From Alicyclobacillus mali NBRC 102425 (GTDB lineage: Bacteria > Bacillota > Bacilli > Alicyclobacillales > Alicyclobacillaceae): a DNA stretch of 64,000 bases. The stretch is from positions 33,497-97,496 of the forward strand of contig NZ_BCSG01000019.1 of NCBI RefSeq assembly GCF_001570745.1, in the 5' to 3' direction. Of the stretch, positions 1-64,000 are shown one piece after another. Made by a program: the position numbers and the translations under genes. The notes under the pieces are model-generated. The model was not told the DNA's origin. It saw nothing but the letters and a program-made list of their open reading frames with translations, and did not search any database. Position 1 is the stretch's first letter; the number at the start of each line of letters is the position of its first letter.

Positions 1-2
1 TC

Positions 3-62
3 CTCGAGACGCCGGAAGGCAAGTACAAGGAGGAAATCGACCTGCTCCTCGACCGCGCGTGA
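3..62 (+). CDS. 3' end of an unidentified CDS (partial)
   Basis: An open frame enters from the left edge and stops with TGA at 60-62. The last residues read LETPEGKYKEEIDLLLDRA. The tail is too short to identify. A strong hairpin follows 24 bases later, which supports a real gene end here. Confidence 0.55.
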   Translation, partial: LETPEGKYKEEIDLLLDRA

Positions 63-85
63 GAGCGCATCGGGCACTCCGTTCA

Positions 86-111
86 GGGCACCCATGGCAG
101 GTGCCCTTTTT
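86..111 (+). terminator. Rho-independent terminator
   Basis: GGGCACC (86-92) pairs with GGTGCCC (100-106) across a 7-base loop and is followed by five T residues. It ends the transcript of the gene entering from the left. Confidence 0.8.
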
Positions 112-116
112 GCAGC

Positions 117-422
117 TCAGAGATAACCCTTGCGCCGAAGCTTCTCGATATGCCGCTCGACCTCTCGCTCGATGTCGATGCCGTACAGGTCTTCGATGAC
201 AAACATCATGGACGTCGCGGTCTGCGCGACGTCGAGGAGTTCGGTCACGATGGCGCGGACGACTTCTTCGTCCGGCATGCGCTTCTCTTCACCCGAGAGG
301 CCGCGGAACTTGCCGATGGCCTGGGCGAGCTCCCCGACCTCCTCGGTAATTTTGAGCATCGTCGACTCGAGCGTCGGCGTGAGCCGCTCGAGTTTGGGCA
401 GAGACAGCGTCTTTCGCTGCAA
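117..422 (-). CDS. MazG-like nucleotide pyrophosphohydrolase family protein
   Basis: A 101-residue all-alpha protein of the MazG/dUTPase-like NTP pyrophosphohydrolase superfamily, which hydrolyses non-canonical or excess nucleoside triphosphates in the cytoplasm. Visible motifs are EEVGE (Glu27, Glu28, Glu31) and ELLD (Glu61, Asp64), the EExxE...ExxD magnesium-binding pattern of the family. The start is TTG at 422, preceded by GAAGGAG with 9-base spacing. It lies 27 bases downstream of the D-amino acid aminotransferase gene on the same strand, so the two are probably cotranscribed. The family call is firm; the substrate cannot be told from sequence. Confidence 0.82.
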   Translation of the reverse strand: MQRKTLSLPKLERLTPTLESTMLKITEEVGELAQAIGKFRGLSGEEKRMPDEEVVRAIVTELLDVAQTATSMMFVIEDLYGIDIEREVERHIEKLRRKGYL

Positions 423-449
423 CCTTTCACGCTCCTTCGCGGCGTTGCA

Positions 450-1379
450 TCAGGCGATGGCACCTGCCCATGCGCGCACGCGTTCGACAAACGCAGCCCG
501 AAGCCGCTCGACAAGCCCGAGGTCCCGCGCCGTCCACACCTCGCGAACCTGTTCCGGACCCACGCTTCGGGCCGGGACACGTTCAGCCGGGATCGACGCG
601 CAGGGAATGTCCGGGTGTTCGACCACGGTCGCGATGGGATACACCTCGGTCAACGTCCCAGTCAGGAAGATGGCATCCACTTCCGACAGGCGCTCGCGCG
701 GCAGCTTCTCTTCGCGGACCGGGATGCCGAGATCGCGCGCCATCTCAAGGACGAATCGGCGCGTGATGCCTGCCAGAATATACCGATCCGCCGGGGCGGT
801 GACGAGTTCGCCGTTCACCACGAACCACACGTTGGAACTCGCAGCCTCGATCATGCAGCCGTCCCGCACGAGGAGCGCCTCGTCGGCCCCGGCGTCGTGC
901 GCCGTTTGCTTGGCCATGATGTTGGGCAACAGGTTGAGCGACTTGATCCACGGGTTCAGCCAGCGCTCGTCGGGGACGAGGAGCAGCCGACCGGACTTGG
1001 CCTCGGTGGCGCCCGATTTCACGGGCCGAACTGTGGCAGAGACGTTCGCTTCGACCGAAGGTTCGGGAAACAGATGATTGCGCACGGCCGATCCTCGGGT
1101 GACCTGCAGGTAAATGGCCGCCTCCGATTCACCGCTCCGCTCGATGAGCGCGTGAATCAAGTCCTTGCACGCACCCGGATCAAAAGGCGGCCGGATGCGA
1201 AGCGCCTCCATACTCTGAAACAGCCGCTCCACGTGCCAGTCGAGCAGGAACGGCCGTCCGCCATAGGCACGAATCACCTCGTAGACGCCGTCGCCAAATT
1301 GGTGGCCGCGCTCGTCGAGCGGCACGCACGCCTCGGCCGGGTCGATCCACCGCCCGTTGAAATATCCAATCACCGCCAT
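450..1379 (-). CDS. dat: D-amino acid aminotransferase (class IV PLP enzyme)
   Basis: A 309-residue fold-type IV aminotransferase that interconverts D-amino acids and 2-oxo acids, for example D-alanine plus 2-oxoglutarate giving D-glutamate for peptidoglycan. The PLP lysine is Lys146 in WIKSLNLLPN, and the D-AAT-like IEAASSNVW segment follows. The KSLNLL..N...KQ arrangement and the C-terminal LTGTLTEV stretch fit D-amino acid rather than branched-chain transaminases. The open frame runs 85 codons further upstream into the divergent HIT gene. I chose ATG 1379 because AAGAGGGA precedes it and homology begins there (MAVIGYFNGRW). The branched-chain subfamily is the main alternative. Confidence 0.85.
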   Translation of the reverse strand: MAVIGYFNGRWIDPAEACVPLDERGHQFGDGVYEVIRAYGGRPFLLDWHVERLFQSMEALRIRPPFDPGACKDLIHALIERSGESEAAIYLQVTRGSAVRNHLFPEPSVEANVSATVRPVKSGATEAKSGRLLLVPDERWLNPWIKSLNLLPNIMAKQTAHDAGADEALLVRDGCMIEAASSNVWFVVNGELVTAPADRYILAGITRRFVLEMARDLGIPVREEKLPRERLSEVDAIFLTGTLTEVYPIATVVEHPDIPCASIPAERVPARSVGPEQVREVWTARDLGLVERLRAAFVERVRAWAGAIA

Positions 1380-1498
1380 CTGGCATCCCTCTTCTCTTGT
1401 GAGCGTGGCAAGCGAGGCCTGCTCGCGGCCCCGTCGTTCTGGCCATCTCTTGTGCTTCCCGCGGCGCATTTCATTGGGCACGCGTTCGCGCCCCATTG

Positions 1499-1504
1499 TA
1501 TAAT
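1499..1504 (+). promoter_or_regulatory. -10 element upstream of the HIT gene
   Basis: A perfect TATAAT lies about 30 bases before the proposed GTG start of the HIT gene. TTGGGC at 1474-1479 could be a weak -35, although the 19-base spacing is long. The divergent aminotransferase gene starts 120 bases to the left. Confidence 0.45.
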
Positions 1505-1534
1505 CGTCATGAGGCCCAACGAGGAGGGAACGAT

Positions 1535-1879
1535 GTGAGCTCATGCCTCTTTTGCCAATTGGTATCTGGCGACATTCCCGCCAACAAAGTGTATGAGGAC
1601 GATCACGTCCTCGCCTTTCACGACATCCGCCCACAGGCCCCCGTGCACATCCTCATCATTCCGAAGCGCCACATCGAATCAGCGCAGGCTGTGAAACCGG
1701 AAGATCGCGAGACGCTGGGCTATCTCCACAGCGTTATTCCGGTCATCGCCGAGGATGCGGGGGTCGCGGAGGACGGGTATCGCCTCGTCGCCAACATCGG
1801 CCGACACGGCCAGCAGACGGTCCCGCACCTCCACTACCATCTACTGGGTGGTCGACAACTCGGATGGCCGCCAGGTTAA
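1535..1879 (+). CDS. HIT (histidine triad) family protein
   Basis: A 114-residue HIT nucleotide-binding protein, the Hint-type hydrolase family that cleaves AMP-amidates and related adenylates in the cytoplasm. The triad is visible as HLHYHLL (His98, His100, His102). The N-terminal CLFC pair and DIRPQAPVHILIIPKRH are typical of Hint proteins. An ATG-initiated frame begins at 1496, but GTG 1535 has GAGGAGG eight bases upstream and gives the family-standard N-terminus MSSCLFCQLVSGDIPA. It is monocistronic and overlaps the convergent OsmC gene by 4 bases. Confidence 0.88.
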   Translation: MSSCLFCQLVSGDIPANKVYEDDHVLAFHDIRPQAPVHILIIPKRHIESAQAVKPEDRETLGYLHSVIPVIAEDAGVAEDGYRLVANIGRHGQQTVPHLHYHLLGGRQLGWPPG

Positions 1880-2331
1880 TCTGGCTGGCCGTCCACCACG
1901 ACGTCGAGCGGAGGCACCTCCTGGCCATTGAGAACGAGGTGTGGAATCACCTCAGCCTTTAAGGAACCAATTGCTGAACAGTACTTCTGCTCACTGAGGC
2001 GAATGGCGCGCCAGGCCTTGGCTGGCGGGACTTCGCCCGTCATGTGGTACGTTAAATGGATGCGCGTGAAGGCCTGCGGATACTCCTCGCGCCGCTCGCC
2101 CGCCGCCTCAATCTCGAGCCCCTGAAGCGGAACCCGCATCTTTTCCATAATCATGGCGATGTCGATGCCGGTACACCCGACGACGCCCATCAGCAGGAGT
2201 TCCATGGGGCGGTTGCCTTGTCCCGTTCCTCCATCTTCCTTCTTGGCATCCATGTAGATGGTGTTGCCGGAAGGACCGTCAGCCTGGAAGTGGCGCTGTC
2301 CGAGCCACTTGCCCACCACTTTCATCTCCAT
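1876..2331 (-). CDS. OsmC/Ohr family protein
   Basis: A 151-residue OsmC-family protein. Members are thiol-dependent peroxidases acting on organic hydroperoxides. The two family cysteines are visible in GVVGCTGID (about residue 53) and QKYCSAIG (about residue 118), so the redox site looks intact. The start ATG at 2331 follows a GGAAGGGGG ribosome binding site. It overlaps the convergent HIT gene by 4 bases. It is closer to the YhfA-like OsmC subgroup than to classical Ohr, so the substrate is uncertain. Confidence 0.8.
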   Translation of the reverse strand: MEMKVVGKWLGQRHFQADGPSGNTIYMDAKKEDGGTGQGNRPMELLLMGVVGCTGIDIAMIMEKMRVPLQGLEIEAAGERREEYPQAFTRIHLTYHMTGEVPPAKAWRAIRLSEQKYCSAIGSLKAEVIPHLVLNGQEVPPLDVVVDGQPD

Positions 2332-2382
2332 GCGCTCGCCCCCTTCCCGCCTATTGTAGCGCCGATTTGGGCCGGCGTCACG

Positions 2383-2772
2383 TCACTGCTCCGCCCCTGG
2401 CTGAGACGCCACCTTCATCGTCCCCTGCATCCCCACTTCAGGAATCCCGTCGCGATCGGAGTAGTAGCGAAAGTTTCCCGTTTTGTCAGGGACAAAGGAG
2501 ACCGTGACCGTTTCCCCGGGCTGCAAGTTCTGCGTGAACACATAGAAATCCGGGACGACAAAGTTGTGAATTTGCGATCCTTCATTGCGGACCACGATGT
2601 CGACCGTGGCGCCCTGCGTGACGTCGATCTCGCGCGGCTCGATCCCGCCATCCCGCAGTGTCACCTGGATGGGGCGGGCCGACACGACGGCACACGAAGC
2701 CTGGACGAGTGTGACCGCGGCGAGGGATGAAAGGACCATCGCCAGCGCTTGAACCGGACGGACCTTGCGCAT
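2383..2772 (-). CDS. Secreted or membrane-anchored cupredoxin-like protein with a degenerate copper site
   Basis: A 129-residue protein. It has an N-terminal basic and hydrophobic export segment (about residues 1-33) and a beta-sandwich like cupredoxin or cytochrome oxidase subunit II (about residues 36-122). His69 in SQIHNFVV and Met115 in GMQG match copper ligands. The usual Cys is Ser105 in YYSDRDGIPEVGMQG, and the second His is missing. It therefore probably does not hold a type-1 copper centre, or binds metal differently. Translation probably starts at ATG 2772, after GGGAGGGG, rather than further upstream. It is not tightly linked to either neighbour. Confidence 0.7.
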   Translation of the reverse strand: MRKVRPVQALAMVLSSLAAVTLVQASCAVVSARPIQVTLRDGGIEPREIDVTQGATVDIVVRNEGSQIHNFVVPDFYVFTQNLQPGETVTVSFVPDKTGNFRYYSDRDGIPEVGMQGTMKVASQPGAEQ

Positions 2773-2834
2773 ACGAGACCCCTCCCGTGAGAATCTGCAG
2801 GGGTTAGTGTGCGCGAGGAAAGGGATTTGATTCC

Positions 2835-3434
2835 TCATCGTCCATCCGAATTCGCTCCCATCAGCGCCCTCTCCAGCGGCAAGCCGCCCGCCCATTGAAG
2901 TGTGGAACACGCGTATCCGACCACCGCGCCGCTCGCCGCGCCGGCGATCACGTCGCTCGGATAGTGGAGCCCACAGTAGATGCGCGCGAGCGCCAACCAG
3001 ATGGCGAGGGCCAGCATCACGTAGGCGACCGCGCCGAGATGCCAGCCTCCCAAGGCCAGTGCGAAGCCACCAGCCGCGTGGTTGCTGGGGAACGATTCGC
3101 CCGGCTCGTGGGCAACGAGCGTTTGAATGGGTTCCACCTCAAAGGGGCGAGGCCGCCGAGCCGCGCGACTGATGGGTTCGTGTGCGACGCGGACGATCAC
3201 GGCCGCAGCCACGCTGGCGGCCGCCGCCCAAACAGATGACGCGGAGCGCGCTTGCCCGAGCCAGCCCGAAGCGGCGATGGCGATGAGCGCCAGCATCACG
3301 AAGGGCGTGTAGAGCGCACTTGCCATCATTGCCGCGTCGAACGCGGGCGAACGCCCCCAGAGCCGTTCACACCAGCGGAGGACGCGCCAGTCGGCGCGTT
3401 CGATGAGCGACCAGATCTTCAGGACTCGTCCCAT
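2835..3434 (-). CDS. PAP2-superfamily membrane phosphatase
   Basis: A 199-residue polytopic membrane protein of the type 2 phosphatidic acid phosphatase family. Motifs are RAARRPRP (about 90-97), SFPSNHA (about 115-120, with the catalytic His119) and ARIYCGLHYPSD (about 150-161, with Arg151, His157 and Asp161). The PSNH variant resembles BcrC-type undecaprenyl pyrophosphate phosphatases, so the substrate may be a polyprenyl phosphate or phosphatidic acid. Start ATG 3434 has AAGGTGG upstream. It overlaps the upstream phospholipase D-like gene by 16 bases, implying translational coupling. Confidence 0.83.
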   Translation of the reverse strand: MGRVLKIWSLIERADWRVLRWCERLWGRSPAFDAAMMASALYTPFVMLALIAIAASGWLGQARSASSVWAAAASVAAAVIVRVAHEPISRAARRPRPFEVEPIQTLVAHEPGESFPSNHAAGGFALALGGWHLGAVAYVMLALAIWLALARIYCGLHYPSDVIAGAASGAVVGYACSTLQWAGGLPLERALMGANSDGR

Positions 3435-4528
3435 GATGCCACCTTTTCGCGAATGGGGTAAGAACTCCCGCGCGCCATCTGACGGTGCAGATCCGACTCG
3501 AAGGCCTCGGCAAACGCCGGGACGCGTATGAGTTCCACATCCGCCTCGTGATTGTACGTGAACGCCTGATGCGTGAAATTGGCACTCCCGATGATGAAGA
3601 AAGCGCCGTGATCGACGTCCAGGATTTTGGCGTGCAGCAACTCGTCCCCGTAGGGACGGTAATATCGTATCAAAGCGCCCGCTTGGCGCAACGACTCCAC
3701 GGCGGCGCGATTGCGAGACTGGGACGGATCCACGAGGATGTTCACCGACACGCCCCGCGCGACGGCCCAGCGCAGGGCGTTCACGACGTCTTCGTCCGTC
3801 AGATTGAAGGCCTCCATGTCGATCTCGCGCCGCGCGCCTCGAATCGCGCGGAGAACACACGGACCGATATCGCGGTCCGAGATGAGCGGAGATCGATCTT
3901 CCGGCGCTTCGGCGGTCTCTCCGTGGGCCCGCGCCGCGTCCCACAAGAACATTGGGAGAAAGATGTCGGCGCGTCCGGGCAAATCCACCGACGCATCGTG
4001 ATTGGCCCAACTGTCGGCGCCGAAATTCATCCCGCCGATGAGGACATCGCCGTCCGCGATGATCATCTTGACGTGATCGATCCCCTGCTTGATGCGGATG
4101 GGCGCGACGTCGATGCCGGCCCTCGCGAGCGTGGGCAGCGCGACGGCCATCGAGTGCTTCTCGGTGGCATCGAGCACCACGCGAACCTCGACGCCGCGGC
4201 GTCTGGCTGCGATCAGGGCATGCAGCAGATCCGGATCCGAACACTCGTAGATGTCCACGTAGAGCCGATGGCGGCTTGCGCGAATCATGGCGAGCGCCTG
4301 CTTTTTGATATCACCGCTCCAGAGAAATGCCCGCCCGTCTGAGAGCTTCACGGGGGCCGGCGTTTTCTCTCCCTGCTCGGCTGGTAGGGGCCACAGCCCG
4401 CATCCTGTGAGAAGAGCGGAGAGCAAGGAGGTGAACACGAGTGCGCGCCACCGGCGAAAGGGCAGGCGCAGGCATCGGCGGATGGTGGAATGTTCAAAAA
4501 AGCGGGGGCGTGTGTGCAAGAGGTTCAC
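3419..4528 (-). CDS. Phospholipase D-like lipoprotein with two HKD motifs
   Basis: A 369-residue member of the phospholipase D / cardiolipin synthase superfamily. Both catalytic motifs are present: HVKMIIAD (His152, Lys154, Asp159) and HAKILDVD (His299, Lys301, Asp306). A lipobox LLTGC with Cys43 suggests lipid anchoring outside the membrane. The reaction could be phospholipid hydrolysis, transphosphatidylation or nucleic acid cleavage. The GTG start at 4528 gives a long basic leader before the lipobox and lacks a strong ribosome binding site, so the true start may be further in. Coupling to the PAP2 gene suggests joint action on lipid substrates (inference). Confidence 0.8.
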   Translation of the reverse strand: MNLLHTRPRFFEHSTIRRCLRLPFRRWRALVFTSLLSALLTGCGLWPLPAEQGEKTPAPVKLSDGRAFLWSGDIKKQALAMIRASRHRLYVDIYECSDPDLLHALIAARRRGVEVRVVLDATEKHSMAVALPTLARAGIDVAPIRIKQGIDHVKMIIADGDVLIGGMNFGADSWANHDASVDLPGRADIFLPMFLWDAARAHGETAEAPEDRSPLISDRDIGPCVLRAIRGARREIDMEAFNLTDEDVVNALRWAVARGVSVNILVDPSQSRNRAAVESLRQAGALIRYYRPYGDELLHAKILDVDHGAFFIIGSANFTHQAFTYNHEADVELIRVPAFAEAFESDLHRQMARGSSYPIREKVASWDES

Positions 4529-4638
4529 CTCGCGTCTCGGAATTCACGGTTCTTCCATTCGGCACGCGCCCACCGCTTCCTGTTTTCAATGGTATGAGTT
4601 TCAATATCGTAAACCAAATGGACGGCTCCAAGCGACTT

Positions 4639-7600
4639 TCAGCCGGATGCGAGCGTCCAGATGTGCTCGACGCGGATTTGCGCCTTGAGCCCTCCACGCC
4701 GCTCGATGAGGCCCGACAGGCCAATCAATCTCCCGAATGGCGTGAACAAGACGGCCCCTTCGCGGCGGTACACGGTCTCAAACATCACGGCATCCGCGAG
4801 CCCCGTCTCGTCCTCCAAGGTGAAGAAGACGACCGTTTTTCCGCTTTTCGTCGGGGGGCGGTGCGGCCGGATCGAAAGCCCAGCCACCGTGACCTTCGCA
4901 CCCTCCGGCTTCTCGCCCGCCTCCGCCAACGTACAATACCCCTCGTCTCGCAATGCCTCCCGATACAGCGACAGCCAATGCCCGCTCACGCCGACGCCCA
5001 GCACCGAATACTCGTCGGCAATGCGCTCGGCCAAGCTCATGGGCGGCATGCTTTGTGAGAGGCGAGCCGCGCCCTCCGCTTGACCTGGCGCGGCGATGGT
5101 GTCGAAAAGCGCCAGATCTCGCTCCTTGCGAAGCGCGAGCCACCTTGGAAGCTGCCAAAGAAGTTCTCGGCGATCCCGGGTTTCGACGCGATCGAACGCG
5201 CCCGCGCGGATCAGGCGCTCGACGTGAAGGGCATCCGCTTGGGGCAGGCGCATCACCGCGTCGGCAAGGCTTCGAAAGGGGCCGGATGCCTGCCGCTCTT
5301 CGACGAGTGCGCGCGCCACGGACTCCGAGAATGAACGGATGAGCCGAAATCCGAGGCGTATGGCGTCCGGTTCGGGAACGCCCGCGTCCCAGTCGCTCTC
5401 CTGGATGTCGACAGGCAGAATTCGAACGCCGCGCCTTCGAGCTTCCGCGCAGATCACGTGCGCCGGATAATACCCCATGGGCAATTGATTCAACACCGCC
5501 GCGAAGAAACTCGCCGGATGATGTTCGATGAGATAGGCCGTCTTGTAGGCCGTGGTGGCAAATGCCGCCGCGTGCGCTTCGCAAAATCCGTAACTCGCGT
5601 AGCCGCGGATGTAGGAAAAGAGAGTCTTCGCGGTCTCCAGCGGCACACCCTGGCGCACGGCCTTCTGGACAAATCGCTCGCCGATTTGCTCCATTTCGGC
5701 GCGGTTGCGCGCATGGCTCATCACGCGGCGGAGTTCGTCCGCCTCGCCCGGCGTAAATCCTGCGATGGCGGTGGCAATCTCAATGACCTGCTCCTGGAAC
5801 AGCACCACGCCGTAGGTCTTGCCGAGAATGGGTTCAAGTTTCGGATGAAGATAACTCACAGGCTCCAGTCCGCGCCGGCGAGCCAGGAACGGATCGACCA
5901 TGTTGCCCTGGATGGGACCCGGGCGAATGAGCGCAACGCTCGCCACCAGGTCCTCCAGGGACTCCGCGCCAAGCCGAACCTGCAGCGCCCGCTGCGCGGG
6001 GCTCTCCAACTGAAAGACGCCGATGGTGTCCCCGCGGCGAATGGAGGCAAACGTGGCCTCATCGTCCATCGGGATGCGATCATAGTCGACCGCGCGCGCC
6101 GTGCCGAGGCGGAGTGCCCCTTCCACGGCCGCCATGGTTCGGAGGGACAAGAGGTCGAGCTTCACAAGGCCCACGTCTTCCAGGAGCCGTTTGTCGTACG
6201 GCGTGATGAGCCACCCCGAGGCCGATGGCTGCAGGCTGGTGACTTTCATCAGCGGCTCCCCGCTGATGACAATGCCGCCGGTATGCGTCCCGAAGTGGCG
6301 AGGGAATCCCGCAATCTGGCGCGAGATGGCCAACATCCATTGAAATGCGCGCCGATAAGGCTGAAAATCTCGCAACTCAGGCACCCGTTCCAGCGCCTCT
6401 TCGATTTCATCGGCGTGCGTGGACCACGGGATCCGCTTGGCCAACGTATCCAGGAGCTCTTCGGGGATCCCGAACACGCGCCCCACCTCGCGCACGGCAG
6501 ATCTCGCCCGAAATGTCTGATACGTCGCTACGCGAGCCACCCGGTCGCGCCCGTAGCGCCGGTACACGTAGTCGATGACTTCGTCCCTGCGATCACTCGC
6601 AAAGTCGATGTCGATGTCCGGCCGCTCCGCTCGCTCGCGCGAGAGAAATCGCTCAAAGAGCAGATTTCGGTTCAGCGCGTCCACGTCCGTCAGATAGAGG
6701 CAGTACGCGACCACGGAGTCGGCCGCAGAGCCGCGGCCCGCGCAGCGGATGCCGCGAGATCTCGCATATCGGACGATGTCCCATACGACGAGGAAGTAAT
6801 CGGCATAGCCGAGATCGCGAATGATGGCGAGCTCGTGTTCCAGACGCATTTGAAGTTCGGGACTCACTTTTCCGTATCGCTCCCGCGCCCCTTGCCACAC
6901 GAGTTGGTCAAGAAGTTCCACCCCACCTCGGCCCGACGCATCTCGGTATTCGGGAAACAGAGGCCCTTCCGCGGGAAACACCGGGGAGCACCGCTCGGCG
7001 ATCTCGACCGTCCTCGCCATGGCTCGCGGATCTTGCGCGAACCTGCGCCTTGCTTCGGCCTCATCATGCAAATATCCCAGGCGGTTAAACGGGCGCTCGG
7101 GATGGGGCGTCTGCAAATGGCACCCCACCCGAATGCAGGTGAGCACATCGTGCACCGCGACTTCCTCCGGGCTGGCGGCGCGAACATCGGTCGCCGCGAC
7201 GTCGGGCACGCCCGTCGCCTCGGCGAGTTGGAGTAAATCCCGCATGCGCCGCGCGCAGCCCGGGAGTCCGTCTGCCGTCCACTCGAGATAAAACCGGTCC
7301 CCGAACACATCCCGATATCGCTCCACGAACCTCCGGGCATCCCCGTACGCGCGCCGCGCCAAAGCTCGCTGGACAAATCCGCGCAGTCCGCCCGACAGGA
7401 CGAGAAGCCCTTCGCTCCGCTCAAACAGATCCGCTTCCCGCAGCCTGGGATCCGCGCGATCCCGAGCCTCCACGTGCATGCGCGTGAGAAGCTCGCATAG
7501 ATGGCGAAACCCCTTCGCATGTTCCGCCAGGACCACAAGCTGCGATCCGTCCTCCATCGTCAGCTCCGCGCCCGCGATGGGCTTCACGCCGTACGCGGCG

Positions 7601-7758
7601 GCCAACCGATGAAACTCGGGCTGCCCCGCGATGGTATTTCGATCCGTCAAGGCCAGCGCGGGCATGCCCTGCGCGGCCGCCTGCGCGACCAGCGCCTCGA
7701 TGCTGGAAGCCCCGTCGAGAAACGAATAGGGAGAATGACAGTGCAGATGGACAAACAT
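4639..7758 (-). CDS. dnaE2: Error-prone DNA polymerase III alpha subunit (DnaE2/ImuC type)
   Basis: A 1,039-residue C-family DNA polymerase. In order it has a PHP domain starting HLHCHSPYSFLDG, a palm with RPDIDIDF and KLDLLSL carrying the catalytic aspartates, a helix-hairpin-helix region, and a C-terminal OB fold (about 950-1035). It is shorter than a replicative DnaE, and its N-terminus and genomic context match the inducible DnaE2/ImuC class that performs translesion synthesis with ImuB. Start ATG 7758 has GAGGAGGG seven bases upstream. It is the third gene of the SOS cassette, 12 bases after the DUF6504 gene. Confidence 0.88.
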   Translation of the reverse strand: MFVHLHCHSPYSFLDGASSIEALVAQAAAQGMPALALTDRNTIAGQPEFHRLAAAYGVKPIAGAELTMEDGSQLVVLAEHAKGFRHLCELLTRMHVEARDRADPRLREADLFERSEGLLVLSGGLRGFVQRALARRAYGDARRFVERYRDVFGDRFYLEWTADGLPGCARRMRDLLQLAEATGVPDVAATDVRAASPEEVAVHDVLTCIRVGCHLQTPHPERPFNRLGYLHDEAEARRRFAQDPRAMARTVEIAERCSPVFPAEGPLFPEYRDASGRGGVELLDQLVWQGARERYGKVSPELQMRLEHELAIIRDLGYADYFLVVWDIVRYARSRGIRCAGRGSAADSVVAYCLYLTDVDALNRNLLFERFLSRERAERPDIDIDFASDRRDEVIDYVYRRYGRDRVARVATYQTFRARSAVREVGRVFGIPEELLDTLAKRIPWSTHADEIEEALERVPELRDFQPYRRAFQWMLAISRQIAGFPRHFGTHTGGIVISGEPLMKVTSLQPSASGWLITPYDKRLLEDVGLVKLDLLSLRTMAAVEGALRLGTARAVDYDRIPMDDEATFASIRRGDTIGVFQLESPAQRALQVRLGAESLEDLVASVALIRPGPIQGNMVDPFLARRRGLEPVSYLHPKLEPILGKTYGVVLFQEQVIEIATAIAGFTPGEADELRRVMSHARNRAEMEQIGERFVQKAVRQGVPLETAKTLFSYIRGYASYGFCEAHAAAFATTAYKTAYLIEHHPASFFAAVLNQLPMGYYPAHVICAEARRRGVRILPVDIQESDWDAGVPEPDAIRLGFRLIRSFSESVARALVEERQASGPFRSLADAVMRLPQADALHVERLIRAGAFDRVETRDRRELLWQLPRWLALRKERDLALFDTIAAPGQAEGAARLSQSMPPMSLAERIADEYSVLGVGVSGHWLSLYREALRDEGYCTLAEAGEKPEGAKVTVAGLSIRPHRPPTKSGKTVVFFTLEDETGLADAVMFETVYRREGAVLFTPFGRLIGLSGLIERRGGLKAQIRVEHIWTLASG

Positions 7759-7770
7759 CGCACGCCCTCC

Positions 7771-8013
7771 TCAATCCCAAACGCGATACACGCGCCAGAC
7801 CCCATCCTCGCATTCCAAATCCATGCACGCGCCGACATCCGTCCACACGCGCACCATCCGCCGATCCCGCCCGGCTTTCCACCAGTCGCCCATCTCCCAC
7901 CATTCATCGAGAACCCATAGAACCTGGTGTCTCTGGCCTTCGTATATGAACGAGCGCGGGAGATCCGCCTCCCATTGCAGCACGGCCAAGGGCCTGCGCA
8001 CCAAGCGGCTCAA
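7771..8013 (-). CDS. DUF6504-like small protein of the ImuB-DnaE2 cassette
   Basis: About 80 residues. It is tryptophan-rich with segments such as FIYEGQRHQVLWVLDEWW and the C-terminal WRVYRVWD, the pattern of small DUF6504-type proteins linked to ImuB and DnaE2. The frame overlaps the ImuB stop: TTG at 8013 shares TTGA with the TGA stop, which suggests translational coupling. GTG 8001 is an alternative start. A longer frame upstream lies inside imuB in another frame and is probably not coding. The function is unknown; the position suggests an accessory role in translesion synthesis. Confidence 0.65.
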   Translation of the reverse strand: MSRLVRRPLAVLQWEADLPRSFIYEGQRHQVLWVLDEWWEMGDWWKAGRDRRMVRVWTDVGACMDLECEDGVWRVYRVWD

Positions 8014-9218
8014 CGCGCCATCTCGGCGAGAACCAGCGCCAGGCGTCGTTCGCGAAAATCCGCCGCCATGCCCCGCTGCAACTTCGGCCACCTCGCCATC
8101 CACGCATCCCACGCGTTCAACCGCTCGAGCCGGTTCGCCGAATCCCGCGCCTCGAGGGCGTCGAGCGCCTTCCCTTGCGCCAACAGACCCATCTGCACCG
8201 GGCGAAGCTCCGCCACCTCGGTCGCGCATAATTCGACGCCCCAAATCCGCCGCGCCCGATGGATCTCTTCCGGCCACGCCATCTGGGCCCATAAGGCGTC
8301 CGGCTGAGGAGAGGGCTTCGCAATCCGCTTTTCCCATCGAATCTCGCGCGCGTCGGTCCACAAAGCGATGGACAGGGTTTGAACGGCCAGCCCCAATCGC
8401 ACGAGGCGGCTACAAAGGCTTTCCATACATAGGCGAACTTGCATCTTCGCCTGTTCGAGCGGCACGCCTTCCGCGTCTCCGCGCCACGAGGCGCTCCACG
8501 CCTCAGGCGGGCGATCCTGCCGAAGCCCTCTGTTCTCCGTACCCTTCATCTGCCAGATCCGCGCCTGCTCTCCAAAGCGGGCATACAACATGTCCTCCGG
8601 GATCTCCGCCAGATCTTTCAGTCGGAAGACGCCCAGGGAGAGAAGCTCGGCCTTGGCATCGTCGGGAATCCACCACGACGCCGCGATGGGCGCGCGCATC
8701 CAGACGGCTTCATCCTCCCTGCTCAGCAGATCCGGCGCCACCACCAGCGGCTCGGTCCCCAGTTTTCGGTACAGCGCCCCCGGCACCCGCTCCTGTCGGC
8801 TCCACGCGAGGAGCATACGAGCCTGCCACGGCGTCTTGGCCAGCGCGAGCACCACCCGCTGTTCCTCCGTCAATCCCAGACGGATGTCGCGCGCCATCTG
8901 CCGCAGTTCCGCGAGAGGGACGCGCGGTCCGGAGAGCTCGATCCAAAACCGCCGCTCATCCGGGTGCGTTTCGACCCACGGCGTGTGCGACCACAGCACT
9001 TGGCGCAAATGCCTCCAGGGTGTCGATTCGCCTGCAGCCGACTCCACGCGACAGCCCGGGACGAGCGCCAGAGCTTCCCGTACCGGCATTCCCAGCCGCA
9101 CCCCTGCCCGCGCAGCGGTGCGAGAGGCATCGATGATCCTGCCATCTTCTTCGACCAAAAACGGACCTTGGCCCTCGCCCAGCAGCCCTTCGCATTCGCC
9201 GTACAGACTGTACCGCAT
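8010..9218 (-). CDS. imuB: ImuB-like, catalytically degenerate Y-family polymerase protein
   Basis: A 402-residue protein with Y-family (DinB/UmuC) architecture: a palm-like N-terminus (IIDASRTAARAGVRLGMPVREALAL), a helix-hairpin-helix region (LLSLGVFRLKDLAEIPEDMLYARFG, about 210-235) and a little-finger region. The acidic residues needed for nucleotidyl transfer are not visible at the N-terminus, as in ImuB, which acts as an adaptor between the beta clamp and DnaE2. ATG 9218 follows GGTGGTGAG; GTG 9230 or 9227 is possible. Two LexA boxes lie just upstream. No imuA or recA-like gene is adjacent. Confidence 0.75.
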   Translation of the reverse strand: MRYSLYGECEGLLGEGQGPFLVEEDGRIIDASRTAARAGVRLGMPVREALALVPGCRVESAAGESTPWRHLRQVLWSHTPWVETHPDERRFWIELSGPRVPLAELRQMARDIRLGLTEEQRVVLALAKTPWQARMLLAWSRQERVPGALYRKLGTEPLVVAPDLLSREDEAVWMRAPIAASWWIPDDAKAELLSLGVFRLKDLAEIPEDMLYARFGEQARIWQMKGTENRGLRQDRPPEAWSASWRGDAEGVPLEQAKMQVRLCMESLCSRLVRLGLAVQTLSIALWTDAREIRWEKRIAKPSPQPDALWAQMAWPEEIHRARRIWGVELCATEVAELRPVQMGLLAQGKALDALEARDSANRLERLNAWDAWMARWPKLQRGMAADFRERRLALVLAEMAR

Positions 9219-9230
9219 CCGACTCACCAC

Positions 9231-9244
9231 CGAACAAATGTTCT
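9231..9244. promoter_or_regulatory. LexA (DinR) operator, promoter-proximal
   Basis: CGAACAAATGTTCT matches the B. subtilis SOS box CGAACRNRYGTTYG at 13 of 14 positions. It lies just after the imuB -10 element and about 12 bases before the ATG, covering the transcription start. Confidence 0.8.
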
Positions 9245-9252
9245 ACACCTTC

Positions 9253-9258
9253 ATTATA
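9253..9258 (-). promoter_or_regulatory. -10 element of the imuB promoter
   Basis: TATAAT on the minus strand, with TTTGCT or TTGCTT about 16-17 bases upstream as a weak -35. The promoter is bracketed by two LexA boxes, which suits tight repression. Confidence 0.7.
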
Positions 9259-9277
9259 CCCTCGCGCACACAAAAAG

Positions 9278-9291
9278 CAAACATATGTTCG
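9278..9291. promoter_or_regulatory. LexA (DinR) operator, distal
   Basis: CAAACATATGTTCG matches CGAACRNRYGTTYG at 13 of 14 positions. It overlaps the -35 region of the imuB promoter. It could also affect transcription of the SWIM/SNF2 genes, which lie upstream on the same strand. Confidence 0.8.
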
Positions 9292-9319
9292 CATCTTTGA
9301 CCAAAAGAAAAGATCCGCC

Positions 9320-9979
9320 TCACGGGCGAATCTCAGGCCTCACGATGGGCCGCATCCTCCCCAACGGCCGAACCGGCGCATCTTTGCGCCACTCTTCGAG
9401 ACTCCAATCCCCAGGCACATCGGTGCGCCCTGACGCCCCCGCGGCACTCGCGAGCGCGGCCGTCTCCTCCTGGACGAGATCGAGCAACTGGTCCACTTCG
9501 ATCCCGACCAGCCGAAACGCCGCAAGCGGGTTTGTGTCCGCTTCCCAGATGAACGCGAGGAGCACCGCCACGACGTGCGGACAAAGTGGATCCATCTCCT
9601 CGCAGGTGCAGGTGGACAGCGCGCGCAGCCGAGCCGCCGTCTCGCCCGTCGGCACCACCTCCACCTGATGCGCGGACAGAAAATCCAGGAACGACTCGTC
9701 CCACTCCCCTGCGTAATGCGCCGCGAGCCAATCGGGGCGCATCGCGAGCCAGCGCGCCACGTCTCGCGCGTGCCCCGCGTAATCCGCGAGCTTGGGCAGC
9801 CACACGTCGAAGGCGCGGCGCGTGCCGCTCCGCTCCACCACCGCCCGCCAGCCAGCGCCGTCCCACGCTCTCGAGCGCACCGCTCCCGACATCGCCAGGC
9901 GCGTGGCGGCGCGAAGGTGAGACGGATCCACCTCGGCCAGCACGGGCTCCCAGCGCGACGCGTACGGACCGCGCTTCAC
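9320..9979 (-). CDS. SWIM zinc-finger domain protein
   Basis: A 219-residue protein with a SWIM finger of the form CxC...CxH, visible as STCTCEEMDPLCPHVVAVLLAF (Cys pair near residue 122, Cys and His near 131). Such proteins bind DNA or protein partners and often sit beside SNF2 helicases. The ATG overlaps the stop of the upstream SNF2 gene by 4 bases (ATGA). No catalytic domain is visible. Confidence 0.75.
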   Translation of the reverse strand: MKRGPYASRWEPVLAEVDPSHLRAATRLAMSGAVRSRAWDGAGWRAVVERSGTRRAFDVWLPKLADYAGHARDVARWLAMRPDWLAAHYAGEWDESFLDFLSAHQVEVVPTGETAARLRALSTCTCEEMDPLCPHVVAVLLAFIWEADTNPLAAFRLVGIEVDQLLDLVQEETAALASAAGASGRTDVPGDWSLEEWRKDAPVRPLGRMRPIVRPEIRP

Positions 9980-12825
9980 GGCTCATCCTCCTCCATCACG
10001 CCGACCGGGTTCAACGCAAACAACTGATACAGCGCCTCGTCGTCGAGTTCCGTCACCCAGTCCTCCGACACGCGGCTCACCACGTCGGACAGCGCCCGCT
10101 TCGCCCGCAGCATCTCGTCAATTCGCTCCTCCAGCGTGCCGGCGCAGATCATCTTGTGCACCTCCACGCCCCGCGACTGGCCGATCCGATACGCGCGGTC
10201 CGTCGCCTGATCTTCCACCGCCGGATTCCACCATCGATCGTAGTGAAACACGTGATTCGCCCGCGTCAGATTCAGCCCCACGCCACCCGCTCGCAGCGAC
10301 AGGACGAGCACGGGCGACGCTACTCGCTTGGCCTGATACCGCTCGACGATCTCGCCCCGAGCCTTGGCGGACATGCCGCCGTGCAGGAAAGGCGGCCGAA
10401 ATCCGAGCTCACCCTCCACCGCTGCGCACAACATCTCGCCCATCTCTCGAAACTGCGTGAAGATAAGCGCGGCCTCCCCGCCGTCCACGACCACGCGCAG
10501 GAGATCCAACAGGCTCCGCAGTTTCCCACTCCGCTTGGCAGATGGCCGCCCGCCCGAGATGAGCGCCGGGTGATCGCACACCTGCTTGAGCCGGAGCAAC
10601 GTGGTCAGAATCGCGCCTCTTCGCGCGATGCCGCTCGGACCGCACGCGATCTGCGCGAACATCTGATCCACCAATGCCTGATACATCGCGGCCTGCTCGG
10701 CCGTCAGGAGCGCGCGTTCCTCCACTTCCCACTTCTCCGGGAGCTCCGGCGCAATCGCCGGATCGCTCTTTCGGCGGCGCAGAAGCACCGGACGAAGCAG
10801 CAGCTGCAACTGGCGCATGCGCACGCCGCTCAAATCCCGCCCTTCTGCGATGGAACCGAATGTCGTCCGAAACCAGCGCAGCGATCCGAGGTAGCCAGGG
10901 TTCAAAAAATCCATGAGCGACCACAGCTCATCGAGCCGATTTTCCACAGGCGTGCCCGTGAGCGCGACGCGGTGACGGCTCGTCAACGCCCGAAGCGCTC
11001 GCGCTTGCTGCGTCGAGGCATTTTTCACCACCTGCGCCTCGTCGATGGCGACGCAGTCGAACGCCCGCTGGCGGAACGCCTCGCCGTCTCGAAGCAGCGT
11101 CCCGTACGTGGTGATGACGAGATCGACAGGGGGCGCGAAGGCCCTGTCGAGATTGCGGGCGGACCCATGATGCACGTACACCGAAAGATCGGGGGCAAAC
11201 CGCTCGATCTCGGCCTTCCAATTCGCGACCAGCGAAGTCGGACAGACGAGGAGATGGGGTCCCGACGCCTCGCCCCGCTCTTTGACCCGAAGCCAGTACG
11301 CGATCATCTGCACCGTCTTGCCGAGCCCCATGTCGTCCGCCAGGCAACCGCCGATTCCAAGCTTTCTCAACTGGATGAGCCACGCGTACCCTCGCTCCTG
11401 GTAGTGCCGCAGGGTGCCTCGAAACGAAGCTGGCGGCGGCTCCGGCTCCGCGTCTCGGCCGAGCGCCCACACGTCCACCCAGTTCGCGGCGCGTGGCGCC
11501 TCTGCGTCCACCTCCATCTTCCCCGGCCCGTCGTGCGCAGCGAGGGCATGCGCGCGCATCCACTCGAGGGGACTGACCTCCTGGCCGCGCTCAGGCAGCG
11601 CCTCGACCTGGCGCAGCAGATCGGCCAGCGGCACGAGGCGCCAGACGCCGTCCACCTGCACGAGTGGCGTTTGCCGTTCCACCATCCTTCGAAACTCCTC
11701 GGGCGTGAGCGTGTGATCGTCGATCACGACGGACCAATCAAACCGCGCGACCGCATCCGCGGAAAACCTCGGCATCCCCGCCGCTCTTCGTCCGCCTCCG
11801 CGGCGGAAAGCGCCGCCGTCCATACGCTCCAGTCGAACGCGAATCCGAATGTCCCGCGCCTCCTCGAGCGCCGTCGTCTCCACGACGAACGATGCGCGGC
11901 GAAGTTCGGGAAGTTCGTGGTACAAAAACCGAACCATCTCATCCGGATGGAGGACGGCCCGTGCGGGTGCAGGGGCGCGCAGAGCGCTCGCAATGGCGGG
12001 ACACAGCCGCGCCGCCTCACGCAGTTTCGGCAGAAACCAGCGCTCCGGCGCCACCAGCACATCCCCGTTGGCGGCCATTTCCCGGGAAGGGGACTGCCAG
12101 TACGCCGAAAGCGGAATTCGCTCGCCAGTCCACCGGTGGCGAAGTTCAAAGCGGAGTGCCCACTCCCCACCGAGATTCTCACCCGGCGGCTCGAGCGAAA
12201 AGGCGAGATCGTACGCGATCCGCCCGCTGTCGTCGTCGAAATCCGGGCGGCTCCAACCGGACCCCTCGAGGGACCGCGCGCACTCTCTGCTGACGATCCA
12301 GCCATCCGCCAGAAAACGCGGCGACCCCACGAGCGCCCGCGCCCAAGCGGCGAGCGCTTCCTTCTCCCCGCGGTACATCACGCTGTATCCGTTCCCGGAC
12401 GGCGTGCGCAGTTCCACGTCCACAACGCGCCGCCTCAGCTCGCGGTCCACGAGTTGGATCAACAGTGCGTCCACGGCTGCCGCGGACGAATAGACCTTGG
12501 CCAGGGCGCCGCGCGTGGCACAGGAGACGAGGCGATAGCGGAACGCCAAGAGCGCATCCGATGTCCACGCGGGAGCCCAGCGCGCCAGAAAGCTGGCTTC
12601 GCCTGAGGGGAAGCCCTGTGCCCTTCCCTGCGCCATCTGGCGAAGCCACAGCGCGACCTCCCGCTGCTCCATCCGCTCCCCATGCGCCACGGCCACCACG
12701 TCGCCATGGTCCACAATTTTTTGGGCGAGATCGAGCGCCAGCGCCTGCCAGGTACGCAGGGCGTCCGCCAGGCCAAGTTCTTCCACCACGCTCCGACCAA
12801 TCCGCTCCGGCGCAGTCCGGTCCAT
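9976..12825 (-). CDS. SNF2-family DNA-dependent ATPase / helicase
   Basis: A 949-residue protein. It has an N-terminal SNF2-associated region, then the ATPase core with Walker A ADDMGLGKT, Walker B AIDEAQ, and SALTGTPVEN-type motif III (seen as VALTGTPVENRLDELWS). The C-terminal helicase lobe shows LVLSLRAGGVGLNLTRANHV and DQATDRAYRIGQ. It probably remodels protein-DNA complexes or aids recombination. The frame extends to 13254 over the divergent ytrH gene; ATG 12825 is preferred because the protein family begins there and the extension is antisense to ytrH. It is coupled to the SWIM protein gene. Confidence 0.83.
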   Translation of the reverse strand: MDRTAPERIGRSVVEELGLADALRTWQALALDLAQKIVDHGDVVAVAHGERMEQREVALWLRQMAQGRAQGFPSGEASFLARWAPAWTSDALLAFRYRLVSCATRGALAKVYSSAAAVDALLIQLVDRELRRRVVDVELRTPSGNGYSVMYRGEKEALAAWARALVGSPRFLADGWIVSRECARSLEGSGWSRPDFDDDSGRIAYDLAFSLEPPGENLGGEWALRFELRHRWTGERIPLSAYWQSPSREMAANGDVLVAPERWFLPKLREAARLCPAIASALRAPAPARAVLHPDEMVRFLYHELPELRRASFVVETTALEEARDIRIRVRLERMDGGAFRRGGGRRAAGMPRFSADAVARFDWSVVIDDHTLTPEEFRRMVERQTPLVQVDGVWRLVPLADLLRQVEALPERGQEVSPLEWMRAHALAAHDGPGKMEVDAEAPRAANWVDVWALGRDAEPEPPPASFRGTLRHYQERGYAWLIQLRKLGIGGCLADDMGLGKTVQMIAYWLRVKERGEASGPHLLVCPTSLVANWKAEIERFAPDLSVYVHHGSARNLDRAFAPPVDLVITTYGTLLRDGEAFRQRAFDCVAIDEAQVVKNASTQQARALRALTSRHRVALTGTPVENRLDELWSLMDFLNPGYLGSLRWFRTTFGSIAEGRDLSGVRMRQLQLLLRPVLLRRRKSDPAIAPELPEKWEVEERALLTAEQAAMYQALVDQMFAQIACGPSGIARRGAILTTLLRLKQVCDHPALISGGRPSAKRSGKLRSLLDLLRVVVDGGEAALIFTQFREMGEMLCAAVEGELGFRPPFLHGGMSAKARGEIVERYQAKRVASPVLVLSLRAGGVGLNLTRANHVFHYDRWWNPAVEDQATDRAYRIGQSRGVEVHKMICAGTLEERIDEMLRAKRALSDVVSRVSEDWVTELDDEALYQLFALNPVGVMEEDEP

Positions 12826-12969
12826 CCACGCGCCCCCGTTCCTGAAATGTCCTGTCTCTCGATCATAACACCTCGCACCACGCGCTGAAACCCGTGACCC
12901 TCGCACATGAGGGGCGCGGACGCGGCGTAAGATGAAGCAAAGCCTCGTCCTTTCGGGAGGCGGTTGGAC

Positions 12970-13305
12970 TTGTGGAACAGTATCGCTGAAAACTGCGTGC
13001 TCGACTTTCTCGTCTCCATGGGCCTCGTGATCGGCGGATCGTTGTTTGGCGGACTCGCGGCGCTTCTCACGCATCACGATCCACAGGCGGCCATGAACGC
13101 ACTCGCCTCCGACCTCAAGGTTTGGGCCATCGTCGCCGCGCTCGGAGGATCCATGGATGTCCTCCGCGTGATCGATCGCGGCGTGTTCGGCCTCCACGTC
13201 GGCCCCATGGTCCGCCAACTCATCTACCTGTTCGCAGCCTTTCTCGGCTGCCACGTCGGGTATGTCTTAATTCAATGGCTCACGGCAGGTCGTTCCTCCT
13301 CATGA
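12970..13305 (+). CDS. ytrH: Sporulation membrane protein YtrH
   Basis: A YtrH-family membrane protein of 111-113 residues needed for efficient spore formation in B. subtilis, where it is made in the mother cell under sigma-E. Hydrophobic segments include FLVSMGLVIGGSLFGGLAALL (about 15-35), WAIVAALGGSMDVL and LIYLFAAFLGCHVGYVLI. The ribosome site GGGAGG is nine bases before TTG 12970 but only three before TTG 12964, so 12970 is preferred. It overlaps ytrI by 4 bases (ATGA). No convincing sigma-E promoter was found in the short upstream gap. Confidence 0.8.
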   Translation: MWNSIAENCVLDFLVSMGLVIGGSLFGGLAALLTHHDPQAAMNALASDLKVWAIVAALGGSMDVLRVIDRGVFGLHVGPMVRQLIYLFAAFLGCHVGYVLIQWLTAGRSSS

Positions 13306-13763
13306 GCCGCTTGCGATCCACCGCCGCGATCACCGCACTCTCGTTTCTCGCGGGCCTCCTCGCCGCCACCGTGTACAGCGCGCGCGACCTGCACCGGATG
13401 CACATGGAGGTGGCCAGCCTGCGCCAGGCGATCGACCAATTGGAGACCGAGAACCAGTTTCTGATCGCAGAACAGTCGGAGCCTGGCAAACGCTCGTTGC
13501 GGCGAATCGTGGTCGAATGCCCGCCGAACACGCCGCCAGAAGTCCAGACGGCCATCCGAAGGCAAGTTCTCGCGAGCCTCTCGTTCCTCTTGGGAAAGCC
13601 GATGCAGCTCCTGTACGACAACCCGTACATGCCGTCGGCCGTGCTCAACGTCCAAACCATCCCGGTCGCAAAGCGGCGCTACCGGCTTCACGTCACAGCG
13701 GCTATAATGACGGGGGACACGCTGCACCTGTTCGTTCGGGGAGATGTGCAAGCAGAGTCGTGA
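13302..13763 (+). CDS. ytrI: Sporulation membrane protein YtrI
   Basis: A 153-residue protein with one N-terminal membrane segment (about residues 10-27), a short coiled coil (about 33-55) and a soluble C-terminal domain. It matches YtrI in architecture and in position next to ytrH. The ATG at 13302 overlaps the ytrH stop (ATGA), a common coupling signal, so it is chosen over in-frame upstream starts. The role in engulfment or cortex-stage sporulation is inferred from B. subtilis. Confidence 0.75.
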   Translation: MSRLRSTAAITALSFLAGLLAATVYSARDLHRMHMEVASLRQAIDQLETENQFLIAEQSEPGKRSLRRIVVECPPNTPPEVQTAIRRQVLASLSFLLGKPMQLLYDNPYMPSAVLNVQTIPVAKRRYRLHVTAAIMTGDTLHLFVRGDVQAES

Positions 13764-13778
13764 AAGAGTGATGACGGG

Positions 13779-14093
13779 ATGTTGTACAGCGAGATGTCGA
13801 AGGAAGAACTGCAGCGAGAGATGACGGAACTGCAGCGGAAGGGCCGCGACGCTTATGAACGCGAGAACTGGAGCGAATATGAGATTTACATGACCCGCTG
13901 GTACCTCGCAAAGAGTTACGAGATCAAGGACGAGGTAAACATCGAAATTGGGCGCACGTACCGCATCGCCGAGGAATACGACCGTCTCACCGTGACCGCC
14001 CTCGAAGGCATTATGGCGTGGGGTATCCGCCAAATGACAGGCGAAACCGCGGCCGTGCCCATCGCGCAACTCGAGCAGGAGGACGAGGCGTGA
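13779..14093 (+). CDS. yfhH: YfhH-like protein (DUF1811)
   Basis: A 104-residue soluble protein with a helical, charged N-terminus (MSKEELQREMTELQRKG) and a small beta domain ending in EGIMAWGIRQMTGE, matching the DUF1811/YfhH family. Function is unknown. It is 15 bases downstream of ytrI and likely in the same transcript. A perfect 10-bp inverted repeat overlaps its stop codon. Confidence 0.68.
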   Translation: MLYSEMSKEELQREMTELQRKGRDAYERENWSEYEIYMTRWYLAKSYEIKDEVNIEIGRTYRIAEEYDRLTVTALEGIMAWGIRQMTGETAAVPIAQLEQEDEA

Positions 14094-14108
14094 GAAAGCT
14101 CACGCCTC
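14085..14108. terminator. Terminator-like hairpin overlapping the yfhH stop codon
   Basis: GAGGCGTGAG (14085-14094) and CTCACGCCTC (14099-14108) form a perfect 10-bp stem with an AAAG loop. The following sequence is only moderately T-rich. It lies between convergent genes and may serve both strands. Confidence 0.55.
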
Positions 14109-14118
14109 CTTCACATCT

Positions 14119-15216
14119 TCACACTCCTGGCAAGATCACTTCCTCCAGCCTCTTCGGCGCCTGATTGAGCACCAGGGCGCCGTCCTGCGTCGCAATCACC
14201 AAATCCTCAATACGAACGCCAAACTTCCCTGGCAGGTAGATACCCGGTTCGATGCTGAAAGCCATCCCCTGCTCGACCACGCTTTCGTTCGCCGCATCCA
14301 CGTACGGAGGCTCGTGAATATCGAGGCCGACGCCGTGCCCCGTGCGATGTGTGAAATACGGGCCAAATCCCGCCTCTTCAATCACGCGGCGCGCCGCAGC
14401 ATCGATCTCACAGAACTTCACACCAGGCTTCACAGACGCGATGGCTGCGAGATTGGCGCGAAGCACCGCGTTGTACACGGCAGCGAGTTCGGCCGATGGT
14501 TCCCCCACGACAAACGTGCGCGTGATGTCACTCACATAGCCGTCACAGAAACCGCCCGTGTCGACAATGACGGCGTCTCCAGGCGAGATGACCCGATCGC
14601 CGGGCTCGTGATGCGGCTCGGCGCCTCCCGCGCCGAACGCCACAATGGGCGGAAACGACATGCCGGGGCTGCCCACCTCGCGCCAGATGCGGGCGATCTC
14701 GTCTGCAAGTTCAAGCTCTGAGACACCTGGACGAATGTGACCCCGGACGAGATCGACCACTCGGTCCGCACGCCGCGAAGCCTCTAACAGAAGCTCGATT
14801 TCGCGCTCATCCTTTCGAATTCTCAGGCTCGCGACGGCGTGATCGGCCAGCTCAAACGAGCATTTGCGAGCTTCCCTCATGAGAGGCAGCAAATGGTATG
14901 CAGGCAGACCGCCGTCGACGCCCACCTTCGCGCCCTCGGCCAGCCGGTCCGCAAGGAGCGCGTGCGCGTTTTCTCCGTCGCGCCACAGCTCGAACGGGAC
15001 ACCCATCCGCTCAACCCAAGCCGCGAACATCTCATGCGCGATGGCGAACGCAAAGCCCTGGTCCGAGACGACGAGACACGCGAGTCGTTCTCCTGCCTCC
15101 AATCGGACGCCGGTGAAATAATGCCAATTGGCGGGGTGCGTGAGGAGGACGTACCGCCACCCGTGCGCTGCGCATGCGGACGCAAGCTTGGCCCTCCGAT
15201 GCTCAAAACGTGCCAT
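14119..15216 (-). CDS. Xaa-Pro dipeptidase / aminopeptidase P family (M24)
   Basis: A 365-residue M24 metallopeptidase that removes N-terminal residues preceding proline. An N-terminal creatinase-like domain (about 1-130) precedes the pita-bread domain with metal ligands: Asp in [10 protein letters not shown], Asp in VSDITRTF, His in [11 protein letters not shown], Glu in SIEPGIYL and Glu in VRIEDLV. All five are present. Start ATG 15216 is preceded by GGTAGGAGGG; the frame extends 21 codons further without homology. It is monocistronic. Confidence 0.86.
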
Positions 15217-15278
15217 ATGAACCCTCCTACCTAATGCACTCCTTTCATTGTACCTCGCCCATCCTCGTCTCCAACCCA

Positions 15279-15312
15279 AAAAAGCTCGACCGATGCGAAG
15301 ATCGGCCGAGCC
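15279..15312 (-). terminator. Rho-independent terminator of the permease gene
   Basis: On the minus strand GCTCGGCCGAT pairs with ATCGGTCGAGC (one G-T pair) around a CTTCGC loop and is followed by TTTTTT. It lies 12 bases after the permease stop. Confidence 0.88.
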
Positions 15313-15324
15313 TGGAAAGCCACC

Positions 15325-16914
15325 TCAAAGCACAGCGGCGTTGACCTCCTCGTCTGCGACTTGGTCATCGTCAAACACCGGCTTCGGCAGCGCCGAATTC
15401 ACGCCCCAGTAGTAGAGCGCCAGGGAGACCACCACGACGATGATCTGATCCCAAGGAGATGGAATCGCTTTGATTCCCCCGAACGTCCCGAGATAGGAGA
15501 GGACGATCATGATGATGAAGTACGCCACGAGCCACCAGCTGGCGCGCAGCTGATCGCCAAAGCTTACGACATCTTTTGGGACGAAGCGTTGGAAGATGAC
15601 GTACAGGATAAACATCACCAGCATACAACCGAGAAGCCACGAATCCGTGCTCCAGCCGGTCCAGTACACGATGAGCGAAGCGACGATGAACGACAAGGGG
15701 CTGATGATGGACATGCCCTTCAGCTTGAATGGGCGGTCCAGATCGGGCGCCGTCCTGCGGAACGCGTGCGCGGACACCGGGCCGACGACGTACGTCACGA
15801 CCGTCGCAGCCGAGACGACGTTGACCATCGCGCCCCAGGACGGGAACGGCAGCGTCCAGAAGATGGCCATGACGAATGCCAGCCACAGCGCAGCGTGTGG
15901 GACGCCTGTCTTCTCGTCGACGTTGCCGAACACACGGAAGAACGTGCGGTTGCGCGCCCAACCAAAGATGACGCGCGTGGTCGCGGACAGGTAAATGTTT
16001 GCCGTGCCCGACGGAGAAATGAACGCGTCAAACAGAATGAGCCACGCGAGCCAGGTGAAACCAAGCACCACCGCGATGTCGTGGAACGGCAGCTTGAACA
16101 CGTTGTCGACATTCGCCCAGCCCTGACCGATCTTATCCGCAGGCACAGCGCCGAGGAACGCGATCTGCAAGAGTTCGTAGAGGGCGGCCGACAACACCAC
16201 CGCCAGGATGATGGCCATCGGCACATCGCGCTGCGGGCGGCGCGCCTCAGACGCAAAGCCAACGGACTGCTGGAATCCGAGATACGCAAAGATGATACCG
16301 GACGTGGAGACCGCGGCTTCGATGCCAGAGAAGCCAAACGGCGCAAAACCGTGCGAATGGAAGTTCACGCCCTTGAACTGCGTGAGAAGCGTGATGACCG
16401 TGATGATCGGCACAATGAACTTGAACGCCGTGATGATGGTGTTGGTCTTCCCAAACAGCTTGACGCCGAAGTAGTTAATTCCAAAGAAGATGGCGAGAAG
16501 AGCCAACTGCACAAACCAGCCGAGCACTGTCGGATTGCTGCTTTGCGGCTGTGTGAGCTGAGGCCACCAGGCCGTGGCGTACTGGCGAGCCGCCTCGACC
16601 TCGATGCCCGCCACACTGGAAAACGCGACGAGCGACGCAAACCCAAGCAAGTAACCGATGAGCGGCCCGTGGGAATACAGCGGATACCGCACGGAACCGC
16701 CCGCGCGCGGAATGGATCCCCCCAACTCCGCGTACACCAGGCCCAGCAGGATGACTGCAACAGCGCCAATTAACCAGCTGAGCGTTCCACCAGGCCCGGC
16801 CGTGGAAGCGACGCGCGCGGACGCGAACAGCCACCCGGACCCGATAATGGATCCCAGTCCGACGAACGTGAGATCCGTCAGCGAGAGTTGTTTTCGAAGT
16901 TTGCCTTGCTGCAA
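15325..16914 (-). CDS. APC-family amino acid permease
   Basis: A 529-residue integral membrane transporter with about 12-14 membrane segments. The N-terminal signature LTDLTFVGLGSIIGSGWLF is typical of amino acid-polyamine-organocation permeases. Overall length and pattern resemble YveA-like aspartate:proton symporters, but the substrate is not established. The start is TTG 16914 after AGGGGGA; the nearby ATG at 16921 is out of frame. A promoter far upstream leaves a long leader of about 250 bases. Confidence 0.82.
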   Translation of the reverse strand: MQQGKLRKQLSLTDLTFVGLGSIIGSGWLFASARVASTAGPGGTLSWLIGAVAVILLGLVYAELGGSIPRAGGSVRYPLYSHGPLIGYLLGFASLVAFSSVAGIEVEAARQYATAWWPQLTQPQSSNPTVLGWFVQLALLAIFFGINYFGVKLFGKTNTIITAFKFIVPIITVITLLTQFKGVNFHSHGFAPFGFSGIEAAVSTSGIIFAYLGFQQSVGFASEARRPQRDVPMAIILAVVLSAALYELLQIAFLGAVPADKIGQGWANVDNVFKLPFHDIAVVLGFTWLAWLILFDAFISPSGTANIYLSATTRVIFGWARNRTFFRVFGNVDEKTGVPHAALWLAFVMAIFWTLPFPSWGAMVNVVSAATVVTYVVGPVSAHAFRRTAPDLDRPFKLKGMSIISPLSFIVASLIVYWTGWSTDSWLLGCMLVMFILYVIFQRFVPKDVVSFGDQLRASWWLVAYFIIMIVLSYLGTFGGIKAIPSPWDQIIVVVVSLALYYWGVNSALPKPVFDDDQVADEEVNAAVL

Positions 16915-17368
16915 AAAGCATCCCCCTAACGTCGTAATATCTGCCGATATCTCTGCGGCGCGCCTCTGCTCATCCTCCGCTCTTGTTACAGGCAGGGCGA
17001 AGTTTGTTGATCAAATATGAAAATTCCATGCAAGAGTCCTGCGTAAAACGGCCTTCGTTCAGCACTCGCCCTGCGTGGCGCGCGTCTCCCACGCCGTCGC
17101 GCGCCCCTCCTAATTCACCTCCCATTTCAAATATGTAAAGTTTTCTTTCAATTCTGCGCCGCCTCGGGGCTATTATATCACCCTGTGTCCGTTTGTCGAA
17201 CCTCGAATTCATCAACGAGCAAAAATTTTTTCGATTCTTGTCGAAATGAAAGCGCTATCCTCAAATTGCAAGAGGCGAATGATTTCCCAGCTTCCATCAC
17301 GGCGAAGGAAACTGTACATCGCATGGTACGTTTTCCGACACGGCGATCCCGTCGGCGCTCGCCAGCAC
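16915..17368. other. 454-base intergenic region with the permease leader
   Basis: No convincing gene was found. It contains the permease promoter (17172-17199) and a roughly 250-base transcribed leader on the minus strand. The leader has an inverted pair (GGCGTGG...CCACGC) near 17070-17095 and a short frame ending at 16970 preceded by GGGAGG. No known riboswitch or T-box signature could be recognised. The part right of 17200 holds AT-rich sequence and nothing I can assign. Confidence 0.4.
17172..17199 (-). promoter_or_regulatory. SigA-type promoter for the permease
   Basis: On the minus strand TCGACA (-35, 17194-17199) and TATAAT (-10, 17172-17177) are separated by 16 bases. Transcription would start near 17165, giving a leader of about 250 bases before the TTG start. 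Confidence 0.6.
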
Positions 17369-17593
17369 CTAGCGAGAGATATGCAGGACGTGGAGCAGGT
17401 TCACGCCGCGATCGCCCGCCTCAAATCCCACGCCGTACCCGGCGATCGACAAGAAACCCAACCAGCAGAGCCATGTGAAGAACGTGAGAAATCCACGGCC
17501 GCGCGAACCCTTCGGCACGCGCAGCCGCCACGCCCAGAGACCTATGGAGACGACCAGACTTGCCCCTGCCACTGCCCACAGCGCTGTTCTCAT
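17369..17593 (-). CDS. Small two-TM membrane protein coupled to ispH
   Basis: A 74-residue protein with two hydrophobic segments (about residues 4-22 and 36-54) separated by a basic loop [11 protein letters not shown]. The ATG at 17593 overlaps the ispH stop by 4 bases (ATGA), which argues for a real translated gene. The family is not recognised. The N-terminal [19 protein letters not shown] could act as an uncleaved signal. Confidence 0.65.
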
Positions 17594-18564
17594 GTCGCCT
17601 CGCGCTCCACGCCCTGGCGAACGCGCTCGTTTCGCAACACGGGCAGAATGCGATTCGGGTCCAGCGTGCGCTTCGGCTGGTGTGTTGAGGGATCCGCCGG
17701 ATCGAAGTGTTCGAGGTAGTCCACGACTTCTTTGGTCACCGCGGTCGGCGTGCTCGCGCCGGAGGTGACCGCCACGCGTTTGGCGTTCAACAGCCACTCG
17801 GGATGGATCTCCGTCACGTCCGCCACGCGGTACGCCTTTACCCCGGCAATCTCCTCCGCGACCTGGGCCAGGCGGTTGGAATTGTTGCTCCGCGGATCGC
17901 CGACCACAATGCACAGGTCGGCCTGCCCTGCCTGTTCGGCAACCGCCTGTTGGCGCAACTGTGTCGCGAGGCAGATCTCGTTGTGCACTTCTGCCGTGGG
18001 ATATTTACGGCATACCAGCTCGGTCAGCTCGCGGGTGTCCCATTGGCTCATGGTGGTCTGATTGGTCACCACAATCCGATCCGTCTGCAGCGAAAGCGCT
18101 TCAATGTCTTCCTTCTTTTCCACGAGGTGCACGTGCCCCGGCGCGACGCCCATCGCTCCTTCCGGCTCAGGATGGCCCCGTCGCCCGATGTAGACAATCT
18201 CGTAACCTTGCGCGACCTTTTCCCGGATCAACTCGTGGGTGCGATTGACGTCTGGGCACGTCGCATCAAGCACGGTGAGGCCCCGCTCGCGCGCTCTCCG
18301 CTTCACTTCCGGAGAAACGCCGTGCGCGGTGAAGATGACCGTCCCATGATCAATCTTCTCGAGCAGCGACAGGCGATCCGCGCCGTCCAGGGTGATCACG
18401 CCTTCCCTCGCAAACGCGTCCACCACGTGCTGGTTGTGCACAATCATACCCAGGATGTAGATGGGCCGCGGCAGGCGCTTGTCTTCCGCCGCCCGCTTGG
18501 CGATCACCATCGCGTCCACCACGCCGTAACAGTAGCCGCGCGGCGTAATTTTGACGACCTCCAT
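17590..18564 (-). CDS. ispH: 4-hydroxy-3-methylbut-2-enyl diphosphate reductase
   Basis: A 324-residue IspH/LytB protein, the last step of the MEP isoprenoid pathway, converting HMBPP to IPP and DMAPP. The three cysteines that hold the iron-sulfur cluster are visible in RGYCYGV (Cys12), DATCPDV and NEICLAT. The start ATG 18564 gives the canonical [14 protein letters not shown]. It depends on Fe-S assembly, which the nearby SUF operon supplies. It is followed by a coupled small membrane protein gene. Confidence 0.95.
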
Positions 18565-18627
18565 ACGCTCGCCCCCTCGTCTCCATCATACCCGAACGCC
18601 GGGCGCAGGGCACGCTTGGCGAGTTTC

Positions 18628-20133
18628 CTACCGCCGCCACTCGTGCAACAGCCGCTGCTTCAAATCCCAGAGCGGTTTGGACAGATCCACGTGGTACTCA
18701 TGCGGATTCAAGTGTCGGCGAACTTCCGACGAGAATGCGGACAACTGCGTTTCCACGCGCGCCTGGATCTCCTGCACCGTCGGCAACTCGTAGACCAGTT
18801 CACCGCCGACAAAGACTGGCTGCAGCAACTCCTCCACCTCGTAGTTCTGCACCACTTTGCGCTTGTACGTATGGATTGGATGGAACAGTTCGAGCGGCTC
18901 GGACGGATCGTACATCTCCTCGTCGAGCGCGATGAGGTCCGCAGTGGCCGATCCGTTCACGTACAGGCGCAGGACCTTCTTCTTGCCTGGGTTCGTGATC
19001 TTGTTGGGATTTTCGGAGATCTTGATCCTCGGCTCCATTTGGTCGCCAAACTGCTGCGCGACGAGCTTGTACACGCAGCCAAGCGAAGGACAGTCTTCGC
19101 TCGTGATGAGCCGCGTGCCCACGCCCCAGGCGTCGATCTCGGCGCCCTGCGTCAGCAGGTCGCGAATGGTGTACTCGTCGAGATCGCTCGACGCGATGAT
19201 CTGCACCTCGGCAAGCCCCGCGTCGTTCAACATTTGACGGGCTCGCTTGGACAAATAGGCGAGATCGCCGCTGTCGATTCGAATTGCCCGGAGAGACTGA
19301 CCCGCCGCCTTCATCTCAAGGCCGACGCAGATGGCGTTTGGCACGCCGCTCCTCAATACGTCGTACGTGTCGACGAGCAGGACCGTGTTGTCCGGAAACG
19401 CGGCCCGATATGCCTGGAATGCCTCATACTCGCTGGGGAAGCTCTGAATCCAACTGTGCGCCTGCGTGCCCGCAGCCGGAATGTTGTAGGCCTGCGCCGC
19501 CAACACGTTGCTCGTCGCCACGCATCCCCCGATGAACGCTGCGCGCGCGCCGAAGATGGCCGCGTCGGCATTTTGGGAGCGCCTGAGGCCCATTTCAATC
19601 ACGGTGCTCCCGGGATGCCTGACGTTGGTCCGCGCCGCCTCCACGATCCGCCGCGCCTTCGTCGCGATGAGGCTCTGATGGTTGATGAACGCGAGCACCG
19701 CCGACTCAATCAGCTGAACCTCCGCGATGGGCCCTTCCACGCGCAGGAGCGGCTCGTTGGGAAACACCACCGTGCCCTCCGGCACCGCGTACACGTCGCC
19801 CCGGAACCTGAAGTGGCGCAGATAGGAAAGAAAGTCGTCGGAGAACATGCCGAGCGACTGCAGGTAGGCGAGATCATCCTCTGAAAAGCGGAGATTGTGG
19901 AGGTACCACGCCACCTGTTCGAGTCCCGCCGCGATGACGTAACCATTCCCGCAGGGATTCTTCCGGTAGAACAGGTCAAACACCACGCGGGTCTCGTGGC
20001 GACCGGCCCGGAAATGGCCGTACATCATCGTCAGTTGATACAAATCCGTGAGCAACGTCAGATGGCGATCACGATACACCGGCAACGCTCCTATCTCGTC
20101 GACGCGCGCCCTCGCGCGCTCTTTGATATCCAT
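18628..20133 (-). CDS. pncB: Nicotinate phosphoribosyltransferase
   Basis: A 501-residue enzyme of NAD salvage that joins nicotinate to PRPP using ATP. Family features include LLTDLYQLTMMYGHF near the N-terminus, KNPCGNGYVIAAGLEQ and LVDTYDVLRSGVPNAICV. The length fits the long Firmicute PncB form. The start ATG 20133 gives about 25 residues before the conserved YQLTM motif. It lies between ispH and the inositol-phosphatase family gene on the same strand. Confidence 0.93.
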   Translation of the reverse strand: MDIKERARARVDEIGALPVYRDRHLTLLTDLYQLTMMYGHFRAGRHETRVVFDLFYRKNPCGNGYVIAAGLEQVAWYLHNLRFSEDDLAYLQSLGMFSDDFLSYLRHFRFRGDVYAVPEGTVVFPNEPLLRVEGPIAEVQLIESAVLAFINHQSLIATKARRIVEAARTNVRHPGSTVIEMGLRRSQNADAAIFGARAAFIGGCVATSNVLAAQAYNIPAAGTQAHSWIQSFPSEYEAFQAYRAAFPDNTVLLVDTYDVLRSGVPNAICVGLEMKAAGQSLRAIRIDSGDLAYLSKRARQMLNDAGLAEVQIIASSDLDEYTIRDLLTQGAEIDAWGVGTRLITSEDCPSLGCVYKLVAQQFGDQMEPRIKISENPNKITNPGKKKVLRLYVNGSATADLIALDEEMYDPSEPLELFHPIHTYKRKVVQNYEVEELLQPVFVGGELVYELPTVQEIQARVETQLSAFSSEVRRHLNPHEYHVDLSKPLWDLKQRLLHEWRR

Positions 20134-20168
20134 CCCCTCATCCCCACCTTGGCTCGACTGAGCTTACT

Positions 20169-21044
20169 TCACTCGACGGCAAGACGCGCCCCAAGCGCCC
20201 GGAGCATCTCGCCATCCGATCCGGCACACACGTCCCGAACGCGGAGCGAATAAGGCTCACCTTCCATCGACTGGATGACACCGCCCGCTTCCTGGACCAA
20301 CAGCGCCCCTGCCGCGATGTCCCAGGCGTTGAGATCAAACTCCCAGAACACGTCGATGCGCCCCGCGGCCACATAAGCCAGATGCAGCGCGGCAGCGCCC
20401 AGCGTTCGCAGGCTCTTCACCTGGGCGATCACGTCCGCGGCTCTTTGCATCACGCGCGCTCGATCGCGGTGCCGGACGGGGAGGCCCGTCGCCATGACCG
20501 CGCGCCGCAATTCGCACACGCCGGACACGCGCATGCGCTTGCCCGGCCAATCCTCGGACGGCGCGGCGAGCCACGCCTCCACATCGTGATGACCCGCAGC
20601 ATACGCGCCCTGCCCGCGCAGCGCGTAAAACCACTCGCCTCGATACGGATCTAGCACGACGCCCATGCGCACCTCGCGGTCGCGCGCGTAAGCGATGGAA
20701 ACCACGCTCAGCGGCAGCTGATGGACGAAGTTCGTGGTGCCGTCCAGCGGATCAACAATCCACAGGTCCGCACAGTCGAGGCAATTCGTCAGCGCCTCGA
20801 CCGCCGCTTCCCGGCCCGGCCGCACGCCCTCCTCACCCAGAACGCGATGATCCGGGAACGCATCGGCGAGCGTGCGGCGGATAGCCTCTTCACAGGCGCG
20901 ATCGACGTCGGTCACCACGTCCGCCAATGAAGATTTGGTCTCCACCACCAACTCTGTCCGATAACGCCCGATCATCTGAGCGCCCGCAGCACGGGCTGCG
21001 CGAAACGCGGCCGCAGCGAGCGAAACGTAAGACGGCTCCATCAT
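20169..21044 (-). CDS. Inositol monophosphatase family protein
   Basis: A 291-residue lithium-sensitive phosphatase superfamily member. Metal-binding motifs are LGEEG, WIVDPLDGTTNFVH and LNAWDIAAGALLVQEAGG. It could hydrolyse inositol monophosphate, NADP or PAP; the sequence alone does not decide. The start is one of two adjacent ATGs (21044 or 21041) preceded by GAAGGGA. It is followed closely by pncB and preceded by the DUF3886-like gene 16 bases away, forming a compact minus-strand cluster. Confidence 0.86.
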   Translation of the reverse strand: MMEPSYVSLAAAAFRAARAAGAQMIGRYRTELVVETKSSLADVVTDVDRACEEAIRRTLADAFPDHRVLGEEGVRPGREAAVEALTNCLDCADLWIVDPLDGTTNFVHQLPLSVVSIAYARDREVRMGVVLDPYRGEWFYALRGQGAYAAGHHDVEAWLAAPSEDWPGKRMRVSGVCELRRAVMATGLPVRHRDRARVMQRAADVIAQVKSLRTLGAAALHLAYVAAGRIDVFWEFDLNAWDIAAGALLVQEAGGVIQSMEGEPYSLRVRDVCAGSDGEMLRALGARLAVE

Positions 21045-21060
21045 GCGTCACAATCCCTTC

Positions 21061-21444
21061 TCAGTCGTCGCCCTTGAAATAGCGCCAATCGAGCTTCGAC
21101 TGCTCCAGCAGCGCCTCAAAGGACTCACTGTCGTCCCGCGGATTGAGGAGTTCCTCGAATGACAACTCCTCGTCCGCTTCAAGCTGTCTTTTGTCGCGGA
21201 TTTTTGCCGAATGCCGCTGGGTCTTCTGAGGCGCGCGCTCACTCGGTTCGGCCGGTTCGAGCGATGCTTTCAGCGCGAGAAGCTTTTCAGCCATTTCACC
21301 TTTCAGCGCGTCCTCCAGCTGGACCGTCGTCCTTGTGGGCTTATCCTCTTGCGCTTCTTTGGGCTGCTCCGACTCGCCACGCGCATAGGCGGGCTTGTCG
21401 AGTCCGTCTTCATCCCGTCGTTTCAAGGGTCTCCGTTTGGCCAT
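21061..21444 (-). CDS. YqkC-like protein (DUF3886)
   Basis: A 127-residue highly charged protein. The middle segment VQLEDALKGEMAEKLLALKASLE and the end LSFEELLNPRDDSESFEALLEQSKLDWRYF resemble DUF3886 proteins of Bacillus such as YqkC. Start ATG 21444 follows GGGGGG; a longer frame to 21828 has no support. Function is unknown. Confidence 0.6.
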   Translation of the reverse strand: MAKRRPLKRRDEDGLDKPAYARGESEQPKEAQEDKPTRTTVQLEDALKGEMAEKLLALKASLEPAEPSERAPQKTQRHSAKIRDKRQLEADEELSFEELLNPRDDSESFEALLEQSKLDWRYFKGDD

Positions 21445-21546
21445 CGCACATGCCCCCCATCCCCGGTTTCGCCATGCATGGCCCGGGTGCCGAGCGATCT
21501 GCCCACGCGCCAACAGGCGCGAGATGAACTTAGCTATCCGATTTGC

Positions 21547-21552
21547 TACAAT
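21547..21552 (+). promoter_or_regulatory. Possible -10 element for the 26-residue peptide gene
   Basis: TACAAT about 45 bases upstream of the TTG start. No good -35 was found 16-18 bases further upstream, so the promoter may use an alternative sigma factor or an activator. Confidence 0.3.
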
Positions 21553-21595
21553 ACCCGTAGTTTGGTCCGATGACAAGCAGAGGAGGCGCATTCCA

Positions 21596-21676
21596 TTGCG
21601 GACTTTTTTCTGGGTGCTGTTTTGGGTGGCCGTCGTGGTCGTCGGCATTGAGACCTTCATTCCCCGGAGCATCTGA
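21596..21676 (+). CDS. Predicted 26-residue single-TM peptide
   Basis: A TTG start at 21596 with a strong GAGGAGG site nine bases upstream (21580-21586) opens a 26-codon frame. The peptide is almost entirely one hydrophobic helix (RTFFWVLFWVAVVVVGIETF) with a short polar tail. A possible -10, TACAAT, is at 21547-21552. The family is unknown. The ribosome site and composition make it credible. Confidence 0.5.
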   Translation: MRTFFWVLFWVAVVVVGIETFIPRSI

Positions 21677-21888
21677 ACACACACAAGGCGGCGCGGCGCC
21701 CACTCCTCTCGTGCCGCGCGTCTTGCTCGCTCATCCCGAAGCCGTGCAACAGAGCTACGGCGCATGGACCTGCTGCCGTTGCCCCTCCGCACGCCATGCC
21801 AAAACTGGCGCATCCCCATTTCGCGCATTATACTGGTAGTAAGATGGCCTTTTCACACGGAAAGACGGCATGAAGGGGGGCTGCGGAA

Positions 21889-22170
21889 ATGGAGGTCTAC
21901 CGCTCAGACGCTTGGTCGAACGCCCACTTCCGGGTGAAAGACACGCTGGCGGCGTTGCTCAACGAAATGCGCGACTGCGGGTACAATCCCAGCCATCACA
22001 TTTCGTATGACGCAGGCGAACACCACTTGCTGGTCGATCCTGTCATCCTCCACAAACACCCGTCCATCAAAGAGATGTACCTCCAATACCTGGACGCGTG
22101 CCACGAGCGAGACAAGGCCGTCGAACATATCCAGCAGTTGCCCAAACTCGATCTTGGGTTTACCAATTAA
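21889..22170 (+). CDS. Hypothetical protein
   Basis: A 93-residue soluble protein, acidic and histidine-rich (HHISYDAGEHHLLVDPVILHKHPS). It starts at ATG 21889 with GAAGGGGGG upstream; a possible -10, TATACT, is at 21829-21834. No family is recognised. It stands alone on the plus strand and converges on the Rrf2 regulator gene with a perfect inverted repeat between them. Confidence 0.7.
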   Translation: MEVYRSDAWSNAHFRVKDTLAALLNEMRDCGYNPSHHISYDAGEHHLLVDPVILHKHPSIKEMYLQYLDACHERDKAVEHIQQLPKLDLGFTN

Positions 22171-22181
22171 ACACACAAATT

Positions 22182-22220
22182 GACGACGTGCCGCCTCTAC
22201 ACCTGAAGCGGCACGTCGTC
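22182..22220 (-). terminator. Terminator hairpin at the end of the SUF operon
   Basis: GACGACGTGCCGC (22182-22194) and GCGGCACGTCGTC (22208-22220) form a perfect 13-bp stem that overlaps the end of the Rrf2 gene. Downstream on the minus strand the sequence is T-rich (AATTTGTGTGTTTAATT). It may also stop the convergent plus-strand gene. Confidence 0.72.
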
Positions 22221-22631
22221 GTGCATGACGTCTGCGAGCGACAGCTGATCAAGCGCTCGCGCGATGGCTTTTGTCACCCGCACCCACACGCTTCGCGCGT
22301 GACAACCCGCGTACAGATCGCATGAGGCGGTGTCGGGATCGGCGTCGTCCACGCATGCAATGGGCGCAAGCGATCCCTCGAGCACCCGCACCAACTCGCC
22401 GACCGAGATCTCCTCCGCCGGCCGACTCAGATGGTACCCGCCGTTCACGCCGCGAACGCTCGTCACCAGATTGGCCCGGCGCAGCTTCGCCATAATCTGA
22501 TCCAAGAACGGCTCCGGGATGGCCTCCACCTCTGCGATGGCCCGGAGTGGCACCGGGCGCTCATGCCCCGCCATTCTGGCAAGCGCCACCATGGCGCGGA
22601 GCCCGTATTCTGTGCGGCTTGAAATCTTCAA
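22197..22631 (-). CDS. Rrf2/IscR-family Fe-S cluster-sensing regulator
   Basis: A 144-residue Rrf2-family transcription factor with an N-terminal winged helix (MKISSRTEYGLRAMVALARMA ... VTSVRGVNGGYHLSRP). Three cysteines (Cys93, Cys104, Cys110, then His111) could ligate a cluster; the first spacing (10) is wider than in E. coli IscR (5). TTG 22631 has GGAGGG five bases upstream; the frame continues upstream without homology. As the last gene of the SUF operon it probably senses Fe-S status and represses sufC expression (inference, supported by the palindrome at 28232). Confidence 0.82.
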   Translation of the reverse strand: MKISSRTEYGLRAMVALARMAGHERPVPLRAIAEVEAIPEPFLDQIMAKLRRANLVTSVRGVNGGYHLSRPAEEISVGELVRVLEGSLAPIACVDDADPDTASCDLYAGCHARSVWVRVTKAIARALDQLSLADVMHDDVPLQV

Positions 22632-22681
22632 GTTATCCCTCCGTTCCGCGTCGAACGCGGAGGGCGAGATCGACGACCGGG

Positions 22682-22993
22682 TCAGCCCTCGTCGTCGATC
22701 CACACTTCTCCGCCGCGAACCTCCACCGGATACGTCTGCAGCGGAATCACGCACGGCAGAGCCGTTGGCTCGCCTGTGCGGATATCAAATTTTCCTCCGT
22801 GACGCGGACAGTGCACAATGTGCCCTTCCAGACGGCCCTCCGTGAGCGACTGAGCCGCGTGTGTGCACACATCCGACGTCGCATAAAACCCGTCCTCGGC
22901 GTGGTAAATGGCGACGTCGTCATAAGGCAACTCGACGCGCTTCATCTCCCCCACGCCGATCTCGGAGACACTCGCCACCTTGATCCAAGCCAT
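22682..22993 (-). CDS. Rieske [2Fe-2S] ferredoxin
   Basis: A 103-residue Rieske protein of the NirD/ferredoxin subunit type. The cluster ligands are visible as VCTHAAQSL and VHCPRHGGKFD (CxH...CxxH). The start codon shares one base with the sufB stop (TGATG), so it is translationally coupled. Electron transfer within or near Fe-S assembly is an inference from position. The family itself usually serves oxygenases or nitrite reductases. Confidence 0.88.
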   Translation of the reverse strand: MAWIKVASVSEIGVGEMKRVELPYDDVAIYHAEDGFYATSDVCTHAAQSLTEGRLEGHIVHCPRHGGKFDIRTGEPTALPCVIPLQTYPVEVRGGEVWIDDEG

Positions 22994-24390
22994 CAGCCGA
23001 TCGAACCTTCCATTTCCAGCTTGATGAGCCGATTCATTTCGACAGCGTACTCCATCGGCAGCTCACGCGTGAATGGCTCAATGAACCCCATCACGATCAT
23101 GCGCGTCGCTTCTTCCTCCGAAATTCCACGGCTCATGAGGTAAAACAGCTGCTCCTCGCTCACCTTGGATACCGAGGCCTCGTGCTCGAGTGTCACGTCG
23201 TCGTTCATGATCTCGTTGTACGGAATCGTGTCCGACGTCGAGTTGTCGTCGAGGATCAGCGTATCACACTTGATGTTCGCCTTCGCGCCCTTCGCGTTCG
23301 GGCCAAAGCTCGCGAGACCCCTGTATGTCGTCTTGCCGCCGTGCTTGCTGATGGACTTCGACACGATGGTCGATGTCGTGTTGGGCGCCAGGTGAACCAC
23401 TTTCGCGCCCGCGTCCTGATGCTGGCCGCGGCCCGCCACCGCGATGGACAGCACCATCGCCTTCGCGCCCTCTTCCTTCATGTACACCGACGGGTACTTC
23501 ATCGTCAGCTTCGAGCCGATATTGCCGTCGACCCATTCCATCGTGGCGTTGCGGTACGCAACGGCACGCTTTGTCACCAGGTTGTAGATGTTCGGCGCCC
23601 AGTTCTGAATGGTCGTATAGCGGCAGCGAGCACCGCTCTTCACGATGATCTCGACCACGGCGCTGTGCAGCGAGTTGGTGCTGTAAATCGGCGCCGTGCA
23701 GCCCTCGACGTAGTGGACGAAGCTGTCGTCGTCGCAGATGATGAGCGTGCGCTCGAACTGACCCATGTTCTCGGAGTTGATGCGGAAGTACGCCTGCAAC
23801 GGAACCTCGCAGCGAACCCCCTTCGGCACATAGATGAAGCTGCCGCCGCTCCACACCGCGCTGTTGAGCGCCGCGAACTTGTTGTCCTCCGGTGGCACGA
23901 CGGTGCCGAAATACTCCTTGAACAGCTCAGGGTACTCGCGCAGCGCGCTATCCGTGTCCATGAAGATGACGCCCATTTTCTCGAGGTCCTGGCGCATCGA
24001 GTGGTAGACGACCTCCGACTCGTACTGCGCCGAGACACCCGCGAGGAACTTCTGTTCCGCCTCCGGGATGCCGAGGCGATCAAACGTCCGCTTGATCTCC
24101 TCCGGCACCTCGTCCCACGAGCGCCCCTTCTTTTCTGTCGGTTTCACGTAGTACGTGATGTCGTCGAAGTTGAGCTCGCTCAGATCGCCGCCCCACATGG
24201 GCATCGGCTTCTGCTCAAATATCTCCAGCGCGCGCAGGCGGAAGTCAGTCATCCATCCGGGCTCGTTCTTCATCATCGAGATCTGCTCGACGGTCTTTCG
24301 CGACAAACCCTTGTCGAGCTTCGCCACGGCGATGTCCGGGTCGTGAAAACCATACTGGTACTCTTCCATGTCCGGCAGCACTTTCGCCAT
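22993..24390 (-). CDS. sufB: Fe-S cluster assembly scaffold SufB
   Basis: A 465-residue SufB, the scaffold subunit of the SufBCD complex on which Fe-S clusters are built. Characteristic segments include [34 protein letters not shown] and the C-terminal [24 protein letters not shown] 24396 is in frame, but ATG 24390 has the better spacing from GAGGAGGGG and gives [15 protein letters not shown]. It is cotranscribed after sufU. Confidence 0.95.
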
Positions 24391-24441
24391 GTCCAATCCC
24401 CTCCTCGTGGTCGATCTCGGCCGCAGCTCGCGGCCCTTTCC

Positions 24442-27384
<2,943 letters not shown>

Positions 27385-27399
27385 GGCTGCGTCACCCCC

Positions 27400-28185
27400 T
27401 CAGGCTTCCACTTCGACAGTCTCATCTTCAATGCCGAGTTCTTGCTTCAACCAGTCATATCCCTTGGCCTCGAGCTCCTCGGCGAGTTTGGCGTCGCCCG
27501 ACTTGACAATACGTCCCTGCATCATCACGTGCACCACGTCCGGCACGATGTAATTCAAAAGCCGCTGATAGTGCGTGATGATGAGGAAACCGATGTTATC
27601 CGAGCGCAGCTGATTGACGCCATTCGCGACGATTTTCAACGCGTCGATATCAAGGCCGGAGTCGATCTCGTCCAAAATGGCAATGCGAGGCTCGAGCATG
27701 GCCATCTGCAGGATCTCGTTCCGCTTCTTCTCGCCCCCGGAGAAGCCCTCGTTCAAGTACCGCTCAGCAAACGATGGATCGATGCTCAATTCCTTCATCT
27801 TCTGCACGAGGCGGCGATGGAACTGAAGCACAGGCATCTCGTTCCCCTCACCGCGGCGGGCGTTCAACGCCGTGCGGATGAAGTTGGCGTTCGACACACC
27901 GGGAACCTCGGCCGGGTACTGCATGGCCAGGAACAGCCCCGCGCGAGCGCGCTCGTCCACCGACATCTCCAGGACGTTCTGGCCGTCGAGCAGGATCTCT
28001 CCGCCGGTCACCTCGTAATGCGGATGGCCCATGATGGCCGAAGCCAGCGTGGATTTGCCTGTCCCATTCGGGCCCATGATGGCGTGAATCTCTCCTCCGC
28101 GAACATGAAGGTCCACGCCCTTCAGAATCTCCTTGCCTTCCACCGCAACGCGAAGGCCGCGAACAACAAAATCCGGTTTGCTCAC
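27400..28185 (-). CDS. sufC: SufC ATPase
   Basis: A 261-residue ABC-type ATPase that energises the SufBCD scaffold. It has Walker [10 protein letters not shown], signature [11 protein letters not shown] and Walker [17 protein letters not shown] 28185 follows AGAGAGG with about nine bases spacing; the frame continues upstream into the regulatory region without homology. First gene of the SUF operon; the palindromes at 28221-28246 lie 36-61 bases upstream of the start. Confidence 0.95.
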
Positions 28186-28220
28186 ACGAACCGACCTCTC
28201 TCTTTTCGCCTGTATCTTGG

Positions 28221-28233
28221 CAACATAATGTTG
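28221..28233. promoter_or_regulatory. Palindrome adjacent to the SUF operator
   Basis: CAACAT-A-ATGTTG is a perfect inverted repeat of six bases per arm. It overlaps the next palindrome by two bases, between it and the sufC start. It may be a second regulator site or part of a larger operator. Confidence 0.4.
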
Positions 28234-28246
28234 ACTGCATAAGTCA
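28232..28246. promoter_or_regulatory. IscR-type operator candidate upstream of sufC
   Basis: TGACTGCATAAGTCA keeps the GACT-N5-AGTC core of the E. coli type 1 IscR site. It sits 47-61 bases before the sufC start. The Rrf2/IscR-like protein at the end of the same operon is the natural candidate to bind it (inference). Confidence 0.55.
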
Positions 28247-28274
28247 TCTTTCGATCCCAAGCGTACCACATCGA

Positions 28275-28320
28275 CAGCAAAAAGCAAGTCGGCGCAGGGC
28301 GGAAGCGCCCCCGCCCTGCG
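28275..28320 (-). terminator. Terminator after sufT
   Basis: On the minus strand CGCAGGGCGG and CCGCCCTGCG (28293-28320) form a perfect 10-bp stem with an 8-base loop. A run of five T lies a few bases downstream. It separates sufT from the SUF promoter region. Confidence 0.7.
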
Positions 28321-28329
28321 CGATATGTG

Positions 28330-28638
28330 TTAGAACAAGTACTTGAACACCAGCTTGGCCTCTTCGGACATCATCTCTTTGTCCCAGGGCGGATCGAAGG
28401 TCAACTCCACGTCGACCTCTTCGACCCCTTCCAGCTCGGACAGCTTCTCGATGATCTGTTCCTTGATGTCGTCAAACAACGGGCATCCCATCGTCGTCAG
28501 GGTGACGGTAACCTTGATTCGCTTCCCGCCCTCCTGAATGTCGACGCCATACACCATGCCCAGGTTGACGATGTCGATCTGGATCTCGGGGTCAAGCACG
28601 TCCATCAAGACTGTGCGCACCTGTTCCTCGGTGACCAC
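28330..28638 (-). CDS. sufT: SufT/MIP18-family Fe-S assembly factor (DUF59)
   Basis: A protein of about 102 residues of the DUF59 / PaaD-MIP18 family, which helps mature Fe-S proteins. The family cysteine is in TTMGCPLFDDI, and VLDPEIQIDIVNLGMVYGV near the N-terminus is typical. GTG 28638 has better spacing from GGGGGG than GTG 28644. It lies upstream of sufC on the same strand but is separated from it by a terminator. Confidence 0.87.
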   Translation of the reverse strand: MVTEEQVRTVLMDVLDPEIQIDIVNLGMVYGVDIQEGGKRIKVTVTLTTMGCPLFDDIKEQIIEKLSELEGVEEVDVELTFDPPWDKEMMSEEAKLVFKYLF

Positions 28639-28661
28639 GCGCACCCCCCCTTAGTCACATT

Positions 28662-29774
28662 TTACAGCAAACTGTCGATCGGCGTATACGCCAGCCCGAG
28701 CGCATCCGCCACCGCCTGGTACGTGACACGGCCCTTGTAGACGTTCACGCCGCGGGCCAACGCCGGATCGTGCCGAAGCGCATCCTCACGCCCCTGCGCG
28801 AGCCGCAGCGCGTAGGGGGCCGTCGCGTTGGTCAGTGCAAGTGTCGAGGTTCGCGGCACCGCGCCCGGAATGTTGGCCACCGCGTAATGGAGCACGCCGT
28901 GCTTTTCAAACACAGGGTTCGAGTGCGTCGTAATGCGGTCGATGGTCTCAATGGACCCGCCCTGATCGATGGCCACGTCGACCACCACGGCGCCGCGGTT
29001 CATGCCCTTGATCATCTCTTCCGTGACGATCTTCGGTGCGCGCGCCCCCGGGATGAGCACTGCGCCGATAAGGAGATCCGCACCCTCGATGTGCTCCCGC
29101 AGATTGTACGGGTTGGACATCATGGTCCGCACGCGCCCCTGGAACAGGTCGTCCAGTTCCCGCAGCCGCTTCGGATTGTTGTCGAAGATGGTGACATCGG
29201 CGCCCATGCCGACGGCCACGCGGGCCGCATTGGTGCCGACGATCCCGCCGCCCACCACAATCACGCGCGCAGGCGGTACACCGGGCACGCCGCCGAGCAA
29301 CACGCCGCGCCCGCCGTGCGCCTTCTCCAAGAAGTGTGCCCCAATCTGAATGGACATGCGTCCCGCCACTTCGGACATCGGAGTCAAGAGGGGCAGCGAA
29401 CGGTCTTCCAGTTGCACCGTCTCGTACGCGATGGCAGTGACGCCCGAATCCATCAGCGCCTTCGTGAGCTCCGGTTCCGGCGCGAGGTGGAGATAGGTAA
29501 ATAAAATGAGCCCGGACCGGAAGTGCGAATATTCAACCGGTTGGGGCTCTTTGACCTTCATGACCATGTCCGCCGATTTCCAGACCGTCTCTGCGTCCGG
29601 GACGATGGTGGCGCCTGCCGAGGTATAGTCTTCGTCTCGAAAACCGCTTCCCTCTCCCGCCCCCGCCTCAATCCGAACCTCGTGCCCTTGGTCCACCAGC
29701 GCGTGCGCTAGTGCCGGCGTGATGGCCACCCGATTCTCGTTGTCCTTCAATTCCTTGGGTACACCAATAATCAC
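28662..29774 (-). CDS. ald: Alanine dehydrogenase
   Basis: A 370-residue NAD-dependent L-alanine dehydrogenase, making pyruvate and ammonia from alanine. It begins [20 protein letters not shown] and has the Rossmann segment [28 protein letters not shown]. The start is GTG 29774 after GGGGGG. A plausible promoter lies at 29828-29856. Sporulating bacilli use this enzyme for alanine catabolism during growth and spore formation. Confidence 0.95.
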
Positions 29775-29827
29775 CTAGATCCCCCCAGCGAGCCTTGGGG
29801 CAAGTCGCCCTCGTTTGTTCCGCATCC

Positions 29828-29856
29828 AGTGTACTGAGCACGTCCACGAAACGCAA
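29828..29856 (-). promoter_or_regulatory. SigA-type promoter for ald
   Basis: On the minus strand TTGCGT (29851-29856) and TACACT (29828-29833) are separated by 17 bases, about 55 bases upstream of the GTG start. Confidence 0.45.
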
Positions 29857-29892
29857 TGGCAGGCGGGGGACTGGGACAATACGGGTGCTACC

Positions 29893-30930
29893 CTAGTTCT
29901 CGGGAACGAGCGGCGCGTCCAACACGGCTACGTGACACACGCGGCTGAAAAAGTCCGTGCTTCTGGTTGACAGGACGCGGAAATCCACGCGCGCTCGTTG
30001 ACCTGGCTTAAGCACGGTGGGCCACGAAACTCCTGGCAACTCCGGCGTCACGTGAAACAGAAACCGGACAGCGGACGGATCGAAAAACGTATCGGACGCC
30101 CCTTGCGAGAACCAGATGACGGCCCGCTCGTCCGCCAGATCCACCGTCCGAGACGAGCGATTCACGAGGGTGGCGTAGACGTCGACGGACTGCCAGGTCG
30201 CCCCCGCTCCGCCGGGTACGGGTAGCACCTGGACGTCTTCCACGCGAATCGGCGCCTGCTTCCACACGAGGTTGGCCCATTCAGCAGACGCTTCCCGACT
30301 GTAGAAAAACCGAAGATGAGGGATCTCCGAGAGGGCCTGGGACGATTGGGCGTGCGGCCCTGACGGGTGAAACCCCCACGTGACCGTCTGACCGGGCTTC
30401 AGCCCTTGGGCGGGCGCGTTGACGAACGTCAGCCAGTTCTCGCCGCCTCCGCTCCGCGGCGTAAACCAGAGAATGCCCATCACATCAGGCTCAACGAGCG
30501 TCTGCTTCGAAGTATTCCGCAGTTCGGCCAGCACGCATGAGTTGGCCGGTTCCCCGGGCAGCGTGCCGATGCGCACGTCGGACACCTCGATGGGAGCGTA
30601 GGTGAGCCCATATCCTTGGACCACCGTTTGGCCGTGAGCCCTAGCGGACTGCATCGCCGTGTTCGTTCCGGAGATAGGCCCAAGCGGCGTCTTCGGCCAA
30701 GCCACCACCAGGCAGACGGCGGCGACGGCCACACCCGCCAGCCAGAGCACGGCCGATGACACGAAGCGTCGCTGCCTTGCCGAGGCGCGGAGAGTCCTGC
30801 TCGCTCCCGTGGTGGAGGCTGCTTCCCGCAGGACGCGCGTTCTGATCTCGTCGCGGAACGGCACAGGCGTTCGCTCCCGATATGCGCTGCGGATCCTCGC
30901 CTCCAGATCATCGTCGTCACGCTTGGTCAA
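29893..30930 (-). CDS. Putative anti-sigma factor (single-pass membrane protein)
   Basis: A 345-residue protein with a charged cytoplasmic N-terminus (about 1-55), one membrane segment (about 57-78, SSAVLWLAGVAVAAVCLVVAW) and a large outer domain. The N-terminal HxxxCxxC zinc signature of many anti-sigma factors is absent. It follows the ECF sigma gene with a 14-base overlap and starts with TTG 30930 after GGGAGGG, the layout of sigma / anti-sigma pairs. The extracellular part looks beta-rich and duplicated but matches no family I recognise. Confidence 0.6.
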   Translation of the reverse strand: MTKRDDDDLEARIRSAYRERTPVPFRDEIRTRVLREAASTTGASRTLRASARQRRFVSSAVLWLAGVAVAAVCLVVAWPKTPLGPISGTNTAMQSARAHGQTVVQGYGLTYAPIEVSDVRIGTLPGEPANSCVLAELRNTSKQTLVEPDVMGILWFTPRSGGGENWLTFVNAPAQGLKPGQTVTWGFHPSGPHAQSSQALSEIPHLRFFYSREASAEWANLVWKQAPIRVEDVQVLPVPGGAGATWQSVDVYATLVNRSSRTVDLADERAVIWFSQGASDTFFDPSAVRFLFHVTPELPGVSWPTVLKPGQRARVDFRVLSTRSTDFFSRVCHVAVLDAPLVPEN

Positions 30931-31474
30931 CGCCTATCCCTCCCTGCTCGGCCAGCGCCCGTTCGAGCAACTGACGCCCTCGGTGCAGCCTCGTCCTCAC
31001 CGTCTGATCTCGGATCCCGAGGACTTCGGCGACCTCATGCGTCGTGAGATCGTTTCCGTAATACAGTTCCATCACCTCGCGATACGTTTCCGGTAGCGCC
31101 CGAATGGCTCGCCAGACGGCGTCACGAGCCAGTTTGTCCGCGACCACGTCGGCGGGATCGGACGGCTCGACTTGCCGCGCAAACGCCTCGCCCTCGTCGG
31201 CGAGCTCGCGCCGCTCGGCGCCGGATCGCAAAACGTCACGCGCGCGATTGGCCGTGATGGACAGAAGCCATGTCTTGATGGACGAGTGGCCCTGAAAGTC
31301 TCCGTAGTGCTGCCATGCGCGCAGGAACACGTCCTGGGCGATATCTTCAGCTTTGTGAAAGTTGTGGACGTACGAGTATGCCAGACGGATCACGTCACCG
31401 CCATACAATTCCATCCATTCAGCGAGCGGCGGCGCGTCCTCCGCCGGCGTGTCGTTGCGACGCGCGTGCCTCAT
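30917..31474 (-). CDS. ECF RNA polymerase sigma factor
   Basis: A 185-residue extracytoplasmic-function sigma factor. Region 2 is visible as AEDIAQDVFLRAW (about 42-54) and region 4 as TTHEVAEVLGIRDQTVRTRLHRGRQLL (about 148-174). Start ATG 31474 follows GGGGTAGAGGG. It overlaps the putative anti-sigma gene, so the pair is likely coregulated. No recognisable ECF autoregulatory promoter was found upstream. The target genes and the inducing stress are unknown. Confidence 0.88.
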   Translation of the reverse strand: MRHARRNDTPAEDAPPLAEWMELYGGDVIRLAYSYVHNFHKAEDIAQDVFLRAWQHYGDFQGHSSIKTWLLSITANRARDVLRSGAERRELADEGEAFARQVEPSDPADVVADKLARDAVWRAIRALPETYREVMELYYGNDLTTHEVAEVLGIRDQTVRTRLHRGRQLLERALAEQGGIGVDQA

Positions 31475-31653
31475 CCCTCTACCCCTTCAAATCTGGGTCC
31501 ACTATGTAGACGAACGCTGCCGCGAATGTGTGACAGCGCGTTCCGACTTCCATGTGGCCACCTTCGTGGAACGCCAGCTGTAGCGCCGTGCAACACGTTG
31601 TCAATCATGATACACTTGCCAACGACCATCATCCGCGACACGAGGGGGAGCGT

Positions 31654-32727
31654 ATGTATTCCGCTGTCCGATCCATCCTGTTTCGCATGTCCGCGGAACG
31701 GGCGCACGAATGGATACTCGCCGCGCTAAGCCGCGCGCCAGCCGCCGCAGGGTGGTTTGCACCGCGAGTGCGAGCGCCCGAAAGCCTGGCGCAGACTGTG
31801 CTCGGCCTTCCTTTCGCTCATCCGATTGGCCTTGCGGCAGGACTCGACAAGAACGGCGTCGCCATCCCGGCCTGGTACCGCATGGGCTTCTCGTTTGTAG
31901 AAATCGGAACCGTGACCCCGAGGCCCCAACCAGGAAACCCTAAGCCTCGACTGTTCCGCCTGATTGAAGACGAGGCGTTGATTAACCGGATGGGTTTCAA
32001 CAATGAAGGGGCCCGTGCCGTCGCTCGCCGCCTGGAGCAGATTCGGCAGTTAGGGATCCATGGCATTCTCGGGATCAATATCGGTAAAAACAAAGCGACG
32101 CCCAATGAGCTCGCGCACGAGGATTACCTGCTGGCGCTCGAGCAGGTGGCGCCATTCGCCGACTACCTGACCATCAATGTGAGTTCGCCCAACACGCCTG
32201 GCCTGCGCGATCTCCAGTCCGAGTCCTTCATGCTCGATCTGCTCAAAGCCATTGAGCCCATCCGAAGCCGACACAGTCTGCCGCTGTGGATAAAACTCGC
32301 GCCCGATCTGCCCAATGACGAGATTGAACGCATCGTGGACGCGTTGGCCACATCGCCCTTTCGGGCACACCTGGGACTCATCTGCACCAACACGACAATC
32401 GAAAGGCCCCCACTTTCCGGGAGATACCGGGACGAGACGGGCGGGCTCAGTGGGCGGCCGCTCGCGGCTCGTTCCACAGAAGTGGTGCGCATCGCCTCGC
32501 GCGCGGCGCAAAAACGCCTGCCCATCATCGGCTCGGGCGGCGTGTTCACGGCCGAAGACGCGTACGAAAAAATCCGGAGCGGTGCGTCGCTCGTGCAGAT
32601 TTACACGGCCCTCATCTATCGCGGACCGGCGGTCGTGGGAGAACTCGTGCGGGGACTCGACGAACTGCTCGCGCGAGACGGATTCGCGAACGTTGGGGAA
32701 GCCGTAGGAATCGACGTGAAGGGGTAA
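31654..32727 (+). CDS. pyrD: Dihydroorotate dehydrogenase (quinone), class 2
   Basis: A 357-residue flavoenzyme of pyrimidine synthesis that oxidises dihydroorotate with membrane quinone. The N-terminal helical extension and the catalytic serine in NVSSPNTPGL mark the class 2 enzyme rather than the class 1B form with an electron-transfer subunit. FMN-site segments are IGLAAGLDKNG and IIGSGGVFTAEDAYEKIRSGAS. ATG 31654 follows GAGGGGGAG. It stands alone, divergent from the ECF sigma gene. Confidence 0.93.
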   Translation: MYSAVRSILFRMSAERAHEWILAALSRAPAAAGWFAPRVRAPESLAQTVLGLPFAHPIGLAAGLDKNGVAIPAWYRMGFSFVEIGTVTPRPQPGNPKPRLFRLIEDEALINRMGFNNEGARAVARRLEQIRQLGIHGILGINIGKNKATPNELAHEDYLLALEQVAPFADYLTINVSSPNTPGLRDLQSESFMLDLLKAIEPIRSRHSLPLWIKLAPDLPNDEIERIVDALATSPFRAHLGLICTNTTIERPPLSGRYRDETGGLSGRPLAARSTEVVRIASRAAQKRLPIIGSGGVFTAEDAYEKIRSGASLVQIYTALIYRGPAVVGELVRGLDELLARDGFANVGEAVGIDVKG

Positions 32728-32767
32728 ATCGGACGCGCGGGAGGCTCACCGCCCCCCGCATCTTGTG

Positions 32768-33550
32768 TCAAATGCCCACGATGTGGTAACCGCCGTCGAC
32801 GTGAATGACTTCGCCTGTCAGGCCGCGGGCGAGATCGCTCAAGAGAAACGCAGTCACGTCGCCCACCTCTTCCGCCGTGACGTTGCGCCGAAGTGGCGCG
32901 CGCTCCTCGACGGCGTGCAGCACGTCGTTAAATCCGCGGACGCCCTTGGCGGCCAGCGTGCGGATGGGTCCTGCTGAGACAGCGTTGACGCGGATGGCGT
33001 TGGGGCCGAGATCGCGCGACAGATAGCGCACCGACGCCTCGAGGGCGGCCTTCGCGACGCCCATGACGTTGTAATTGGGCACCGCTCGCTCTGCGCCCAG
33101 GTAGCTCATGGTGACAATGCTGCCGCCCTGTGTCATAAGCGGGCGCACGGCACGCGCGACGGCGACGAGGCTGTAGGCGCTCGTCTCGAGAGCGAGATCA
33201 AAGCCCTCGCGCGGCGTTTCGACGAACTCGCCCTGAAGATCTTCGACGCGCGCATGCGCGATGGAATGCACGAGCCCGTCCACGCGCTCGGTCGCCTGCG
33301 CGATCTCGGCAAACGCCGCCTCGAGCGAGGCCTCATCCTGCACATCGCAGCGGACGATGAGCGGCACGTCTTCTCCAAACGCGTCCTGGCAGAGGCGCTC
33401 CAATTCGCGCCCGGCGCGTTCACTTCGATAGGTGAAGATGAGCTTTCCGCCCAACTTGCGAACCGATTCCGCCACCGCCCAGGCGATGGACCGGCGATTG
33501 GCGACGCCCATCACCGCGATGGTCTTGCCTTCCAGAAGGTGCAACCTCAT
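32768..33550 (-). CDS. fabI: Enoyl-[acyl-carrier-protein] reductase FabI
   Basis: A 260-residue NADH/NADPH-dependent enoyl-ACP reductase, the last reduction of fatty acid elongation. It starts LEGKTIAVMGVANRRSIAWA, the glycine-rich site typical of FabI. The Tyr-x6-Lys catalytic pair is in PNYNVMGVAKA. Start ATG 33550 has its ribosome site very close; TTG 33544 would give better spacing. It is convergent with pyrD. Confidence 0.93.
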   Translation of the reverse strand: MRLHLLEGKTIAVMGVANRRSIAWAVAESVRKLGGKLIFTYRSERAGRELERLCQDAFGEDVPLIVRCDVQDEASLEAAFAEIAQATERVDGLVHSIAHARVEDLQGEFVETPREGFDLALETSAYSLVAVARAVRPLMTQGGSIVTMSYLGAERAVPNYNVMGVAKAALEASVRYLSRDLGPNAIRVNAVSAGPIRTLAAKGVRGFNDVLHAVEERAPLRRNVTAEEVGDVTAFLLSDLARGLTGEVIHVDGGYHIVGI

Positions 33551-33685
33551 CTCCCTTTCCAGCTACGACATCTCCATTCATGTATACCATCCCTACGTGC
33601 GCTCCGTAAACTGGACGCGCGGTGCGGCGAGCCTTTGAGGATCCTCAGATTTCCTTCTCATCTGGAATTGTGGACAGACATGCGC

Positions 33686-33691
33686 TACAAT
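33686..33691 (+). promoter_or_regulatory. Possible -10 element for sodA
   Basis: TACAAT about 40 bases upstream of the sodA start, with TGGAAT 17 bases further up as a poor -35. Confidence 0.35.
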
Positions 33692-33732
33692 GGGAACGGA
33701 TCATGAAAATTCGTAAGGAGGTTGAGCTGCGA

Positions 33733-34347
33733 ATGCCACATCAACTCCCACCGCTTCCCTACGCGTATGACGCGCTGGAGCCGCATATCGACGCGGCGAC
33801 CATGAACGTTCACTACAACGGCCACCACGCGGCGTACGTCAACAACCTGAACAAGGCGCTGGAAGGCCACCCGGATCTCGAATCCAAGACCGTGGAACAA
33901 CTCATCAGCAACCTGGACGCCGTGCCGGAGAACATCCGCACCGCGATTCGCAACAACGGCGGCGGTCACGCCAACCACAGCCTGTTCTGGCCGCTCCTCT
34001 CGCCGAACGGCGGCGGCGAGCCCACGGGCAAGTTGGCGGACGCCATCCGGGACACCTTCGGCAGCTTTGAAGCGTTCAAGGAGCAGTTCACGCAGGTGGC
34101 CACGGCTCGCTTCGGAAGCGGCTGGGCTTGGCTCGTCCTCGACAACGGCAAGCTTGCGCTGATGAGCACGGCAAACCAGGACAACCCGCTCATGGAGGGC
34201 AAGAAGCCCATCCTCGGCCTCGACGTGTGGGAGCACGCGTACTACCTCAAGTATCAGAACCGCCGTCCGGAATACATCAAGGCCTGGTGGAACGTCCTGA
34301 ACTGGGATCAGGCCAACAAAAACTACGAAGCCGCGCTGAACGGCTGA
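33733..34347 (+). CDS. sodA: Superoxide dismutase (Mn/Fe family)
   Basis: A 204-residue superoxide dismutase. Metal ligands are His27 ([12 protein letters not shown]), His82 ([11 protein letters not shown]), and Asp and His in [13 protein letters not shown]. The [11 protein letters not shown] pattern is typical of manganese enzymes. ATG 33733 lies 11 bases after AAGGAGG and begins the conserved [21 protein letters not shown] strong terminator follows, so it is monocistronic. Confidence 0.95.
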
Positions 34348-34358
34348 AGTGGCCCGTC

Positions 34359-34385
34359 AAACCGCCCCGCTTGGGGCGGTTTTTT
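34359..34385 (+). terminator. Rho-independent terminator of sodA
   Basis: AAACCGCCCC and GGGGCGGTTT form a 10-bp stem with a GCTT loop, followed by further T residues. Confidence 0.92.
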
Positions 34386-34454
34386 CATGCCGGCGCATAG
34401 CCTTCCCCGTTTTGGAACATCATACCATAAAAGTTTCTCGACCAGGGAGGGCCT

Positions 34455-35789
34455 ATGACTTCGCTCACCTTGCTCAAACGCGCCCACGTCTACGCGCCAG
34501 ACGATCTCGGCGTCCGCGACATCCTCATCACAGGCCGTCAGATCGCAGCCATCGAACCTCATCTTGAGCTCGCAGGCAATGTACCCATTGACGTGATCGA
34601 TCTCGACGGCCGCCCCACCTTTCCCGGCCTCGTCGATCAGCACGTGCACATGGCTGGCGGCGGAGGCGAGGGCGGTTTCCACTACCGGACGCCGGAAATC
34701 TCGTTGTCCCACGTTACGACCGCAGGCGTCACGACCGCCGTAGGCGTGCTCGGCACCGACGGTGTCACGAGAAGCACCCGTGAACTCCTCGCGAAGGCCT
34801 TTGCGCTGGACTTCGAAGGTATCACCACATATATCTACAGCGGCGCCTATCAAGTCCCCACCCGGACGCTGACGGGCATGCCAAGGTCGGACCTCGTCCT
34901 GATCGACAAGGTGGTCGGCATCGGGGAAATCGCCATCGCAGACTCCCGCTCCAGCCACCCGGATGAAAACGAGATCGCCGAATTGGTCTCGGAGGCGTAC
35001 GTCGGAGGGCTGTTGGCGGGAAAGGCGGGCGTGGTGCACTTTCACATGGGCGACGAGGAGGACCAACTGGATCTTTTGATTCGCGTGGCCAAGCGCACTG
35101 GCTTGCCCCGCTCCACCTTTGTGCCCACGCACCTGAATCGAAATCCGGGACTGCTGGAGGCAAGTATCGAGTGGGGCAAGCGGTACGGCATGTGCGACAT
35201 CACGAGCGGCATTCGCCCAGACGCGCACGATCACGTCTCCATCAAGCCTTCGAAGGCCATCGTGAAACTGCTCGACGCAGGCGTAAAGCCCCATGTCATC
35301 ACCATGAGCTCCGACTCCAATGGATCGTCCCCCATTTTCGACGAGCGCGGCAAACTCGTCGCCATGGGCATTGGCAGCATCGCGACGCTGTGGGAAGAGA
35401 CGGTCGATCTCGTCCGCGAAGAGCATCTCCCCGTCTCACTGGCAATCTCGTTCGCGACCCAGAACGTCGCGCGGCTGCTCAAACTGCGGCACAAGGGAAG
35501 ATTAAAGGTCGGCTGCGACGCCGACCTCGTCGTGTGCGATGATCAATTCCGCATCGAACGCGTCTATGCAAAGGGCAGGCTCATGGTCAAGGATGGAAAG
35601 CCCGTCGTATTCGGGACCTTTGAGGACGCCACCCGCGTGCCGGGATCGCCTGGTTCCAAGGCCGAATCGCCTCATCCGGGAGAAAGCTCGGAGCGCGCGG
35701 CACTCGGACCGTCACCCGAAGACGAGGACGACTTCCCAAGTCGCGACGAACGCCAGGACCGTTCGCGCAGGCGGCACTACTGCTGTTGA
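34455..35789 (+). CDS. iadA: Beta-aspartyl peptidase (isoaspartyl dipeptidase), C-terminally extended
   Basis: A 444-residue metal-dependent amidohydrolase that cleaves isoaspartyl dipeptides arising from damaged proteins. Metal-site motifs are PGLVDQHVHMAGGGGEGG near residue 60, FVPTHLNRN and MSSDSNG. The core ends near residue 390 at PVVFGTFED, the usual family end. About 54 extra residues follow, low-complexity and charged (PEDEDDFPSRDERQDRSRRR) and ending in HYCC. Start ATG 34455 follows AGGGAGGG. The tail is discussed in the findings. Confidence 0.88.
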   Translation: MTSLTLLKRAHVYAPDDLGVRDILITGRQIAAIEPHLELAGNVPIDVIDLDGRPTFPGLVDQHVHMAGGGGEGGFHYRTPEISLSHVTTAGVTTAVGVLGTDGVTRSTRELLAKAFALDFEGITTYIYSGAYQVPTRTLTGMPRSDLVLIDKVVGIGEIAIADSRSSHPDENEIAELVSEAYVGGLLAGKAGVVHFHMGDEEDQLDLLIRVAKRTGLPRSTFVPTHLNRNPGLLEASIEWGKRYGMCDITSGIRPDAHDHVSIKPSKAIVKLLDAGVKPHVITMSSDSNGSSPIFDERGKLVAMGIGSIATLWEETVDLVREEHLPVSLAISFATQNVARLLKLRHKGRLKVGCDADLVVCDDQFRIERVYAKGRLMVKDGKPVVFGTFEDATRVPGSPGSKAESPHPGESSERAALGPSPEDEDDFPSRDERQDRSRRRHYCC

Positions 35790-35815
35790 GGGCATGGCCC
35801 AAGTGGACTCCAAAG

Positions 35816-36439
35816 TCAGCCCCCGAGGCGGATGAGCTGCAGGATCTCCTCGCGCAGCCGCGAATCTTCGTCGTATTTGCCCCTCGCGGCGATGGTGGTG
35901 GTGCGGCTGCCAGGCTTGCGAATGCCCCGCATGCTCATGCACAGGTGTTCCGCGTCGATCACGACGAGCACGCCCTCCGCCTCCAGCGCCTCTGCCAGGG
36001 CGTCTGCAATCTCGTTCGTCATGCGCTCCTGCACCTGTGGCTTCTTGGCCACGACGTCCACAAGCCGCGCGAGCTTTGACAGCCCCGTCACGACGTTGTT
36101 GTGCGGAAGATAGGCCACGTGCGCCGTTCCGAAAAACGGAAGCAGGTGGTGCTCGCACATCGAGTAAAAGGGGATGTCCCGCACCAAGACGACTTCCCCG
36201 TGTTCAACGTGGAACCGGGCTGACAACTCCTCCTCAGGATCTCGATGGAGCCCGGAAAAGATCTCCTGATACATTCTTGCCACCCGGGTGGGCGTGTCCA
36301 CAAGTCCCTCCCGATCCGGGTCTTCTCCGATGGCCTCCAGGATCATACGGACCGCCTTTTCAATCCGGGCCGTATCCATCGGCTTGTCCACCCGCAAAGG
36401 CGCGTGCGCGCGCTCCGAGTCCACGCGAGATGTCGCCAC
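35816..36439 (-). CDS. folE: GTP cyclohydrolase I
   Basis: A 207-residue FolE, the first enzyme of tetrahydrofolate synthesis. Zinc ligands are visible in MCEHHLLPF and EHLCMSMRG. The start is GTG 36439 after GAGGAGG; ATG further in ([10 protein letters not shown]) is an alternative. It converges on iadA with 26 bases between stops. Other folate genes are not adjacent (folB is at 48091). Confidence 0.94.
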
Positions 36440-36485
36440 ACCATTTCCTCCTCGAATTCGCCGCCCTAAGGCCCCAAGCCCGCCG

Positions 36486-37670
36486 TCAGGCGGGCGGGCA
36501 ATCGACGCCACTGTCTCGAAACTGAACGGTATTGTACAATCCGCCCCACGTCTTCACCTGACTGACGTAGGAGGCGGCCGGGCAGCCGGCGTAATACGCG
36601 ACATAGCCGCGGATATTCGCGCCGTTCACCATGGGGCGGTTGCCCGCGATGGGTGCAATGGCAATAAAACACGGCAGATCGACCGACTGAAGGTCGTACG
36701 TCACATACTGCCACTGGTTGACGTAGAAAGCCGGCTGAAGCCGCGCTGAGACGCTCTTCACGCCTGCCACGAACCCTTGAATGAACGACTGGCACTCCGC
36801 CGCCGTCGACGCAGGATTATTGTATCCCTCCGGATCCAAAATCACAAAGTCGGGCCGCCGCGAACCGGGATACGCCTCGATTTGAGACGCGGCGTAAGCG
36901 CCGGCCGTATAACCCGCTTCGTAAAACGTGGTGCCGGTCTCAGGCCAGCTGACGGTCCAGAAGGAGAGCCACCACGACGCATGGTTGGTCGCCGCAAACG
37001 CCCGCGCAATGTTCACGTCTGGCTGCGATGCAATGACGTGCGTGTACGGCGCGGTTTCCGTGCCAAGGCCAGCGGTTGTCGCCACGCCCGGCCATCCCTG
37101 CTGAAACGCCTGCAGGACCTCCTGCTCCGTGGCAAAAGCCGCGTACAGGCCGACGGACGGGCTGGACACCGTGGGAGACGGATCGACGCCTTGCGAAACC
37201 GAGACGCCGACTACGTGGGAAGAACTCCCCGTCACGCAGACGCGTTGAGGGACCTCCTGCGCTGGAAGCGAAGTGTAGCCGCGCGGAAATGCGCCGTGCA
37301 CGGCATAGTACGACAACATCACGGCGAGCGTGAGGCTGTCGAGCGCCGTGTATCCAGCCGCGTTGACAAATGCGTTGGCCCGCGCCGCCTGAACCCCCAT
37401 GCCAGATGGCTCGACCGTGAAGGGCGTGTGTCCCGCGGGCATGGCCGCAGGGTTGGACCAACCACACGGATTGTAGTAGAGCGCGTACAGCGCCGCACCG
37501 CCGACCGCCACGACGATGGTGGAGGCGTCCGCGCACTTCGCCCACGCAGTCTGAAAATCGCCGGTGCACTGGCTGTACGGAATGCCCGCGACGTCCGCCG
37601 CGGCGTAACATTTGACGAGATCGCCCTGCGTCGCGGCGTACAAGAGCACCTGTTCGGGGCGTACGGTCAC
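36486..37670 (-). CDS. Two-domain protein with a GH25-like C-terminal domain
   Basis: A 394-residue protein without a signal peptide. The N-terminal part (about 1-165) has Rossmann-like features ([20 protein letters not shown]) and several cysteines. The C-terminal part (about 170-394) resembles TIM-barrel glycosidases of the GH25 / DUF1906 kind: [25 protein letters not shown] and [12 protein letters not shown]. Function is not established; cell-wall or spore-wall hydrolysis is conceivable. Start GTG 37670 follows GAGGAGAGGAGA. It ends 46 bases from the folE start on the same strand. Confidence 0.62.
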
Positions 37671-37801
37671 GTTCTCCTCTCCTCACGCACACATTGTGGC
37701 AAACACCCGCTCGTTTCGCGAGGCAACCGCATGCAATGAAGTTGCGATGGTTCATTGTATGCCGACGTTCCCGCCCCTTGCGGGCGCTGGCCAAGGAGTT
37801 G

Positions 37802-38500
37802 ATGAGCGTGATCGTGCTGCATTTGGGCGACTCCATCGCGTACGGAGAATGCGCGTCTCAGCCCGCGCGCGCCTACCCGCAGGTGGCGGCGCAAGCGGTG
37901 GCTGCCGAGATGCGCGCGCAGGTGGAAACGCGTGTCGTGGCGCGGCCCGGATGGACAAGTGCGGATCTCGCGGCAGCGGTGGCGTCGGACAACGCGGCGC
38001 TCACGCGCGCCGACGTGGCCGCCGTCCTCGTCGGCGGAGACGACCTGATTCAAGCCGCCCTCGCCTCGCGCTCGCAGGCTCACTTACGCCGGCACCTTCG
38101 CGCCGCCTACCGCCGCTACGCGATCGACCTCGCGTTCATCGCGGCCGCCTGTCGGCAAGCAGGCGCACCCATCGTACTTTGCACCCTGTACAATCCCTTT
38201 CCGCACGCTCCCCTCGCCACGTCCGCCATCCGTGGCCTCAACAGCGTGATTGGTCAAGTGGCGAGCCGCCTTCGCGCACCCGTCGCGCCAGTGGACGCGT
38301 GGTTCGCGGGCCGAGAGGCGCTCCTCATCTCGGGCTACCGCACGGGAACGCTGAGGGACGTGCTCGACGGCCGCGCTCCCGTACATCCCAACGATCTCGG
38401 CCACCGGCTCATCGGCCTGGGACTGGCCGGGTACATCTCACCCCTGGCGGCGATGCGACATAGGCTAGGAAGCACGGCCGTTTGGCACAGTCGGAGGTGA
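37802..38500 (+). CDS. SGNH/GDSL-family hydrolase
   Basis: A 232-residue protein with LHLGDSIAYGE (catalytic Ser, block I) near the N-terminus and PVHPNDLGHRLIG near the C-terminus, where the Asp/His pair of SGNH esterases lies. The Asn block is less clear. No signal peptide is visible, so the protein is probably cytoplasmic. ATG 37802 is close to its AAGGAG site; GTG 37808 has better spacing. Its stop lies inside the ribosome binding site of sigK, so it may be cotranscribed with that gene. Confidence 0.75.
   Translation: MSVIVLHLGDSIAYGECASQPARAYPQVAAQAVAAEMRAQVETRVVARPGWTSADLAAAVASDNAALTRADVAAVLVGGDDLIQAALASRSQAHLRRHLRAAYRRYAIDLAFIAAACRQAGAPIVLCTLYNPFPHAPLATSAIRGLNSVIGQVASRLRAPVAPVDAWFAGREALLISGYRTGTLRDVLDGRAPVHPNDLGHRLIGLGLAGYISPLAAMRHRLGSTAVWHSRR
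38440..38467 (+). promoter_or_regulatory. Sigma-K-type promoter candidate for sigK
   Basis: AC at 38440-38441 and CATAGGCTA at 38459-38467 with 17 bases between fit the sigma-K pattern AC-N17-CATAnnnTA. It lies inside the 3' end of the SGNH gene, about 40 bases before the sigK start. Autoregulation by sigma-K is known in B. subtilis; here it is inferred from the match. Confidence 0.45.
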
Positions 38501-38507
38501 ATCCCCG

Positions 38508-38705
38508 TTGTTCAAGCTGTCCCTGCTCTCCGGATCGGCCGACGACTTTGTGCTGGCGTCGAGCTTTGCCAGCCAGTCGTTTCCGCAACCGCTGTCCAAG
38601 GAGGACGAGGCAAAATACTTTGAACTCTGGCGAAAGTACCGTGACAAGCAGGCGCACGACATCCTCGTCGAGCACAACCTCCGCCTGGTCGCTCACGTCG
38701 CCAAG
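38508..38705 (+). CDS. sigK: sigK 5' part: RNA polymerase sigma-K precursor, N-terminal segment (interrupted)
   Basis: The first 66 codons of sigma-K, the late mother-cell sigma factor. TTG 38508 follows GGAGGTGA. After a short pro-region of about 20-25 residues come FPQPLSKEDEAKYFELWRKY and the region 2 start VEHNLRLVAHVAK, very close to B. subtilis sigma-K. At codon 66 the frame leaves sigma-K homology and continues as unrelated sequence, because a 2,444-bp element begins here. Joining to 41147 restores a 243-residue protein, close to the 241 residues known for B. subtilis. Confidence 0.9.
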
Positions 38706-38720
38706 GTGTCGTCGACGCCG
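38690..38720. other. Left attachment junction of the sigK element
   Basis: The shared AAG is at 38703-38705, after sigK codon 65. The element side carries TGTCGTCGAC at 38707-38716, one arm of the proposed attP dyad. Confidence 0.7.
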
Positions 38721-40234
38721 AAACTTGGATCGGCGCGCACGCGTGCCACGAGGGTGAGCACCACCTCGTCTCCCGAAGCGTCGATCTCCACGCGCGACAC
38801 CAGGGCCTCGAGCCACATCCGTCTGAGTTCGACGCCAGCGTCTACCTCGAGCGCCTTCCACAGCTCCTCATGTGCGTTCCATCTGCGCTGTCGCGCGTGA
38901 CACAGTCGACACGCCTCGTCGCGCCCGGCGCGCAGGCGGCGCATCTCCTCGGACATGGCGCGCAGGGCCTCGCTTCGCTCGAGGTGACCGCGCAGATACA
39001 GTTCCCGCGCGCGATCCCGCCGTTCCACAGCCGCACGAAGCTCTCGCCGCAGGCGTGCCGCATCCTCGTCCAGCGGATGGCCTTCGTTCAAATCCCCGGC
39101 GAAATGCGGTCCGAATCCCCACGCCCGCGCGCGCCGCACCAGTTCTCGCCACACCGCCTCCTCCACCTCGCAGGCAGACACGCGCCCGCATGCATACGGG
39201 CAGGACGCTGCGCCCCGCTCCGCCGGTGGCCGCCGAAACTTGCGCACCATCCCGCTCGCCGTCCGACATGCCTCGTGGCGCCACGCGCGTTGACAGTGGG
39301 CGCAAACGAGCTTCCCCGACAAAAACGTATGTCGAGACGCCGAGCCGCGCGGCGCCTCAGAGCGCTTGCGAAGCGCGACCAAGCGCGCGAGCTCAGCATC
39401 CACCACGGCTGGCACAGGCACGCCAATCCATTCGCTGGGATCGCGTACGGACACCACCTGTCGCCCTCGGCCGCGGAGTAGCCCCTTGGAACCGCGCCGT
39501 TCCCGTTTTCGCGTGCGCCGCCGATTGTAATACCAGATGCCTTGGTAAAGTGGGTTGTCGAGAATCCGCGCCACGGTACTCGGGTGCCAGCGCGCTGACC
39601 GGCGCGTCTTTGTCGGTACGCCCATCGCGTCGAGCCGATCCGCGATGGCGCGAAGGCTCATGTGCTCGAACGCGTACCAGCGGTAGATCAGCCGGACAAT
39701 CTCGGCCTCCTCCGGGACGACGGCGTATCGACCGCCCTCGTATCGATAGCCGTAGGGATCGACGCCGGACGGCATCACCTTGCCGTCGCGAACCGCCCTC
39801 AGTTTGCCGGCCAGCGTCCGCCTGCGGATCTGACGCAACTCGTATTCGGCGATGCTCGAGATGACGTGAAACAGAAGCACGGCCTCGTCGGACTCATCCC
39901 AGTTGGGCACGTCCACGAAGTGGAGCTTCACGCCGCAAGCGGACAACTCCCTCACCACGATGGCCTTATCTGCCACGTTGCGCGAAAGGCGGTCAGGGTG
40001 CTTCACAACGACGCGATCGACAAGCCCGCGCCGGACGTCGTCGAGGAGTCGCAGGAGCTCTGGCCGATCCATGTCCTCGCCCGATCCGCCCGCCTCCTCG
40101 TAGATGCGGATGTCGCAGAGAGGCACACCGAGGGCCCCCGCGTACTGCACGCACGCCTCCCGCTGGACATCGAGGCCGTGCCCTGACTGCGCCTGGTGTT
40201 CGGTCGACACGCGCGTGTAGACGGCGGTCCACAT
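38693..40234 (-). CDS. Large serine recombinase (SpoIVCA-like)
   Basis: A 513-residue large serine recombinase. The N-terminal catalytic domain has YTRVSTEHQ (catalytic serine) and HPDRLSRN. A recombinase domain (PYGYRYEGGRYAVVPEEAEI), a zinc ribbon (CAHC ... CPYAC) and a basic coiled-coil region follow. It most likely excises the surrounding element to restore sigK, as SpoIVCA does for skin in B. subtilis. ATG 40234 or GTG 40237 follows GGAGG. Its last three codons and stop (38693-38704) lie in or beyond the junction and come from sigK DNA; the stop is lost on excision. Confidence 0.9.
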   Translation of the reverse strand: MWTAVYTRVSTEHQAQSGHGLDVQREACVQYAGALGVPLCDIRIYEEAGGSGEDMDRPELLRLLDDVRRGLVDRVVVKHPDRLSRNVADKAIVVRELSACGVKLHFVDVPNWDESDEAVLLFHVISSIAEYELRQIRRRTLAGKLRAVRDGKVMPSGVDPYGYRYEGGRYAVVPEEAEIVRLIYRWYAFEHMSLRAIADRLDAMGVPTKTRRSARWHPSTVARILDNPLYQGIWYYNRRRTRKRERRGSKGLLRGRGRQVVSVRDPSEWIGVPVPAVVDAELARLVALRKRSEAPRGSASRHTFLSGKLVCAHCQRAWRHEACRTASGMVRKFRRPPAERGAASCPYACGRVSACEVEEAVWRELVRRARAWGFGPHFAGDLNEGHPLDEDAARLRRELRAAVERRDRARELYLRGHLERSEALRAMSEEMRRLRAGRDEACRLCHARQRRWNAHEELWKALEVDAGVELRRMWLEALVSRVEIDASGDEVVLTLVARVRADPSFGVDDTLAT

Positions 40235-40467
40235 CACGATCCGGCCTCCGCCGTTCTGCCGCCAGCGGATGATTCCGCGCGTTGGTGGGCCAGCGCGACA
40301 GACGTCCGGGCCCAAAGTCGCGCAATCTCGGCGGAACATGGCGCTGTGGCGTCACCCTGCTGCACAAGCCAAATCACGCGAACAGGCCGCTGCACGAAGA
40401 ACACCCCCCATTCGCATGTATGCGAATGGAGAGATGTCCTACGACAGCGGCCTGTCGGAGCGGCGAA
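40235..40467. other. Intergenic region between dedA and the recombinase gene
   Basis: 233 bases that must carry the recombinase promoter. Besides the nested inverted repeat, no good SigA promoter was found on the minus strand. CATACAT (minus strand, inside the inner palindrome) resembles a sigma-E -10, but no matching -35 was seen. Confidence 0.4.
40382..40455. repeat. Concentric nested inverted repeats inside the sigK element
   Basis: The outer arms ACAGGCCGCTG (40382-40392) and CAGCGGCCTGT (40445-40455) and the inner arms CCATTCGCAT (40408-40417) and ATGCGAATGG (40420-40429) share the same centre (40418.5). Both are perfect. It lies between dedA and the recombinase gene; it could be a terminator, an operator or a structured RNA. 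No T-tract follows. Confidence 0.75.
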
Positions 40468-41100
40468 TCAGCGCTCGGCGCGATCTCGTTTCGCATCCGG
40501 GGCCGACCCGTGCAACTTCTTGCGCTCCCACCTGCGAAACGCAAGGAAGAGCGCGACAAGGACGGCGACGAGGATGGCGGCCAGCCACAGGTGATGCTTC
40601 AGGAACGGCCAGTAGCGGGCGACTTCCTCACCAATATACTTTCCGGCAATGATGAAGGCGCCCGACCACACGACGGCGGCGATCGTGTTCACGGTGAAAA
40701 ACTTCGCCGGATGCATGCGGTTGATGCCCGCCAGATACGGCACGATGATGCGCACGCCGGCGATGAACTTGGCGATGAAGATGACGGCCAACTCGTATCG
40801 CTGGAATCGCTCGTTGACCCTGTCGAGCTTCTCGTCCGTGATCCCGACGTACTTGCCGAAGTACAACACCACCGGGCGCCCCAGAAACCAGCCGATCAAA
40901 AACGCCACGGCGGAGCCGACGAGGTTGCCGAGGCACCCCATCAGCCAAAGAGGAACCAGGTGGAACACGCCCTTGGACCACTCGATCCCGGCGAGTGTCA
41001 GCGTCGTCTCAGCAGGAAACGGGAATCCAATGGCCTCGACGAAGATGATGAAAAAGACGCCCGCATAGCCGTAGTGCTGAATGATCTCCTGGAAATGCAC
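40468..41100 (-). CDS. DedA-family membrane protein carried as cargo
   Basis: A 210-residue DedA / VTT-domain membrane protein. Characteristic segments are IIFVEAIGFPFPAETTL near the N-terminus, GWFLGRPVVLYFGKYVGI and AKFIAGVRIIVPYLAGINRM. DedA proteins are linked to lipid carrier recycling, membrane potential and envelope integrity. The chosen start is GTG 41100 with GGAGG seven bases upstream. An in-frame ATG at 41145, two bases inside the right junction, extends the frame. Only about 45 bases of element lie upstream, so any promoter must be antisense in sigK or come from the circular form. Confidence 0.85.
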   Translation of the reverse strand: MHFQEIIQHYGYAGVFFIIFVEAIGFPFPAETTLTLAGIEWSKGVFHLVPLWLMGCLGNLVGSAVAFLIGWFLGRPVVLYFGKYVGITDEKLDRVNERFQRYELAVIFIAKFIAGVRIIVPYLAGINRMHPAKFFTVNTIAAVVWSGAFIIAGKYIGEEVARYWPFLKHHLWLAAILVAVLVALFLAFRRWERKKLHGSAPDAKRDRAER

Positions 41101-41129
41101 GCATTCGCCTCCACGATGGCCCAACCGCA

Positions 41130-41160
41130 GCGATGTCGATGACATGAAGAAGTTTGATAC
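41130..41160. other. Right attachment junction of the sigK element
   Basis: The shared AAG is at 41147-41149, followed by the sigK codon AAG (Lys) and TTT. The element side carries GTCGATGACA at 41135-41144, the second arm of the proposed attP dyad. Confidence 0.7.
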
Positions 41161-41683
41161 GTCCGGGATCGATCAGGACGACCTGATTTCCATCGGCACG
41201 GTCGGCTTGATTAAAGCTGTGGACACGTATCAGCCGTCCAAAGGGACCAAATTCGCGACCTATGCCGCGCGTTGCATCCAAAACGAGATTCTGATGCAAC
41301 TGCGCGCCCAGCGCAAATCGCGCAAGGACGTGTCACTGTACAGCCCCATCGGGACGGATAAGGAAGGCAACGAGATCACCATCGGCGACATCCTCTTCTC
41401 CGAGAGCGACTCGACCGAAGACGAGGTATCCCGCCGGATGGAACTGAACACGATGCGCCAGTTGCTCGACGTCCTCGACGAGCGCGAGCGCAAGGTGATT
41501 GAACTCCGGTTCGGCCTCGCCGACGGGCGCGAGTGGACCCAGAACGAGGTAGCCGACTCGCTCGACATCTCGCGTTCCTACGTGTCCCGGCTGGAAAAGC
41601 GGGCGCTGCTCAAGATGTTTCATCAGTCGCACGTCGCCAAGGAACGCAAGCAGGCCATCCGCGAGGCTCGCCTTCAGCCGTAG
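41147..41683 (+). CDS. sigK: sigK 3' part: sigma-K C-terminal segment (interrupted)
   Basis: 178 codons plus stop. After KKFDTSGIDQDDLISIGTVG it carries the rest of region 2 (YAARCIQNEILMQLRAQRK), region 3 (DVSLYSPIGTDKEGNEI) and region 4 (ISRSYVSRLEKRALLKMF). It continues exactly from codon 65 of the 5' part. It has no start or ribosome site of its own at the junction, so it should be silent until the element is removed. The stop at 41681-41683 precedes a 13-bp inverted repeat. Confidence 0.92.
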   Translation, partial: KKFDTSGIDQDDLISIGTVGLIKAVDTYQPSKGTKFATYAARCIQNEILMQLRAQRKSRKDVSLYSPIGTDKEGNEITIGDILFSESDSTEDEVSRRMELNTMRQLLDVLDERERKVIELRFGLADGREWTQNEVADSLDISRSYVSRLEKRALLKMFHQSHVAKERKQAIREARLQP

Positions 41684-41705
41684 TACCAGCCGTAAAGACG
41701 AGCCG

Positions 41706-41745
41706 CGTGGCCGTCCGGTTCAAGGATTCTGTCCGGACGGCCACG
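41706..41745. terminator. Hairpin between sigK and the HtrA gene
   Basis: CGTGGCCGTCCGG (41706-41718) and CCGGACGGCCACG (41733-41745) form a perfect 13-bp stem. It lies between convergent genes, with the HtrA stop in the loop. It is not followed by a long T-tract, so termination is likely but not certain. Confidence 0.6.
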
Positions 41746-42955
41746 TCCCGAGCGTGACGCGCACGTGCAACGTCTTCCCGCCGCGCAGCACCGTCAGGAC
41801 GACGGTCTGCCCCGGTTCGTCCTGGTTGATGTACTGCGTCAACTGCTCAATACTCGACACGGATTTGCCGTCGATCCCGACGATGATGTCGCCGTTGCCC
41901 TTCAACGCGGCGTACGGATTCGCCGATTCGCTGAGGCTGTTCAGCTTGGCCGCGTTGGAATCCCCGCGCAGCCCCGCCTTTGCCGCAGGGCCTCCTTGCG
42001 TCACTTCTGTCACGTACACGCCCGAAGACACCGGCAGATTCAGCGCCTGCTGCATCAGGCTGTCGATGTCCATGCCCTCAATGCCGAGCCACGCGTGTGC
42101 AACCGGCTTCCCAGCGAGCAACTCCGGCTCGAGCTGAATGAATCGGTCGATGGGGATGGCAAATCCGATGCCGATGGATCCTTCGATCGGACTCTCAATC
42201 AGCGTGTTGATGCCCACCACCTGACCGGCCGCGTTCAGGAGCGGCCCGCCCGAATTGCCCGGGTTAAGCGGCGCATCCGTCTGGATCATTCCGTTCATCA
42301 CGTGCCCGCTCGACTCCGACATCGATCGGTTGAGTCCGCTCACGATGCCCGAGCTCACACTGGACGTGAGTTCGAACGGATTGCCGATAGCTATCACCAA
42401 ATTGCCGGGCTGGAGAGACTTCACCGTTCCGAGCGGCAATGGCTGCAGCGATTTGGGCGCAGGGATGCGCACGATGGCGAGATCGTCGAGCTGATCCGCA
42501 TCGATCACGCGCCCCACAAACTGGCGGTTGTCGCCGGACACCTCGACCGTGGTGGCCGAGCCCACGACGTGCGCGTTGGTCAGGAGATCCCCGTTGTGGT
42601 CGATCAGAAAGCCGGTGCCGATATCCTCTTCCGCATCGCTCGACGTCGGCTTGCCACCGGACACAGCGGTGATGGTGAAGATGCTGTTTTTCACTCGATT
42701 GTAAATCTCGGTCACAATGGTCGTGCCATCAACGCCCGGAATGGGCGTAAGGGTCCCGGATGTGCTCGTGGTGTTGCCCGTTTGAGGAGGAACGTACTCC
42801 ACGGTCGTCTGCGAGCGACCGCGCGTGAGCGCCGCGCCCGTCCAGATGCCGAGGATGTAGAAGACGGCGACGAGCGCAGTCCCGCCCGCGAGCCACACGC
42901 CCCAACGCCTGTTCTCGCTCGGCCAGTCCTCGTACTCCCAACGTCGACGCCGCAT
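41720..42955 (-). CDS. HtrA-like serine protease with PDZ domain
   Basis: A 411-residue membrane-anchored S1C protease for envelope protein quality control. It has an N-terminal basic region, one membrane segment (about 20-42) and a trypsin-like domain with the triad in TNAHVVG, DDLAIV and PGNSGGPLLN. The PDZ domain (about 300-400) holds DIIVGIDGKSVSSIEQL. Two ATGs six bases apart compete (42961 and 42955). The second is better spaced from AAGGAGG. A good SigA-type promoter lies at 42992-43020. Confidence 0.9.
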   Translation of the reverse strand: MRRRRWEYEDWPSENRRWGVWLAGGTALVAVFYILGIWTGAALTRGRSQTTVEYVPPQTGNTTSTSGTLTPIPGVDGTTIVTEIYNRVKNSIFTITAVSGGKPTSSDAEEDIGTGFLIDHNGDLLTNAHVVGSATTVEVSGDNRQFVGRVIDADQLDDLAIVRIPAPKSLQPLPLGTVKSLQPGNLVIAIGNPFELTSSVSSGIVSGLNRSMSESSGHVMNGMIQTDAPLNPGNSGGPLLNAAGQVVGINTLIESPIEGSIGIGFAIPIDRFIQLEPELLAGKPVAHAWLGIEGMDIDSLMQQALNLPVSSGVYVTEVTQGGPAAKAGLRGDSNAAKLNSLSESANPYAALKGNGDIIVGIDGKSVSSIEQLTQYINQDEPGQTVVLTVLRGGKTLHVRVTLGTWPSGQNP

Positions 42956-42991
42956 GCGCATCTCCTCCTTGGCAGGCCTTATCGCTACTCC

Positions 42992-43020
42992 ATTCTAACC
43001 ATCCGCCGCGCGGGCGACAA
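42992..43020 (-). promoter_or_regulatory. SigA-type promoter of the HtrA gene
   Basis: On the minus strand TTGTCG (43015-43020) and TAGAAT (42992-42997) with 17 bases spacing, about 35 bases upstream of the start codon. Confidence 0.65.
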
Positions 43021-43029
43021 ACCGAATCT

Positions 43030-44976
43030 TCAAACGCCCCGTCCTTCGACGGATTGCAGCGACGCCCGCACTGCCACAAGCCGATCCCGTTCGGCCGGAT
43101 CTACCGGTCGCTCAAGGTCTGCGGCCAGGGTCTCAAGCGAAGCGGCGAGATCGCCGTAGAAAGCGGAGAGCGCATCCACCAGGGCGACCTTTGCGCGCTC
43201 GGCCAAGCGCCCTCCGACTTCGTCAAGCTTTCCCTTGACCTGCTCCATGACGGCGGGCATCGCGGCGTCCATCATCGCCGTTTGCCCCCCCTCTTCGAAA
43301 AACTGCTTGGCAGAGCGGAAGTGACGGAAGTGCGGAGCGAGCACGCCGTCATCGAAGGTGATGACCTCGTCCGCCGTGTCGAATTGAAGCGAGACATCCG
43401 GCTCCCGCACCGGGACAGCTTGAACCGGCCATCCATCGGCGAGCCGCGCCGCGTCTTGCGCCGCTGCCTTGGACGCCAGTTGCTCTGCGCGGAGGGCGAA
43501 GGTCCGAAGCTCGATCTCGAGGCGACGGCCCACGGCGTCCGCAAACTCGCGCGCGGCCTCGCGCAGCTTGTCCTGTGCGTTTCCCATGCGGAAGCGGCCA
43601 GGATGAAACGCCTCGCGGAACATGTCTCGGTACGCGAAGCGAACGCGCTCGCCAGCGTGGAACAGAAGCTCCTGCAGCTCCCGCTGAACGGGCGGTACAG
43701 CGCGGACCTGAACCGACTGCGCCGCCTCGTCGACGAGTCTGTGGGCCCGCGCAATTTCCGCCCGCTGCTTCTCGCGCGCGGTCTCATCCGCCGAGATGGC
43801 GAGGGACACCTTTTCAAGGGCCGCTTCGACGTCGCGCAGCAGGGTTTGGCGAGTTCGCTCGACGAGATCGACGGCCAGACGATCCGCCTCGCGCGTGCAG
43901 AAGTCCGCCAGATCCGCCTCGAGCAGGGCGAGGCCGGCCTGTCGCTCCATCTCGGCAACGGCGTCCGCGGTGGGCGCGAAATCGCTGCGACCCAGGCGCG
44001 CGCGGGCGATCTCAAGCGCGGCGTCGTCCTGCGGATCCGCGGCGAGCATCCGAGCCGCGAGCGCGAGTTGCGCCGACACGGGATACAGCCGCGGCTCGCG
44101 CACGCCGAGCCTGCGCTCGTCCTGCTTCACGCGATCCAGCACGGCGTCGAGTTCCTCACGGCTCTCGGCGAGATCGACCGCGTTCACGACCGAAAACAGC
44201 TTGTTGGTTCCCGCGACGTCCTGCACGCCCGACAACTGCAACAGAAACTCGCGATCCGCCTGGCTGAACGCATGCGTGTAGTACATGACGAACACGATGG
44301 CGTCCGCCTCGCGCATGTAATGGAACGCGACGTTCGTGTGGCGGCGGTGGATGGAATCGACGCCGGGCGTATCTACGAAGATGAACCCGCGCCTGCCAAG
44401 CGGCGAATCGGCCCGCACGTCCACCTGACTGACGTACGCCGCGCGCTTCTCATCCGCGGAAAAATCGCGGAGCTCTTCGAGCGAAGCCTCCCACTGGCTG
44501 CCGATGCGGGGCGCCATGTCCGGGTAGCCCTCGGCGAGCGCCTTTAAGAACCGGACGTGCCGCCTCAGGTGAATGGGAAACTTCGCTGGCGAGAGTCCGG
44601 ACGCCAAGCGAATGGCGCCCTCGAGGTCGGAGGCGTTCAGCAAAAGCGCATCCAGGAGTGCGCGCACGTCCTGCCAGAGTTCGTCCCGAGACTTGGCCGT
44701 GATGCGCACGGACGTGCCACCCCCGCCTCCGGGGTGGATGCTCGTGATGGCAGCTGTCGTGGGCTGCGGAGACACGGCGAGCAGCGGCCGCCCGAGGAGC
44801 GCGTTCAGCAGCGACGACTTTCCTGCTGAAAACGCCCCGAACACGGCGATGGTGGTCGCCTTTTGCTCCAGCCGCTCGATGGCGCGCTTCAGTGGCCGCA
44901 GATCGACGCCCTGAAGGCCTTCCACGAGGGCGCCCATCTCGCGCAGGCGCACGAGCGCCTGATCTCGTTCATGCAC
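43030..44976 (-). CDS. Dynamin-like GTPase, second of a pair
   Basis: A 648-residue bacterial dynamin-family GTPase. G motifs are GAFSAGKSSLLNALLG (G1, about 48-63), PTTAAITS (G2), VDTPGVDS (G3) and NAVDL (G4). Helical stalk regions follow. Bacterial dynamins tubulate or fuse membranes and help with membrane stress. GTG 44976 is nine bases after GGGGAGG and overlaps the first dynamin gene by 8 bases. In B. subtilis the two units are fused in one protein (DynA); here they are separate genes. Confidence 0.88.
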   Translation of the reverse strand: MHERDQALVRLREMGALVEGLQGVDLRPLKRAIERLEQKATTIAVFGAFSAGKSSLLNALLGRPLLAVSPQPTTAAITSIHPGGGGGTSVRITAKSRDELWQDVRALLDALLLNASDLEGAIRLASGLSPAKFPIHLRRHVRFLKALAEGYPDMAPRIGSQWEASLEELRDFSADEKRAAYVSQVDVRADSPLGRRGFIFVDTPGVDSIHRRHTNVAFHYMREADAIVFVMYYTHAFSQADREFLLQLSGVQDVAGTNKLFSVVNAVDLAESREELDAVLDRVKQDERRLGVREPRLYPVSAQLALAARMLAADPQDDAALEIARARLGRSDFAPTADAVAEMERQAGLALLEADLADFCTREADRLAVDLVERTRQTLLRDVEAALEKVSLAISADETAREKQRAEIARAHRLVDEAAQSVQVRAVPPVQRELQELLFHAGERVRFAYRDMFREAFHPGRFRMGNAQDKLREAAREFADAVGRRLEIELRTFALRAEQLASKAAAQDAARLADGWPVQAVPVREPDVSLQFDTADEVITFDDGVLAPHFRHFRSAKQFFEEGGQTAMMDAAMPAVMEQVKGKLDEVGGRLAERAKVALVDALSAFYGDLAASLETLAADLERPVDPAERDRLVAVRASLQSVEGRGV

Positions 44977-46474
44977 CGCGCGGCACCTCCCCTTGTGTCA
45001 CCGCCGCAAGGGCGCTCTCGTACCGTTCGCCGAACTCCACGTAGCTTCGCAGCACCTGACACCAGCGCTCGGTGGCGTCCCGCTCGGGCGCACGCGCGCG
45101 CTCCTCCATCTGGAGCCGCTCCTCCACGGCTGCCGCAAGTTCCTCGGCAATTTCTTGGACCTGGGCCCGCATCTCCCGGCGAACGCGGTCCTGCACATCC
45201 CGGACGAACTGGTGACCGTACTCCGCGGCGACGAGCGATCCCGGCTTCACACATGCCTGCACGTACGAAGCGTCCACAGACACGCCGAGGCCTTGGCAGC
45301 GCTCGATGAAACGCTCTTCCGCGCCTGCCTGTAGTCCCAACTCGCGCACCTGTTGTGCCATCTCCGAAGACAGCGGCCGCACGAGAAAATTCTCGACCTT
45401 TTCTTTGAGGTCTGCCACAAACGCCGCCAGCCGGGCCTCGCGCTCCGCCTCGGTCTTCTTCGCCGAACGAAACATGCCCACTTTGAAGTCGTCGCGCAGG
45501 CTGTCGATGTACCGGCGGCCCTTTTCCGCGGTCTCATACGGCGCGATTTGGGCGAGATCGACCGCCCGGAGCCAACCGTCTCGGAGCGCCTCGACGAGCG
45601 CGTTCTGCGCCTGGCGACGTTCCGCCTCCTCGGCCGCGATGGCCTCGGCGCGGCGCTTGGCGTCCCACAGCCACTCGCGGGCCTCGTCCAGGCTCTGGGG
45701 CGCTCGCCCTCCTGCGTCTTCGACTGCCTTGGCGCGCCGGGCCCACTCGGATTCGCAACACGCCGTCACGCCCTCGCGGGCCACCTCCACCAGCCGCCGG
45801 ATCATGGGCTCGCCGTCCATACCGAGCGCGGCCTCCGCGCTCGCGACGAGAAGCGCTCGCAGCTCGTCCAGTTGGCTGTGGGCAGACGGCCGGACCGAGG
45901 TGAAAAACACGCGGGATGATTCGACGCCGTAATCCGCGGCGAGCTCGCGCACGCTCTCGGCGAACGCGTCAAACGGCAGTTCGGCCTCAAGGTGTTTGTC
46001 TACCTGGTGCACGATGAAGAGAAGCGGTTTGTCGCTCTCCGCAAACATCTGGAGCAACTCGAGATTTGCGTCGGCCTCGACGTGCTGGTAGTCGGTGACC
46101 ACGGCGACGAGATCGGCCTGATACAGCGCATTCATGGTGGCTTCCCGGTGGCGATCATCGGTGGAATCGATCCCCGGCGTGTCGAGCAACCGCAACGTGC
46201 CTCCCTGCACCTCCATCTCCACGGCCTCCACGTCGGCGGTGGTCGGATTCGCGCCGGTCTTCAGGCGCGTGCCCGCCAGGGCGCCGACGAGGCTCGATTT
46301 CCCGGCGGAAAACAGGCCGCAGAACGCCGCCGTGTAGGTCGTGAGCGCTCCGCTGTCCGCCAGAATGCTGCGGATACGTTCCGCATATCGAGACGCGCCT
46401 TCTGCCTCGAGCCAGTCGGCCACCGCAAGGAACCGATGCGCGAAGCTGGGCGCAGTCGTGCTCACACTCGACAT
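44969..46474 (-). CDS. Dynamin-like GTPase, first of a pair
   Basis: A 501-residue dynamin-family GTPase. Motifs are CGLFSAGKSSLVGALAG (G1), NPTTADVEAVEME (G2), LDTPGIDSTDD (G3) and VHQVDK (G4, slightly atypical). A helical stalk with strong coiled-coil character follows to the end. ATG 46474 follows GAGAGGAGA; the frame continues far upstream, antisense to another gene, without support. It probably forms hetero-oligomers with the overlapping downstream dynamin (inference from the fused B. subtilis protein). Confidence 0.85.
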   Translation of the reverse strand: MSSVSTTAPSFAHRFLAVADWLEAEGASRYAERIRSILADSGALTTYTAAFCGLFSAGKSSLVGALAGTRLKTGANPTTADVEAVEMEVQGGTLRLLDTPGIDSTDDRHREATMNALYQADLVAVVTDYQHVEADANLELLQMFAESDKPLLFIVHQVDKHLEAELPFDAFAESVRELAADYGVESSRVFFTSVRPSAHSQLDELRALLVASAEAALGMDGEPMIRRLVEVAREGVTACCESEWARRAKAVEDAGGRAPQSLDEAREWLWDAKRRAEAIAAEEAERRQAQNALVEALRDGWLRAVDLAQIAPYETAEKGRRYIDSLRDDFKVGMFRSAKKTEAEREARLAAFVADLKEKVENFLVRPLSSEMAQQVRELGLQAGAEERFIERCQGLGVSVDASYVQACVKPGSLVAAEYGHQFVRDVQDRVRREMRAQVQEIAEELAAAVEERLQMEERARAPERDATERWCQVLRSYVEFGERYESALAAVTQGEVPRGA

Positions 46475-46630
46475 CGCGGTTCTCCTCTCTCGCTGATGTT
46501 CTCCAACCATGATACGTGAATTTGCCGCCATCTGCACAATCTCGGCGGCTGCTTGCCCGCCCCCGGTAAACGCCGCGATCGCGCCACGTCCCGACGGAAT
46601 AGGATCGGATGACCGCGGGAGGTGATCGAC

Positions 46631-47005
46631 GTGAAACTCGACTCCTTCATCAAGTTTGGCGGGCTGGCATTCGACATTGCCCAGGACGAGAAGGTGCGGA
46701 CGTTTTTCACCATGCTGCACCACGGCATGAGGCGCAGGGGCATGATCCCGCCCACGACGCCGCCTGCGTTTCACGCGCCGCCGCACCCATACCATCCCGC
46801 GCACTGGCCGGTCCATCACCACGCCATCCCGTTCTCGCCGTACGCGCCGAGCCCCGCGAATCAAGCTTCCACGCCTGCGCAGCAGCCTCCGGCCTCGGCA
46901 CCTTCGAGCGGCGCGAGCGTAAAATCGGAGTCTTCGGGTACGATAGGAAGCGGAGGAGGCGCGGGGTGGCTTCAACAGCTCCTGGAGCTGTTCGATCGCC
47001 GGTGA
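46631..47005 (+). CDS. Proline- and histidine-rich hypothetical protein
   Basis: A 124-residue protein. A conserved-looking N-terminus (MKLDSFIKFGGLAFDIAQDE) and short helical C-terminus (GWLQQLLELFDRR) flank a disordered, proline- and histidine-rich middle (PAFHAPPHPYHPAHWPVHHH). GTG 46631 follows GGGAGG by eight bases. No family is recognised. Such His-rich composition occurs in spore coat proteins, but nothing here proves that. Confidence 0.6.
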   Translation: MKLDSFIKFGGLAFDIAQDEKVRTFFTMLHHGMRRRGMIPPTTPPAFHAPPHPYHPAHWPVHHHAIPFSPYAPSPANQASTPAQQPPASAPSSGASVKSESSGTIGSGGGAGWLQQLLELFDRR

Positions 47006-47031
47006 AGCGCCATCGGAACGGAGGATGAAGG

Positions 47032-48087
47032 ATGCCGCACGGCTCCAAACTCAGCCACGGCCAGTTCCTGTACCGGCTGTTTCGCCGCGTGATGCCGCTC
47101 GTGCGCGCCGAACTCGCCGGATGGCGCGCGCGGGCGGAAGCCATCCCGGACGGGCTGCTGCGGGAGCAGGCGCTCGCCAGCCTAAGAGACAAGCAGTTTC
47201 ATGCAGACGGCGGATCGGTCTATGCCGCCGCCAACCCGGCTTACATGCATCCCCTCGTCCAGGCCATCGTGTCGCTTCAGACCATCAGCGACTACCTCGA
47301 CAATCTGTGCGATCGCGCCGGCGTGAGCGATCCGTCCGCCTTTCGCGTCCTTCATCAAAGTCTTCAGGACGCAGTCCATCCCGGTGCGCCCATCGCGGAT
47401 TATTATCGCCAGTACACCCACCGAGAAGACGGCGGCTATCTCGCCGCGCTCGTCCAAACCTGCCAACGAGCCTTGGAACAACTTCCACATTACAGCGCCG
47501 TCGAATCCCAGGTGGACTGGTACGCCCGACGGTACAGCGAGCTTCAGGAACACAAACACGCGCCCGCGGAAGAGCGCGAACACCGACTGCTGCACTGGTC
47601 CCGTCAGCACCTCGGCGCATATCCGGGCGTGGCTTGGCACGAGTGGGCCGCCGCGGCTGGCTCAACGCTCGGCATGTTCGCGCTGTTTCTGGCCGCGACC
47701 GAGCCCGTCACCCCGACGGACGTGCGAAATCTTCATCACCAGTACTTCCCCTATATCTGCGGCCTGCATATTTTGCTAGATTACTGGATCGACGCACTTG
47801 AGGACGAGGCACATGGGGATTTCAATTTCGTGGCCTGCTACCGGAGCCCGGGTTTGGCCTGGGAGCGAATTGAACAGTTCGCCGCGGAAAGCGTCGAACG
47901 GGCCGCCGACGTCCCGGGTGGCATCATTCACCGATACGTCGTCCACGGCCTCGTCGGCATGTACCTGTCCGACCCGAAAACCAAATCGGCCGCGCACCTG
48001 GCCGCGTCCCGCCGGCGCATCTACCGTTTCGGCATGACGCCGATTCTGTTCTACTGCGCCACACACCTCTACCGGCGCATGGCTTAA
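47032..48087 (+). CDS. ytpB: YtpB-like large terpene synthase (tetraprenyl-beta-curcumene synthase family)
   Basis: A 351-residue protein of the DUF2600 family. The B. subtilis member converts heptaprenyl diphosphate to tetraprenyl-beta-curcumene, later cyclised by a squalene-hopene-type cyclase to C35 terpenoids. Acidic motifs DYLDNLCD (about 87-94) and DYWIDALEDE (about 250-260) probably bind metal. ATG 47032 follows GGAGG. It lies 26 bases after the His/Pro-rich gene and may be cotranscribed. The exact substrate in this organism is inferred. Confidence 0.82.
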   Translation: MPHGSKLSHGQFLYRLFRRVMPLVRAELAGWRARAEAIPDGLLREQALASLRDKQFHADGGSVYAAANPAYMHPLVQAIVSLQTISDYLDNLCDRAGVSDPSAFRVLHQSLQDAVHPGAPIADYYRQYTHREDGGYLAALVQTCQRALEQLPHYSAVESQVDWYARRYSELQEHKHAPAEEREHRLLHWSRQHLGAYPGVAWHEWAAAAGSTLGMFALFLAATEPVTPTDVRNLHHQYFPYICGLHILLDYWIDALEDEAHGDFNFVACYRSPGLAWERIEQFAAESVERAADVPGGIIHRYVVHGLVGMYLSDPKTKSAAHLAASRRRIYRFGMTPILFYCATHLYRRMA

Positions 48088-48090
48088 CCG

Positions 48091-48477
48091 TCAACGCGCG
48101 CGGCGCACCACCGCGCGCACGGTGTCGAGAACCCCTGGAACAGGAGCGCCCGGCTTTTCGACCGCCACTTCCACTGCGCCCACAAGAGGAAATGCGGCGA
48201 GCACGCGGTGCGCAATGCGCTCCGCCAAGGCCTCAATGAGCCGCACGGGCTCCCCTTCGACGGACGCGCGCACCACGTCGTACACGGAGGCGTAATTGAC
48301 AGCATGGTCGAGATCGTCCGTCTCCCCGGCGCACCGAAAGTCGCCGTGCATGTGCACGTCCACCTTGAAACGCTGACCGAGCCTCTGCTCCTCCGCGTAC
48401 GCACCGTGATAGGCGTAGAAGACCATGCCGACGAGACTCAATTGATCAGGAAACGCGCCGTTCAACGCGCCAGTCAC
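48091..48477 (-). CDS. folB: Dihydroneopterin aldolase
   Basis: A 128-residue FolB-family enzyme of folate synthesis. Segments DQLSLVGMVFYAYHGAYAEEQ near the N-terminus and VEVAVEKPGAPVPGVLDTV near the C-terminus are typical, including the catalytic lysine region. GTG 48477 overlaps the YihY stop by 4 bases (GTGA) and follows AGGAGG. folK and folP are not adjacent. Confidence 0.85.
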   Translation of the reverse strand: MTGALNGAFPDQLSLVGMVFYAYHGAYAEEQRLGQRFKVDVHMHGDFRCAGETDDLDHAVNYASVYDVVRASVEGEPVRLIEALAERIAHRVLAAFPLVGAVEVAVEKPGAPVPGVLDTVRAVVRRAR

Positions 48478-49331
48478 GGCTTTGCACCTCCTGCTTCTGC
48501 GCCCGTCTGCTCGAGCAGCCACGCGATCTCGGCGCCCAGCAGCAGAATGATGAGCGCGATGTACATCCAGAAAATGAGGAGAATCACAACCGTCAACCCG
48601 CCGTACACGGCGTGGTACGTGACGGCGTGTGCAGCGTAGACAACGAATAGCAGCCTGGCGAGATCGAGCAAGACCGTGGCGGCAAGCGCCCCCAGGATGG
48701 TGCAATTCATGTCGACGCGCCGTGAGGGAAGGTACCGATACACAACAAAGCAGGTGACGAAGATCGACAGCGGATAGAGCATGCGCGTGAGACCCGAAAA
48801 GCGCGTGAAGGCCGTGACAAGCCAGCTCCCCGCCGGAATGTGGTGAACCACCCACGGGTAAAGCGCCATGGCGAGCGCGGAAACCACCGCGAGGACGACG
48901 AGCGCAACGAGAAAGAGCGCTGCAATGACGCGGCGCGCCAAAAAGGACCTCGGCACGACCACTTCGAAGATGCGGTCCAGCGCCTGCTGCACCGCGATAA
49001 GGGCACTCGTCGCGGACCACGCCAAGGAGAGAAATGTCACCACGCCGGCTCGCGCGCCGATGTCGCTCAGCTTGGTGAGGCTATTTTCCAGCATCTGATT
49101 GGCGTTTTGCAGATCAGGGTAATAAGGCCGGAGCGCGCCCAGCACCAGCTCGACAATCACGCGGTGGGGCACGACCAAACTCGCCCCGTACATCACGAGG
49201 ATGAGGAGCGGCAAGAGAGAAAACATGGCGAAAAACGCAATCTGCGCTGCGAGCGACGTGATATCGTGCGCCATGCAATTCGCGCCGAGCTTGCGCGCGA
49301 ATGCCTGTGCTTGCTGCATGCGGAATCGCAC
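48474..49331 (-). CDS. YihY/BrkB-family membrane protein
   Basis: A 285-residue membrane protein with about six membrane segments. LAAQIAFFAMFSLLPLLILVMYG near the N-terminus is typical of the YihY/virulence factor BrkB family, whose function is not settled. Several in-frame starts exist. GTG 49331 is preferred because AAAAGGGAG, at the end of the upstream gene, is well spaced. It is coupled to folB downstream. Confidence 0.78.
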   Translation of the reverse strand: MRFRMQQAQAFARKLGANCMAHDITSLAAQIAFFAMFSLLPLLILVMYGASLVVPHRVIVELVLGALRPYYPDLQNANQMLENSLTKLSDIGARAGVVTFLSLAWSATSALIAVQQALDRIFEVVVPRSFLARRVIAALFLVALVVLAVVSALAMALYPWVVHHIPAGSWLVTAFTRFSGLTRMLYPLSIFVTCFVVYRYLPSRRVDMNCTILGALAATVLLDLARLLFVVYAAHAVTYHAVYGGLTVVILLIFWMYIALIILLLGAEIAWLLEQTGAEAGGAKP

Positions 49332-49335
49332 AAAT

Positions 49336-50277
49336 TCACTCCCTTTTAAGGCCATCAAGCGACAGCCCTACGTCGGCTGCGAGCCCTGCCCATGCCGACG
49401 GCAGTGGCGCACAGACTTCGACGTCCTCATCCGCATACGGGTGCCTGAAGCGGATGCTTGCCGCGTGCAGCGCGATTTGTCCTGGCCGAAGCGCCGGATG
49501 CGGCGCGCCTCCATAGAGCGCGTCGCCGACCACGGGCGCGCCCTGCGCCGACAGGTGCACGCGGATCTGATGCCTGCGCCCCGTCTCCAGGCGAAGCCGA
49601 ACAAGCGCCCAACGCGCTTCACCTTGGCCCGCTTCGGCCAATACCTCGACATGCGTGCGCGCAGCCTTGCCGGTCTGCGACACCCGGTATCGACCCGACA
49701 AGTGGCGATCCCGCCCAATCGGCGCGGACATCAAGCCCGAGCGAACCCGGCTCCCACGCGCGATGGCGAGATACGTGCGCCTGATTTGCCCGGCTGCCAA
49801 CGCTGCGTCCATGGCGCGGAGGGCGAGCCCATGCTTGGCGTAGAGAACGCAACCCGTGGTGCCTAAATCCAACCTGTGGACGTGATACGCGCGCCCTGCC
49901 CCTTCTTCGTTCAGGAGTCGCTGCACGCAGGCGTCGAGCGTCGGCGCGTCGCTCCCGTCGCTGTGGACCAGCAAGTTCGCAGGCTTGTCCACGACCAGGA
50001 GGCTTGACTCGTTGTACAGAGCTCGAGCCGGCGGCAGCGATGCGTGCGCCAAGTCGAGCGGGCGCAAATCCTCGTCAATCCACACCTGCATGGGCGAATC
50101 GCAGATGTCGAGATGACCAGGGGTTCTGCCTCGCACGCGAACGGCCCCATGACGAATCAGATGCAGAACGTGCGCCTGTGGTACATGGAGTGCCTGGGAG
50201 AGCCACGCCGCCCAGGGCATCGCTCTGGGTGGCTTCGGCAGCGAAATCGAAACGCCTCCAGGGCTGACCCGCAAATC
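49336..50277 (-). CDS. RluA-family pseudouridine synthase
   Basis: A 313-residue pseudouridine synthase that isomerises uridines in rRNA or tRNA. The catalytic aspartate is in VHRLDLGTTG, with GRRHQIRVHL and GDALYGG downstream. An S4-like N-terminal region (about 30-70) is present. The longest frame starts at 50319, upstream of a -10-like TACAAT (50300-50305); ATG 50277 after GGTGGTAGGT fits better. The target RNA site is unknown. Confidence 0.85.
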   Translation of the reverse strand, partial: DLRVSPGGVSISLPKPPRAMPWAAWLSQALHVPQAHVLHLIRHGAVRVRGRTPGHLDICDSPMQVWIDEDLRPLDLAHASLPPARALYNESSLLVVDKPANLLVHSDGSDAPTLDACVQRLLNEEGAGRAYHVHRLDLGTTGCVLYAKHGLALRAMDAALAAGQIRRTYLAIARGSRVRSGLMSAPIGRDRHLSGRYRVSQTGKAARTHVEVLAEAGQGEARWALVRLRLETGRRHQIRVHLSAQGAPVVGDALYGGAPHPALRPGQIALHAASIRFRHPYADEDVEVCAPLPSAWAGLAADVGLSLDGLKRE

Positions 50278-50324
50278 CATACCTACCACCACGCCATCCA
50301 TTGTATCCCATCTGCGCACAGTAC

Positions 50325-50349
50325 AAAAAAACCGCCCTCGTCAGGGCGG
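50325..50349 (-). terminator. Rho-independent terminator of the Nfu gene
   Basis: On the minus strand CCGCCCT and AGGGCGG pair around a 4-base loop and run into seven T residues. Confidence 0.9.
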
Positions 50350-50373
50350 CGCCCACGCGGGCATCGCACAGCC

Positions 50374-50619
50374 TCAGACTGCCTCGACGTACTCGACATC
50401 CGGGGCAACCTTCTTGACCGCGCGCTCTATTCCCATCTTCAACGTCATGACGCTCGCTGGGCAACCCACGCAGGCACCCTGCAGAGACACATAGACCGTC
50501 TTCGACAAATCGTCGTACGAGACAAATTCCACATCGCCGCCATCCTGCTGAATGGCTTCGCGAATGGACTCAATCGCTTCGCGAATGCGCGCTTCTGTGG
50601 AGGTCACGTCGCTCATCAT
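50374..50619 (-). CDS. NifU C-terminal domain (Nfu) Fe-S carrier
   Basis: An 81-residue Nfu-type protein that carries or delivers Fe-S clusters. The CxxC motif is in GACVGCPASVMTLK. ATG 50619 follows GGAGGG. It is like YutI of B. subtilis in size and probably supplements the SUF system. It is monocistronic with its own terminator. Confidence 0.9.
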   Translation of the reverse strand: MMSDVTSTEARIREAIESIREAIQQDGGDVEFVSYDDLSKTVYVSLQGACVGCPASVMTLKMGIERAVKKVAPDVEYVEAV

Positions 50620-50707
50620 GATCCATCCCTCCAATACGCTTTTAGCATACGCGCACCCGCGGCGGCGATGCAACCCTCCTGTCCGTGCGGCCTTTGTCGT
50701 CGCCGGA

Positions 50708-51298
50708 TCAAAAGGGCATGGACATGGGCGGAAGGACGGGACCCGGGGAGATGACCTTCCACAACACCAGCGTCCTCGGCTCCACGCGCGCCACTTCGCG
50801 GAAGCCCAACTGCTTGGCGAACGCGAGGCTGCTCGGATTCACGTCCTGGATGAACACCTCAAGCGTGTGCGCTCCCGTGCGCCTGACCTCCGCCTCCAGG
50901 TGCTCCATCGCCTTGCGGCCGATTCCCTTGCGCTGAAATTTCGAGTCAATCACCAGGGCACTGACGTGGACTTTTCCTACTGCGCTCGGCAGATACGAAT
51001 AGAATCCCACCGGCCGACCGTTTCGTTCGATCACGACGGTCGGCATGCCTGACTGAAGGTACTGGCGCAGCTCCGATTCCGGAAACGGCTCGCCAAACGC
51101 CTGTTCGTGCACAACGCCCAGCTCGCGCCGAGCAAGTTGCACAATCCAATCGTCGTCTTCGGCGCGGCGCGAGCGATAGCGCACCTCTTCGGCAGGAACC
51201 GCATGAGATGCGACTTGCCGAGCCGTTGTGGGCTTGGCATGAGACCGCGCGCGCGAACCTTTCGGGCCCGCGCGGCGGGAGCGATTTCGGTTTGGCAT
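50708..51298 (-). CDS. GNAT-family N-acetyltransferase
   Basis: A 196-residue protein with an unusually basic N-terminal tail (NRNRSRRAGPKGSRARSHAK, about 3-22) and a GNAT domain (about 55-190). The acetyl-CoA motif is FQRKGIGRKAMEHLEAEV; the C-terminal VNPSSLAFAKQLGF is typical. ATG 51298 follows GGGAGG. The substrate is unknown; the basic tail suggests binding to nucleic acid or ribosomes (inference). Confidence 0.82.
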   Translation of the reverse strand: MPNRNRSRRAGPKGSRARSHAKPTTARQVASHAVPAEEVRYRSRRAEDDDWIVQLARRELGVVHEQAFGEPFPESELRQYLQSGMPTVVIERNGRPVGFYSYLPSAVGKVHVSALVIDSKFQRKGIGRKAMEHLEAEVRRTGAHTLEVFIQDVNPSSLAFAKQLGFREVARVEPRTLVLWKVISPGPVLPPMSMPF

Positions 51299-51364
51299 GA
51301 TGTCGACCTCCCTTGGAACTGTCGACATCACACTATGCATATGCCCGCCCAATTGCTCGGCGGC

Positions 51365-51847
51365 TCAGTCGGGTTTGCGCCGCGCGAACGAAAACCGCCG
51401 AATGCCCTTGCCGCGGTGCGCCGTTTCCTCCTGGCGTTTGCGCTCAAGCTCGCGACGCCGCTTGTTGGTGACCTCGGCCACAACGTTGCCGATAAAGTCG
51501 CCCGCGATGTCCATGCGGTACTTGCGGTTCACCTCAATTTTGTCGTACTCCTCTTTGGTCGTGCGGAACGTCACGTTGGCCGTGCGATGCACGTGCAGCC
51601 CCTTCATGGTCTGCCCAAGCGTTACGCGTCCCACCACCTGGTACGTGCTGAGCGGCACGAAGCGCGCGACGCCCTGCTTGCCTCGCTCGCGCACGCGCCG
51701 TTTGGAAAGGACAAACACCTCAAAGCGTTGCTTGTGTGCCAAAAACTGCTCGTCGAATTGGCGCTGTCGCTTGCGCGCCCAGAAGTAAAAGGCGGTATAC
51801 GCTGCGATCAACGCTGCGAACACGCTGAGGACGATGATCCAGTACAT
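51365..51847 (-). CDS. Single-pass membrane protein with charged tail
   Basis: A 160-residue protein with one N-terminal membrane segment (about 2-24, WIIVLSVFAALIAAYTAFYF) and a basic soluble part with a small beta region (about 60-125), ending in a highly charged helix and FSFARRKPD. No family is recognised. ATG 51847 follows AGGGGGA. It lies downstream of pcrA on the same strand. Confidence 0.6.
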   Translation of the reverse strand: MYWIIVLSVFAALIAAYTAFYFWARKRQRQFDEQFLAHKQRFEVFVLSKRRVRERGKQGVARFVPLSTYQVVGRVTLGQTMKGLHVHRTANVTFRTTKEEYDKIEVNRKYRMDIAGDFIGNVVAEVTNKRRRELERKRQEETAHRGKGIRRFSFARRKPD

Positions 51848-51899
51848 CAAAGCGATATCCCCCTGTGATGGCGAGTCCAGCGGCGCGGATGCGCTCGTC

Positions 51900-54017
51900 T
51901 CATTGTACCACGACGGCACCGTCTGTCCGTAATCCTTTCTTCGACACCCATTTCATTCCTATCGATGGATGGAACATCACTTGCACGCGATCCTCGCCGT
52001 CGCGAGATTCCACCGAAAGCACAACGCCCTGGCCATGCTGCGGGTGCACCACCCGGTCCCCCGGTCGCAGCATCTCTGGCTCCAGCGCCTCTGCGAGATC
52101 GACGCGCACAATGAGGTCCTCGCGGATCTCGGCCAGAAACCGAGACGCATCGCGAGCCACCGTCTGGCCGTACAGCGTGCGCCACGCGGCGTGCGTGAGC
52201 ACGAGCCGGTCCATCGCGCGGGTGAGGCCAACGTAGCAGAGGTTGCGCTCCTCCTCGACGCGCAGCGGGTCATCAAGGGACCGCGCGTGAGGAAACAGCC
52301 CCTCCTCCATGCCCACGAGGAACACCACCGGGAATTCGAGTCCCTTGCTCGCGTGCAGCGTCATCAGCCTGACGGATCCCTTGCCGCGATCGCGCTCCTT
52401 GTCGATGTCCGAGAGCAGGCTGACCTCCGCGAGAAACTCGGCCACCGTTCCGCCCCGGCGTTCGTCGAACGATCTCGTCACGCTGAACAGCTCGTCGATA
52501 TTCTCCGCGCGAGCGAGATCTTCCTTCTTCCCCGACTCGAGGTACATCTCTCGGTAGCGCGTGGCGTGCAGCACCTCCGCCAAAAACTCGGACACGCTCA
52601 TGCCCTCCATCCAGAGCGCGAGTTCGTCGAGCGTGGCATGAAACTGGCGCCCAGCCTCGGCGGCGCGATCCGACAACCCAGCTTCCTCGCCGCGGTCGAG
52701 CGCTTCGTACAGGCTGACGCCCTCGGCGTGTGCAAATTCGAGCAACTTGTCTACCGTCGTGTCGCCGAGCCCTCGCTTCGGACGATTGATAACGCGAAGG
52801 AGCGAGATTTCGTCCTGCGGATTGACAAGGACGCGCAGATACGCGAGAACGTCTTTGACCTCGCGCCGATCGTAAAACGTCATCCCCCCCACCACGGTGT
52901 AGGGAATCGCGCGTTCGAGCAGCTTTTCCTCCACAGCGCGCGACTGCGCGTTGGCTCTGTACAGCACGGCGCAGTCCTCGTAACGGCCTCCGTTCTGCAC
53001 GTGCTCCTCGATGGCCTCCGCCACGTACTGGGCTTCGGCCGCGCCGTCGGGCAGCCGCACAACAAGGGGCTTGTCGCCATGCCCGCGCGTCGAGCGAAGC
53101 TCTTTGGGCCGGCGCCGCGGATTGTGAGCGATCACGCTGTTGGCGGCGTCCAGGATCTCCTGCGTCGAGCGGTAGTTGCGCGTCAGCAACACGATCTTCG
53201 CGTCCGGAAAATCCCGCTCGAACCGCAGCATGTGCTCGCTGTCCGCGCCGCGCCAGGCGTAGATGGCCTGGTCCGCGTCCCCAACCGCGCACAGGTTGCG
53301 GTGCTTGGCGCACAGAAGCCTGAGCAAGCGGAACTGGATGCCGTTTGTATCCTGGTACTCGTCCACGAGCACGTGCCGGAACTTCTCCTGATATTTGTCC
53401 CGCAGGTCGTCGTTTTCCTCGAGGAGCCGGACCGTGTGCCCGATGAGATCGTCGAAGTCCATGGCGTTGGCCGCGAAAAGTCGCTTGTTGTAAAGCTCCA
53501 TCACCCGATCCGCGATGAGATCCGACGGGTTGGACTCGTTGACGGCGTGTGCACTACCCACGTTCTTCCAATGGGAGATGCGATGCTTGATGGAGCGAGC
53601 GTCGTGCGTTTTGAGATCGTAGCCGAGATCGAGCAAGCACTGCTGGACCAGAGCCTCCTGGTCTTCGGCGTCGAGAATGGTGAAATTCGGCTGATATCCA
53701 AGCCGATCCGCCTCGCGCCTCAGAATGCGGACACAGATGCTGTGAAACGTCCCCATCCAGAGATCGTCCGCGCGAGGGCCGATGAGGTCTCGAATGCGCG
53801 TCTTCATCTCGCGCGCCGCTTTGTTCGTGAACGTGATGGCGAGAATTTCGTGCACCGCCACGCCAGCGTGCGCGATGAGGTAAGCGATACGCCGCGTGAG
53901 CACGCTCGTCTTGCCGCTTCCCGCCCCCGCCACCACGAGGAGCGGACCGCTCGTGGTGGTGACGGCGTCCCGCTGCTCGGGATTCAGTCCACGTAGGATG
54001 TCCTTCACATCAAGCAC
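51900..54017 (-). CDS. pcrA: UvrD/PcrA-family DNA helicase
   Basis: A 705-residue superfamily 1A helicase needed for repair and rolling-circle replication in Gram-positives. Motifs are AGAGSGKTSVLTRRIAYL (Walker A), LVDEYQDTN, LTRNYRSTQEIL and LMTLHASKGLEFPVVFLVG. The C-terminal segment with PGDRVVHPQHGQGVV is typical of PcrA. GTG 54017 is nine bases after GGGAGGG and gives MLDVKDILRGLNPEQ. Confidence 0.93.
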   Translation of the reverse strand: MLDVKDILRGLNPEQRDAVTTTSGPLLVVAGAGSGKTSVLTRRIAYLIAHAGVAVHEILAITFTNKAAREMKTRIRDLIGPRADDLWMGTFHSICVRILRREADRLGYQPNFTILDAEDQEALVQQCLLDLGYDLKTHDARSIKHRISHWKNVGSAHAVNESNPSDLIADRVMELYNKRLFAANAMDFDDLIGHTVRLLEENDDLRDKYQEKFRHVLVDEYQDTNGIQFRLLRLLCAKHRNLCAVGDADQAIYAWRGADSEHMLRFERDFPDAKIVLLTRNYRSTQEILDAANSVIAHNPRRRPKELRSTRGHGDKPLVVRLPDGAAEAQYVAEAIEEHVQNGGRYEDCAVLYRANAQSRAVEEKLLERAIPYTVVGGMTFYDRREVKDVLAYLRVLVNPQDEISLLRVINRPKRGLGDTTVDKLLEFAHAEGVSLYEALDRGEEAGLSDRAAEAGRQFHATLDELALWMEGMSVSEFLAEVLHATRYREMYLESGKKEDLARAENIDELFSVTRSFDERRGGTVAEFLAEVSLLSDIDKERDRGKGSVRLMTLHASKGLEFPVVFLVGMEEGLFPHARSLDDPLRVEEERNLCYVGLTRAMDRLVLTHAAWRTLYGQTVARDASRFLAEIREDLIVRVDLAEALEPEMLRPGDRVVHPQHGQGVVLSVESRDGEDRVQVMFHPSIGMKWVSKKGLRTDGAVVVQ

Positions 54018-54165
54018 AACGGCCGTCCCTCCCACACCGTGGCTTCAGCAAGATCAGAGACTACCACGTCGCAGCCCATCGAGAAACCTCGGCGGGGATG
54101 TGCGATCCCGTCCATTCTGTTACGATACGATCGACTCCAACCGGAACGAGAGGACAAGCCTCGCC

Positions 54166-54678
54166 ATGAGAGCTGTGTTTGTCGCACTGCCATTCACGCG
54201 CCTGGGAGACGTGGCTCCGATTCTCGAAGGGCTCCGCCGGCTGAACCGCCGCGCCCGCGTCATCACACTCGACGGTCGCCCGTGCCACACGGCGGAGGGG
54301 CTCGTCATCCAGGCGGACGGCGCCGTCGAAGAACCGGTGCCGCCGGACGCCTACCTTTGCGTCGTCCCAAGCGGCCTGTATGAGGCGGACAGTTGGGGAG
54401 ATCTGCGCCTGCACCGCTACCTGCGCCGCTTTTCGACGACGGGCGGGTACTTCGCCGCCTCTGGCGAAGGGCTGTTGTGCCTCGCCTCGGCTGGCCTTCT
54501 GGGTGGCCTGCGGTTCACCGCCCCCGCGCGCGTGGTAAAAGCGCACGAGCCTCTCTTTCGCTATGCCATCTTCGAGCAGAGCCCTGTTGCGATTGACGGA
54601 AACGTCATCTCCTCGGACGGATCGGATCCCAAGGCGCTGTTTCAGGCGGTGTTTGAACGGCTGAACATCGGCTCATAG
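54166..54678 (+). CDS. DJ-1/PfpI-like glutaminase-superfamily protein
   Basis: A 170-residue protein with a flavodoxin-like fold like the DJ-1/PfpI family. The region ASGEGLLCLASAGLL resembles the nucleophile-elbow segment with its cysteine, but the match is not strong. ATG 54166 has only a weak site (GAGAGGA). Function is unknown. Confidence 0.5.
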   Translation: MRAVFVALPFTRLGDVAPILEGLRRLNRRARVITLDGRPCHTAEGLVIQADGAVEEPVPPDAYLCVVPSGLYEADSWGDLRLHRYLRRFSTTGGYFAASGEGLLCLASAGLLGGLRFTAPARVVKAHEPLFRYAIFEQSPVAIDGNVISSDGSDPKALFQAVFERLNIGS

Positions 54679-54739
54679 GGCACATCTCAGCGCTTGTGAT
54701 ATCATGAGCGTTGGTCCAAGCTCATGAGGAGGCAGATGC

Positions 54740-55474
54740 ATGAAACGTCGCACCTTGCTTGCGGGCATATCGTTCGCGGCTGTTCTCGCATTGACGGGCT
54801 GTGGCACGGCCGCCAACAACACGACTTCGTCGAACGTGTCGAATGAAACCGTTACGAACGCCGCAAATACCGCGTCGAACGAGGGCAATCAGACGCTCGA
54901 CACGGCGAATCCGCCGTACCTCCACACGTCCACGGAACAGTGGTCGAGCATGCCCAAGATGTTCATCAACCCGAACAAGACGTATGACGCCATTGTGCAC
55001 ACCAATTACGGGACGTTCACCATTGAACTGTTTGCCAAGGATGCGCCTGTCACCGTCAACAACTTCGTGTTCCTGGCGGAGCACAACTTCTATCACGACT
55101 GCACGTTCTTCCGCATCGTGAAAAACTTCGTCATCCAAACGGGCGATCCGCGCAATGACGGCACGGGCGGCCCAGGGTACACCATCCCCGACGAACTGAG
55201 CCACCAAGTGCCATTCACTAAGGGCATTGTGGCCATGGCCAACACGGGCCAGCCGCATACCGGCGGCAGCCAGTTCTTCATCTGCACCGCGAACGACACA
55301 CAGGTGTTTCAGCCACCCAACAACCGGTACACGGAATTCGGGCGCGTCGTCTCTGGCATGGACGTGATCGACAAAATCGCCGCTATTCCGGTGACCACGA
55401 ATCCGATGACGCAAGAGGACAGCTATCCGCTCAAGACGGCGTACATCGAATCGATTCAAATTCAGGAATCGTAA
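54740..55474 (+). CDS. Cyclophilin-type peptidyl-prolyl isomerase, lipoprotein
   Basis: A 244-residue extracellular prolyl isomerase anchored as a lipoprotein (lipobox LALTGC, Cys21). A Asn/Thr-rich linker (about 25-55) leads to the cyclophilin domain (about 80-240) with FFRIVKNFVIQTGDP, GIVAMANTGQPHTGGSQFFI and FGRVVSGMDVIDKI. ATG 54740 follows GAGGAGG. It probably folds exported proteins. Confidence 0.9.
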   Translation: MKRRTLLAGISFAAVLALTGCGTAANNTTSSNVSNETVTNAANTASNEGNQTLDTANPPYLHTSTEQWSSMPKMFINPNKTYDAIVHTNYGTFTIELFAKDAPVTVNNFVFLAEHNFYHDCTFFRIVKNFVIQTGDPRNDGTGGPGYTIPDELSHQVPFTKGIVAMANTGQPHTGGSQFFICTANDTQVFQPPNNRYTEFGRVVSGMDVIDKIAAIPVTTNPMTQEDSYPLKTAYIESIQIQES

Positions 55475-55489
55475 AGAAGGTGCGAGACG

Positions 55490-55915
55490 TTGCGCGACGC
55501 CCGCTTTCGCCAGTACTTCTGGATCTTCATCGTCGTCCTCGCCGTTGTGCTGCTCAAGATCCGCATCGGAGGAAGCGTCCCGTATCCGACGAGCTACGAC
55601 AAGCTGCCCGGCGGCGAGATCCGGGTGCACGTGACGGCGAAGGCCGTGCCCTCCAATTCGGTGGGCGAAGCATGGAACCTGGAGAAACACGTGCAAAACG
55701 GACAGGTGATTTACACGGCAAATCTCTACATGAACGGCCACGAGCAACTGCTCTTCCCCGGCATCGGCGTGAAGCAGAAGTCGCCGGCGGGCGTGCTGTA
55801 CGCCTCGAACGGCAAGATTCGATTCAACGGCCAGGACTATGAGGCCGTGGACCTGTTCGTGAACCGGGATGGAAGCGCGGGCTACATTGACTTTGCCAAA
55901 GCGAAGACGTCCTGA
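55490..55915 (+). CDS. Single-pass membrane protein of unknown function
   Basis: A 141-residue protein with an N-terminal membrane segment (about 8-24, QYFWIFIVVLAVVLLKI) and an exported beta-rich domain. TTG 55490 follows AAGAAGG. It lies 15 bases after the cyclophilin gene, so the two are probably one transcript. No family is recognised. Confidence 0.6.
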   Translation: MRDARFRQYFWIFIVVLAVVLLKIRIGGSVPYPTSYDKLPGGEIRVHVTAKAVPSNSVGEAWNLEKHVQNGQVIYTANLYMNGHEQLLFPGIGVKQKSPAGVLYASNGKIRFNGQDYEAVDLFVNRDGSAGYIDFAKAKTS

Positions 55916-55925
55916 CGCGGCGAAG

Positions 55926-55960
55926 ACGGCCTCCTGTGCGGCGAGCGCGCAGGAGGCCGT
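55926..55960. terminator. Inverted repeat between convergent genes
   Basis: ACGGCCTCCTG (55926-55936) and CAGGAGGCCGT (55950-55960) form an 11-bp perfect stem. It lies between convergent genes; there is no T-tract. Confidence 0.45.
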
Positions 55961-55965
55961 GCGCG

Positions 55966-57875
<1,910 letters not shown>

Positions 57876-57879
57876 GCGC

Positions 57880-58203
57880 TCATCCCACCTTTCCCACATC
57901 GAGCGGCGCTAGGCTCACGGTCAGCGTCTGCCGGACGCGATTCTGGCCATCAAGCCCCATCGCGACGAGCGCCGATCCGTCTTCGACAAACTCGGTCACA
58001 TCCTGGATGTAGAGCAGGCCGTCCGGATCGCGAAAACGAAGGTGCAGGCGATACAGCCCGTCGCCGAACATGCCCACCTCGTCGAGCGTCGCGCTCGCGT
58101 TGCGCAGGTACGCCTCCGGATTCACCTCGAGGTGCACGTACACCCGGGAGCCGCGCCACGCCTCGAGCCGCTCCTTCGCCTCCGCGGCGCCAAGCGTCCT
58201 CAT
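57880..58203 (-). CDS. yojF: YojF-like protein (DUF1806)
   Basis: A 107-residue protein with VYVHLEVNPEAYLRNASATLDEVG and GLYRLHLRFRDPDGLLYIQDVTEF, matching the YojF family. Function is unknown, but it is consistently paired with bshB2. The ATG at 58203 overlaps the sulfurtransferase stop (ATGA). Confidence 0.8.
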   Translation of the reverse strand: MRTLGAAEAKERLEAWRGSRVYVHLEVNPEAYLRNASATLDEVGMFGDGLYRLHLRFRDPDGLLYIQDVTEFVEDGSALVAMGLDGQNRVRQTLTVSLAPLDVGKVG

Positions 58204-59054
58204 GGCGCCCACGCCCCCGGTTCATCCCCTGTGGCGACAGGATTCTCGAGGTACGAGACCCAGTCGCTCCAGCTCCCCGGATACAGCTTCGCCGGGATGC
58301 CCGCGAGTTCAAGCGCGAAGAGCGTGGAACAGGCCGTCACGCCCGATCCGCAGTACACGGCGATATGCTTCCCACACTTCGCCAGATCTGCAAAGCGAGC
58401 GCGCTGCTCTTCGGGCGAACGCCACGTGCCGTCTTCCTTCAGCCCCTGCTCCCACGGATGGTTCAAGGCGCCCGGGATATGCCCGGCTTTCGGATCGATA
58501 GGTTCCACGTCGCCGCGGTACCGCTCGGGGCTGCGCGCGTCGACAAGCACAAGGCTTCCCTCGCGCAGTCCCCGCCGGACCGCGTCCACGTCGACCGTCT
58601 CGCCCGCGCGCAGCCTGACCTCGACACTGCCCGGCCGAGACTCGGGCACCACAGGCGTCACAGGCCTGTTTTCCCTCGTCCATCGCTTCCATCCGCCATC
58701 CAGGATTCGCACGTCCGCGAGCCCGATGTGGCGCATCAGCCACCACGCGCGCGCCGCCATCCCCTCGCCCGCGTCGTAGACCACCACCGTGGAGTGCGGT
58801 CGCACGCCGCACACCGAAAGTCGCGCGGCGAACCGGTTCCAGTCCGGCAGCGGATGGCGCCCGCCGTGTTCTCCCTTGGGCGAAGACAGATCCCGGTCGA
58901 GGTGGAGATAGTACGCGCCGGGAATGTGCGCTTCCCGATACGCGCGCTCGCCAGCCTCCGGGTCCGACAGCTGAAACCGGCAGTCAAACACGACCATCTC
59001 GCCTTGGCCGAGCCGCGCGGCGAGATCGTTAGGCTGGATCAGGAGTGCCGTCAC
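58200..59054 (-). CDS. Two-domain sulfurtransferase (thiosulfate / 3-mercaptopyruvate type)
   Basis: A 284-residue tandem rhodanese. The N-terminal domain (about 1-130) lacks an active-site cysteine loop. The C-terminal domain has the catalytic loop YCGSGVTAC (about 237-245). CGSGVTA is typical of mercaptopyruvate-type enzymes. It overlaps the SDR gene upstream and yojF downstream by 4 bases each, so it is tightly coupled in the bacillithiol operon. Confidence 0.9.
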   Translation of the reverse strand: MTALLIQPNDLAARLGQGEMVVFDCRFQLSDPEAGERAYREAHIPGAYYLHLDRDLSSPKGEHGGRHPLPDWNRFAARLSVCGVRPHSTVVVYDAGEGMAARAWWLMRHIGLADVRILDGGWKRWTRENRPVTPVVPESRPGSVEVRLRAGETVDVDAVRRGLREGSLVLVDARSPERYRGDVEPIDPKAGHIPGALNHPWEQGLKEDGTWRSPEEQRARFADLAKCGKHIAVYCGSGVTACSTLFALELAGIPAKLYPGSWSDWVSYLENPVATGDEPGAWAP

Positions 59055-59836
59055 GAAGTCGTCCCCCTTCGGTTGAACACGCGCGCGCCCGCCTGATCGA
59101 TGGACGTCACGATCATCTCGTCGATGTTCACATGCGCCGGACGCGTGACGGCAAACACGATGCAGTCCGCGATGTCGTCCGCCGTGAGCGGTCGCACGCC
59201 CTGATACACCTTCGTGGCCTCAGCGGCGTCACCGTGGAACCGGACCAGGCTGAACTCCGTCTCCACCATGCCCGGATCGATGGACGTCACGCGCACCGGC
59301 TTGCCCAGCAGCTCGTGGCGCAGCGCCTCGGTAATGGCCCGAACCGCGAACTTCGTCGCGCAGTACACGCTGCCGCCGGCGTACGACTCGTGGCCCGCGA
59401 TGGAACCGAGGTTGACGATGTGTCCGTCGCCGGACGCCGCGATGTGAGGCAGGAAGCGCTTCGTCATGCGCATGAGACCCATGACGTTCGTATCGAGCAT
59501 CTCCTGCCAATCTGACTCATCCGCGGTTTCCACCGGATCCCGCCCCAAAGCCTTCCCCGCGTTATTCACGAGGACGTGCACCTTGTCAAAGTGCCGAATG
59601 ACGCCTTCCACGAACGCGTCGATGCTGGCTGCGCTCGTCACGTCGAGCTCCGCCGCGTATGCGGCCTTCCCCGATTCCCGGGCGATCTCGTCGACGAGAT
59701 CGGCGAGGCGCTCCTTGCGGCGCGCCCCCACCCCCACGTCGAACCCCGCGCGCGCGAGCGCCAGGGCTGTCTGCCGGCCAATGCCGCTCGACGCCCCGGT
59801 CACCACCGCGACTTTGCCACGTCCGTCGATTGCCAT
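59051..59836 (-). CDS. Short-chain dehydrogenase/reductase
   Basis: A 261-residue classical SDR using NAD(P). The cofactor site is VTGASSGIGRQTALALARAG, and NNAG with the catalytic YCATKFAV (Tyr and Lys) is present. ATG 59836 follows AAAGGGTGTGAG; a longer frame has no support. First gene of the five-gene operon. The substrate is unknown. Confidence 0.88.
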   Translation of the reverse strand: MAIDGRGKVAVVTGASSGIGRQTALALARAGFDVGVGARRKERLADLVDEIARESGKAAYAAELDVTSAASIDAFVEGVIRHFDKVHVLVNNAGKALGRDPVETADESDWQEMLDTNVMGLMRMTKRFLPHIAASGDGHIVNLGSIAGHESYAGGSVYCATKFAVRAITEALRHELLGKPVRVTSIDPGMVETEFSLVRFHGDAAEATKVYQGVRPLTADDIADCIVFAVTRPAHVNIDEMIVTSIDQAGARVFNRRGTTS

Positions 59837-59944
59837 CGCTTGCTCACACCCTTTCAAGGCAGTTGGGCGACCGTCGTGTCGGCGTTCGCCAGGATGCCAT
59901 ACGCTGAACTGCACAGTTGCTCCGCACGAAGGAGGATGCTCCCC

Positions 59945-60271
59945 ATGCCATGCCCCGAGGTCGTCACGGGTCACGTCGCGATTCCAGGCGAGGACTTTCG
60001 CCGTATTCAGGAGGCCGTCGATCACGGCCAAAATCTATGGCGCTTAAGCCCCGTCCGAACCGCGCAGGAGGTGGGGACGCGCCATCTGGGGTTTCGAATG
60101 AACGACATTTACACGTTGGTCGAACAGTACCGCGACGCGGACAGCGGGCTCATGCACGCGGTGGTGCGCGTCAAGCACCGCGATTGCGTCTACCTGGTTC
60201 GCCTGTATCAGCCCGTCAAACAGGGCCCCGGCGGCATCTGGGTGGTTGAATCGGTGGAGGAGATCACCTGA
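59945..60271 (+). CDS. Hypothetical protein
   Basis: A 108-residue soluble protein. ATG 59945 lies nine bases after GAAGGAGG. It has a beta-rich C-terminal half (MHAVVRVKHRDCVYLVRLYQP). No family is recognised. It is divergent from the SDR operon, 108 bases away. Confidence 0.62.
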   Translation: MPCPEVVTGHVAIPGEDFRRIQEAVDHGQNLWRLSPVRTAQEVGTRHLGFRMNDIYTLVEQYRDADSGLMHAVVRVKHRDCVYLVRLYQPVKQGPGGIWVVESVEEIT

Positions 60272-62401
<2,130 letters not shown>

Positions 62402-62413
62402 GGAGTGGAGCGC

Positions 62414-63292
62414 TTGGAAACGAAAGATCTGGAACTGTTTCTCGCCGTGGCGCGCAACCGGTCCATCTCGCGCACCGCGGACCAACTCTACATGTCCCAA
62501 TCCACCGTGACGAACCGCCTGCAGCGGCTCGAGCGCGATCTCGGCTGCCAACTGTTCACCCGCACGCCCGGCGGCGTCCAGCTGACGGAGGAGGGCAAGC
62601 GGATTTATCCGCTCGCGGAGCGCATGGTGGACCTCGAGCACCGCATGCTCGAGCCGTCCAGGCGCGCGGTGCGGACGCTCCGCGTCATGAGCGGGCGCGC
62701 CTTCGTCTCCACCGACGTGCCAAAGTGCCTCCATCAGATTTTGCAAGTGACTGAGGTGCGCCTGCAGGTCCGAATGGGCATGTACGAGGATATGGTCGAG
62801 GCGCTCATCGGGAATCAGGTGGACTTCTGCTTTCTGGGCGAGCCCATCCACCATCCGCGCGTGCGGCTCATCGAATATCCGCCGGATGCCATCGATCTCG
62901 TCGTTCCGCGCGGCCATCGGTTTGTGCACGACCTCCCGTCCATCGGCGCACTCGCGGAGGAACCCTTTATCGCGTTTGCGGACACCACGGCGCCGTTCCG
63001 GCGGCGCGTCGCGATGCTCCTCGCCAAGTACAACGTGTATCCAGACGTGCGCATGGAGCTCGATTCCATCGACGGGATCAAGGCAATGGTGGCGCAGGGG
63101 CTCGGCATCTCGCTCCTTCCCCGGCGCACACTGCACGACGCCGATGCCAAGGGCGTGGTGGCCATCCCCTTGTCGGATCCGCACTTCTGCCGGCCCACCT
63201 TCCTGGCGTATCCGGATGCCATTGAGCACGAGGAACTGACGAAGGCGTTTATTGCCATTGTGACGCAGCACTATGGGGGAAAGCGAGCGTGA
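62414..63292 (+). CDS. LysR-type transcriptional regulator
   Basis: A 292-residue LTTR. The N-terminal winged helix is LELFLAVARNRSISRTADQL..SQSTVTNRLQRLERDLG, followed by a periplasmic-binding-protein-like effector domain (about 90-290). TTG 62414 is better spaced from GAGGAG than GTG 62405. Target genes and ligand are unknown. It is probably cotranscribed with mnmA. Confidence 0.88.
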   Translation: METKDLELFLAVARNRSISRTADQLYMSQSTVTNRLQRLERDLGCQLFTRTPGGVQLTEEGKRIYPLAERMVDLEHRMLEPSRRAVRTLRVMSGRAFVSTDVPKCLHQILQVTEVRLQVRMGMYEDMVEALIGNQVDFCFLGEPIHHPRVRLIEYPPDAIDLVVPRGHRFVHDLPSIGALAEEPFIAFADTTAPFRRRVAMLLAKYNVYPDVRMELDSIDGIKAMVAQGLGISLLPRRTLHDADAKGVVAIPLSDPHFCRPTFLAYPDAIEHEELTKAFIAIVTQHYGGKRA

Positions 63293-63465
63293 TGGAATCG
63301 CACGTGGGCTTCCCCAGCTGTCCCTGTGTACATGTATCCATCCGGGAGGCTGGGTGAAGTCCTTTTTCGTTCTCTAACGCAATCGTCTTCGTGCATGCAA
63401 ACCGACACGCACAAGTATCACTTGATCTATGTACAGGAAATTCATTGGTGTGGTATGTACAAAGC
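63293..63465. other. Lower-GC intergenic region
   Basis: 173 bases between the LysR gene and the last gene. Base composition shifts to lower GC from about here to the end of the window. No clear promoter, repeat or RNA was found. Confidence 0.4.
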
Positions 63466-64000
63466 ATGCAGAATGAAGAACTGGAAGTGTCCATGATGAC
63501 TGTGTTGTACAGGTATCTGGTTTCCATGGTCGTCGCGGCTTTATGGACCGTTGCCGAAGAACTGGTGAGTTCCTTCGTCAATTACGGACCCATTACGAAT
63601 TCAACGTACGGAGTCATTGCCCCAATGTTTGTCGTGTTGATGCCCGTATTGGCAAACGCCTTTTCAGTTCCTTTCGCGCGGGACTTTATCCATCTCGGCA
63701 GAATGAGGCTGCCGACGTTAAGGGATTTCTTTGTCTTTCTTCGAGTCAGTATATTAGCATACATCCTGTTTTTTGCATCGAATTTTTGTTTTCGTTCGAT
63801 GAATGACAACCCTTTTCCATCCCTTCGATGGTTTCTTTGGCTGCTGATTCTGGTGTGTTTTTCGGTGTTGGCGTTTGGAGCAAGCGGTCTTGCTTTTCTT
63901 TGTAGCTTCCGGGACCGCTCTGCACTTCGATGTTTTTCGAGAGCCTTGACAATCTACAAAAACAACTTCCTAAAAACAACTGGCATCAGCATTTCGGTTC
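63466..64000 (+). CDS. Unidentified four-TM membrane protein (partial, runs off the window)
   Basis: An open frame without a stop to the end of the window. About four hydrophobic segments are visible (including LVSMVVAALWTVAEELV, FVVLMPVLANAFSV, LRVSILAYILFFAS and WFLWLLILVCFSVLAFGAS). ATG 63466, TTG 63445 or ATG 63493 could be the start; none has a strong ribosome site. Base composition is clearly lower in GC than in the neighbours, which may mark recent acquisition. No family is recognised. Confidence 0.55.
   Translation, partial: MQNEELEVSMMTVLYRYLVSMVVAALWTVAEELVSSFVNYGPITNSTYGVIAPMFVVLMPVLANAFSVPFARDFIHLGRMRLPTLRDFFVFLRVSILAYILFFASNFCFRSMNDNPFPSLRWFLWLLILVCFSVLAFGASGLAFLCSFRDRSALRCFSRALTIYKNNFLKTTGISISV

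What the first reader, a model, noticed from the sequence alone, without database searches (positions are those of the whole stretch)
38508..41683. Compact 2.44-kb element interrupting sigK: a minimal skin-like developmental switch
sigK is split after codon 65. Both halves are otherwise complete, and precise removal at the shared AAG gives a 243-residue sigma-K. The element holds just a serine recombinase and a DedA gene, far smaller than the B. subtilis skin (about 48 kb). The split point (VAHVA/KKF) also differs from B. subtilis, where to my knowledge it lies around codon 112, so this is probably an independent insertion. Excision in the mother cell would gate late sporulation.
Basis: partly seen in the sequence, partly recalled or inferred. 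Interest (0 to 1): 0.95.

Follow-up and report, generated by a model that had tools for sequence, protein, structure and literature searches.

The report
Self-excising cassette in second sigma-K gene
In this Alicyclobacillus-type bacterium a 2.4-kb DNA cassette carrying a recombinase gene and a dedA membrane-protein gene splits a second copy of the late-sporulation sigma-K gene, and it is predicted to cut itself out in the spore's mother cell and so rebuild the gene; the ordinary sigma-K gene is intact elsewhere in the genome.

Summary
The split is real: 2,444 bp (38703-41146) interrupt codon 66 of a sigK-type gene, and joining at the shared AA restores 243 codons. It is not the main sigK: an intact canonical sigK lies at C18:84977-85648, and the interrupted gene is an old paralogue, sigK2, seen across the family. 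The cassette is genus-wide: 14 of 15 genomes carry it in the same gene order; the 15th has a contig break at the crossover and no element in its assembly. Gene trees fit one insertion and vertical descent. Recombinase, dedA and sigK2 are under purifying selection. My model: transcripts reading in from outside fold and stay silent; only a mother-cell promoter at the loop makes the excision proteins. On the excised circle dedA would lie behind that promoter. Excision, the hairpin's function and the dedA switch are inferred. New variant of a known kind (skin-like elements); recombinase-plus-small-ORF elements in Clostridia sigK genes are smaller still (about 1.75 kb).

The parts
38439..38467 (+). 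sigK2 promoter-like site: CACC ... CATAGGCTA, sigma-K type (consensus recalled)
   Evidence: CACC and ACATAGGCTAGG invariant at constant spacing in 14 of 14 element-bearing genomes
38493..38499 (+). ribosome binding site GGAGGTG of sigK2
   Evidence: invariant in 14 of 14
38508..38702 (+). sigK2 exon 1, 65 codons, TTG start
38690..38716 (.). attL; crossover dinucleotide AA at 38703-38704 (inferred)
38693..40234 (-). large serine recombinase, 513 aa; Y6, R8, S10 invariant in 14; last codons run across attL into exon 1
   Evidence: dN/dS 0.10-0.20 in ten pairs; best PDB match SP-beta YokA
40234..40395 (-). 53-aa ORF, GTG start, TGA overlaps recombinase ATG: candidate recombination directionality factor
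   Evidence: an ORF in the same place in 14 of 14; hypothetical proteins of several Alicyclobacillus match it
40381..40456 (-). long hairpin whose right arm covers ribosome site and start codon of the small ORF
   Evidence: present in 14 of 14; arms covary
40419..40441 (-). promoter-like block TAGGACA-N11-GCATA: SpoIIID-like box and sigma-E/K-like -10 (consensus recalled)
   Evidence: only match in the 2.79-Mb genome; GAC and GCATA invariant in 14, TAGGACA in 12 of 14 rows
40468..41100 (-). dedA, 210 aa, VTT domain, GTG start 46 nt from attR
   Evidence: dN/dS 0.03-0.12
41133..41160 (.). attR; crossover dinucleotide AA at 41147-41148 (inferred)
41147..41683 (+). sigK2 exon 2, 178 codons and stop

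Best explanation
A 2,444-bp cassette with a serine recombinase and a dedA gene interrupts codon 66 of sigK2, a second sigma-K-type gene, and the recombinase with a predicted small partner protein would likely cut it out in the sporulating mother cell, restoring a 243-residue sigma factor. Shown by sequence: the two exons, the near-palindromic ends around a shared AA, the recombinase, a small ORF overlapping its start, dedA, and an intact canonical sigK elsewhere. Inferred: the small ORF is the directionality factor. Inferred: a promoter at the hairpin's loop (TAGGACA-N11-GCATA) is read in the mother cell by sigma-E with SpoIIID; its transcript starts after the left arm, so the ribosome site is open, while a transcript reading in from outside folds and stays silent. 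Inferred: the sigK2 promoter is read by a sigma-K-type polymerase, so sigK2 acts at or after the canonical sigma-K step. Inferred: on the excised circle dedA lies directly behind the recombinase, so the event that rebuilds sigK2 also puts dedA under the mother-cell promoter. Inferred: the cassette entered once in the genus ancestor and has been kept as host equipment.
For: Same element, site and gene order in 14 of 15 genus genomes, 2,439-2,643 bp. Over 13 genomes the recombinase and dedA trees share 8 and 9 of 10 splits with the canonical SigK tree; no SigK split with support 0.9 or more is missing from the recombinase tree, one recombinase split (0.907) is missing from SigK's. The ten split sigK2 rows in the tree form one clade, sister to an uninterrupted genus. 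Purifying selection in ten pairs: recombinase dN/dS 0.10-0.20, dedA 0.03-0.12, sigK2 exon pieces 0.00-0.08. Left and right ends match better within a species (9.36 of 12) than across (8.27); permutation p 0.0006 of 20,000. G012: contigs C39 and C44 end and begin at the crossover, abut to read the empty site, and the element's recombinase is missing from the assembly. Hairpin: own arms mean -41.0 kcal/mol, between clades -27.0; of 720 pairings over six clade representatives the true one is best. TAGGACA lies within 350 nt upstream of the recombinase in 10 of 16 relatives with sigK pieces nearby against 1 of 50 others. SpoIIID gene present. Precedents: B. subtilis skr overlaps the 5' end of spoIVCA (PMC6957869, passages); the C. 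difficile factor gene CD1234 depends on sigma-E and SpoIIID and has a start site 14 bp before its start codon (PMC5025042, passages).
Against: No excision product has been seen. G012 can also be read as a strain that lost the element, or as an assembly accident with the small contig dropped; its leading CC also fits an attR like those of L046, L051 and L056. The small ORF shows weak coding constraint (dN/dS 0.26-0.88; changes by codon position 136/111/169); 2 of 14 lack any standard start codon and 1 would need ATT; it has no detectable kinship with the Clostridia small ORFs. The -35 region does not match a sigma-E site as I recall it. The looser SpoIIID consensus that I recall also occurs in 9 of 50 control loci, and the TAGGACA count was made after I had seen the motif. 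A CATAnnnTA also lies upstream of 16 of 38 rows labelled canonical sigK and 10 of 23 rows labelled other sigK2, so the sigma-K reading of the sigK2 promoter is not specific. The att test is not corrected for relatedness. dedA could have a promoter inside exon 2. RNAalifold on the plain MAFFT alignment found only 5 pairs, probably because bulges shift the arms.
Confidence: 0.8

Rival explanations
1. The cassette is a selfish remnant of a phage or integrative element that merely sits in a spare sigma gene; excision is incidental and sigK2 does little.
For: Canonical sigK is intact, so interruption of sigK2 need not be lethal; different recombinase elements interrupt sigK2 at other codons in other genomes; G012 may have lost the element.
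Against: sigK2 exon pieces show dN/dS 0.00-0.08, and dedA (0.03-0.12) is conserved more strongly than the recombinase (0.10-0.20); 14 of 15 genomes keep the element, with tree agreement. A dead gene or hopping element would not be expected to show this.
Confidence: 0.12
2. The hairpin is not a translation lock but a transcription terminator for dedA or a DNA operator for a repressor.
For: The mechanical scan lists the window's inner stem as terminator-like, though 1 was found against 2.7 expected in shuffles. Inverted repeats are also common operators.
Against: The T-rich stretch lies inside the right arm, not after the whole stem. The folded segments contain 3-8 G-U pairs out of 28-36, which RNA tolerates and a DNA palindrome does not. 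At least four of the first six bases of the G-run are paired in each of the 14.
Confidence: 0.35
3. One reading: a minimal skin that gates the main sigma-K step.
For: The restored protein is a full SigK-type sigma factor.
Against: An intact canonical SigK is encoded at C18; the interrupted copy falls in a separate, fully supported paralogue clade.
Confidence: 0.07

Closest known systems
B. subtilis skin element (sigK; spoIVCA, skr)
   Same: Serine recombinase and small directionality factor overlapping its 5' end; excision restores a split sigma-K gene; sigma-E/SpoIIID control reported (PMC6957869 and PMC5025042, passages)
   Different: 48 kb, prophage-like, in sigK itself; here 2.4 kb, no phage genes, in a second paralogue at codon 66, with dedA and a start-hiding hairpin
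C. difficile skin-Cd (CD1231, CD1234)
   Same: Recombinase plus small factor; factor gene dependent on sigma-E and SpoIIID, start site 14 bp before its start codon (PMC5025042, passages)
   Different: 19 genes, constitutive recombinase, inserted at another site than B. subtilis skin; codon not looked up
gin element in gerE of B. cereus ATCC10987 (GirC, GirX)
   Same: Non-prophage sporulation-gene element; predicted AA crossover; 42-aa factor with no conserved motif (PMC5595907, passages)
   Different: Different gene, three recombinases, restriction genes; found in some strains only
Alicyclobacillus phage MMB025 prophage in sigK of A. acidoterrestris
   Same: Same genus, sigK interruption, SpoIVCA-type integrase (PMC13141910, abstract and passages)
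   Different: 105-kb infectious phage, presumably the one in the canonical sigK of G004; that genome also carries the small sigK2 element
Compact recombinase + small-ORF elements in Clostridia sigK (L116, L118, L119, L123)
   Same: Nearest recombinases outside the genus; TAGGACA upstream; small ORF overlapping the recombinase start
   Different: About 1.75 kb, no dedA found, best upstream folds weaker (-17.8 to -22.3 against -38.9 to -56.9 kcal/mol), site near codon 112
IS10/Tn10 fold-back inhibition (recalled, no paper read)
   Same: Read-through transcript folds and hides the start of the recombination gene
   Different: Transposase, not developmental excision

Membership tests
sigK-intervening (skin-like) element | DNA inserted inside a sigK coding sequence whose removal restores the frame | tested here: met
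   the gene is the SigK2 paralogue
sigK-intervening (skin-like) element | Encodes a large serine recombinase | tested here: met
sigK-intervening (skin-like) element | Encodes a directionality factor needed for excision | tested here: inconclusive
   an ORF in 14 of 14, but weak coding constraint and no known relative
sigK-intervening (skin-like) element | Excision in the mother cell during sporulation | not testable with these tools
   only indirect: G012 contig ends
prophage-like skin | Phage structural or replication genes | tested here: not met
   recombinase, small ORF and dedA fill the 2,444 bp; of the proteins scanned, the recombinase alone matched an integration family
canonical SigK | Belongs to the canonical SigK clade of the family | tested here: not met
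   two SigK clades in the family, 100/99 and 100/100; the window gene is in the second
DedA family | VTT domain over cut-off | tested here: met
   65 bits, cut-off 33.9; UptA model 88.2 bits against a cut-off of 250, so not a called UptA
fold-back inhibition module | Inverted repeat pairing upstream DNA with ribosome site and start, promoter inside | tested here: inconclusive
   pairing and covariation met; promoter position and translation effect not tested

The most novel reading that the evidence does not exclude
A whole bacterial genus runs a fifth sporulation sigma factor, sigma-K2, through a domesticated DNA switch. One excision, locked by an RNA hairpin against any transcript but the mother cell's own, makes two genes at once: sigK2 on the chromosome and a mother-cell dedA operon on the circle, perhaps to recycle lipid carrier for cortex synthesis.
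Probability: 0.3. Interest if true: 0.88.

Novelty: new variant of a known kind. Interest (0 to 1): 0.72.

Why it matters
Split sporulation genes are usually seen as phage accidents that differ between strains. Here a stripped-down cassette has stayed in one gene through a genus, with its recombinase, cargo and control region all conserved. That is a natural experiment on how a mobile element becomes a developmental part. It also points to a little-noticed second sigma-K gene in this order, and offers a small, self-contained, hairpin-bearing excision module that can be tested in B. subtilis.

Tried and rejected
In-frame recombinase-DedA fusion on the excised circle: true for the window, L047 and L054 only (3 of 14), so not a general mechanism.

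Known RDF families for the small ORF: six of the 14 tested; only chance-level hits in Pfam and PHROGs up to E = 1 (best 0.057). No profile match to the Clostridia small ORFs.

Rfam: no match in 38000-42200 at E <= 1. RNAalifold on the MAFFT alignment gave a 5-pair stem only; replaced by arm-swap energies.

The same hairpin in other sigK elements: in nine Clostridia or other Bacillota loci and two family loci (L061, L063) the best fold in 300 nt upstream of the recombinase was -17.8 to -29.9 kcal/mol, against -38.9 to -56.9 for the five genus elements in the same scan (base composition not matched). The script picked up none of the codon-143 recombinases, so those were not tested.

Sigma-70 promoter in 38300-41800: 0 found, 0.6 expected.

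Print search: no paper on a DedA/recombinase element of Alicyclobacillus sporulation, none on an interrupted sigK there other than phage MMB025, and none on a second sigK in Alicyclobacillus by title in the listings (15 of 161 and 11 of 11 papers listed). The library holds open-licence papers only.

Labels: my pattern mislabelled K1_G021_L073 (is K2), K2full_G025_L022 (is K1) and K1_G000_L103 (SigE-like); placed by the tree. Two long-branch rows are cut pieces (L096, L100). The K2 plus second-family join (95/78) was flagged as possibly false, and the bootstrap had not fully settled. Left out of the tree: the four three-piece sigK2 genes and the sigK2 of G012.

of 73 loci outside L108-L114, seven (L167, L168, L177, L182, L184, L185, L187) had no recombinase start found and were dropped, leaving 66. 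L132, near uninterrupted sigma genes only, was put with the 50; L128, L130 and L181 show only a C-terminal piece but were put with the 16. L115, the single hit among the 50, lies on the same contig as L117, which holds a sigK piece. In one search the script's own counter for exact TAGGACA was misaligned and printed 0; the 14 printed rows show 12.
Full report
OBSERVATION. The window lies in a 2.79-Mb genome of 85 contigs (G000; window = C19:33497-97496). Exon 1 (38508-38702) and exon 2 (41147-41683) match adjoining parts of the SigK model. A shared AA lies at 38703-38704 and 41147-41148. Joining there gives ...CACGTCGCC-AA-GAAGTTT..., reading HVAKKF, and a 243-residue protein. The interrupting DNA is 2,444 bp and is coded on the opposite strand: dedA, a small ORF, then a 513-residue serine recombinase whose last codons cross attL.

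NOT THE MAIN sigK. The SigK model finds three strong places in the genome: an intact gene at C18:84977-85648 (324.9 bits, cut-off 298.65), a SigE-like gene on C20 (267.3), and the split gene. In a 41-genome family survey most genomes have two SigK-type genes. A tree of 110 protein rows puts them in two clades, canonical SigK (39 rows, 100/99) and SigK2 (31 rows, 100/100); a second family of the order also has two copies, of which one set joins SigK2 with 95/78, a join the tool flags as possibly a long-branch effect. The window gene belongs to SigK2. Canonical sigK is itself interrupted in G004, where the pieces lie about 105 kb apart; its 4,222,202-base contig is named A. acidoterrestris, so this is presumably phage MMB025 (PMC13141910, abstract and passages). 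In G026 canonical sigK lies in two pieces on two contigs.

A GENUS-WIDE CASSETTE. Of 15 genomes in the genus, 14 have the element at the same codon with dedA and recombinase in the same order, 2,439-2,643 bp long. The 15th, G012, is discussed below. SigK2 is uninterrupted in 19 of 41 family genomes, including the two of the genus nearest by SigK2, so one insertion in the genus ancestor is the simplest reading. Trees of recombinase, dedA and canonical SigK over 13 genomes share 8 to 9 of 10 splits. In G004, G007, G008 and G013 a further element splits the same sigK2 near codon 143, so those genes are in three pieces.

SELECTION. In ten close pairs dN/dS is 0.10-0.20 for the recombinase, 0.03-0.12 for dedA, and 0.00-0.08 for the sigK2 exon pieces used (78 and 40 codons); one exon-1 pair had no changes. 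Y6, R8 and S10 of the recombinase are invariant in 14. The dedA cargo is thus kept more strictly than the recombinase.

ENDS. With AA as crossover, the element ends form an inverted repeat: perfect over 12 bp each side in L054 and L059, 9.36 of 12 on average. Left and right ends of one species match better than swapped ones (8.27; permutation p 0.0006 of 20,000, not corrected for relatedness). An AA crossover was also inferred for gin (PMC5595907, passages).

A POSSIBLE TRACE OF EXCISION. In G012, contig C39 ends at its last base (26,855) with ...CACGTCG and contig C44 begins with CCAAGAAGTTC. Side by side they read the predicted empty site, without overlap; the element's DNA and recombinase are not in the assembly (best other recombinase 31% identical). 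Either the culture held both forms and the assembler broke there, or this strain has lost the element. The leading CC does not decide, since attR of L046, L051 and L056 also has CC. In G035 two contigs overlap by exactly 77 bases at about codon 111 of sigK2, a position that other elements use.

THE SMALL ORF. Directly before the recombinase all 14 elements have an ORF of 51-72 residues that begins (x)xR(P/L)xxV and overlaps the recombinase start, as I chose it, by 1-65 nt. Eleven of 14 have an ATG or GTG start; L051 would need ATT; L052 and L053 have none. Coding constraint is weak. Known directionality factors are small and varied: GirX has 42 residues and no conserved motif (PMC5595907, passages); skr of B. 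subtilis has 64 and overlaps spoIVCA (PMC6957869, passages). Position makes it the best candidate here.

HAIRPIN AND PROMOTER. About 110 bases around the small ORF's start fold into a long stem in all 14; in the window the main stem runs 40381-40456. Seven were tested against shuffles: z -3.1 to -6.9, with 0, 0, 0, 1, 2, 0 and 0 of 200 shuffles as stable. The right arm holds the G-rich ribosome site and the start codon; the left arm lies upstream. Own-arm duplexes average -41.0 kcal/mol, arms swapped between clades -27.0, and of all 720 pairings of six clade representatives the true one is the best. So the pairing is kept through sequence change. At the loop end sits GCATA, 11 bases after (T)AGGACA, which reads TAGGACA in 12 of 14, TTGGACG in L046 and TAAGACA in L051. 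TAGGACA-N11-GCRTA occurs once in the whole genome. TAGGACA also lies upstream of recombinases in 10 of 16 loci of other bacteria with sigK pieces nearby, against 1 of 50 without, and before the codon-111 element of G040; upstream folds there are much weaker. That argues for a bound protein rather than pairing alone. It resembles the SpoIIID site as I recall it (that looser consensus also hits 9 of 50 controls), and SpoIIID is encoded here. A transcript starting just after GCATA would have a leader of about 15 bases and lack the left arm; the mapped leader of the C. difficile factor gene is 14 bases (PMC5025042, passages). Read-through RNA would be locked. The lock is inferred.

ORDER OF EVENTS. 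sigK2 is preceded by an invariant CACC ... CATAGGCTA in 14 of 14, a sigma-K-type promoter as I recall the consensus, though CATAnnnTA is also seen before many canonical sigK genes (16 of 38 rows) and 10 of 23 other sigK2 rows. So sigK2 is probably read when canonical sigma-K (or sigma-K2 itself) is active. In the chromosome dedA starts 45-64 bases from attR, with exon 2 behind it; no sigma-70 promoter was found. In the circle the recombinase, whose stop lies -31 to +10 bases from attL, would be followed at once by dedA. Hence the proposed double switch. The genome has three other VTT-domain proteins, so this dedA is not the only one. A role in cortex lipid recycling is a guess from family knowledge.

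OTHER COMPACT ELEMENTS. The nearest recombinases outside the genus (38% or less among the 80 best of 336 loci) often lie among sigK pieces. In L116, L118, L119 and L123 (Thermacetogenium, Syntrophaceticus and Syntrophomonadaceae records) the gap between sigK matches is 1,752-1,766 bp and holds a recombinase; a small ORF ends 19 bases past the recombinase motif in each. So the window's element is not the smallest. PMC5025042 (passages) called skin elements an exception in clostridia.

VERDICT. A real, compact, skin-like element, but in a second sigma-K gene and apparently domesticated across a genus. Excision is likely (0.8); the hairpin lock about even; the dedA switch less sure.

Noticed in passing
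L116, L118, L119, L123: Clostridia records with sigK split by about 1.75 kb holding a serine recombinase and an overlapping small ORF (GG(D/N)G ... AF ... L motif).
   Followed up: partly
L049, L052, L053, L058: sigK2 in three pieces: the codon-66 cassette plus a second recombinase element near codon 143; two excisions would be needed.
   Followed up: partly
G004 (L062, L063) and G026 (L093, L094): Canonical sigK in two pieces near codon 112; about 105 kb apart in G004, on different contigs in G026.
   Followed up: partly
L098 and L099 (G035): Contigs overlap by exactly 77 bases at about codon 111 of sigK2, as if the assembly graph branches at a recombination site.
   Followed up: partly
L115 and L117: Two related recombinases a few kb apart on one Clostridia contig, both preceded by TAGGACAAAC, near a sigK piece.
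   Followed up: no
L244 (G012 contig C39 end): Exon 1 of sigK2 reads VERNLRLV where the window has VEHNLRLV, an odd change in a conserved stretch.
   Followed up: no
window 38693-38704: The recombinase's last codons are the antisense of sigK2 exon 1, so excision changes its C-terminus in the window; in 3 of 14 species the circle reads in frame into dedA.
   Followed up: yes
window 31220-31411, minus strand: Another sigma-70 region 2 protein (189-aa frame) lies in the window.
   Followed up: no
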